Positions 1-36,676 of a DNA stretch of 36,676 bases are shown one piece after another. Made by a program: the position numbers and the translations under genes. The notes beneath the pieces are model-generated. The model saw only the letters and a program-made list of their open reading frames with translations. It had not been told where the DNA came from and made no database searches. The stretch is from the NCBI GenBank assembly GCA_027491335.1, contig JAIXWJ010000022.1, forward strand, positions 1 through 36,676, written 5' to 3'. This DNA comes from Actinomycetes bacterium. Lineage in GTDB: Bacteria > Actinomycetota > Acidimicrobiia > Acidimicrobiales > Ilumatobacteraceae. How positions within the stretch are numbered: the first letter of the stretch is position 1; each line of letters begins with the position of its first letter.

Positions 1-441
1 CACGCGATACTCCGTCCGCAACGCCGCACCAGAGGTGCCCGCCCCGGTGATCACGAACATCTGGGGTTCGCTGTCGGGCAGTTCGGCCAACACGTCGTCC
101 AACACGCGATCGACATCGAGGTCGATCACCCCGCGCACGAAGGTGACCCCCTCGGCCGTCACGGGAGCCGTCGGACCGTTGAGACCCTCTCCGTCGTAGA
201 TGTATTGAACGACCGAGGTTCCCTCCACCGCGACGAACACGTTCACCACCAACGAGGTGGCGTTGACCTCGAAGTAGGTGGTGTTCTCGTCCGTCTCGTT
301 CTCCACGGCGTCGAGGGCCGCATCGATCAGGTCCACCCGCAACGCTGGCACTTCACCAACATCGGCCTCTCCCCCGCAAGCCGACGCCGACCAGAACAAT
401 CCACCGGCCAGCAACGCCAGCAGCACTCTCGCGCGTCGCAC
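1..441 (-). CDS. putative lipoprotein, 3' end beyond window
   Basis: The reading frame starts at GTG 441 and runs off the window edge after 147 codons. A GGAGG lies about 9 nt upstream, inside the end of rnj, and the start is only 4 bp after the rnj stop, so it probably belongs to the same operon. The N-terminus has basic residues, then a hydrophobic stretch and a lipobox S-A-S-A-C with Cys22, so a secreted, lipid-anchored protein is expected. The visible mature part is acidic and includes runs such as VDLIDAALDAVENETDENTT. I do not recognise the family, and no function is assigned. The visible part resembles a small extracytoplasmic alpha/beta domain only in a general way. Confidence 0.72.
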   Translation of the reverse strand, partial: MRRARVLLALLAGGLFWSASACGGEADVGEVPALRVDLIDAALDAVENETDENTTYFEVNATSLVVNVFVAVEGTSVVQYIYDGEGLNGPTAPVTAEGVTFVRGVIDLDVDRVLDDVLAELPDSEPQMFVITGAGTSGAALRTEYRV

Positions 442-445
442 GGGA

Positions 446-2107
446 TCACACCTCCATGACGACGGGGACGATCATCGGACGGCGCTTGGTGCGTTCCGAC
501 ACGAACTTTCCCGCCGCGCGGCGCACGTCCTTCTCCAAACCCTCGGGATCACGAACCCCTTCGGCCAAGGCCTTCTCGACGGCCGCGGCCACCGCGTCGC
601 ACGCCTCGTCCAGCAGGTCCTCGGCTTCGGGCGCGTACACCCAACCGCGCGTGATGATCTCGGGACCCGTGAGCACCTTGCCCGTCGACGTGTCGACGGT
701 GACGATGACCACCACCACGCCCTCTTCGGCCAGCACGCGTCGATCGCGCAGAACACCTTGCCCCACGTCGCCCACGATGCCGTCGACGTACAACATGCCG
801 GCCGGAACACGACCGGAGGCGACCAATCCGTCGTCGGACAACTCGAGCACGTCTCCGTCCTCGCACAACAGGATGTGATCGCGACGCACACCCATCAACT
901 CGCCGAGCTTGGCGTGCGCCACGAGATGGCGGTACTCGCCGTGCACCGGAACGAACCACTCGGGCTTCACGATGGACAGATACGTCTTCAATTCGTCGGC
1001 TTGGGCGTGTCCGGTGGCGTGCACGTCGGCGATTCCCGAGTGCACCACCTCGGCGCCAGCGCGTAACAAACCATCGATCACGCGAGTCACGTTGAACTCG
1101 TTGCCCGGAATGGCGTGACTGGACAGGATGACCGTGTCGTGCTCGCCCACCTTCAGCAACTTGCTGTCTCCGCGCGCCATCAACGACAACGCCGACATGG
1201 GTTCGCCCTGACTACCGGTGGAAATGACGCACACCTTGTGGGGCGGATAGTCCGCCGCTTGCTCGATGTCGATGAGCGTGTCGTCGGGAACCTTCAGCAC
1301 CCCGAGGTCGCGGGCCATACGCACGTTCTTCTGCATGGAACGTCCGACCGTGGCCACCTTGCGACCGGTGCCGACGGCGGCGTCGATGATCTGCTGCACG
1401 CGATGAATGTGACTCGCGAACGACGCGGTGATGATGCGTCGATCGCGGTGCTCATGGAACAACGCCCGCAGGACCGCACCGATGCTGGTTTCGCTCGGGG
1501 CGTGACCGTGTTCCTCGGCGTTGGTCGAGTCGCAGAGCAACAAGCGCACGCCCTCGTTGGTGGCAATGGCGCCGATGCGCGCCAGGTCGGTGCGACGTCC
1601 GTCCACGGGCGTGAGATCCAGCTTGAAGTCGCCCGAGTGCAAGATGACTCCCTGCGGCGTGTGCACGGCCACGGCGAAGGCGTGCGGAACCGAGTGCGTC
1701 ACGGGGATGAACTCCACGTCGAATGGCCCGATCATTCGACGCTCGCCGTCGCGCACCACCACCAGATCGGTTCGACCGAGAAGACCGGCTTCCTCGATGC
1801 GACTGCGCGCCAGACCCAACGTGACGGCGGAGCCGAACACGGGGAACGACAACTCGCGCAACAGGAACTGCAACGCACCGACGTGATCCTCGTGGCCGTG
1901 CGTGGCCACGCAACCCACCACGCGGTCGGCGTTCTCGCGCAACCAGGTGAAGTCCGGCAACACCAGATCGATGCCGTGCATGTCGACGTCGGGGAACATC
2001 AAGCCACAGTCGATGAGGAGCAGCTTGTCGTCCTGCTCGATCACCATGCAGTTGCGACCGATCTCGCCCAGTCCCCCGAGGAAGACCACCCGCACCGGAT
2101 TCGGCAT
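446..2107 (-). CDS. rnj: ribonuclease J (metallo-beta-lactamase/beta-CASP RNase)
   Basis: The product is 553 residues, the usual RNase J length. It starts with a beta-lactamase strand (VRVVFLGGLGEIGRN) and carries the zinc motif T-H-G-H-E-D-H at residues 69-75. Further metal-site signatures follow (VTHSVPHA, HSGDFKLD). Then come the beta-CASP insert and the C-terminal HATGHA and PVHGEYRH motifs. RNase J processes and degrades RNA with endo- and 5'-3' exonuclease activity in the cytoplasm. The frame is open up to 2203, but the start at ATG 2107 is preferred: it overlaps the dapA stop as TGATG and matches the family N-terminus. The dapA-rnj pairing is also seen in mycobacteria. Confidence 0.95.
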   Translation of the reverse strand: MPNPVRVVFLGGLGEIGRNCMVIEQDDKLLLIDCGLMFPDVDMHGIDLVLPDFTWLRENADRVVGCVATHGHEDHVGALQFLLRELSFPVFGSAVTLGLARSRIEEAGLLGRTDLVVVRDGERRMIGPFDVEFIPVTHSVPHAFAVAVHTPQGVILHSGDFKLDLTPVDGRRTDLARIGAIATNEGVRLLLCDSTNAEEHGHAPSETSIGAVLRALFHEHRDRRIITASFASHIHRVQQIIDAAVGTGRKVATVGRSMQKNVRMARDLGVLKVPDDTLIDIEQAADYPPHKVCVISTGSQGEPMSALSLMARGDSKLLKVGEHDTVILSSHAIPGNEFNVTRVIDGLLRAGAEVVHSGIADVHATGHAQADELKTYLSIVKPEWFVPVHGEYRHLVAHAKLGELMGVRRDHILLCEDGDVLELSDDGLVASGRVPAGMLYVDGIVGDVGQGVLRDRRVLAEEGVVVVIVTVDTSTGKVLTGPEIITRGWVYAPEAEDLLDEACDAVAAAVEKALAEGVRDPEGLEKDVRRAAGKFVSERTKRRPMIVPVVMEV

Positions 2108-3006
2108 CAGTTGCCCTTCGATCGTGCCGCCTGGAGATTCGCCCACACCTTCTTGGCGCGTTCGGCCACGAAATCGGCCGGCGGCCCCATGGGCAAGCGA
2201 CACTGGCCCACCGGCACCCCGAGCATGTTCATCATCACCTTGCTCGGGATGGGGTTCGGGGAATCGTCTCCGGTCTCGTACGAGAAACTCTCGAGCAGTC
2301 GCGCGTTCACCTCGCGAGCGCCCTTCGCGTCACCGGCGTTCCACTTGGCGAACATCTCCTGATGGTCGCTGGCCGACCAGTGCGTCGCCACTCCGATGAC
2401 GCCCACCGCTCCGACCGCCAGCAACGGCAACGTGAGCCCATCGTCGCCGCTGTACACCTCGAATCCGGCGGGAGCCTGATTGATGACGTTCGCCGTTTCG
2501 GCCGGATTGCCCGCCGCGTCTTTCAGGGCCACCACGTTGGACACTTCGTTGGCCAACTTCAGCAACGTGGCGGTGTTGATCTTGCGACCCGAACGCACCG
2601 GGATGTCGTAGACAACGATCGGCAGTCCGGTGGAGTCCGCCACCGCACGAACGTGCGCCTCGATCCCGGACTGCGGGGGACGGTTGTAATACGGACACAC
2701 CACCAGGATTCCCGCGGCACCGAGCTTGGTGGCCTCTTTGGTCATGTGGATGGAGTGCAGGGTGTCGTTGGTGCCGGTTCCCGCGATCACGGGAATGGAC
2801 ACGCTCTCGATCACCGCGGCGAAGAGGCTCAGCCGCTCGTCGTCGGTGAGCACGGGCGCTTCGCCCGTGGTGCCGGCGATCACCAATCCGTCGTTGCCGT
2901 TGGCTTCGAGCCATTTGGCGAGATTGCGCGCGCCATCCAAATCGAGCGAACCATCGTCCGTGAATGGCGTCACCATCGCGGTGATCACTTGTCCGAAACG
3001 GGCCAT
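2107..3006 (-). CDS. dapA: 4-hydroxy-tetrahydrodipicolinate synthase
   Basis: The 299-residue TIM-barrel protein condenses pyruvate with aspartate semialdehyde, the first committed step of diaminopimelate/lysine synthesis. Visible signatures are G-T-T-G-E (45-49), Y107 in PYYNRPP, catalytic Y133 followed by R138 in YDIPVRSG, and Schiff-base K162 in VALKDAAGN. Its length is typical. The start codon overlaps the stop of the upstream gene (TGATG at 3008-3004) and its own stop overlaps the rnj start in the same way, so the three genes are translationally coupled. Diaminopimelate feeds peptidoglycan, which fits with ddl lying divergently upstream. Confidence 0.96.
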   Translation of the reverse strand: MARFGQVITAMVTPFTDDGSLDLDGARNLAKWLEANGNDGLVIAGTTGEAPVLTDDERLSLFAAVIESVSIPVIAGTGTNDTLHSIHMTKEATKLGAAGILVVCPYYNRPPQSGIEAHVRAVADSTGLPIVVYDIPVRSGRKINTATLLKLANEVSNVVALKDAAGNPAETANVINQAPAGFEVYSGDDGLTLPLLAVGAVGVIGVATHWSASDHQEMFAKWNAGDAKGAREVNARLLESFSYETGDDSPNPIPSKVMMNMLGVPVGQCRLPMGPPADFVAERAKKVWANLQAARSKGN

Positions 3007-3635
3007 CAGAAAGATCCTTCCTTTGCGCGATCGATGCCTTGCGACAGGATCAGGTCTTCATGCAGTTCCATCCACACGTCGTGGAACGACCCGCACATCA
3101 CTCCGGTGAACATGTTCGTCTGTCCCGCCACGACGGCCGCGCACGTCGACGACAATCGCGGGACGTACGGGGCGAGTCGACCCAGGATGCCACTCATCGA
3201 CGTGACGATGGGCGCCGTGTCACCATGAAGGTCGACGAGTCGGGCGACGACTTTCGCGTCGTATGCCGCGTCGGAGTGATCATTCGGGGCACCGTCGCGC
3301 AACTGCCAATCGCCGCACAAGTCCTTGAAAGCGGTGTTCAACTCGAGAAAGCCGTGATAGTGGACGCGCAACGCGTCGAGATCCACCGACGCGATGTCGG
3401 ATGCCAACACCTTGGGGTGTTCGGCCTTGCCCGCCGGGGTCAACTGCCACAGCGAGCGAGCCTCGCGGTACATGGCCCACTCGGCCGCGGCAAGATCGGC
3501 GAGGTGGATTTCGACCTCGGCGTGGTCGAGAGCGGTCATCTCGGCCAAGGTCTCGCTCTTGGCGAAGCCCTTGATACGCAAGGCATGGTGGGTCAAGAAA
3601 CGGGCATCGTGGGTCACGTTGCGGGCGGAGGACAT
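3006..3635 (-). CDS. uncharacterised winged-helix-like protein
   Basis: This 209-residue protein is the first gene of the coupled run leading into dapA. About residues 20-70 (AKSETLAEMTALDHAEVEIHLADL, then REARSLWQLTPAGKAEH) read like a helix-turn-helix followed by a wing, as in MarR-type proteins. The rest is a helical domain with several His, Cys and Trp residues (for example HYHGF, MFTGVMCGSFHDVWMELHEDL) and no motif I can name. ATG 3635 is chosen as start; a GTG at 3665 is in frame but would crowd the divergent ddl promoter. A possible -10, TACGCT, lies at 3650-3645, 9 nt before the ATG. In mycobacteria thyX holds this position, but this protein does not look like ThyX. A regulatory role is only inferred. 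Confidence 0.7.
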   Translation of the reverse strand: MSSARNVTHDARFLTHHALRIKGFAKSETLAEMTALDHAEVEIHLADLAAAEWAMYREARSLWQLTPAGKAEHPKVLASDIASVDLDALRVHYHGFLELNTAFKDLCGDWQLRDGAPNDHSDAAYDAKVVARLVDLHGDTAPIVTSMSGILGRLAPYVPRLSSTCAAVVAGQTNMFTGVMCGSFHDVWMELHEDLILSQGIDRAKEGSF

Positions 3636-3679
3636 ACGACGTCGAGCGTAGTGCTCACGCCCCACCCCCGACCGACCTG

Positions 3680-3685
3680 TATCTT
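3680..3685 (+). promoter_or_regulatory. -10 box of ddl, leaderless start
   Basis: TATCTT is preceded by TG (an extended -10) and ends 6 nt before the GTG of ddl. No Shine-Dalgarno sequence is visible, so transcription probably begins at or next to the start codon. No convincing -35 box was seen. Confidence 0.5.
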
Positions 3686-3691
3686 CGGGAC

Positions 3692-4780
3692 GTGGACGAT
3701 TCGTCAGCCGAGACCGCGCGCACGACGTTGGTCGTCGTCTTCGGCGGACAGTCCGCAGAGCACGACGTCAGTTGCGTCACGGCCGCCCACGTTCTGCGGG
3801 CCGTCGATCGACGGAAGTACTCGATCGTCGCCATCGGCATCGATCGTGACGGCCAATGGCACCTCGCCGAGGGAGCCATGGCCGCCCTCGACCGCGGACC
3901 GAACGAACTTCCGACGCGACTCGAAGCCGCCGGTCGCGAAGTGTCGTCCGCTCCGGTGCTCAGCGCCGCGGCATCGGCCGGACCGGTCGTCGTGATGCCC
4001 TTGCTCCACGGCCCCTTGGGCGAGGACGGAACGATCCAAGGGTTACTCGAATTGATGGGCCTCCCTTACGTCGGAACCGGGGTCCTCGGTTCGGCGTTGG
4101 GTATGGACAAAGGCATGGCCAAGAACGCTCTCGCGGCGTTCGGAATACCGCAACCGAACTTCGTGGCGCTGCGCGAGCACGAGGTGACGGTGTCGCGACT
4201 CGATGAAGTCGTCGATGCACTCGGACTGCCCATGTTCGTGAAGCCCGCCAACATGGGTTCGTCCGTCGGCGTGGCCAAAGTGTCCACTCGCGACGAGTTG
4301 ATGCCCGCCGTTCGAGCGGCGCTCGCCTACGACGAATGGATCGTGTGCGAAGAGGCCATCGTCGGTCGCGAGATCGAGGTGGCGGTGCTCGGAAACATCG
4401 AAACGGTGGCCAGCGTGGCCGGCGAGATCGTGCCCGGCAACGACTTCTACGACTACGAGGACAAGTACGTCACCGACGGTGCGAGCCTCATCATTCCGGC
4501 CGATTTGACCACCGAACAGAGCGACGAGGTGCGACGCCTCGCGTTGCGGGTGTTCGCCGCCCTGAGATGCGAGGGCTTGGCTCGTGTCGACTTCTTCTTC
4601 GAACCCGAGGGTCGTGGCTTTCTATGCAACGAGGTGAACACCATGCCCGGATTCACGCCCATCTCCATGTATCCGAAGTTGTGGCAGGCATCGGGCGTGT
4701 CGTACCCCGAACTGATCGACCGACTGGTCGACCTCGCCATCGAACGTCACACCCGTCGGCGACGCAACACCGTTCGCTGA
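3692..4780 (+). CDS. ddl: D-alanine--D-alanine ligase
   Basis: The 362-residue ATP-grasp enzyme joins two D-alanines for the peptidoglycan pentapeptide. Visible signatures are F-G-G-Q-S-A-E-H-D-V-S near the N-terminus (17-27), HGPLGEDGTIQG, GMDK, the ATP-grasp KPANMGSSVGV, the omega-loop YDYEDKY, and the C-terminal NEVNTMPGFTPISMYP metal/ATP site. The YDYEDKY loop is that of D-Ala-D-Ala enzymes; I see no VanA-type loop, so vancomycin-resistance-type D-Ala-D-Lac activity is not suggested. Translation starts at GTG 3692, apparently leaderless. It is divergent from the dapA operon (57 bp between starts) and convergent with the TetR gene. Confidence 0.95.
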   Translation: MDDSSAETARTTLVVVFGGQSAEHDVSCVTAAHVLRAVDRRKYSIVAIGIDRDGQWHLAEGAMAALDRGPNELPTRLEAAGREVSSAPVLSAAASAGPVVVMPLLHGPLGEDGTIQGLLELMGLPYVGTGVLGSALGMDKGMAKNALAAFGIPQPNFVALREHEVTVSRLDEVVDALGLPMFVKPANMGSSVGVAKVSTRDELMPAVRAALAYDEWIVCEEAIVGREIEVAVLGNIETVASVAGEIVPGNDFYDYEDKYVTDGASLIIPADLTTEQSDEVRRLALRVFAALRCEGLARVDFFFEPEGRGFLCNEVNTMPGFTPISMYPKLWQASGVSYPELIDRLVDLAIERHTRRRRNTVR

Positions 4781-4785
4781 TCCAC

Positions 4786-4815
4786 GAGAAATCGATCGAC
4801 GAGAGATCGATCAAC
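4786..4815. repeat. two imperfect 15-bp tandem repeats
   Basis: GAGAAATCGATCGAC and GAGAGATCGATCAAC are adjacent, followed by a degenerate third start (GAGGATCGAGAG). They sit between the convergent ddl and TetR genes and run into the last codons of the TetR gene. No terminator-like hairpin with a T run was seen here. Confidence 0.55.
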
Positions 4816-5404
4816 GAGGATCGAGAGCGGCGCGCAGGAAGCTCACCAGTTCGTCGCGCAAGCGCCGAAGCCCACCGATGTCGGCCGACCACCCCACCAC
4901 GCGCAACGCCTCGGGCTCGGTGGCGATGCCGGTGACGGTGGCGTAGGCAAGGGCCACGACCAGTCCCGGATCGGCGCGACGCAGCCGACCCGCGTCCATC
5001 TCGTCGCTCATCCAACGCATCGCTCGTTCGGCGAGGGGACGAAGAGTGTCGGTCAATTGCTCCGAGGACTCCGACGGGAGTCGACTGATCTCGCGCACCA
5101 AGCCCAACAACGAGGGTCGACGGACCGCGGGACGGAACACCGCCTTGATGACCGCCTCCATGCGATCGAGTGGGTCGTCGGGCGCCGAGCGAATGGCCGC
5201 TTCGACCACCAGAGTCAGCTCGATGGCGGTCTCCGACAGCACCTCGTGCACCAGCTCGTCCTTCGACGAGAACCAATAGAGGACGGTCTGCTTGGCCACC
5301 CCAACCTCGGCCGCGATGTGGTCCAGGCTGACCGCGTCGAATCCGCGGTGTCCGAACATGTTCCCGGCCACATCCAGGATGTTTTGGCGGGTCTGACGAG
5401 CCAT
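4811..5404 (-). CDS. TetR/AcrR-family transcriptional repressor
   Basis: The 197-residue protein has the typical TetR N-terminus: an opening helix (RQNILDVAGNMFGHRGFDAVSLDHIAAEVGV) and then the recognition helix AKQTVLYWFSSKDELV, about residues 5-52. The rest is an all-helical ligand-binding and dimerisation domain with no recognisable ligand signature. It is divergent from the lipid-type operon starting at 5475. The 70-bp gap holds a perfect 20-bp palindrome, so it very likely represses that operon and itself. The ligand may be an acyl-CoA or a related lipid, by analogy with other TetR proteins beside acyl-CoA genes; that is inference. Confidence 0.92.
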   Translation of the reverse strand: MARQTRQNILDVAGNMFGHRGFDAVSLDHIAAEVGVAKQTVLYWFSSKDELVHEVLSETAIELTLVVEAAIRSAPDDPLDRMEAVIKAVFRPAVRRPSLLGLVREISRLPSESSEQLTDTLRPLAERAMRWMSDEMDAGRLRRADPGLVVALAYATVTGIATEPEALRVVGWSADIGGLRRLRDELVSFLRAALDPR

Positions 5405-5434
5405 GGAGCACTTGCTATCACAGTTCTTCGGGTT

Positions 5435-5454
5435 TCTCTACCAATTGGTAGAGA
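5435..5454. promoter_or_regulatory. 20-bp palindromic operator, probable TetR site
   Basis: TCTCTACCAATTGGTAGAGA is a perfect inverted repeat with no spacer. It lies between the TetR start (5404) and the operon start (5475). Its size and symmetry suit a TetR dimer or pair of dimers. It ends 20 nt before the operon start codon, so binding would block RNA polymerase. A TACAAA box at 5462-5467 could be the -10. Confidence 0.75.
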
Positions 5455-5474
5455 GGTGTGCTACAAATGGCTCC

Positions 5475-7862
5475 GTGATCTCCGAACGTCTTGCCGGACG
5501 GCGCATCGCCGTCACCGGGGCCACCGGCTTCGTCGGTACCGCTCTGGTCGAGCGACTGTTGCGTTCCGTCCCCGATTGCACGGTGGTGTTGCTGGTTCGC
5601 AACGGCCGTCGCACGTCGGCCGTCGATCGAGTGCGCAAGGAGATCCTGAAGAACAACGCCTTCGATCGTTTGCGCGCCGAACTCGGAGCCGACTTCGACG
5701 CCACGATGGCACGACGTCTGTCGGTGGTGGCCGGCGACGTCGGCACCGATGGACTCGGATTGAACGACGCGGATCGAACCACGTTCGCCACGTGCGATGT
5801 CATCATCCACTCGGCCGCGAGCGTCTCGTTCGATTCGCCTCTCGACAGTGCCGTCGAGGTGAACCTGCTCGGCCCGACCCGCATCGCGAATCTGCTGAAC
5901 GACCACGGACCGCGTGACGACGGAACGTTCCCCCATCTGGTGGCGGTCAGCACGTGTTACGTGGCCGGCAACCGTCGCGGTACGGCTCCCGAAGAACTGG
6001 TGAGTGACGGCCCCTTCGACATCGGCCTGAACTGGCGAACCGAGGTGGCCGCGGCACGGCGATTGCGCGGCGACTCCGAAGCGGCCAGTCGTCTCCCCGA
6101 GAATCTCGCGCGCTTCCGATCCGAGGCCCGCTCGGAACTCGGTGCCGCCGGAGCGCCGGCGTTGGCCGAGAAGACCGAGCAGATTCGCGAACGTTGGGTG
6201 AAGGACCGACTGGTCGAGGCCGGTCGCACTCGCGCCGCCAGCGTCGGTTGGCCCGATGCCTACGCGTTCACCAAGGCCCTCGGCGAGCAGGCCCTCACCG
6301 AGTCCAAGGGAGCCGTGCCGGTGAGCATCGTGCGACCCTCGATCATCGAGTCCGCTCTCGCCGAGCCCACGCCGGGCTGGATCCGCGGATTCCGCATGGC
6401 CGAGCCCGTGATCATCTCCTACGCCCGCGGGTTGCTCGACCAGTTCCCGGGCGTCCCCGAGGGCACGGTCGACGTCATCCCCGTCGACATCGTCGTGGCG
6501 GCCATCATCGCCGTGGCGGCGCTCGGACCGTCCGAGGCTCCCGCCATCACGCAGGTCGCTTCCGGATCGACGAATCCGCTGAAATACCGCACGCTCGTCG
6601 ACAACGTTCGCGACTGGTTCACCGAGCATCCCATTTACGACTCCCAGGGTCAGCCGATCGTGGTCCCCGATTGGAAGTTTCCCGGCCGCGGAACCGTCGA
6701 AAAGCAACTCACCCGCGCCAAGACCCTCATCACTCGGGGCGAGAAGGTTCTGCAAGCTCTGCCCTTGCGAGGAACCCAAGCCGAATGGTCGGCGAAGTTG
6801 GAGGATCGTCGTAGCGACGTCGAGCGCGCGCTGGAATACGTCGAGTTGTACGGCCTCTACACCGAGTGCGAAGCCATCTACTCGGTCGACAATCTGCTTT
6901 CCATCAACGATCGCCTCGATGACGAGGATCGTCGGAACTTCTGCGTGGATCCGCGCGTGGTCGATTGGCCCACGTACATCTCCACCATCCACCTGCCCTC
7001 GATCGTGTTGCACAGTCGTGTCAAAACGACACCGGGCAAGACCGTCGTCGATCGCGCCGATCGATTGCGCAAACAGGTGCTCGACCCACGCCGTCACGTG
7101 GCCGCGTTCGACTTGGAGAACACGCTGATCTCCAGCAACGTCGTCGAGAGTTATTCATGGTTGGCCACGCGTCGCCTCAACTCCCCCGAACGACTTCGCT
7201 ACGTGTTGCGCACGCTTCGCGAGGGACCGTCACTGATGTCGATGGATCGCAAGGATCGCTCCGACTTCCTGCGCTACTTCTACCGACGCTACGAGGACGC
7301 TCCGGTCGAGCAGATCGATGCCGACGCCCGCGAGTTGTTGGCCCAACTGATCATGACCAAGAGCTTTCCCGCCGGTCTTCGCCGCGTGCGCGAACACCGC
7401 GCACTCGGACATCGCACCATCCTCATCACCGGGGCCATGAGTTTCGCCGTCGAGGGCCTGCGTCCCCTGTTCGACGAGATCGTCGCCGCCGAGATGACCG
7501 TGCGTCCCGATGGCACCTATTCGGGTGAACTGTCGCGCGTTCCACCGACCGGCGAGACGCGCGCTCAAGTGCTGGCCGATTACTGCGCCGCCGAGGGTCT
7601 GCGCTTGGAGGAATCCATCGCCTACGCGGACTCCAGCAGCGACCTTCCCATGCTCGAGGCCGTCGGCTTCCCGGTGGCGGTCAATCCCGAGACGCGTCTG
7701 GCCGCCATCGCCCGCAAGCGGGGCTGGCTCGTGGAGAACTGGGAGAAGGCCGAGGGAGGACCCCGACCGCTTCTGCCCATCGGACCGCGCGTGTCGGACG
7801 GCGAACAGAAGCGATTCACCACGCGCACCGGACGAATCGGCACGAGGCGGAACGATCGATGA
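5475..7862 (+). CDS. fatty acyl-CoA reductase-like SDR fused to HAD-IB domain
   Basis: The 795-residue protein has two parts. Residues 1-500 are an extended SDR of the male-sterility/acyl-CoA-reductase type: T-G-A-T-G-F-V-G at 14-21 binds NAD(P)H, S-T-C-Y-V is near 159-163, and the catalytic Y263-x3-K267 follows. Residues 540-745 are a HAD-IB (SerB-like) domain. There motif I reads D-L-E-N-T (546-550), so the usual second Asp is Glu548; motif II Thr652 and motif IV D719-S-S-S-D723 are intact. The first half may reduce a fatty acyl-CoA or acyl carrier to aldehyde or alcohol, and the second may act on a phosphate ester. Both substrates are unknown. The GTG at 5475 is chosen because the frame upstream (open to 5403) encodes the operator region. 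The stop overlaps the next start (ATGA). Confidence 0.85.
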   Translation: MISERLAGRRIAVTGATGFVGTALVERLLRSVPDCTVVLLVRNGRRTSAVDRVRKEILKNNAFDRLRAELGADFDATMARRLSVVAGDVGTDGLGLNDADRTTFATCDVIIHSAASVSFDSPLDSAVEVNLLGPTRIANLLNDHGPRDDGTFPHLVAVSTCYVAGNRRGTAPEELVSDGPFDIGLNWRTEVAAARRLRGDSEAASRLPENLARFRSEARSELGAAGAPALAEKTEQIRERWVKDRLVEAGRTRAASVGWPDAYAFTKALGEQALTESKGAVPVSIVRPSIIESALAEPTPGWIRGFRMAEPVIISYARGLLDQFPGVPEGTVDVIPVDIVVAAIIAVAALGPSEAPAITQVASGSTNPLKYRTLVDNVRDWFTEHPIYDSQGQPIVVPDWKFPGRGTVEKQLTRAKTLITRGEKVLQALPLRGTQAEWSAKLEDRRSDVERALEYVELYGLYTECEAIYSVDNLLSINDRLDDEDRRNFCVDPRVVDWPTYISTIHLPSIVLHSRVKTTPGKTVVDRADRLRKQVLDPRRHVAAFDLENTLISSNVVESYSWLATRRLNSPERLRYVLRTLREGPSLMSMDRKDRSDFLRYFYRRYEDAPVEQIDADARELLAQLIMTKSFPAGLRRVREHRALGHRTILITGAMSFAVEGLRPLFDEIVAAEMTVRPDGTYSGELSRVPPTGETRAQVLADYCAAEGLRLEESIAYADSSSDLPMLEAVGFPVAVNPETRLAAIARKRGWLVENWEKAEGGPRPLLPIGPRVSDGEQKRFTTRTGRIGTRRNDR

Positions 7863-9076
7863 AGGCTCTCAGGATCTCGCGCAAGACCGGCAAGTTCGCC
7901 GTGGCCCGACTGGTGAGTCCGGTGAGCGCGTTCGGCGCGGCGAAGTTCGGTCCATTGTCGCTCGTCGACGACGACGCCCCCGCGTTGCCCGGTGTCGACG
8001 GATGGCATCGCATCACACCGCGCCTCACCGGCATCTGTGGAAGCGATTTGTCGCTCGTCGAGGGTCATGCGTCCACGTACTTCGACGATTGGGTGTCGTT
8101 CCCGTTCGTGCCCGGACACGAGGTTGTCGCCGACTGCGACGACGGTCGACGCGTGGTGCTCGAACCGGTGCTCGGACACGCGGCCCGCGGACTACCGCTT
8201 CCGTTCGACGGTGCGGCTCCCGGCGATGGCGACGACTACGCCCACTTGGTCGGTGGATGTCTGGCGCCCGGAATCCAAACCGGGTTCTGCCAGTCGACCG
8301 GTGGCGGATGGGCCACCGAGTTGATCGCTCACGAGAGCCAACTGCACGCCATCCCCGATTCGATGTCGGACGAGCAAGCGGTGCTCGTGGAGCCCGCCGC
8401 CGGCGGCATCCACGCCGCATTGGCCACTTGGCCCGCCGTCTCGGCCGCTCTCGCCCGCGGCGAGACGCCCGTGGTGGCGGTGCTCGGTGCGGGAACCATG
8501 GGTTTGTGCGCGGTTGCCGGCTTGCGTCGCTACGTGCCGCAGGTCCGCATCCTCGTCGGCGCGCGCTATCCGCATCAACAGGCCTTGGCGCGTTCGCTCG
8601 GCGCCGACGTGGTCGTTCCCGCCGACGAACTGTCGCGTGCGGTTCGACGCGAGGTCGGGTGCCATGTGGTGGGCGATCACCTCACCGGTGGTTCGCACGT
8701 CACCATCGACGCGGTCGGCAACTCCGACAGCATCGCCGAGTGCCTGCGCTTCACCCGCCCCCGCGGACGCGTGATCCTTCTCGGCATGCCGGCCGACGTC
8801 TCCTTGGACCTCACGGGCCTGTGGCATCGCGAGACCGCCATCGTCGGCGCGTACACGTACGGCACCGAGAACCTGCCCGACGGAACAACCAAGCACACGT
8901 TCGATCTGGCCATCGAGACCGCGGCCGAGTGCCGTCTCGAGCGTCTGGTGTCGGCCGCCTATCGCCTCGAGGATTACCAAGATGCCATCGCCCATGCGGC
9001 CGCCGCCGGACGTCGGGGCGCCGTGAAGATCGTGTTCGACCTACGAAACGGTCGAAGCAAGAAGGAGAGCCACTGA
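7859..9076 (+). CDS. zinc-type medium-chain dehydrogenase/reductase
   Basis: This 405-residue MDR protein has a catalytic zinc site suggested by C60 (G-I-C-G-S-D), H87-E88 (P-G-H-E) and E179 (V-E-P). A Rossmann motif G-A-G-T-M-G lies at 210-215. The four-cysteine lobe that binds structural zinc in classical alcohol dehydrogenases is not seen after residue 100; the region instead has a Gly-rich insert with FCQSTGGGW. It probably oxidises or reduces an alcohol/aldehyde pair with NAD(P). It is the second gene of the operon, with a 4-nt overlap upstream and a TGATG overlap downstream. An acting partner for the reductase product is plausible but not shown. Confidence 0.88.
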   Translation: MKALRISRKTGKFAVARLVSPVSAFGAAKFGPLSLVDDDAPALPGVDGWHRITPRLTGICGSDLSLVEGHASTYFDDWVSFPFVPGHEVVADCDDGRRVVLEPVLGHAARGLPLPFDGAAPGDGDDYAHLVGGCLAPGIQTGFCQSTGGGWATELIAHESQLHAIPDSMSDEQAVLVEPAAGGIHAALATWPAVSAALARGETPVVAVLGAGTMGLCAVAGLRRYVPQVRILVGARYPHQQALARSLGADVVVPADELSRAVRREVGCHVVGDHLTGGSHVTIDAVGNSDSIAECLRFTRPRGRVILLGMPADVSLDLTGLWHRETAIVGAYTYGTENLPDGTTKHTFDLAIETAAECRLERLVSAAYRLEDYQDAIAHAAAAGRRGAVKIVFDLRNGRSKKESH

Positions 9077-10662
9077 TGCCTCGTCCCGGATTCGTCCTCG
9101 ACGTCGACCGTTCGACGCCACCGATCCTTTTCTGGCGTGGTGAGAACTTCTCCCTCGAGAAGCTGCCCGCCGGACGCAGTCGCGTGATCTACGCACCCGA
9201 GCCCCTGCCCGCCATCGACGACGTGGACGGTGCCATTCGCAACGCGTTGCTGAATCCCATCGACCAGGACCCGCTGCCCGCCCAGTTGTTCGCGGGAATG
9301 AAACTCACCATCGCCTTCGACGACGTCAGCCTTCCGTTGCCCAAGATGCAACGACCCGACATTCGCCAGCGCGTCATCGAGGCGGTGCTCGATCTGGCCG
9401 CCGAGGCCGGCGTCGACGACGTGCACATCATCTCGGCGCTCGCCCTTCACCGTCGCATGACCGAGGCCGAGCTGCGTCACGCGGTCGGCGACCGCGTGTA
9501 CGACGCCTTCGCGCCTCGCGGATTGCTGTATCAGCACGATGCCGAGGATCCCGAGAACCTGGCGTATCTGGGCGCCACTCCTCACGGCGAGGACGTCGAG
9601 ATCAACAAGCGAGCCGCCGAGAGCGACCTGTTGGTGTACGTGAACATCAACCTGGTGGCCATGGACGGCGGCTGGAAGAGCACCGCCACCGGTCTCGCGT
9701 CGTACAAGTCGTTGCGCCATCACCACAATCCCGACACCATGATCCACTCGCGTAGCTTCATGGACCAGCACCGCAGCGAGTTGCACAAGAGCAACTGGCG
9801 CATGGGCAAGGTGTTGCTCGACAGCGGCGTGAAGGTGTTCCAGATCGAGACCACCCTGAACACCGACACGTTCCCATCTCCCTTCGGATTCCTGGCCAAG
9901 CGCGAGTGGGAATGGAAGCCGTCGGATCGCATGACCTACATCGGCACCACGAAGGCCCTCAACCGCACGCCCAATCGCATCGCGCGCAACATCTTCCACT
10001 CCATCGAGGCGCCCCATCAGATGACCAGCGTCCAGGCCGGAGAGGTGGAAGCGGTCCATCGCATCACCACCGAGCACGTCTACAAGCAACAGCTCGTCGA
10101 GGTGAAGGGCCAGACCGACATCCTCACTCTCGGCATTCCCTACATCAGCCCCTACAACGTTCACTCCATCATGAACCCGATCCTGGTGATGTGCATGGGA
10201 CTCGGGTACTACTTCAACATGTACAAGGGCATGCCTCTCGTGCGCGAGGGCGGCGTCATCATCATGACCCACCCCACTCGACCCGAATTCCATCCGGTCC
10301 ACCATCCGTCGTACATCGACTTCTTCGAGCAGGTGCTGGCCGACACCACCGACCCGCACGTGATGTCGCAGAAGTGGGAGAAGCAATACGCCGAGGACGA
10401 GTGGTACCGCCACCTGTATCGCACCACGTACGCGTACCACGGAGTGCATCCCTTCTACATGTGGTACTGGGGTAGCCACGCTCTGAAGCACTGCGGACGA
10501 ATCATCGTGGTCGGGGGCGATCCCAAGACCGTTCGTCGTCTCGGCTTCGTGCCCGCATCGACGATGGACGACGCGCTCGAGATCGCCAGCGACGTCGTCG
10601 GTCGCACCCCCACCATCACCCATCTCCACGCGCCGCCGTTGATGGTGGCCGACGTTTCGTGA
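9076..10662 (+). CDS. divergent LarA-like (lactate racemase/DUF2088) protein
   Basis: The 528-residue protein follows the LarA plan, from an N-terminal F-D-D-V-S-L-P (LarA: D-x-T-R-P) to a C-terminal GRIIVVGGDP. LarA enzymes interconvert alpha-hydroxy acid isomers using a nickel-pincer nucleotide attached to a lysine. Here G-G-W-K201 matches the pincer lysine, H217 sits at K+16 as in LarA (K184/H200), and H125 lies in ALALHRRMT. The Arg of DxTR is Leu, and no His occurs where LarA has H174. It is long for the family and rich in Tyr, Trp and His near the C-terminus. No larB, larC or larE cofactor genes are present in the window. The product may therefore be a cofactor-dependent enzyme on a lipid hydroxy acid or something different. 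The start is fixed by TGATG coupling. Confidence 0.82.
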   Translation: MPRPGFVLDVDRSTPPILFWRGENFSLEKLPAGRSRVIYAPEPLPAIDDVDGAIRNALLNPIDQDPLPAQLFAGMKLTIAFDDVSLPLPKMQRPDIRQRVIEAVLDLAAEAGVDDVHIISALALHRRMTEAELRHAVGDRVYDAFAPRGLLYQHDAEDPENLAYLGATPHGEDVEINKRAAESDLLVYVNINLVAMDGGWKSTATGLASYKSLRHHHNPDTMIHSRSFMDQHRSELHKSNWRMGKVLLDSGVKVFQIETTLNTDTFPSPFGFLAKREWEWKPSDRMTYIGTTKALNRTPNRIARNIFHSIEAPHQMTSVQAGEVEAVHRITTEHVYKQQLVEVKGQTDILTLGIPYISPYNVHSIMNPILVMCMGLGYYFNMYKGMPLVREGGVIIMTHPTRPEFHPVHHPSYIDFFEQVLADTTDPHVMSQKWEKQYAEDEWYRHLYRTTYAYHGVHPFYMWYWGSHALKHCGRIIVVGGDPKTVRRLGFVPASTMDDALEIASDVVGRTPTITHLHAPPLMVADVS

Positions 10663-10666
10663 GTCG

Positions 10667-11695
10667 ATGATGGCCCGCCGCGACGACGCACCCTGGAAGC
10701 CCAGCAACCTGGCCAAAGCGGCCAAGTTCGGCGACCTCGTGGAGCGACTCACGCATCCCATCGCGCGTCGCGCGTACAAACGAGGCTTTCCCTATCTCCC
10801 ACCCACCGTTCCCATGGGCGTGGAGGTCCCCGAGGATGCACCCACGCTCGGCGCGGACTACGACACGGAGTGGGCGCGGAGCTCGGTCGCATCGATCGTG
10901 CGTCGCGGCCTGGTGGAGGGTCCGGTTCGTTTGGCGGTGAAAGGCATCGCCAGCCCAACGGTGTACGGAACCGATCGCCTGAGCGACTTGGCGCGACTCG
11001 ATGATGCTCCCCCGCTGATCTTCGCCCCCAACCATCACTCGCATTTGGACACGGCGTTGATGGCTGTCGCCGTGCCGGAACCCTGGCGTTCGAAGTTGGT
11101 GGTGGCCGCGGCGGCGGACTACTTCTTCGACAAGCGTTGGAAGGCCACCATGGCGGCGTTGGCGCTGAACGCCATTCCGATCGATCGCGAGGTGACCGGG
11201 CGCAAGTCGTCGGACATGATTCGTGAATTGATCGAGGACGGATGGAGCCTCGTCATCTACCCCGAGGGTGGACGATCCCCCGACGGATGGGGCCAGGACT
11301 TCAAGGGCGGAGCCGCGTATCTGTCGTCGCGCACGGGCGCCCCGGTGGTGCCGGTGTTCATCGACGGCACCGGTTCGATCTACGGCAAGGGAATGAAGCG
11401 TCCGAAGCGGGGCACCACCAAGGTGGTCTTCGGTCATCCGTTGCGTGCCGACGAGAGCGAGAACACTCGGCGCTTCTCGAGTCGCATCGAGCGAGCGGTG
11501 ACGACGTTGGGCGACGAGTCGCTCACCGATTACTGGAGTTCGCGCCAACGCGCCGCGCGCCAGGAGAGCCCCAAGTTGACCGGCCCGGAGTACACGGGTT
11601 GGCGACGCCAATGGGCTCTCTCCGAGCGCCGCTCCATGGGTGACGCTGGCGTGCGACGGCGACAGAAGCGCCGCTGGCCCAACCTCGGCGACTGA
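10667..11695 (+). CDS. PlsC-like 1-acylglycerol-3-phosphate acyltransferase family protein
   Basis: This 342-residue protein belongs to the lysophospholipid acyltransferase family. It carries H124-x4-D128 within NHHSHLDT (catalytic) and E-G-G-R-S at 200-204 (phosphate binding), followed by FKGGAAYLSSRTGAPVVPVFIDG. About 110 residues precede the catalytic domain and are not typical of a minimal PlsC. It probably transfers an acyl group from acyl-CoA or ACP to a lipid acceptor at the membrane. It closes the four-gene operon, 4 bp after the LarA-like stop. A second in-frame ATG at 10670 could also be used. A long palindrome follows 5 bp after the stop. Confidence 0.88.
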   Translation: MMARRDDAPWKPSNLAKAAKFGDLVERLTHPIARRAYKRGFPYLPPTVPMGVEVPEDAPTLGADYDTEWARSSVASIVRRGLVEGPVRLAVKGIASPTVYGTDRLSDLARLDDAPPLIFAPNHHSHLDTALMAVAVPEPWRSKLVVAAAADYFFDKRWKATMAALALNAIPIDREVTGRKSSDMIRELIEDGWSLVIYPEGGRSPDGWGQDFKGGAAYLSSRTGAPVVPVFIDGTGSIYGKGMKRPKRGTTKVVFGHPLRADESENTRRFSSRIERAVTTLGDESLTDYWSSRQRAARQESPKLTGPEYTGWRRQWALSERRSMGDAGVRRRQKRRWPNLGD

Positions 11696-11700
11696 TCCTT

Positions 11701-11760
11701 TGGTGCTTCTGGTGGCATGAAACGACCTACAGAGGTCGTTTCATGCCACCAGAAGCACCA
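11701..11760. repeat. long perfect palindrome, repeat family copy 1
   Basis: Two 28-nt arms (11701-11728 and 11733-11760) are perfect inverted copies around a 4-nt loop ACAG. It follows the acyltransferase stop and lies between convergent genes, so it may terminate transcription both ways, although no T run follows. The arms share TTCTGGTGGCA and GGTCGTTT with the element at 18585-18646, so this is a dispersed palindromic repeat rather than a unique terminator. Confidence 0.85.
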
Positions 11761-11805
11761 CGGGTTTCACTCAGTTGCACCACGGGTTTCACTCAGTCGC
11801 ACCAC
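11755..11805. repeat. 22-bp tandem repeat, 2.3 copies
   Basis: The unit starts GCACCACGGGTTTCACTCAG plus two bases and occurs at 11755-11776 and 11777-11798, followed by 7 bases of a third copy (GCACCAC). Copies differ only at the last base. The first copy overlaps the outer end of the palindrome's right arm. Confidence 0.85.
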
Positions 11806-11810
11806 TGGAA

Positions 11811-12392
11811 TCAGGGCTTGGGATCCTTGGTGGGCGGCGGAACGTTGATCTCGTCACCGGGCAGGATCACCACGGAGGCGTCCACCCAGCCGTTGGCCGC
11901 CATCAAATCCGACGCCTCGACACCCAACTTGTCGGCGATACGCGAGATGCAGCAGTCGCCCTCGACCACCGTGTACTTGGTGTACTGCGTGTCATCGGGC
12001 GACGGCGAGGTGCTCTCGGTCGGCATCGGCAATCCGGGCAACGTGGTGGCCTGAACCGCCGTGGGTGGAATCAGGATGGATGCGCCGATCGCCAACGGGT
12101 GCAACACGCCCTCGGGCCAGTTGTTGTACGCGGCCAGTTCGTCGGGCTCGATACCGAACTTGGCGGCGATGGCGTACACCGAGTCGCCCTTGACGATCGT
12201 GTACTGCATCGGCGGCGGAAGCGTGTTCGCCGGATCGAGCGTGGTCACCACCGACGGCGGGGTCGTGGCGTAGTTCGTGCTGCTCAACGGACGCAACGTG
12301 GTGGCCGTGGCCCCCGGATCGCTTCCGCAGGCCGCCAACAACGACCAGGCGATCAGGCCGATGGCGATGGAGGTCACGCGCTTCGTCAACAC
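11811..12392 (-). CDS. lipoprotein with two LysM domains
   Basis: The 193-residue product starts with a signal peptide and lipobox L-A-A-C (Cys22), so it is exported and membrane anchored. A Thr/Pro-rich linker follows, then two LysM units beginning YTIVKGDSVYAIAAKFGI and YTVVEGDCCISRIADKLGV. LysM modules bind N-acetylglucosamine in peptidoglycan or chitin. The second unit has an unusual Cys-Cys pair. GTG 12392 is preferred because TAGATT (12405-12400) ends 7 nt before it as a leaderless -10. An in-frame ATG at 12428 would add 12 residues. A role in cell-wall attachment or remodelling is inferred; no catalytic domain is present. Confidence 0.85.
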   Translation of the reverse strand: MLTKRVTSIAIGLIAWSLLAACGSDPGATATTLRPLSSTNYATTPPSVVTTLDPANTLPPPMQYTIVKGDSVYAIAAKFGIEPDELAAYNNWPEGVLHPLAIGASILIPPTAVQATTLPGLPMPTESTSPSPDDTQYTKYTVVEGDCCISRIADKLGVEASDLMAANGWVDASVVILPGDEINVPPPTKDPKP

Positions 12393-12399
12393 GACCGTC

Positions 12400-12405
12400 A
12401 ATCTA
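12400..12405 (-). promoter_or_regulatory. -10 box of the LysM lipoprotein gene
   Basis: TAGATT on the minus strand ends 7 nt before GTG 12392, the spacing seen at other leaderless starts in this window. No clear -35 box was found. Confidence 0.35.
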
Positions 12406-12480
12406 GATCGCCGAACACCCGGGAACATGGCAGATCACGTCGCGAGCCGACTTGAAAAGTCACACGGGACGGCGAATGGA

Positions 12481-13932
12481 TCACACCAGAGGTCGAGCCG
12501 TGGGCGGAATCGGCGCCGGAAGCGTGGTCTCCCCCATCAAGCGCTCGTCGACGCCGGCCGCGCACGCGCGACCCTCGGCGATGGCCCACACGATGAGGCT
12601 CTGCCCGCGACCCATGTCGCCAGCCACGAACACTCCGGGCACGTTCGACATGTAGTTCTCGTCACGCTTCAGATTTCCGCGCTCGTCGAACTCGACGCCC
12701 AACTTGTCGAGCCAGCCGCCCTTCTCCGGACCGACGAAGCCCATGGCCAGGAAGACGAAGTCGGCCGGAATCTCGCGATCGGTCCCCTCCACCTTCACGA
12801 AACGACCGTCCTTCATCTCCACCTCGTGCAGACGAAGCGCCTTCACGCGACCGTTGCCGTCGTCGACGAAGCGTTCGGTGTTCACGCTGTACAAGCGCTC
12901 GCCGCCTTCCTCGTGCGCCGAGGTGACCTTGTAGACCATGGCGAACTGCGGCCACGGATTACCGCCACCACGCGCCTGCGGCGGTTGCGGCATGATCTCC
13001 AATTGGGTCACCGACGCGGCGCCCTGACGATGCGACGTGCCGAGGCAATCGGCGCCGGTGTCACCGCCACCGATGATCACGACGTGCTTGCCGTTCACGT
13101 TGATCGGCGAATCCGCGAGGTCACCTTCTTGAACCCGATTCGCGTAGGGCAGGTACTCCATCGCCTGATGGATGCCAGCCAACTCACGACCGGGGACCGG
13201 CAGATCACGCCACGCCGTCGCGCCACACGCCAGAACCACGGCGTCGTGGGAGGCCATCAGGACGTCGATGTCGACGTTCTGACCCACGATGGCGTTCGTC
13301 CGGAATTCGGTTCCCTCGGCCTCCATCTGGGCGATTCGTCGATCCAGATGACGCTTCTCCATCTTGAACTCGGGAATTCCGTAGCGGAGCAACCCGCCGA
13401 TGCGATCGGCGCGCTCGAGCACCACCACTTCATGGCCGGCGCGCGTCAGCTGCTGAGCGACGGCCAATCCCGCCGGCCCCGAACCGATCACCGCGACTCG
13501 ACGGCCGGTCTTCACCGACGGAACCTGTGGCACCACCCAACCCTCGGACCATGCGCGGTCGATGATTTCGACCTCGACCTGTTTGATGGCGACCGGGTTC
13601 GCGTTGATTCCCACCACGCAGGCCGACTCGCACGGTGCCGGACACAAGCGGCCCGTGAACTCGGGGAAATTGTTGGTGGCGTGCAAGCGATCGATCGCAT
13701 CGCGCCAGTGATCGCGATAGACGAGGTCGTTCCAGTCGGGAATGAGGTTTCCGAGCGGACAACCGTTGTTGCAGAACGGAATACCGCAGTCCATGCAACG
13801 TCCCGCCTGCTGCTTCAACGCCTCGGCGTCGAACGGCTCGTACACCTCTTTCCAGTCGCGCAAGCGCACGGGCACCGGTCGGTGCTTCGGCGTTTGCCGT
13901 TCCCACTTCAGGAATCCGGTCGTCTCACCCAC
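12481..13932 (-). CDS. gltD: glutamate synthase (NADPH) small subunit
   Basis: This 483-residue FAD/NADPH protein passes electrons to GltB for conversion of 2-oxoglutarate and glutamine into two glutamates. The N-terminal ferredoxin-like part has cysteine clusters C-M-D-C-G-I-P-F-C-x3-C and C-P-A-P-C-E-S-A-C for [4Fe-4S] centres. The FAD motif V-I-G-S-G-P-A-G and the NADPH motif I-I-G-G-G-D-T-G follow, with a C-terminal [18 protein letters not shown]. The length is typical. The GTG start at 13932 overlaps the end of gltB by 8 nt, so the subunits are translationally coupled. Confidence 0.95.
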
Positions 13933-16900
13933 GGGCCACCTCCATCACGCGATCGAGCGTCTCTTGCTCGCTGCGACCCGCCGCACGGGCCTCGTCCATC
14001 ACGGCCAACACCCGCTTGAAGTCACGGGGCATCACCTTGCGGAAGTTCGACACCTCCGTGTCCCACGAGGCCAACAAACGGGCACCGACCGCGCTTTCGG
14101 TCTCGAACACGTGACGCTCGATAGTGGAACGAAGAAAGTCACGGTCCGATGAATCGAGAGTCTCGAGTTCGACCATCTCGTAGTTCACCTTGGCCCCGAA
14201 CACCGAGTCGGGGTCGTAGACGTAGGCGATTCCACCGCTCATACCAGCGGCGAAGTTCCGTCCGGTCGGACCGAGCACGACGACTCGACCACCGGTCATG
14301 TACTCGCAACCGTGGTCACCGAGTCCCTCAACCACGGCGGTCGCGCCGGAGTTGCGCACGCAGAAGCGTTCGCCCACGATGCCCCGCAGGAAAATCTCTC
14401 CCCCGGTGGCGCCGTAACCGATGACGTTGCCGGCGATGACGTTGTTCTCGGCCGCGAACGTCGCCGCCTTGTCGGGTCTCACGACGATGCGACCGCCGGA
14501 CAAGCCCTTGCCGACGTAGTCGTTCGCGTCGCCTTCGAGCCGAAGGGTGATTCCCTTGGGAACGAAGGCGCCGAAGCTCTGTCCGGCCGAACCCGTGAAA
14601 TCGATGCTGATGGTGTCGTCGGGCAGGCCGGCACCTCCCCACTTGCGGGTGACCGCGTTGCCCAACATCGTTCCCACCGTGCGATTCACGTTGCGAATGC
14701 CACGCGAGAAACGCACCGGCGCGCCGGACTCGATGGCGGCCGAGGACGCGGCGATCAAATCGTTGTCCAACGCCTCGTGCAAACCGTGATCCTGCGCCAC
14801 GCTGTGGTGCATCGTCTGACCGTAGGGATTGCTGGCGGTGGCGAGGATCGGCGAGATGTCGAGGCCCTTGGCCTTCCAGTGATCGACGGCCTTCTTCGTG
14901 TCGAGCACCTCGCTGTGTCCGACCATCTCCTCGATGGTGCGGAAACCGAGCGACGCCATGATCTCGCGAACCTCTTCGGCGATGAACTCGAAGAAGTTCA
15001 CGACGAACTCCGGCTTGCCGCTGAAGCGAGCCCGCAGCACCGGATTCTGGGTGGCCACACCCACCGGGCAGGTGTCGAGATGGCACACGCGCATCATCAC
15101 GCATCCGCTCACCACCAACGGAGCGGTGGCGAAACCGAACTCCTCGGCACCGAGCAGCGCGGCGATCACCACGTCGCGTCCGGTCTTCATCTGTCCGTCG
15201 GCCTGCACCACGATGCGGTCGCGCAGTCCGTTGAGCAACAGCGTCTGTTGAGCCTCGGCCAAGCCGAGTTCCCACGGTGCGCCCGCGTGCTTCAACGACG
15301 TCAACGGGGAGGCACCCGTTCCGCCGTCGTGACCGGAGATCAACACCACGTCGGCTTTGGCCTTGCTGACGCCGGCCGCCACCGTGCCCACGCCCACCTC
15401 GGCCACCAACTTCACGTGCACGCGCGCCGACGGATTCGAGTTCTTCAGGTCGTGGATGAGCTGCTTGAGGTCCTCGATCGAATAGATGTCGTGGTGCGGA
15501 GGCGGACTGATGAGTCCCACACCCGGGGTGCTGTGACGGGTCTTGGCCACCCACGGATACACCTTGTGGCCGGGCAACTGGCCGCCCTCGCCGGGCTTGG
15601 CGCCCTGAGCCATCTTGATCTGCAGGTCGTCGGCATTGACCAGGTACTCGCTGGTGACGCCGAATCGGCCCGAAGCCACCTGCTTGATGGCCGAGCGCCG
15701 TGCCGGGTCGTACAAACGCTCGGGGTCCTCGCCACCCTCACCGGTGTTGCTCTTTCCACCGATGGAGTTCATGGCGATCGCCAACGTCTCATGAGCTTCG
15801 GCCGAGATGGAGCCGTAGCTCATCGCTCCCGTGGAGAAGCGCTTCACGATGTCGGCGACACTCTCCACTTCGTCGATGGAAATCGGTGCGCGACCCGACG
15901 CATCGAAGTCGAACAAACCACGCAACGTGGCCAGATGCTTGGACTGATCGTCGACGAGGCCGGTGTACTGCTTGAAGATGTCGTAACGCTTCGCCCGGGT
16001 CGCGTGCTGCAACTTGAAGACGGTCTCGGGGTTGAAGAGGTGATACTCGCCCTCGCGACGCCATTGGTACTCGCCGCCCAACTCCAACTTGCGGTGCGCT
16101 CGCCGTTCGGGGTTGCGCGGGTAGGCCAACGTGTGACGCGCCGCCACCTCGGCGGCGATCTCGTCCAGGCCGATACCACCCAATCGACTGACCGTGCCGG
16201 TGAAGTATTCGGCCACGAGATCGGACGCCAACCCGATCGCCTCGAAGATCTGCGCGCCGGTGTACGAGGCGACGGTGCTGACACCCATCTTCGACATCAC
16301 CTTCAGCACGCCCTTGCCGGATGCCTTGATGTACTTCTTCACCGCCGCCTTGGGATCGGCGTCACCGAGGTCGTGGAGGTTCTCGCGAATCATGTCCTCG
16401 ATCGACTCGAACGCGAGGTACGGATTGATGGCTCCGGCACCGAAACCAATGAGCAGGGCCATGTGGTGCACCTCACGGGCGTCGCCCGACTCCACGATGA
16501 GACCCACCTGGGTGCGCTTCTTCTCGCGGATCAAATGATGGTGCACCGCCGAAGTGAGCAACAACGACGGAATCGGCGCCAACACCTCGTCGCTGTTGCG
16601 ATCCGACAGAACGATCACGCGGGCTCCCGATTCGATCGCCGCGGACACGCCGATCCGAATCTCGTCGAGGGCCTCCTTCAACGCCGCGCCACCACCGGCC
16701 ACGCGATACAGGCCGGACACGACGTGCGCGTGCAGTTCGGGATGCGCGCCGTCATCGTCCGCATGAACGATGCGCGCCAGCTCGTCGTTGTCGATGACGG
16801 GGAACGGCAGCACCAGTTGACGGCAGCTCGCGGGTCCGGGAGCGAGCAAGTTCGACTCGGGACCAACGGTCGAACCCACGCTGGTGACGACCTCCTCGCG

Positions 16901-18487
16901 GATGGCGTCGAGCGGCGGGTTGGTGACCTGGGCGAACAACTGCTGGAAGTAATCGAACAACAGTCGCGGTCGATCCGACAGAACGGCGATCGGCGTGTCG
17001 GTGCCCATGGAACCGATCGGCTCGGTGCCGGTCTTGGCCGTGGGAGCCAGGATCACCTTCATTTCCTCGTGCGTGTACCCGAACATCTGCTGGCGACGCA
17101 TGACGCTGTCGTGGCTGTACACCATGTGTTCTTGCTCGGGAAGATCCGCCAACTCCACCAGACCGTCGGCCAACCACTCCTCGTAGGGATGCTCGGAAGC
17201 GAGTGCCTGCTTGATCTCCTCGTCATCGACGATGCGACCCTGAGCGGTGTCGATGAGGAACATGCGACCGGGCTGCAGGCGTCCCTTGCGAACCACCTTC
17301 GACTGATCGATCTCGAGCACGCCGACTTCGGATGCCATCACCACGAGACCATCGTCCATGACCCAGTAGCGACTGGGGCGCAACCCGTTGCGATCGAGCA
17401 CGGCACCGATGACCGTGCCATCGGTGAACGCGACGCTGGCCGGCCCGTCCCACGGTTCCATCAGCGAGGAATGGAATCGATAGAAGGCGCGCTTCTTCGC
17501 GTCCATCGTCTCGTGGTTTTCCCACGCTTCGGGGATCATCATCAACACGGCGTGAGGCAACGAGCGACCACCGAGATGAAGAAGTTCGAGGACCTCGTCG
17601 AAAGAGGCCGAGTCGCTGCCACCGGGCGTGCAGATGGGGAACGCGCGCTCCAGTCCCGGGATCAGGTCCGACTGCAAGAGCGCCTCGCGGGTGCGCATCC
17701 AGTTGCGGTTGCCCTGGACCGTGTTGATCTCTCCGTTGTGCGCGATGAATCGATACGGGTGAGCCAAGGGCCACGACGGGAAGGTGTTCGTGGAGAATCG
17801 ACTGTGCACCAATGCCAGTGCGCTCTCCACGCGCTCATCGGCCAGGTCGGGATAGAAAGCACCCAGCTGAGGCGTGGTGAACATGCCCTTGTAGATGAGG
17901 GTGCGACTGCTCAGCGATGGGAAGTAGGTCTTTTGCTCCGCGGGCAAGTCGTGCTCGACGCGCTTGCGCGCCACGAACACCTTGCGATCCAGCGCGATGC
18001 CGGTGGCACCAGCCGAGTCGGAAACGAAGATCTGACGGAAGGTGGGCATGACCGCGCGCGCACCCTTGCCCAAAGTGCTCGGATCGACCGGCACCGAACG
18101 CCAACCGAGCACCGACAAACCCTCTTCGGCGAAGATCGCGTCGATGGACGACTGAGCCGCGTTGGCATCGTTCTCGTTGCCGGGAAGAAAGGCCATGCCG
18201 ACGGCGTACGCACCGGACGCGGGAAGATCGAAGCCGACGACCGCGCGCAGGAATCGATCCGGAATCTGAATGAGCACACCGGCGCCGTCACCGGTGTCGG
18301 CCTCGGCTCCCGTGGCTCCACGGTGTTCCATGTTGCACAACGCGCCGAGACCTCGGGCCACGATGTCGTGGCTGGCGCGCCCCTCGATGTCGGCGACGAA
18401 CGACACGCCACAGGCGTCGTGTTCGAAACGGGGGTCGTACAAGCCGTGGGCGGGCGGCAAGCCCTGAACTGAATTGTGGGGGTGCAT
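13925..18487 (-). CDS. gltB: glutamate synthase (NADPH) large subunit
   Basis: The 1520-residue GltB contains all expected parts. The N-terminal class II glutaminase begins at the Cys of H-D-A-C-G-V-S-F (residue 26 from ATG 18487), which should become the new N-terminus after propeptide removal. Then come a central domain, the FMN-binding synthase domain ([37 protein letters not shown]) and a [3Fe-4S] site C-x5-C-x4-C in [15 protein letters not shown]. The C-terminal GXGXG beta-helix region includes [16 protein letters not shown] 18487 is preferred; an in-frame GTG lies at 18508. It forms one operon with gltD. Long open frames on the opposite strand here are codon-composition artefacts. Confidence 0.96.
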
Positions 18488-18517
18488 CGTCTTCACTTTC
18501 GGGTCCACGAACGCGAT

Positions 18518-18535
18518 GGTTCGAACTATGGAACC
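18518..18535. promoter_or_regulatory. inverted repeat upstream of gltB
   Basis: GGTTC-N8-GAACC lies 31-48 bp upstream of the gltB ATG. It could be an operator for a nitrogen-responsive regulator, but the arms are short and I do not recognise the site. Confidence 0.3.
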
Positions 18536-18584
18536 CTCGGGACGACGCTGGCCCGAACGGCAGGACCCAAACTAGCGGGACATC

Positions 18585-18646
18585 GTGGTGATTCTGGTGG
18601 CAGAACCCGGCAAATCTGGGTCGTTTTCTGCCACCAGAATCACCAC
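18585..18646. repeat. palindromic repeat, family copy 2
   Basis: Outer arms of 21 nt (18585-18605 and 18626-18646) are perfect inverted copies, and a 3-bp inner stem CCC/GGG (18606-18608 with 18618-18620) forms the tip. The right half carries GGTCGTTT-x2-TGCCACCAGAA-x-CACCAC, as in the element at 11701-11760. It lies between the crotonase stop and the gltB start and may terminate the upstream transcript. Confidence 0.82.
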
Positions 18647-18675
18647 CGAGACACCACGGGCGGAAGCAGCGCGGC

Positions 18676-19485
18676 TCAGGTGAAGTTGGCGGGGCGCTTC
18701 TCGAAGTTGGACATGACCGCTTCGACCTGGTTCGGACGCCCAATGAGCGAACCGATCACGCGACGCTCCTCGGCGAACTGTTCCGCGGCCCCATCATTGG
18801 CCAAGCGATTGAACAGCTCCTTGGCGCCCCGTACGGCATCGGGACTCCGACCCGCGATCTCGGCCGCCATGGCCAGCGCGTCGGCTCGCGGATCGTCCGA
18901 CAGGCGGGTGGCCAAACCCATCGCGAACGCCTCGCGTCCATCGAACACCCGCGCGGTGAACGTCAACTCCTTGGCCACGTCCGGACGGACCAGACGTGAC
19001 AACACCAACGTTCCGGTCATGTCGGGCACCAAGCCCCAGTGCACCTCGCGCACCGACATCTGCGTGTCAGGGTGAACGATACGAATGTCGGCGCCCAGAC
19101 AGATCTGAATGCCACCACCCAGAGCGTGGCCGTGCACCGCGGCGATCACGGGCACGGGAATCTCCTGCCACACCCACGACACCTGCTGACCCAGGTGAGT
19201 GATTCGGCCCGGGGCCATGCTGCCCGGACTCCCCTCGCTGTTCGCCGACCCGCCTCCGCCGGCCATCTGCTGGAACGATCCGAAGTCGAGGCCCGCACAG
19301 AACGACGACCCCTCCCCGGACAGAACCACCGCACGAACGCCGGACTCGGTCTTCAGCCGTTCCCCCGCTCGCGCCAGCCCCAAGAACATTTCGTTGTCGA
19401 GTGCGTTGCGCTTGTCCGCGCGGTTCATTCGCACGTCGGCCACGCCGTTGGAAATGGATATGGAGACACGGTCCTCGGATGACAT
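18676..19485 (-). CDS. crotonase-family enoyl-CoA hydratase/isomerase, ECH1-like
   Basis: The 269-residue protein has the crotonase oxyanion-hole segments SFCAGLDFGSF (61-71) and HALGGGIQICLGADIR (120-135). REVHWGLVPDMTGT (146-159) and KELTFTAR (172-179) are close to mammalian dienoyl-CoA isomerase ECH1. E147 and D155 match ECH1 E196 and D204 by position, but the residue matching ECH1 D176 (crotonase E144) is Gln127. It therefore acts on an acyl-CoA thioester, but classical hydratase chemistry is doubtful. ATG 19485 follows AGGATGGCGGC as a ribosome-binding site; the frame is open further upstream without family similarity. It is divergent from the membrane protein at 19511. Confidence 0.88.
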   Translation of the reverse strand: MSSEDRVSISISNGVADVRMNRADKRNALDNEMFLGLARAGERLKTESGVRAVVLSGEGSSFCAGLDFGSFQQMAGGGGSANSEGSPGSMAPGRITHLGQQVSWVWQEIPVPVIAAVHGHALGGGIQICLGADIRIVHPDTQMSVREVHWGLVPDMTGTLVLSRLVRPDVAKELTFTARVFDGREAFAMGLATRLSDDPRADALAMAAEIAGRSPDAVRGAKELFNRLANDGAAEQFAEERRVIGSLIGRPNQVEAVMSNFEKRPANFT

Positions 19486-19510
19486 GCCGCCATCCTGCCA
19501 GAATCGCAAG

Positions 19511-21070
19511 GTGATCCGGAACCGGCTACGTCGCCCGAGCGAGCGCACCATCGCCGGTGCCGTGGCCGCCATGGCCGCCGTCGTGGTGGGCCTCGTGCAG
19601 TTCCGACACGGAATCGTGCATCTGCTCGACACCGTCTCCTACTGGAGTGGCGCCCAAGCGGTCGCCGACGGTCACCCGTTCACCACTCGATTGGCTCCGT
19701 CGTTCTCGAACTTCAGCGCCGTGGAGTTCGCGGAGCGTGGTGGACGCATCCCCTTCGTCGACTTCCCCGTCGCGTATCCGCTGTCGGCCGGAAGCCTCGG
19801 CGCCATCATCGGCGTCCGCCGAGCCATGCAACTTCTCTGCATCCTCGCTCTGGCCGCCATCGCGTGGTCGATCGTGGCCGGAGCGGATCGACGAACTCCC
19901 GCCCGCCGCACGTGGTTCATGGCCCTCGCCGGCCTGCTGGTGGTGATGCTGCCCGCGTCGCGAATGGTGACCCAAGGCGCGCTCTCCGAACCACTCTTCT
20001 GCGCGGTCGCGTTGTGGCTCGTCGTTGCTCTGGCCCAATTCCGCGAAGGAGGCGATTTCCGCCCGGTGTTCGTGCTCGGCACGCTCGTGGGGCTGCTTCG
20101 ATTCATCGGCGCACCACTCGTCTTGTTGGTGGCTTGGGAACATCACCGTCGACATCGGGACACTCGCAAGGCCATCCTCGTCGCCGCGTCCATGGTCGCC
20201 CCCGCGGCGATCAACGCGCTCTGGGCGTCGTTCTCCGGTGGAGGCCACAACGCCGGCTGGCGCGGACTGCAACGCGCCGACGTGGACATACTCGTTCGCT
20301 CCATCGGCGGCTGGTTCGACTCCCGTCAAGGCGATCTGCGTCGCACCTACTTCACTCTGGACGGACCGAGTTGGTGGTCTTGGTTCGTCACGCTCGCGTG
20401 GTTCGCGCTCCTCGCCCACGCCCTCGTGAGCGTTCTTCGTAAAAGTGGGCGTCTGCCCGCCGCGGCCGAACTCGCATTGGTGGCCTCGGGCATCGTGACG
20501 GCCGGACTGGTGGCCGGTATGGCGGGTTTCGACGGACTCGTGATCGCCGACAATCGACTGATGCTTCCCTCGGGCGTGCTCACCGTGGCGGCTCTCTTCT
20601 GGACGGCGTTGGCCAACCACGACCACCTCGCGCGTCGAGGTCTCGCGTTCGCACCCGTCGCCGCGTTGATCGCGTGGACCGTGGTGGCGGTGGATCCGAC
20701 CAACGTCACCGAGAGTTTCAGCGACAACAGCGGACCTCGTTCGTATTCGGTCGCGGCCGCCGAACTCGGCGCTTCGGTCGTGGTGTCGAACGACGCCGAT
20801 GCCCTGCACTGGGACACCGGAATCCCGGCCGCGTACGCACCGTTGGCCGTGAAGCCGCTCACCGGAGAAGTCGTCGACGAGGTTCCGTTGTACGAGGAAC
20901 TCCCGTGCGCTCTCTTGCGCAACGACGGCGTCGTTGTGCTGTCGCCCGAGGCCACGTTCTCGGTGGTCAACCGCGACTTGCTGGACGCACAGGTCGAGAC
21001 GGGACGATTGTCGTTCGAGGCGGTGACCGGGGCCGACGTCTACCGGCCCACCGACGACGCTTGTCGTTGA
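19511..21070 (+). CDS. polytopic membrane protein, GT-C glycosyltransferase-like
   Basis: This 519-residue protein has roughly eight to ten hydrophobic segments and a soluble C-terminal region of about 130 residues. After the first membrane segment comes a loop with DTVSYWSGAQAVADG and RIPFVDFPVAYPLSAG, in the place where GT-C mannosyl/arabinosyltransferases hold their catalytic acidic residues. The family is therefore probably lipid-phosphate-sugar-dependent transferase, acting outside the membrane; this rests on topology, not a strict motif. GTG 19511 is chosen; CAGAAT ends 6 nt before it, suggesting a leaderless start. The 3' end overlaps the convergent gene by 31 bp. Confidence 0.7.
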   Translation: MIRNRLRRPSERTIAGAVAAMAAVVVGLVQFRHGIVHLLDTVSYWSGAQAVADGHPFTTRLAPSFSNFSAVEFAERGGRIPFVDFPVAYPLSAGSLGAIIGVRRAMQLLCILALAAIAWSIVAGADRRTPARRTWFMALAGLLVVMLPASRMVTQGALSEPLFCAVALWLVVALAQFREGGDFRPVFVLGTLVGLLRFIGAPLVLLVAWEHHRRHRDTRKAILVAASMVAPAAINALWASFSGGGHNAGWRGLQRADVDILVRSIGGWFDSRQGDLRRTYFTLDGPSWWSWFVTLAWFALLAHALVSVLRKSGRLPAAAELALVASGIVTAGLVAGMAGFDGLVIADNRLMLPSGVLTVAALFWTALANHDHLARRGLAFAPVAALIAWTVVAVDPTNVTESFSDNSGPRSYSVAAAELGASVVVSNDADALHWDTGIPAAYAPLAVKPLTGEVVDEVPLYEELPCALLRNDGVVVLSPEATFSVVNRDLLDAQVETGRLSFEAVTGADVYRPTDDACR

Positions 21071-22554
21071 CGAGCCGAACGCACCGCGCGAACCGCCATC
21101 GAGATCAGCAACGCACCCACGACCGTGGCCAGCGGATCGACCATCGTTCGAAAGCGCGCCTGCTCTCCCAGTTCGGCGACGGCGCCCACCACGATGGTGA
21201 ACGCGACCGTGAATGACGTCGCCACGAGGGCCACGTCGTTGGTGACCATCGTTCGACGACGGAGGCGCCGCACCAAGACTCGGGCCCCGGCGAGGATGAG
21301 CACGGCATACAAGGGAATCAACACCAGACCGAAGTCGACGCCGGCCTCCAACTGCCCATAGATCGGAGTTCCCCATCCGTACGTGGACAGCACTCCACCC
21401 ATGTCGAGTCGCGCGATGGAGAAGGTGGAGTCCAGGAATCTCATCGCGATCGATTCGCTCTCGGCGGGCAGGGTCGCGACGGCGAACGTGGCCCGCAACG
21501 ACCACATACGGCCCTCCACCCACACCTCGGGATGCTCACGAATAACGGCCAGCGCGTCGTCGCCGGCGACGGAATAGATGGGAAGGAAACACTCGTAGTT
21601 GAAGTTCGGGCTCCATTGGTCCGTCGTTCGCGTGGCTTCACTGAGTGCTCGGTGCTCGCGAGTCGGTTCGCACGGGGGCATCGCATCGACGTACAAGTCG
21701 TAGTTGCCGAACGGTCCGATCATGGCGATCTCGGAAACGTCGCCATCGGCGTGCATCTTCTCCAGGTCCGCGCGAGGCAACACCGGGATGACCGCCCGTT
21801 GCAGATTCATGCCGAACCAACTCGACAACGTCGCGTCACCGAAGAGGAACTGGTTCTTGGCCATCCAGCCCCCCATCACGAGGATCGGCACGGCCAAGGT
21901 GGCCAGAACGGTGCGCCGATCGATGCGTCCGCGCACCAACCACAGTCCGAGCACCACCAATGCGATGGCCCAGATCGGGTGATACAGACTCCGGGTCATG
22001 GTGGTGGCGGTCACCAGAGCGGCCAGCAGCAGCAATCCGCGCCGCACGTTCGTCATCGAACCCAAACGCGACAGCACCAACACGACGGCCATCAACAGAA
22101 CGCCGGTGGCCAATTCGTACGTCGGCTCGAACGCACCTTTCAACACCTCGGGATTCGCGGTCGCCACCAAGGCCACCACCACCGCCCAGCGCCGCGAAAG
22201 ACCGAACGAGGTGGCCAACTCGGCGGCCAGAAACGCCCCCGCAACGCCGATGGCGGCCATCGCTGCCTGCAGCGTGAACGAGTCGCCCACCGGCGACATC
22301 CACGCCAGACCGCCGAGGAAGAGGTTCCACAACGGAGGCTGCACGTGCAGATACCAGACGCTGCGCACCGGATCGGCCGACAACACGTCCCACGGAATCA
22401 ACTGCCATCCGTATCCGAGATAACGCGTGTCGAAGCGTTGACCGGTGGCGCACACGACGAGGTACACGATGCTCCACGCCACGGCCGCTCGCGTGCCGGC
22501 ACGATTCCACCAACGCGCCAGGAGCTTCCACGAGCGAGAGAGCAAGAGACTCAT
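21040..22554 (-). CDS. polytopic membrane protein, ArnT/PMT-like (GT-C)
   Basis: The 504-residue protein has about ten hydrophobic segments. The first external loop (FDTRYLGYGWQLIPWDVL, then VQPPLWNLFLGGLAW) matches the pattern of ArnT/PMT-type glycosyltransferases, in which an acidic residue and an (H/Q)PPL motif follow the first helix. A large loop with several Cys (PPCEPTREHRALSE, NYECFLPIYS) lies between later segments. The donor sugar is unknown, but a polyprenyl-phosphate sugar is usual for the fold. Its start overlaps the stop of the acyltransferase gene at 22551-22554 (ATGA), so the two are coupled and probably serve one glycan. Confidence 0.75.
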   Translation of the reverse strand: MSLLLSRSWKLLARWWNRAGTRAAVAWSIVYLVVCATGQRFDTRYLGYGWQLIPWDVLSADPVRSVWYLHVQPPLWNLFLGGLAWMSPVGDSFTLQAAMAAIGVAGAFLAAELATSFGLSRRWAVVVALVATANPEVLKGAFEPTYELATGVLLMAVVLVLSRLGSMTNVRRGLLLLAALVTATTMTRSLYHPIWAIALVVLGLWLVRGRIDRRTVLATLAVPILVMGGWMAKNQFLFGDATLSSWFGMNLQRAVIPVLPRADLEKMHADGDVSEIAMIGPFGNYDLYVDAMPPCEPTREHRALSEATRTTDQWSPNFNYECFLPIYSVAGDDALAVIREHPEVWVEGRMWSLRATFAVATLPAESESIAMRFLDSTFSIARLDMGGVLSTYGWGTPIYGQLEAGVDFGLVLIPLYAVLILAGARVLVRRLRRRTMVTNDVALVATSFTVAFTIVVGAVAELGEQARFRTMVDPLATVVGALLISMAVRAVRSARQRQASSVGR

Positions 22555-24653
22555 CGCGACACCGCCTCACGCAACGCCGAATCGATGACGTCGATCAGCT
22601 CCGGCGCGTGCTTCAGATCGATGTGGGCGCCATCGGGTCGCATCTTCGGTTCGAACTGTCCGCCCTCGTGGGCCTTCACGGCATCGCCGAATTCGACGAC
22701 GGTGACTCGCGGATCCCCGATCGCGTACTCACGAATCAATTCGTTGTACCGATCGGTGCGTGTCGTGTCGGATTCGACGAACGGTGGTTGGCCGGTCTCC
22801 CCGGCGATGTACGGCGGATTCACGTCGGGAACGGTGAACCACAGCACCGACGTTTCGAAACCATCCCCGGTACCGGCCACCGAATCCACGAACTCGGCGA
22901 ACTCCGCGAGCAACCACTCGTCGTACGACGGCATGCCGACGTGCGACCAATCGTCGTCTCCGGGCAGCATCCGATCGCTGAGATCCGCGGTGCCGCCCAC
23001 GATGACCACCACGTTGGGTCGGAATTTGGAGGCGATGGCCGGCAACGCCTCGCGCCACGCCGTGCATCCCGGTCGCTCGGGAACGTCGAGACCGAGATAG
23101 CGAATGCGCGTGTTCTCGCCGATACCGCAACCGACACCGGGCGAGGGAACCAGATCGACGCCGTTGGACGTCTCCCAATCATCCAAACCGGACGCCAGGA
23201 CCCACGCCTGCGAATCACCGACCATCAACACCCGCGCCGGTAGTCCCGCGTCGTTGACGGCCGTGTTCGGAGCATCCGCGGGCACCTCGGGCAACGCCGC
23301 CAGCGCCTCGCGCTGCAATTCGAGAGCCTGTTCGTTCAACGACGTCAACACGTTCTCGGATCGCTCGGATCGACGCCCGTCACCGACGAACGCGACGATG
23401 GTGCCCGCAACGGCGATCAACGAGAGCCACACGTACAGTCGCCGCCCCACCCACATGCGTCGCTGACGCACGGGATTCTCGAGCCCGTAGTAGAGGACCA
23501 CCACGATGGCGAATGTCGTGCCCGCCTTCAACACGAACATCCAGAAGTGATCCACGGTCACCCAGTCGGTGAAAGGAACTCCGATGCGCGGAAGGTTCGG
23601 ATCGATGTTCATCGACTCCCAGAACATGAAGACCGGCCAGTGAACCAAGTACACGGTGTACGTGACCTGCCCCAACCAGGCCAAGGGCTTCCACGAGAGG
23701 AACCGCGTCATTCCGCCCTCGGTGTGCGCGTAGACGATGATCGCCAGGGTGATCAGCGCGTTGAGAAACACCACGGTCGGAAAGAAGGAATCGCCGTAGC
23801 GGTTCCAGGCGCCGAAGGTGTACCACACGACGTACGCGCCGATGATCAACGGCCACCCCAGCGCTCGCATGGACGGACGACGAACGAACTCGAGGACCAC
23901 CGGCACCTTGGCCCACACGGCCCACAGAATCGCGAAGGCGGCCCCCATCAGGAATTCGCCCACACGCACCTCGGTGGCGTAATAGGCGCACGACCGACCG
24001 GTGCAGGCCGCGTTCAGTCCGGGCAACTGCGACCACAACGGAGAGTTCCCCTCGTAGTACGCACCGAGGGCGATGGCCACGAGGGCCGCGAACGCCAGCA
24101 CGACGAAGGTGATCCACGCCGTGCGCCGCGCGCGCGATCGCCGCAACAGCAACAACATCACCACCGGGAACACCAGGTACACCTGCTCCTCGAGCGACAG
24201 ACTCCACAGGTGCTGCACCGGGTTTCCCAACCCGAACAAGCTCGCGTAATCCTTGCCCGCCGCTTGAAGGTAGACGTTCTCGTAGTACGCCAGACCTCCG
24301 AACCATTCCCACGGGTTCAGATAACGGCCGGCACCGGCGAACACGGTCCACACGACGACGACCGCCAAGAGCACCACGAACGAGGCCGGAAAGAGACGAC
24401 GCACGCGTCGGTCGTAGAACGTGCGCAACGAGATGGTGCCGCTACGTCCCCACTCGGCCACCATCAGCCGCGTGATGAGAAAACCCGACAGCGTGAAGAA
24501 CATCGACACGGTGAGTTCACCGCCGGTCATCCACGTGACGCTGTGGTGATACAACAACACGATGGTGACCGCGAATCCGCGAACGCCATCGAGGGCGGGC
24601 AAATGTCCGGGTCTGGTGTCGACCGGGGACTCAGCGACGACGGTTCCGGACAT
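22551..24653 (-). CDS. OafA-type membrane acyltransferase with SGNH domain
   Basis: The 700-residue protein has an N-terminal acyltransferase-3 domain (PALDGVRGFAVTIVLLYHHS, then about ten membrane helices, with SLEEQVYLVFP and VHWPVFMFWES). A C-terminal extracytoplasmic SGNH hydrolase-like domain begins at VLMVGDSQAW and ends with R-P-D-G-A-H-I-D, giving the Ser and the D-x-x-H pair. Such proteins O-acetylate or otherwise acylate surface polysaccharides: the membrane part moves the acyl group out and the SGNH part transfers it. Coupling with the adjacent GT-C-like gene fits glycan decoration. The acceptor is unknown. Confidence 0.9.
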   Translation of the reverse strand: MSGTVVAESPVDTRPGHLPALDGVRGFAVTIVLLYHHSVTWMTGGELTVSMFFTLSGFLITRLMVAEWGRSGTISLRTFYDRRVRRLFPASFVVLLAVVVVWTVFAGAGRYLNPWEWFGGLAYYENVYLQAAGKDYASLFGLGNPVQHLWSLSLEEQVYLVFPVVMLLLLRRSRARRTAWITFVVLAFAALVAIALGAYYEGNSPLWSQLPGLNAACTGRSCAYYATEVRVGEFLMGAAFAILWAVWAKVPVVLEFVRRPSMRALGWPLIIGAYVVWYTFGAWNRYGDSFFPTVVFLNALITLAIIVYAHTEGGMTRFLSWKPLAWLGQVTYTVYLVHWPVFMFWESMNIDPNLPRIGVPFTDWVTVDHFWMFVLKAGTTFAIVVVLYYGLENPVRQRRMWVGRRLYVWLSLIAVAGTIVAFVGDGRRSERSENVLTSLNEQALELQREALAALPEVPADAPNTAVNDAGLPARVLMVGDSQAWVLASGLDDWETSNGVDLVPSPGVGCGIGENTRIRYLGLDVPERPGCTAWREALPAIASKFRPNVVVIVGGTADLSDRMLPGDDDWSHVGMPSYDEWLLAEFAEFVDSVAGTGDGFETSVLWFTVPDVNPPYIAGETGQPPFVESDTTRTDRYNELIREYAIGDPRVTVVEFGDAVKAHEGGQFEPKMRPDGAHIDLKHAPELIDVIDSALREAVSR

Positions 24654-24678
24654 GCCCGATGAACACTATTCCACCGTG

Positions 24679-24711
24679 CTCGCTCGACGAGCGAGGCTCA
24701 ATCGAGGAGCC
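24679..24711. repeat. two small adjacent hairpins between genes
   Basis: CTCGCTCG-A-CGAGCGAG (24679-24695) and GGCTC-N7-GAGCC (24695-24711) are perfect inverted repeats in the 72-bp gap between the GntR gene and the acyltransferase gene. No T run follows on either strand. They may reduce read-through, but this is uncertain. Degenerate 14-bp repeats (GAGCCCCATTCGGC and GAGCCTCATTCGAC) overlap the region. Confidence 0.4.
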
Positions 24712-24725
24712 CCATTCGGCGAGCC

Positions 24726-25472
24726 TCATTCGACGAGACGCAGTCCGGTTGGCGCGATGGACGGTTCGGCGTGCGGAAGGTCGACCACGAACTCGGTGCG
24801 GTGCGCGGGAAACACGTGCTCGCTCAGCAACACGGCCCGTCCGTCGACGTCGGTGGTGGTGCGCGTGCATCGAAGCACCGGCGAGCCCACGGGAACGCCC
24901 AACAGTCGGGAGTCCTCGGCCGATGCCGCGTCGGCTCCGATGGTTTGCGTGGCGCCCTTCAACGGAACGTCGAGCAACTCGTAGAACGGCGAACGCTCCA
25001 CATCGGCCCGACTGAGATGCTGACCCAACTCGGCTCGACACCACACCGTGACGAGCGCGAACGGCTGCCCGTCGGCCAGATTCAGTCGCTTCACCCGCAA
25101 CACGTTGTCGGCGCCGAGAACGGCTTTCACGTTCCGAGCCGCCTTCTCGAAGGCGAACTCCAGGATGCGGCGCTCCGGACGGATGCCTCCGTCCACCAAT
25201 TGCGCTTCGATGGTCGCCAAACGACCGAGGCTCTGACGCAACGGTGCGGCCGCCACGAACCACCCGAAGCCCTGACGCGCGTCCACCAAACCCTCGTCGC
25301 GCAACATCTCGAGCGCACGACGAACGGTCACGCGGCTCGCGGCGAACTCCGTTCCGAGTTCACTCTCCGAGGGCAACAATTGTCCGGCCGCGAAGGCCCC
25401 GGCCCCCACGCGACGACGCAACTCGTCGGCGATCGCGCGGTACCTGATTTCCCTGCTTCCCGCGCGTCCCAC
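24726..25472 (-). CDS. GntR-family regulator of the HutC type (UTRA domain)
   Basis: The 248-residue protein has an N-terminal GntR winged helix ([47 protein letters not shown], then the wing [15 protein letters not shown]), about residues 10-75. A C-terminal UTRA effector domain runs from about residue 90 ([21 protein letters not shown], ending [16 protein letters not shown]). It starts at GTG 25472, only 20 bp from the divergent aconitase start, and both promoters overlap. It therefore very likely controls the aconitase-nitroreductase operon and itself. The effector is unknown; HutC-type domains often bind small acids or sugars, so a TCA intermediate is a reasonable guess. Confidence 0.92.
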
Positions 25473-25478
25473 ACTTGT

Positions 25479-25484
25479 ATTATA
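25479..25484 (-). promoter_or_regulatory. -10 box of the GntR gene (minus strand)
   Basis: TATAAT on the minus strand is a consensus -10 and ends 6 nt before GTG 25472, so the transcript is probably leaderless. The box overlaps the plus-strand -10 of aconitase within the symmetric core GTATTATAC (25477-25485), which also fits the GT-N5-AC pattern of GntR-family operators. Confidence 0.7.
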
Positions 25485-25486
25485 CT
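25481..25486 (+). promoter_or_regulatory. -10 box of aconitase (plus strand)
   Basis: TATACT ends 6 nt before ATG 25493, so the aconitase mRNA is probably leaderless; no Shine-Dalgarno sequence is possible in so short a space. It overlaps the minus-strand TATAAT of the GntR gene. No clear -35 was found. Confidence 0.65.
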
Positions 25487-25492
25487 TGTCTC

Positions 25493-27760
25493 ATGAGCAC
25501 CGTTTCCGCCGGCACCCCCATCGAACTCGTCAACCGCGTCTACGGCACCTTGTCCGAGCGCGTGGCCTTGGGGCGCCAGCGCCTCGGTCGTCCCCTCACG
25601 TTGGCCGAGAAGATCCTCATCAATCACCTCGTGGACCCGGCCACCCAGGAGATGGAGCGCGGTGGTAGCTACGCCGACTTCAACCCCGATCGCGTCGCGA
25701 TGCAAGACGCCACCGCACAGATGGCGCTGTTGCAATTCATGACCGCCGGCCTGCCCGAAACCGCGGTGCCCTCCACCGTTCACTGCGACCACCTGATCTT
25801 GGCCAAAGTGGGCGCCAAGATCGACCTCGGCGTGGCCATCGACGACAACCGCGAGGTCTACGACTTCTTGAAGACGGTGTCGGCCAAGTACGGCATCGGT
25901 TTTTGGGGTCCCGGTAGCGGCATCATCCACCAGGTGGTGCTCGAGAACTACGCGTTCCCGGGCGGAATGATGATCGGCACCGACAGCCACACACCCAATG
26001 CCGGCGGACTGGGAATGGTCGCCATCGGTGTCGGTGGCGCCGACGCCGTCGACGTCATGACCGGTTTCCCCTTCAACGTGAAGTGGCCCAAGGTGATCGG
26101 CGTCAAGCTCACCGGCACGCTCAGTGGTTGGACCGCTCCGAAGGACATCATCCTCGAGGTCGCTCGGGTGCTCACCGTCGAAGGTGGCACCGGCGCCATC
26201 GTCGAATACTTCGGCCCCGGCGCCGACAGCATCTCGGCCACCGGCAAGGCCACCGTGTGCAACATGGGTGCCGAGATCGGCGCCACCTGCTCGGTCTTCG
26301 CCTACGACGCCAACATGAGCGCGTACCTCGCGGCCACTGGTCGCGAGGCCATTGCCTCCGCCGCCGACAAGGTGTCGGCCGACCTGCGTCCCGACGACGG
26401 AGCGCTCTACGACCAACTGATCGAGATCGATCTGGATCAGTTGAAGCCGCTCATCAACGGACCGCACTCCCCCGATCGCGCCCACAAGGTCGGCAAGGCC
26501 CTCGGCGATGCCGCTCGCGCGAACGATTGGCCCATCGAGGTCTCGGCCGCGCTCATCGGATCGTGCACCAACTCCTCCTACGAGGACATCACCCGCGCCG
26601 CGTCCATCGCCCGACAGGCCGTCGCCAAGGGCCTCACGGCCAAGTGCGAGCTGCTCATCAGCCCCGGGTCCGAACAGATCCGCGCCACCATCGAACGCGA
26701 CGGTCTCCTCGCCGATCTCGAAGCCGTTGGTGCCACCGTTCTGGCCAACGCCTGTGGTCCGTGCATCGGTCAGTGGGAGCGCTCGAAGGAAGCCACCGAC
26801 AAGCCCAACAGCATCGTGAACTCCTTCAACCGCAACTTCCCCAAGCGCGCCGACGGCTCGGCCAACACCTTGTCGTTCGTCACGTCACCCGACACCGTGA
26901 TGGCCATCGCGTTGTCCGGTCGACTCGACTTCGATCCCACCGTCGACACCATCACCGCTCCCGACGGTTCGCAGGTGAAGCTCGACGCGCCGGTGGGCGA
27001 GGTTCTTCCTGCCCGTGGCTACGACAAGGGCTCGAACACCTTCACCGCTCCGCCCGCCGATGGCAGTGGTGTCACGGTCGCCGTCAGCCCCACCAGCGAT
27101 CGTTTGCAGTTGCTCCAGCCGTTCCCCGCATGGGACGGCAAGGACTACCTCGGTCTGCCCGTGCTCATGAAGGCCCAAGGCAAGTGCACCACCGACCACA
27201 TCTCGGCGGCCGGCAAGTGGCTCACCTACCGCGGACATCTCGAGAACATCTCGGGCAACCTCTTCATCGGCGCGGTCAACGCGTTCGACGGTGCGGTGGG
27301 CGAAGGCAAGGACGTCACCGACGGTGCGCGTCGCTCGTACCCCGACATCGCCAAGAACTACAGCCAGGCGGGCATCCGTTGGTGCGCCATCGGCGACCGC
27401 AACTACGGAGAGGGTTCGTCGCGCGAGCATGCCGCCATGGAGCCCCGATTCCGTGGAGGCGTGGTGATCTTCGCGCGCTCGTTCGCCCGCATCCACGAGA
27501 CCAACCTCAAGAAGCAGGGTTTGGTTCCGCTCACGTTCGCCGACCCGAACACCTACGAACTCATCGGCGAGGACGATCGCATTAACGTGCTGAACCTGCC
27601 CCCGGTTCCGGGTCGCAACGTCACGTGTCAGATCGTCAAGCCCGACGGCACCACCATCGACTTCGAGGGTGTGCACACGTTCAGCCCCGAGCAAGTGGAG
27701 TGGTTCAAGGCCGGCTCCGCGCTCAACATCGTGCGCGCCAAGGTGGCCGGCGGCCGCTGA
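25493..27760 (+). CDS. acn: aconitate hydratase, mitochondrial type
   Basis: The 755-residue enzyme converts citrate to isocitrate through cis-aconitate in the TCA cycle. The [4Fe-4S] ligands are C358 (G-S-C-T-N-S-S), C421 and C424 (A-C-G-P-C-I-G-Q-W), and S642 lies in G-E-G-S-S-R-E-H. This spacing agrees with the numbering I recall for pig mitochondrial aconitase. TVHCDHLI and [12 protein letters not shown] complete the active site. It is shorter than the AcnA/IRP1 type (about 900 residues) usual in actinobacteria. The start is ATG 25493; the next gene begins 2 bp after its stop. The adjacent GntR protein is the probable regulator. Confidence 0.96.
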
Positions 27761-27761
27761 G

Positions 27762-28427
27762 GTGGATCTCGTCGACGGAATTCGTGGAACGGGAGCGGTT
27801 CGCTCCTTCACCAGCGAGACCGTCGACGACGACACCATCACGCGCGTTCTCGACCACGCGCGGTTCGCCCCCAGCGGCGGAAACCGTCAGCCGTGGCGCG
27901 TCGCGGTGGTGAAAGACATCGCGCTTCGTGAGCAACTCGGTGCCGCGATGCGACCGGTGTGGGACGAGTACGCGCGACTGTCGGCCACCGGGGTCACCCC
28001 GTTCTCGGTCGTCCCGCCCGCGTCGTACTCGCTGGCATCCACCGCTCCCGGCAACACCCCCAATCTTTTGTTGTCCGAGATCGCCACCGTTCCCGTGGTG
28101 CTCGCCGTGGCGGCCGACCTGTCGACGATCGCGATGATGGACAAGGACCTCGACCGCGTCGCCATCACGGGCGGAGCATCGGTGTACCCGTTCTGCTGGA
28201 ACGTGCTCCTGGCGGCGCGCGCCGAGGGTCTGGGTGGAGTCATCACCACTTTCGCGTCCCGCGCCGAGCCCGTCACCGGACCGCTTCTCGGCCTGCCCCA
28301 GAATCACGCCCTCGTCGCCACCATCTTCCTCGGCCATCCGGTGAAGCAACCAACGCGCTTGACCCGCAAGCCGGTGAGTTCGTTCACCACGATCGATCGC
28401 TTCGACGGGCCGACCTTCTCTTCCTGA
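27762..28427 (+). CDS. nitroreductase-family flavoprotein
   Basis: The 221-residue protein starts GIRGTGAVRSFTSETVDDDTITRVLDHARFAPSGGNRQPWRV, the FMN-binding signature of the nitroreductase fold (R-S-F and A-P-S-G-G-N-x-Q-P-W). A later region (CWNVLLAARAEGLGGVITTFASR) matches the conserved helix and dimer site. The natural substrate is not known; such enzymes reduce nitro compounds, quinones or enones with NAD(P)H. The GTG at 27762 comes 2 bp after the aconitase stop, so it is co-transcribed with it. The functional link to the TCA cycle is not obvious. Confidence 0.88.
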   Translation: MDLVDGIRGTGAVRSFTSETVDDDTITRVLDHARFAPSGGNRQPWRVAVVKDIALREQLGAAMRPVWDEYARLSATGVTPFSVVPPASYSLASTAPGNTPNLLLSEIATVPVVLAVAADLSTIAMMDKDLDRVAITGGASVYPFCWNVLLAARAEGLGGVITTFASRAEPVTGPLLGLPQNHALVATIFLGHPVKQPTRLTRKPVSSFTTIDRFDGPTFSS

Positions 28428-28449
28428 GTCCGGCTCTGTCGGCTCTGGT

Positions 28450-29916
28450 TCAGTCCGTTCCGGGTCGACGAGACGTTTCGCTCGTCGGATCTCCGTTGTA
28501 TCCCGACGGGTATGAACGGCGCAGTTCGTCTTCCGTGGGCGTGCGCTTCGTGCGAGCCTCGGCGGGCAAGAGTTCGACGATGGCCTTCATGATCCGCTTC
28601 GTGTTGGCATCGGCCGTCTTGCCGCGCAATTGCAACGGCTCGCCGACGCGAACCCGCACGGTCGGCGGGTTGGTCACGTTCAGCAGATTGGGCAAACGCG
28701 ACGAACGGGGCCACACCAGTTCGGTGCCCCACAAGCCCACCGGAACCACCGGCACTTTGGCCTGCATCGCCAATGTCGCCGCACCCCATCGTCCCTTCAA
28801 CACCGGTTCGAAGAACGCCGGACCCCGCGGAATTGTTCCCTCGGGCATGATCGCCACCAGTTCGCCGGCGGCCAGTGCTTCGGCGGCGGCGCGCAACGGT
28901 TCGTCGCTTCCCGTGCCACGGTCCACGCGGATCCCTCCGAGCGCGGTGGCCAACTGACCCACCACGGGAGCGTCGAAGACTTCCTTCTTGCCGAGGAAGC
29001 GCACCGGTCGACCGGTGCGAGCCACGGTGACCGCGATCGCCATCACGTCGAAGTACGAACGATGATTGCCACAGATGATGGCCGGACCATCGGCCGGAAT
29101 CAGATCGGTGCCGTCGATGTCGAAATTGGCGAACGGAATGAACGTCGGTCGAGCCAACTGCAACAACAGTCGTTGCAATTCCATGTTCACCACGGGGATC
29201 TTGGCCACGCCCGCGGGAACGTCGAAGTGCAACACCGGCCACCGACGAGCAGCCGCCACCAACATCATTCGCGGGTCGGGGTTCACCGCGGTCGGGTGAC
29301 CCACCGCCGACAACAACGGCGTGTCGTACACGCTGTCGCTGTACGCGTACGACGATCTCAGATCGACGTCGTTCGCGTGCGCCCAATCGCGCACCGACTC
29401 CAACTTGCCGATGCTCCACACGAATCGACCTTCGATGGTTCCGTCGTACGTGCCGTCGCTTCTCACTCCGTAACGCGTGGCCACCACGTCGTCGAAGCCC
29501 AATGCGCGCGCCAACGGCTCCACCAGATCGATCGGTGTGGTGGTGGCCATCACCAACAATCTCCCCGCCTCGCGATGCGATTCGATCACCCGACGAGCGA
29601 AGGGAGGCACGAGCGCGAGCAATCGTGGTGCGACCGTTTCGGCCACGCGTCGAACGTCGTCCCGCGAGCGACCCTTGGCCAACGAGGCCGCCTGACGCGC
29701 CAAGGCCATGGACGGCAACGTCTCACCGATCCGATTGAAGAGTTCGTACAGAGCTTTCTCACCGGGAATCGATTGCGTCACCAATCCGGCGTCGCGCATG
29801 GCCTCGGAGAAGACCGACCCCGACGCTCCGACGAGCAACGTGCGGTCGAGATCGAAAAAGGCCGCGGACTTCACGCGCGGAACGGTAACGCCCAAGGAGC
29901 CGAGCACCGACGCCAT
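28450..29916 (-). CDS. HAD-IB phosphatase-PlsC acyltransferase fusion
   Basis: The 488-residue protein has an N-terminal HAD-IB domain with D22-L-D24-R-T (motif I), a motif II Thr in VMATTTP, and S-D-S-x2-D-T-P-L-L (motif IV). The C-terminal PlsC domain has N-H-R-S-Y-F-D (H-x4-D) and P-E-G-T-I-P-R-G. The same order occurs in mycobacterial PlsC (Rv2483c), annotated as a bifunctional phospholipid-synthesis protein. It probably acylates lysophosphatidate, and the HAD half may remove a phosphate. Unlike the SDR-HAD protein at 5475, motif I is canonical. ATG 29916 is used here; GTG 29874 (giving VKSAAFFDLDRT) is an equally likely start. It converges with the nitroreductase gene. Confidence 0.9.
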   Translation of the reverse strand: MASVLGSLGVTVPRVKSAAFFDLDRTLLVGASGSVFSEAMRDAGLVTQSIPGEKALYELFNRIGETLPSMALARQAASLAKGRSRDDVRRVAETVAPRLLALVPPFARRVIESHREAGRLLVMATTTPIDLVEPLARALGFDDVVATRYGVRSDGTYDGTIEGRFVWSIGKLESVRDWAHANDVDLRSSYAYSDSVYDTPLLSAVGHPTAVNPDPRMMLVAAARRWPVLHFDVPAGVAKIPVVNMELQRLLLQLARPTFIPFANFDIDGTDLIPADGPAIICGNHRSYFDVMAIAVTVARTGRPVRFLGKKEVFDAPVVGQLATALGGIRVDRGTGSDEPLRAAAEALAAGELVAIMPEGTIPRGPAFFEPVLKGRWGAATLAMQAKVPVVPVGLWGTELVWPRSSRLPNLLNVTNPPTVRVRVGEPLQLRGKTADANTKRIMKAIVELLPAEARTKRTPTEDELRRSYPSGYNGDPTSETSRRPGTD

Positions 29917-29944
29917 GCGCCGACGACATGCTCCGACGACATGC
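29906..29944. repeat. three imperfect 13-bp tandem repeats
   Basis: ACCGACGCCATGC, GCCGACGACATGC and TCCGACGACATGC lie head to tail (29906-29918, 29919-29931, 29932-29944) across the upstream start of the HAD-PlsC gene. Each copy contains an ATG on the minus strand in a different frame, because 13 is not a multiple of 3. Confidence 0.65.
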
Positions 29945-29975
29945 ACCGATGCAACGAACGAGAGCCGACAACGGG

Positions 29976-30088
29976 AAAGGCCCCGCATGGGGGATGCGGG
30001 GCCTCTCAACCTGGATCCCTGCGGTTGGGGGAACCGCTTCTTGGGATCATGTCGCAGGCGGTTGGGGGAACCACCTAACGATCTGTAT
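29976..30088 (-). ncRNA. predicted 6C-type small RNA
   Basis: About 113 nt on the minus strand fold into three hairpins, each with a loop of five C. Hairpin A (30075-30057) is GGUGGUU-CCCCC-AACCGCC, in which U3.G17 is a wobble that would be a C-A mismatch on the other strand. Hairpin B (30037-30021) is GCGGUU-CCCCC-AACCGC, enclosed by an outer stem GAUCCC/GGGAUC (30048-30043 with 30019-30014). The third is the terminator. Two C-loop hairpins followed by a terminator is the arrangement of actinobacterial 6C RNA; in M. tuberculosis the 6C RNA B11 lies beside the HAD-family gene Rv3661. Known 6C RNAs bind G-rich mRNA sites with their loops. Here the loops hold five C, not six. The 5' end is inferred from the promoter. 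Confidence 0.75.
29978..30004 (-). terminator. hairpin terminator of the small RNA
   Basis: Two 11-nt arms (AGGCCCCGCAT and ATGCGGGGCCT) surround CCCCC on the minus strand and end in a short U run (stem U plus two more) before CCCG. The stem is very GC-rich. The weak U tract may allow some read-through into the HAD-PlsC gene about 60 nt further on. Confidence 0.7.
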
Positions 30089-30093
30089 GTGAA

Positions 30094-30122
30094 AGTATGC
30101 ACGTGAATTGGTGACCATTCAA
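30094..30122 (-). promoter_or_regulatory. promoter of the small RNA
   Basis: On the minus strand TTGAAT (30122-30117) and CATACT (30099-30094) are separated by exactly 17 nt. Each hexamer matches the housekeeping sigma consensus at four of six positions. Transcription would start near 30088, 12 nt before hairpin A. Confidence 0.5.
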
Positions 30123-30143
30123 GTCGATAACGGCGATACCTGC

Positions 30144-30149
30144 TATCTT
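30144..30149 (+). promoter_or_regulatory. -10 box of the LysR gene
   Basis: TATCTT, preceded by TG one base upstream (extended -10), ends 8 nt before ATG 30158. This fits a near-leaderless LysR transcript. It is divergent from the small RNA promoter; the -35 is not clear. Confidence 0.45.
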
Positions 30150-30157
30150 TTTTCGAG

Positions 30158-31093
30158 ATGGATGTCCGGCAGCTCGCCTCCCTCGTTGCCATCGCGGACC
30201 ACGGGTCCTTCTCGGCGGCCGCCCGGGCCCTCTACACGGTGCAATCCAATGTGTCGGCCCACGTGGCCAAGTTGGAACGGGACCTCGGGGTGGCCCTCAT
30301 CGATCGAGCCACGGGCCAACTCACCGAGGAAGGTGCCCTCGTCGTGGAGCGGGGTCGGCGAATCCTGCGCGAGATGGACGAAATCACCGCCGACATCTCG
30401 GCTCTTGACGACGTGGTCTCGGGCGAGACCCGCATCGGAGTGATCGGAACCACCGGCCGCTGGCTGATGCCCCAGTTCCTCACGGCGTTGCGCGAGGCCC
30501 ATCCGAACGTGCGCCCCATCATCTCCGAGGGCGGAACGTCCAGCCTGCTCCCCCGACTCGTGTCGGGCCAGATCGACGCCGCCATCGTCCACTTGCCGGT
30601 CGACGACAAGGAACTCAACGTCACCACGCTCTTCGCCGAGGATCTGGTGCTGCTGGTCCATTCCAAGCATCCGTGGTCCAGTTTTCGCACGCTTCCCATC
30701 GTGCGCTTGGGTGAACATCCGTTGTTGTTGCCGCCACGATCGGCGGCTCTGCGTCGCATCATCAATCGCGCCGCCGAAGCCAACGGAGTGACGTTGTCGG
30801 TGCAGGCCGAGATCGACGGCGTTCGCCTGATGGCTTCATTGGCCTTCGAGGGATTCGGAGCCACCATCGTGCCCGCCACCGCCATTCCTCGTTGGCTGAA
30901 AGGCGATTTCTCGCGCATCGAGGTGCCCGGTCTGCCACGACGCGTCGTCGGTTGGGTTCAGCGCAATCGTCCCCGCCCCGGGCCCGCCACGCAGGTCGCT
31001 TCCGAACTCGCGCACACGTTGGTCACCGAGCGTGGCGCGCGTCAGCCCGGGGTGCACGTGGGGGCCGACGCATTCCCCCTGAAGCCACTCTGA
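30158..31093 (+). CDS. LysR-type transcriptional regulator
   Basis: This 311-residue protein begins with the LysR winged helix (MDVRQLASLVAIADHGSFSAAARAL, then TVQSNVSAHVAKLERDLGVALIDR), residues 1-60. A periplasmic-binding-protein-like effector domain follows (TRIGVIGTTGRWLMPQFLTALREAHPNVRP; QIDAAIVHLP; PLLLPPRSAALR). The length is usual. The effector is not deducible. LysR proteins often control a divergent gene; here that is the small RNA, or the downstream carboxyltransferase, which follows 16 bp later on the same strand. Confidence 0.93.
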   Translation: MDVRQLASLVAIADHGSFSAAARALYTVQSNVSAHVAKLERDLGVALIDRATGQLTEEGALVVERGRRILREMDEITADISALDDVVSGETRIGVIGTTGRWLMPQFLTALREAHPNVRPIISEGGTSSLLPRLVSGQIDAAIVHLPVDDKELNVTTLFAEDLVLLVHSKHPWSSFRTLPIVRLGEHPLLLPPRSAALRRIINRAAEANGVTLSVQAEIDGVRLMASLAFEGFGATIVPATAIPRWLKGDFSRIEVPGLPRRVVGWVQRNRPRPGPATQVASELAHTLVTERGARQPGVHVGADAFPLKPL

Positions 31094-31097
31094 GGCG

Positions 31098-31103
31098 TAC
31101 TCT
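31098..31103 (+). promoter_or_regulatory. -10 box of the carboxyltransferase gene
   Basis: TACTCT ends 6 nt before ATG 31110, the spacing of the other leaderless starts in the window, and lies just after the LysR stop. It suggests a separate promoter in addition to read-through from the LysR gene. Confidence 0.35.
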
Positions 31104-31109
31104 TTGGCG

Positions 31110-32453
31110 ATGGCTCCGGTCGACCTTCGCGCCAAGGTTCCCGGGGTCGCTCGTGCCGCCGTGCGAGACCTGGGCGACCGGCGTGTCGTGTGGCTCGATG
31201 TCAGCGCCGACAACCATCGCGGCGCACTGTCGAGTGAGGCCTCGTCGATGATCGCCACGGCCGCGCGCACCGCGGTCGCCGAACGCTTGCCATTGGTCGC
31301 CGTGATGGCCTCGTCGGGAGCCGATCTGCGCGAGGGATTCTCGGCCCTTCACGGCTGGGGCTTGGCCGCCAAAGCGCTGACCGATTGCTCGGGCCTCGTT
31401 CCCACCATCATCATCGTCGACGGTCCCGCGGTGTCGGGACCCGCCTTGCTGTTGGGAATCGCCGACCACGTGATCATGACCGAACAGGCTTACGCCTTCG
31501 TGTCGGGCCCGAACATGGTCACCGAGTTCACCGGCGTCGCCATCGACAACGAGGAACTGGGTGGGGCCGGGGCGCACGCGCGGTTCACGGGTGCCGCCAC
31601 GGTCGTGACGACCGATCTGGAGTCGGCGATCGCCGCCGCCGAGCATTTGCTGTCGTACGTTCCCGACAATTGCGATCTCGAGCCGCCGCGGTGGGCCAGC
31701 GACGATGCGGCCGATCGCCTCACGCCCGAGGCCGGCTCCATCATCCCGGAGTCCTCCACCGGCAGTTACGACGTGCGCAACGTCATCGCGTCACTGTCCG
31801 ATGACGGCGACTACTTCGAGTTGCGGGCACGTTGGGCGGCGAACCTGGTCACCTGCCTGACCACCATGGGCGGACGACCCGTGGGAATCGTCGCCAATCA
31901 GCCGGTGGCGTTGGCCGGAACACTCGACATTCCCGCGTCGCAGAAAGGTGCGCGCTTCGTCGCGTTCTGCGACGCCTTCAACATTCCTCTCATCACCCTC
32001 GTCGACACGCCCGGCTTCTATCCCGGCAAGGACCTCGAGTGGCGCGGGATGATCCGCCATGGGGCCCAACTGGTGTTCGCGTACGGACGAGCCACCGTTC
32101 CGCGCATTTGCATCATCCTGCGCAAGAGCTACGGCGGCGCCTACATCGTGATGGACTCCAAGAAGATGGGCAACGATCTCTGCCTCGCGTGGCCCTGGGC
32201 GGAGTTGGCCGTGATGGGCGCGGGACAGGCCGCGGCCATCCTGCAGAGACGGGCCACCCCCGACGAGAAGGCCGCTTTCGAGGCCGATTACACCGAACGC
32301 CTGCTCAACCCCTACGTGGCCGCCGAGCGAGGGTACGTGGACGCCGTGATCGACCCCTCCGACACCCGTGCCAGCATCAACGCCGCCCTCGACGCTCTCA
32401 TCGACAAGCGCGAGGTTTTTCGCGGGCGCAAGCACGACAACACCCCGCTGTGA
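31110..32453 (+). CDS. acyl-CoA carboxylase beta-like carboxyltransferase, short form
   Basis: The 447-residue protein has both crotonase-like halves of AccD/PccB carboxyltransferases. The first half has GPAVSGPALLLGIADHVIM and FVSGPNMVTEFTG; the second has GGRPVGIVANQP, FCDAFNIPLITLVDTPGFYPG, KSYGGAYIVMDSKKMGNDLCLAWPWAELAVMGAGQAA and an RLLNPYVAAERGYVDAVIDP end. It is about 70-90 residues shorter than usual because the N-terminal segment is missing; the DSGGAR-type motif reads ASSGADLREG. It would move CO2 from carboxybiotin to an acyl-CoA, but no biotin carboxylase or carrier gene is in the window. ATG 31110 is preferred over TTG 31104. The acyl-CoA substrate is unknown. Confidence 0.85.
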   Translation: MAPVDLRAKVPGVARAAVRDLGDRRVVWLDVSADNHRGALSSEASSMIATAARTAVAERLPLVAVMASSGADLREGFSALHGWGLAAKALTDCSGLVPTIIIVDGPAVSGPALLLGIADHVIMTEQAYAFVSGPNMVTEFTGVAIDNEELGGAGAHARFTGAATVVTTDLESAIAAAEHLLSYVPDNCDLEPPRWASDDAADRLTPEAGSIIPESSTGSYDVRNVIASLSDDGDYFELRARWAANLVTCLTTMGGRPVGIVANQPVALAGTLDIPASQKGARFVAFCDAFNIPLITLVDTPGFYPGKDLEWRGMIRHGAQLVFAYGRATVPRICIILRKSYGGAYIVMDSKKMGNDLCLAWPWAELAVMGAGQAAAILQRRATPDEKAAFEADYTERLLNPYVAAERGYVDAVIDPSDTRASINAALDALIDKREVFRGRKHDNTPL

Positions 32454-32489
32454 CCGCCTTGGATCGCCGGTTGTGGGGTTGAGCGTCGG

Positions 32490-32526
32490 GCAGGATTATC
32501 CTGCTCAGCGGAGGAGAAAGCCTCCG
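32490..32526 (+). promoter_or_regulatory. palindrome and hairpin in citrate synthase leader
   Basis: GCAGGAT-T-ATCCTGC (32490-32504) is a perfect palindrome with a one-base centre. It is followed by CGGAGG-AGAAAG-CCTCCG (32509-32526), a 6-bp stem-loop. Both lie in the 134-bp gap before citrate synthase. The first may be an operator or part of the promoter; the second would form in the leader RNA. I could not fix a -35/-10 pair. Confidence 0.4.
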
Positions 32527-32587
32527 AAGAACCGGCCCGAACAATCCAAACCGGAAACGGGGCCCAGTCAACAAGGGGACGAGCAAG

Positions 32588-33856
<1,269 letters not shown>

Positions 33857-33901
33857 TCGCACGATCGAGCAACGCGGCCTCGACCGCACCAGAATCGTTC
33901 C

Positions 33902-35539
33902 GTGTCTGACCTCGCGCCGGAATCGGAAATCGACCCCGACGCTCCTCGTCGCCCCGATCCCGATGTCGCTTCGCTGATCGTCCCCCGCTGGGCGGCGGCC
34001 ATGGGCGGCCTCGCCGTGGGGACCCTCGCCGTCACCACCGGAATGTTGGTGGCTTCGTTGGCCGATCGGCCCTCACCCATCGACGCGGTCGGCAGTTCAT
34101 TCATCGATCGCACTCCGCGATGGCTGAAGGAACTGGCCATCGACGCGTTCGGCACCAACGACAAAACCGCTCTGCGCGTGGGCATCGTTCTCGTTCTGGC
34201 CGTCACGTCCATGGCGTTGGGTGCCGCCAGTCGACGTGGCGTGCGACCACTGGTGGTGGGCGTGGGGGTGTTCGCGGTCGTCGGAGCTTTGTCCACCGCC
34301 GAGAGGCCGGGCTCGAACGCGATCACCGTGATCGCTCCCCTCATCGGCGCCATCGTCGGAGTGGTCGCCACCTTCGTGCTTTTCCGAGAGCTCGGCTCTC
34401 GTTGGATCACCGCGCATCGCCCGCGCGAGTCGCGCGTTCCCTTGGGTTGGGATCGTCGCCGTTTCATCGGCACCACCGCGGCAGTCGGAGCGGGCTCGGT
34501 GGTTCTCGGCACCGTGGCTCGAGTCGGCGAATCCAACCGACTTCGACGCATCGAGGATCAACGTCCGACATCTCTGCCCGGTGTGGATCCTTCCAACGCC
34601 GACTCCGTCGCTTCCGACACGGTCACGGCCGACACCGAATTCGACGGACTCGACAACGGCGAGACGACCTACATCACCCCGAACGACGACTTCTATCGAA
34701 TCGACACCGCACTGTCGTTCCCCACAGTCGATCTGAGCGAATGGCGTCTGCGCATCGGCGGCATGGTGGACAAAGAGATCGAGTTGTCCTACGACGACAT
34801 TTCGGCCCTCACGCAGATCGAGCGAACGATCACCATCTGTTGCGTCTCGAACGAGATCGGTGGACCGTACATCGGCAACGCGACGTGGCAGGGCGTTCGG
34901 CTGAGCGACCTTCTCGACATGGTGGGCGTGCGCGAGGGAGCCGAGCAGTTGTTCAGTCGCAGCATCGATGGCTGGACCTGTGGATTCCCCATCGATCTGG
35001 CACGCGATGGTCGCGACGCGATGTTGGCCATCGGCATGAACGGTGAACCGCTTCCGTTGATGCACGGCTTTCCCGCGCGCCTGATCGTGCCGGGCATCTA
35101 CGGATACGTGTCGGCGACCAAATGGATATCGGAGATCGAGATCAACCGATGGTCCGACGCCGAGGGCTACTGGGTGCCGCGGGGCTGGGCTCGCGAGGCC
35201 CCCATCAAGACGCAGTCGCGCATCGACGTTCCGCGACGAGGAGAGAAGATCGACGCCGGCGCCACCAAGATCGCCGGCGTCGCCTGGGCCCAACACACCG
35301 GCGTGGCCAAGGTCGAGGTTCGCGTGGACGACGGGGACTGGATCGAGGCGACGCTCAGCGCCGACTTCACCGACGACGCATGGCGTTTGTGGAGCGTGGA
35401 TTGGACCGCCACCTCCGGGCGACACAACATCCGCGTGCGCGCCACCGACAAGAGCGGATACACGCAAACCGAGGAAGTCGCGAGCGTCGCGCCCGACGGC
35501 GCCACCGGCTGGCACACGCGCACCGTCGACGTGAACTGA
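33902..35539 (+). CDS. membrane-anchored sulfite-oxidase-family molybdopterin protein
   Basis: The 545-residue protein has about four membrane helices in residues 28-162. Next comes W-D-R-R-R-F-I-G-T-T-A-A-V-G-A-G (183-198), which resembles a Tat signal but is internal. The sulfite-oxidase molybdopterin fold runs from about residue 250: C314 in T-I-C-C-V-S-N-E-I-G-G is the probable Mo ligand, and LMHGFPARLIVPGIYGYVSATKWI follows. A C-terminal dimerisation domain (KIAGVAWAQHTGVAKVEVRVDDG) completes it. It would oxidise or reduce a small substrate at the outer membrane face, with electrons passing to an unknown partner. It starts at GTG 33902, and CAGAAT ends 6 nt upstream. Confidence 0.87.
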   Translation: MSDLAPESEIDPDAPRRPDPDVASLIVPRWAAAMGGLAVGTLAVTTGMLVASLADRPSPIDAVGSSFIDRTPRWLKELAIDAFGTNDKTALRVGIVLVLAVTSMALGAASRRGVRPLVVGVGVFAVVGALSTAERPGSNAITVIAPLIGAIVGVVATFVLFRELGSRWITAHRPRESRVPLGWDRRRFIGTTAAVGAGSVVLGTVARVGESNRLRRIEDQRPTSLPGVDPSNADSVASDTVTADTEFDGLDNGETTYITPNDDFYRIDTALSFPTVDLSEWRLRIGGMVDKEIELSYDDISALTQIERTITICCVSNEIGGPYIGNATWQGVRLSDLLDMVGVREGAEQLFSRSIDGWTCGFPIDLARDGRDAMLAIGMNGEPLPLMHGFPARLIVPGIYGYVSATKWISEIEINRWSDAEGYWVPRGWAREAPIKTQSRIDVPRRGEKIDAGATKIAGVAWAQHTGVAKVEVRVDDGDWIEATLSADFTDDAWRLWSVDWTATSGRHNIRVRATDKSGYTQTEEVASVAPDGATGWHTRTVDVN

Positions 35540-35551
35540 GATCGAGTCCGT

Positions 35552-36676
35552 CTAACCCGCCGCCACGTCGTTCTGCGCCGCGGCCCACGCCGATCGAATT
35601 CGGGGGATCAACGAGTCGCGGGCGAGATCCGCCGCGAAGGTGCGATCGAGATGCACTCCATCGGGCCGTTCCGCGCGGCCGGCATCGCCGTACGGATCAC
35701 TGAACAGATCGGCGTACGGAACGATCCTCACCGACGCCCACCGCCGATCCCATCCGCTCATGACCTCGGACCACTTCGCGATGGCTTCGGGGTCGTCGCC
35801 GCGTAGATCCGGGTTGTCGCGCACGGCCGGAGCCTCCAGAACGAGCGTCGTCACACCGAGTGGCACGACGTCACCCTGTATTCGCTCCATCAACGCGTCC
35901 AGTTCGCTCGCGTGTCGTGGCGAACCGGCTTCGATCCATTCCGAGCCGTCGGTGGGCAAATAGTCCCACTGATTCGCGATGCCCACCACCACCAGGACCA
36001 CATCGACGGACGATGCCTTCTCGGCCACCAGTCGCACCACATCTGGACAGTAGGTGACGTCCTGCTCCCCCACCACGCGATCCCGAACCTTCGAGGCCGG
36101 CAACAACGGACAGCCCAACACGCCGCCGGAGACGACTCCGACATCGGGATCGCCCACATCGGCTAGTCCACGCGCGATGTTCTCGGCAGTGGAGTCGCCC
36201 ACTACCAGCACGCTCATCGGACCCGAACCGTCGACGACGGTGTCGACGGGTTCATCCGTCGACACCGGCACCGTCGTGCTGGCCCGCGGGATCGTGGCCA
36301 GCACTTCGACGCTGGTGTCGGGCGTCGCGTCGACGGACGGCAGGAACGCGAGTGCAAGACCGATGGTGACCACAATCGACACGACCAACGTCGCACCGGC
36401 GGTGGATGGACGACGCAACAGTCGTCGTTCACGAACGGGCATCTCGACGAAACGGTGGCTCACGAATGCGATCACGCCGGTCACCGCCATCTGAACCGCG
36501 AAGAGGGCGACACCACCGAAACCGAGACGATCCTCGTTCAGCCACACGATCACCGGCCAGTGAACGAGATACAGCCCGTAACTGATCTTGCCCACCGCGA
36601 CCAACGGACTCCATCCCAACACCCGAGCGGTGACGCCGGGCACGATGGAGCCCACCACGGCCACCGCCGACAGCAA
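35552..36676 (-). CDS. OafA-type acyltransferase with SGNH domain, N-terminus outside window
   Basis: The frame enters from the right edge; 374 residues are visible. The visible membrane part (LVAVGKISYGLYLVHWPVIVWL and two more helices) is the C-terminal end of an acyltransferase-3 domain. A Thr/Val/Pro-rich linker follows, then a SGNH domain with V-V-G-D-S-T-A-E-N (Ser) and R-P-D-G-V-H-L-D near the end (D-x-x-H). The domain order is the same as the protein at 22551-24653, but the two differ in sequence. It probably acylates a surface polysaccharide. It converges with the molybdopterin gene, 12 bp away. Confidence 0.88.
   Translation of the reverse strand: MLSAVAVVGSIVPGVTARVLGWSPLVAVGKISYGLYLVHWPVIVWLNEDRLGFGGVALFAVQMAVTGVIAFVSHRFVEMPVRERRLLRRPSTAGATLVVSIVVTIGLALAFLPSVDATPDTSVEVLATIPRASTTVPVSTDEPVDTVVDGSGPMSVLVVGDSTAENIARGLADVGDPDVGVVSGGVLGCPLLPASKVRDRVVGEQDVTYCPDVVRLVAEKASSVDVVLVVVGIANQWDYLPTDGSEWIEAGSPRHASELDALMERIQGDVVPLGVTTLVLEAPAVRDNPDLRGDDPEAIAKWSEVMSGWDRRWASVRIVPYADLFSDPYGDAGRAERPDGVHLDRTFAADLARDSLIPRIRSAWAAAQNDVAAG

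Follow-up and report, generated by a model that had tools for sequence, protein, structure and literature searches.

Five genes and a palindrome were identified between positions 4811 and 11695 of the window, the whole stretch of 36,676 nucleotides that was analysed. All five genes lie at the positions and on the strands listed in an earlier note on this DNA. The features are:

4811..5404, minus strand: TetR-family regulator, divergent to the cassette; PF00440 (TetR_N), 52 bits
5435..5454, no strand: perfect palindrome TCTCTACCAATTGGTAGAGA, probable TetR operator, predicted from sequence
5475..7862, plus strand: FAR-HAD, a fatty acyl-CoA reductase-type SDR fused to a HAD-IB phosphatase; PF07993, 197 bits, and PF12710, 91 bits
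7859..9076, plus strand: zinc-dependent MDR, polyol/ketose reductase-like; PF00107 and PF08240
9076..10662, plus strand: LarAH, a LarAH14/15/16-family protein and probable nickel-pincer-nucleotide (NPN) enzyme; NF052592, 898 bits
10667..11695, plus strand: PlsC/AGPAT-like acyltransferase; PF01553, 68 bits

In gene order the five proteins fall into the Pfam families TetR_N; NAD_binding_4 and HAD; ADH_N and ADH_zinc_N; Lar_N; and Acyltransferase. The tight packing described previously was confirmed, with an ATGA overlap at 7859-7862, a TGATG overlap at 9074-9078 and a gap of four bases at 10663-10666. The LarA-like frame (9076-10662) sits within a longer open reading frame. The longest FAR-HAD frame starts at ATG 5403; since the palindrome lies within that frame, GTG 5475 is the likelier reductase start.

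The earlier note had grouped the four plus-strand families. Other genomes were searched for the case in which the four genes do not occur together, and the grouping was not refuted: they form one conserved unit which recurs in many genomes in both the locus and the phylum surveys. Among 396 genomes of the phylum, including the host, 89 encode both FAR-HAD and LarAH, three LarAH alone, six FAR-HAD alone and 298 neither. The LarAH-positive genomes comprise 86 over the cut-off and six with fragments; another 24 genomes, whose LarAH-like proteins are weaker matches and one of which (G138) has FAR-HAD, were counted as not positive. The FAR-HAD search model was built from LarAH-adjacent copies, and remoter FAR-HADs would fall outside these counts. 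In 82 of the 89 genomes the pair is on one contig, and in all 82 FAR-HAD precedes LarAH in the same orientation.

The locus survey covered 140 loci (60 picked matches on contigs long enough for neighbours, plus the best 80 of at least 584 confirmed matches), of which six were dropped for identical LarAH DNA. Near loci are 40 of the window's own order plus the best 80 of at least 584 confirmed matches, labelled mostly Acidimicrobiia or Actinomycetota; a few Acidobacteria and Bifidobacterium labels were taken to be mislabelled MAGs. The distant loci are L102-L121, L120 and L121 being LarAH-like proteins under the family cut-off. Denominators exclude loci with less than 4.3 kb upstream or less than about 1.3 kb downstream, respectively. 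Among testable near loci (own order and the best 80 of at least 584), FAR-HAD is upstream of LarAH in 95/95, MDR is beside the cassette in 81/95 and absent beside 14/95, and PlsC is 3' of LarAH in 104/104. PlsC is also 3' of LarAH in 11 of 19 distant loci; no PlsC match was found beside LarAH in the Rubrobacteraceae loci L114-L119, L214, L215 and L216. The cassette genes thus recur together in distantly related actinobacteria, and chance clustering was rejected on the phylum co-occurrence and the locus counts. Carriers known by name include Ilumatobacter nonamiensis (L156) and Aquihabitans sp. G128 (L190). A cell-wall D-lactate role suggested by a neighbouring Ddl was rejected: Ddl is found near many near loci but none of the 20 distant loci gave a match, and it is therefore a regional neighbour.

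The palindrome TCTCTACCAATTGGTAGAGA is one of two perfect 20-base palindromes in the window, where five palindromes have arms of at least 7. Its motif, which was picked after being seen, had no match in 100 shuffles of the window. Among the 95 testable near loci (own order plus the best 80 of at least 584), the exact form CTACCANNTGGTAG occurs 5' of FAR-HAD in 55, against 0 of 2969 control segments, and the relaxed form ACCANNTGGT in 74, against 28 of 2969; a divergent TetR homologue occupies the same place in 76. The palindrome at 5435-5454 is therefore read, from sequence, as the probable TetR operator. When viral contigs were scanned with the operator motif, the matches listed resembled chance background.

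Conserved residues were determined from four alignments (A1-A4) of the window protein with 48 of 68, 36 of 52, 30 of 55 and 26 of 59 candidate rows. The assignment of the SDR as a fatty acyl-CoA reductase type held: among solved structures and by fold the FAR half is closest to rice DPW (7eoz), a deposited fatty acyl-CoA reductase, which matches along the reductase length (residues 2-513, E 1e-60), the C-terminal FAR domain included; the match to "Sterile" (PF03015) is below its cut-off. The Rossmann glycines G15, G18 and G21, the catalytic Ser159 and the YxxxK pair Y263/K267 are invariant. The HAD half matches 3fvv by sequence and fold and has the HAD-IB nucleophile D546 and motif IV DxxxD (D719/D723); S159, Y263, K267, D546, D719 and D723 are each present in 37/37 sequences. 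The second motif-I residue is unusual, being Glu in 30 of the 37 and Asp in seven. For MDR the best solved relative is the ketose reductase 1e3j; C60, H87, E88 and E178 are present in 31/31 sequences, and the structural-zinc cysteines are missing, as they are in L087 and L088. The PlsC-like protein has 5kym as a solved relative, and its HX4D (H123, D128) and EGxR (E200, G201, R203) motifs are invariant in 27 sequences.

The description of the third protein as "divergent LarA-like" stood insofar as it is a LarA homologue, but it is not merely divergent: it is a full-length member of the named family LarAH14/15/16 (NCBIfam NF052592, 898.4 bits, cut-off 740). Its model has a pLDDT of 94.6 and 9q3k as best fold match. 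D82, H125, N190, K201, H217, Y360, H455 and H458 are conserved in 49/49 sequences, including those from G078, G085 and G093; K201 and H217 are the NPN lysine and nickel histidine of LarA enzymes. The column of the second catalytic histidine (H174 of LarA) holds Asn in 48 and Thr in one of the 49, the L118 row having a His one position later, and Asn192 aligns with the Asn of single-histidine LarA structures. The two-histidine racemase pattern is thus absent, and plain hydroxy-acid inversion is therefore doubtful. Groups 14 and 15 are given without the second histidine in the excerpts of the 2020 classification (PMC7583248), and the NCBIfam name is taken to follow that numbering. If it followed PMC11770544 instead, in whose excerpts LarAH15 is a Phytophthora D-gluconate 2-epimerase, a sugar-acid role would be nearer. 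That numbering clash aside, no measured activity for LarAH14/15/16 was found in the literature, and the LarA papers of 2020 and 2025 do not use the words "fatty" and "lipid" in their main text.

Capacity for NPN synthesis (LarB, LarC and LarE) is present in the host genome, which has a single Lar_N protein at E 1e-8. Across 100 relatives LarAH tracks LarB and LarE (Fisher p 4e-6 and 6e-5, ancestry ignored), and five of the 20 distant loci have NPN genes adjoining the cassette: larE, larB and larC in L102, larE and larC in L105, larE in L104 and L111, and larB in L106. LarAH is therefore a probable NPN enzyme, judging by its residues and genomic company. There are exceptions. LarB and LarE are both without a match in 7 of 85 LarAH-bearing relatives; a PF01969 search of five of these gave no LarC in G076, G078, G085 and G093 and a partial one in G044. 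At E 1e-20 no LarC was found in 11 of 92 LarAH-positive phylum genomes, several of them 91-98% complete. Other LarA proteins were rejected as the NPN clients, as 80 of 84 PF09861-positive relatives have one Lar_N match at E 1e-8, more than one being found in G030, G065, G074 and G084. A plasmid search gave five distant LarA-type matches, all below 60% identity.

Rubrobacteraceae loci carry FAR, HAD, MDR and LarAH, and one cassette-bearing genome (G173, locus L215) is tied to Rubrobacter indicoceani by a 100% plasmid match. The abstract of the Rubrobacter lipid paper reportedly mentions a putative alkyl-glycerol-phosphate operon in Rubrobacter. Ether-linked phospholipids make up about 46% of Rubrobacterales core lipids in the excerpts of PMC10821996. 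Among six PF02913 proteins of two Rubrobacteraceae genomes none is AGPS-like. DUF2229, which we take to be the marker of Ger/PlsA, was not found in four Rubrobacteraceae genomes or in any of 12 cassette genomes; three of 14 controls, Thermotoga maritima among them, were positive. A Ger/PlsA ether route was rejected on these counts, as was an AGPS-dependent one, since AGPS-like genes occur in 3 of 7 cassette genomes examined and do not track the cassette. The host genome has an AGPS-like gene outside the cassette (best PDB matches AGPS), and this gene could make ethers without LarAH. Nothing pertinent on ether or diol lipids of Acidimicrobiia was found in the open-licence literature, and ether lipids in this class are a guess.

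The linkage of a probable NPN enzyme, a fatty acyl-CoA reductase-type protein and an acyltransferase suggests that an unusual membrane lipid is made by a route not yet described; as the earlier note had stated, no characterised pathway with this gene set was found in the open-licence literature. Our tentative reading, possible though short of probable, is that the cassette is an NPN-dependent, TetR-controlled route to a reduced-chain alkyl (probably ether) glycerolipid building block. Its substrates, reactions, step order, protein roles and ether bond are what we infer from the observed gene set, recurrence, co-occurrence, palindrome, residue patterns and NPN-gene link. The FAR half would reduce a fatty acyl thioester to an aldehyde or alcohol. 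LarAH, with NPN on Lys201, nickel on His217 and His125 as its one general acid/base, would then act by hydride shuttling and not as a simple racemase, either attaching the chain to a glycerol or glycerone-phosphate backbone or rearranging it there. The ketose-reductase-like MDR, missing beside the cassette in some lineages, may reduce a ketone intermediate (e.g. alkyl-DHAP to alkyl-G3P), PlsC would acylate the sn-2 hydroxyl, and the HAD half would dephosphorylate an intermediate or by-product. A mixed ether/ester glycerolipid would be expected as the product. Counting against an alkyl glycerolipid are the Rubrobacteraceae loci without adjacent PlsC, the near loci without MDR, the relatives without NPN genes and the link of the nearest LarA structures to carbohydrates.

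A bolder version, which we regard as a long shot, makes LarAH a redox-neutral ether synthase. NPN would abstract the C2 carbinol hydride of glycerol-3-phosphate and pass it to the oxocarbenium formed by the FAR-made fatty aldehyde and the C1 hydroxyl, giving 1-O-alkyl-DHAP, which MDR would turn into alkyl-G3P for acylation by PlsC. If true, this would explain the single retained general acid/base and the Rubrobacter ether lipids without AGPS or Ger. Biological ether bonds would then be formed in a new way, and the NPN cofactor would, as far as we know, be used in lipid synthesis for the first time.

Close to the model of the earlier note, whose interpretation is partly supported, is a route to a 1,2-diol-type or 2-hydroxyacyl-derived lipid. 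Here LarAH would flip C2 of a 2-hydroxy fatty acid, FAR would reduce it to a diol or hydroxy-alcohol, MDR would adjust the redox state and PlsC would acylate. FAR and PlsC do share a unit with LarAH, and the LarA activities in the excerpts of PMC7583248 and PMC11770544 act on 2-hydroxy acids. However, the second-histidine column argues against inversion, no 2-hydroxylase is present among the cassette proteins (Pfam), and a purified, NPN-loaded Frankia group-14 protein, which from the family name presumably belongs to NF052592, is given as inactive in seven reactions in the excerpted account. We consider this route rather unlikely. We also think it unlikely that the cassette's substrate is a small metabolite such as a polyol or sugar phosphate, with FAR acting on a non-fatty thioester, MDR a true ketose reductase and PlsC a passenger. 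The nearest relatives of MDR are ketose and polyol dehydrogenases, the nearest solved LarA structures are tied to carbohydrate metabolism by their own authors (excerpts of PMC12611868), PlsC is not beside LarAH in Rubrobacteraceae, and the D-gluconate epimerase would be a family member under the alternative numbering; against this, FAR matches fatty acyl reductases over its full length and PlsC follows LarAH at the near and distant loci counted above.

It is improbable, in our estimation, that LarAH is a fold repurposed within a lipid pathway and either no longer employs NPN or does so in certain lineages only. G076, G078, G085 and G093 keep LarAH with no LarB, LarC or LarE match, and the LarAH-positive phylum genomes without LarC point the same way; yet Asp82, His125, Lys201 and His217 persist in all 49 sequences, three of those four genomes included, and LarAH keeps its association with NPN genes both at the distant loci and across the relatives.

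For LarA groups 14-16, which lack one catalytic histidine and for which no known substrate was found in the literature, the recurrence supplies an almost invariable metabolic partner and so narrows the candidate substrates to a short list. The cassette also provides candidate genes for the Rubrobacter ether lipids. Acidimicrobiia, which are common in lakes and seas, are predicted to make a reduced-chain membrane lipid; if true, this would matter for lipid biomarkers and for the bacterial-archaeal lipid divide.

Among known systems, the closest solved fold to LarAH is that of the single-histidine enzymes LarASp and LarABw (PDB 9q3k and 9q3j; TM 0.77 by query for 9q3k), in which an Asn in place of the second His aligns with the LarAH Asn. 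Identity is 20-24%, and unlike the LarAH cassette their gene neighbours are sugar-metabolism genes (excerpts of PMC12611868). The FAR half resembles rice DPW in full-length sequence and fold, but is fused to a HAD-IB phosphatase and lies in an operon with a LarA homologue. The nearest known system found is the myxobacterial elb ether-lipid operon, in which a FAR domain, a HAD phosphohydrolase and an acyltransferase likewise occur together (excerpts of PMC9131029). ElbD has ligase and acyl-carrier domains and the operon also encodes ElbE, whereas the four cassette proteins have no acyl-CoA ligase or carrier domain (Pfam); in the cassette HAD is fused to FAR, unlike in elb, and LarAH is present, while the excerpts of PMC9131029 describe no LarA homologue. 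The cassette would work like the elb operon and is not a member of that kind.

The gene arrangement described in the earlier note, a minus-strand TetR gene and four plus-strand genes, was borne out in the window, as were the junctions of the plus-strand genes (ATGA overlap, TGATG overlap and a 4-base gap). Based on Pfam and NCBIfam, this cassette (4811-11695) encodes a TetR regulator, a NAD_binding_4 reductase-HAD fusion (FAR-HAD), a zinc dehydrogenase (MDR), a Lar_N protein (the LarA homologue, LarAH) and a PlsC-type acyltransferase. The genome assembly comprises 76 contigs and 2,519,991 bases. The longer frame of the reductase gene contains a perfect 20-base palindrome (5435-5454); for that reason GTG 5475 is taken as its probable start. 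Of 95 near loci, 55 have the motif CTACCANNTGGTAG 5' of FAR-HAD, as against 0 of 2969 control segments, an enrichment which makes TetR control of the cassette likely. A second perfect 20-base palindrome, CGCACCGGTCGACCGGTGCG, lies at 29000-29019 in the window.

LarAH was found in 85 of 100 relatives. Among 134 distinct loci, near (40 of the same order plus the best 80 of 584 confirmed matches) and distant loci were counted separately where testable. FAR-HAD lay 5' of LarAH in 95/95 near loci and PlsC 3' of it in 104/104, while MDR was present in 81/95 and a divergent TetR gene in 76/95. The 19 testable distant loci contained FAR-HAD (15), MDR (15) and PlsC (11). Using a FAR-HAD search model derived from copies adjoining LarAH, 396 genomes of the phylum were divided into 89 with both proteins, 3 with LarAH only, 6 with FAR-HAD only and 298 with neither; the Fisher value (p = 5e-77) is indicative, since these counts ignore shared ancestry. 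Both genes shared a contig in 82 of the 89 genomes, FAR-HAD being upstream on the same strand in 82/82 and separated from LarAH by less than 2 kb in 71. Pairwise distances of the two proteins were correlated (Spearman 0.82, 666 comparisons, 37 common loci including the window), as expected under joint inheritance. In many near loci at least one of DapA, a 219-aa protein, Ddl, a LysM protein and GltD (window 2107-4780 and 11811-13932) is encoded close by, but in the 20 distant loci none is.

LarAH scored 898 bits in NF052592 (LarAH14/15/16; cut-off 740), and its predicted model (pLDDT 94.6) best matched the single-histidine LarA structures 9q3k and 9q3j. The family name is taken, without certainty, to follow the 2020 group numbering; LarAH15 in a 2024 paper is a Phytophthora gluconate epimerase (PMC11770544). 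Asp82, His125, Lys201 and His217 were kept in 49/49 aligned sequences. With roles taken from PMC12611868 and PMC7583248, these would equate to the ribose-contact Asp, the first catalytic His, the Lys bearing the nickel-pincer nucleotide (NPN) and the Ni-ligand His. The column of the second catalytic His held Asn in 48/49 and Thr in 1/49; one row (L118) has His one position later. The residue preceding the NPN lysine (positions 200-201) is His in 33/49 and Trp in 15/49, including the window. According to PMC12611868 the second His is missing from LarA groups 14 and 15, and a purified Frankia group-14 homologue supplied with NPN was inactive in seven reactions tried (PMC7583248). The LarA authors consider a different hydride-mediated reaction conceivable for homologues without such residues. 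LarAH-like proteins of families f61, f67 and f74 (e.g. locus L120), at about 505-540 bits and under the family cut-off, occur in genomes without a FAR-HAD match and possibly differ in function.

Across its full length the FAR half matched rice DPW, whose deposition describes it as a fatty acyl-CoA reductase, and Ser159 and Tyr263-x3-Lys267 were kept in 37/37 sequences. The HAD half retains Asp546, Asp719 and Asp723; its second motif-I position is occupied by Glu in 30/37. MDR C60, H87 and E178 were kept in 31/31, and PlsC retains HX4D and EGxR. All four look active. Four putative structural-zinc cysteines, present in 28/31 aligned MDR homologues, are lacking in those of the window (7859-9076), L087 and L088.

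The genome encodes LarB, LarC and LarE, which make NPN, and a single Lar_N protein. Among the 100 relatives, LarAH and LarB were both present in 74 (LarAH only 11, LarB only 4, neither 11), and LarAH and LarE in 73 (12, 5 and 10, respectively). LarC was found in 81 of 92 LarAH-positive genomes of the phylum sample versus 162 of 304 others. NPN genes adjoin the cassette in 5/20 distant loci:

L102: larE, larB and larC
L105: larE and larC
L104 and L111: larE
L106: larB

Against this link, however, 7 of the 85 LarAH-bearing relatives lacked matches to both LarB and LarE. Of five checked further, LarC was also not found in G076, G078, G085 and G093, and the NPN residues of LarAH are intact in the last three.

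The cassette is quite probably NPN-dependent and lipid-building; the most likely product, proposed tentatively, is an alkyl-ether glycerolipid, and ether lipids are predicted for the Acidimicrobiia. Rubrobacteraceae loci contain FAR, HAD, MDR and LarAH. A single in-frame stop interrupts the FAR-HAD match in several genomes of this family (e.g. G110, G125, G183), where FAR and HAD may be separate genes. G173 is linked to Rubrobacter indicoceani through a 100% match of its contig 2 to plasmid NZ_CP031116 with identical coordinates. An AGPS-like protein was not found among six PF02913 proteins of two Rubrobacteraceae genomes, nor DUF2229, which we take as the Ger/PlsA marker, in four. The known ether-forming enzymes looked for thus seem absent from the genomes examined, and the FAR-HAD/LarAH cassette is therefore a candidate there; PlsC, however, was not found adjoining LarAH in these loci, which counts against it. 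About 46% of Rubrobacterales core lipids are reported as ether-linked phospholipids (PMC10821996). The genome of the window itself carries an AGPS-like gene:

G000:C40:60440-61147 (L239:1459-3129), minus strand: AGPS-like gene; best solved matches are alkyl-DHAP synthases

Similar proteins occur in G062 and G374, and none in G035, G091, G139 and G173.

Each protein family is already known. No description of the LarA-family partner, the operator or the cassette as a unit was found in the open-licence papers searched, and the words "fatty" and "lipid" are absent from the main text of two LarA papers (2020, 2025). A new kind of ether chemistry is a tail chance. The elb operon, required for myxobacterial ether lipids (PMC9131029), resembles the cassette in combining FAR, HAD and acyltransferase parts.
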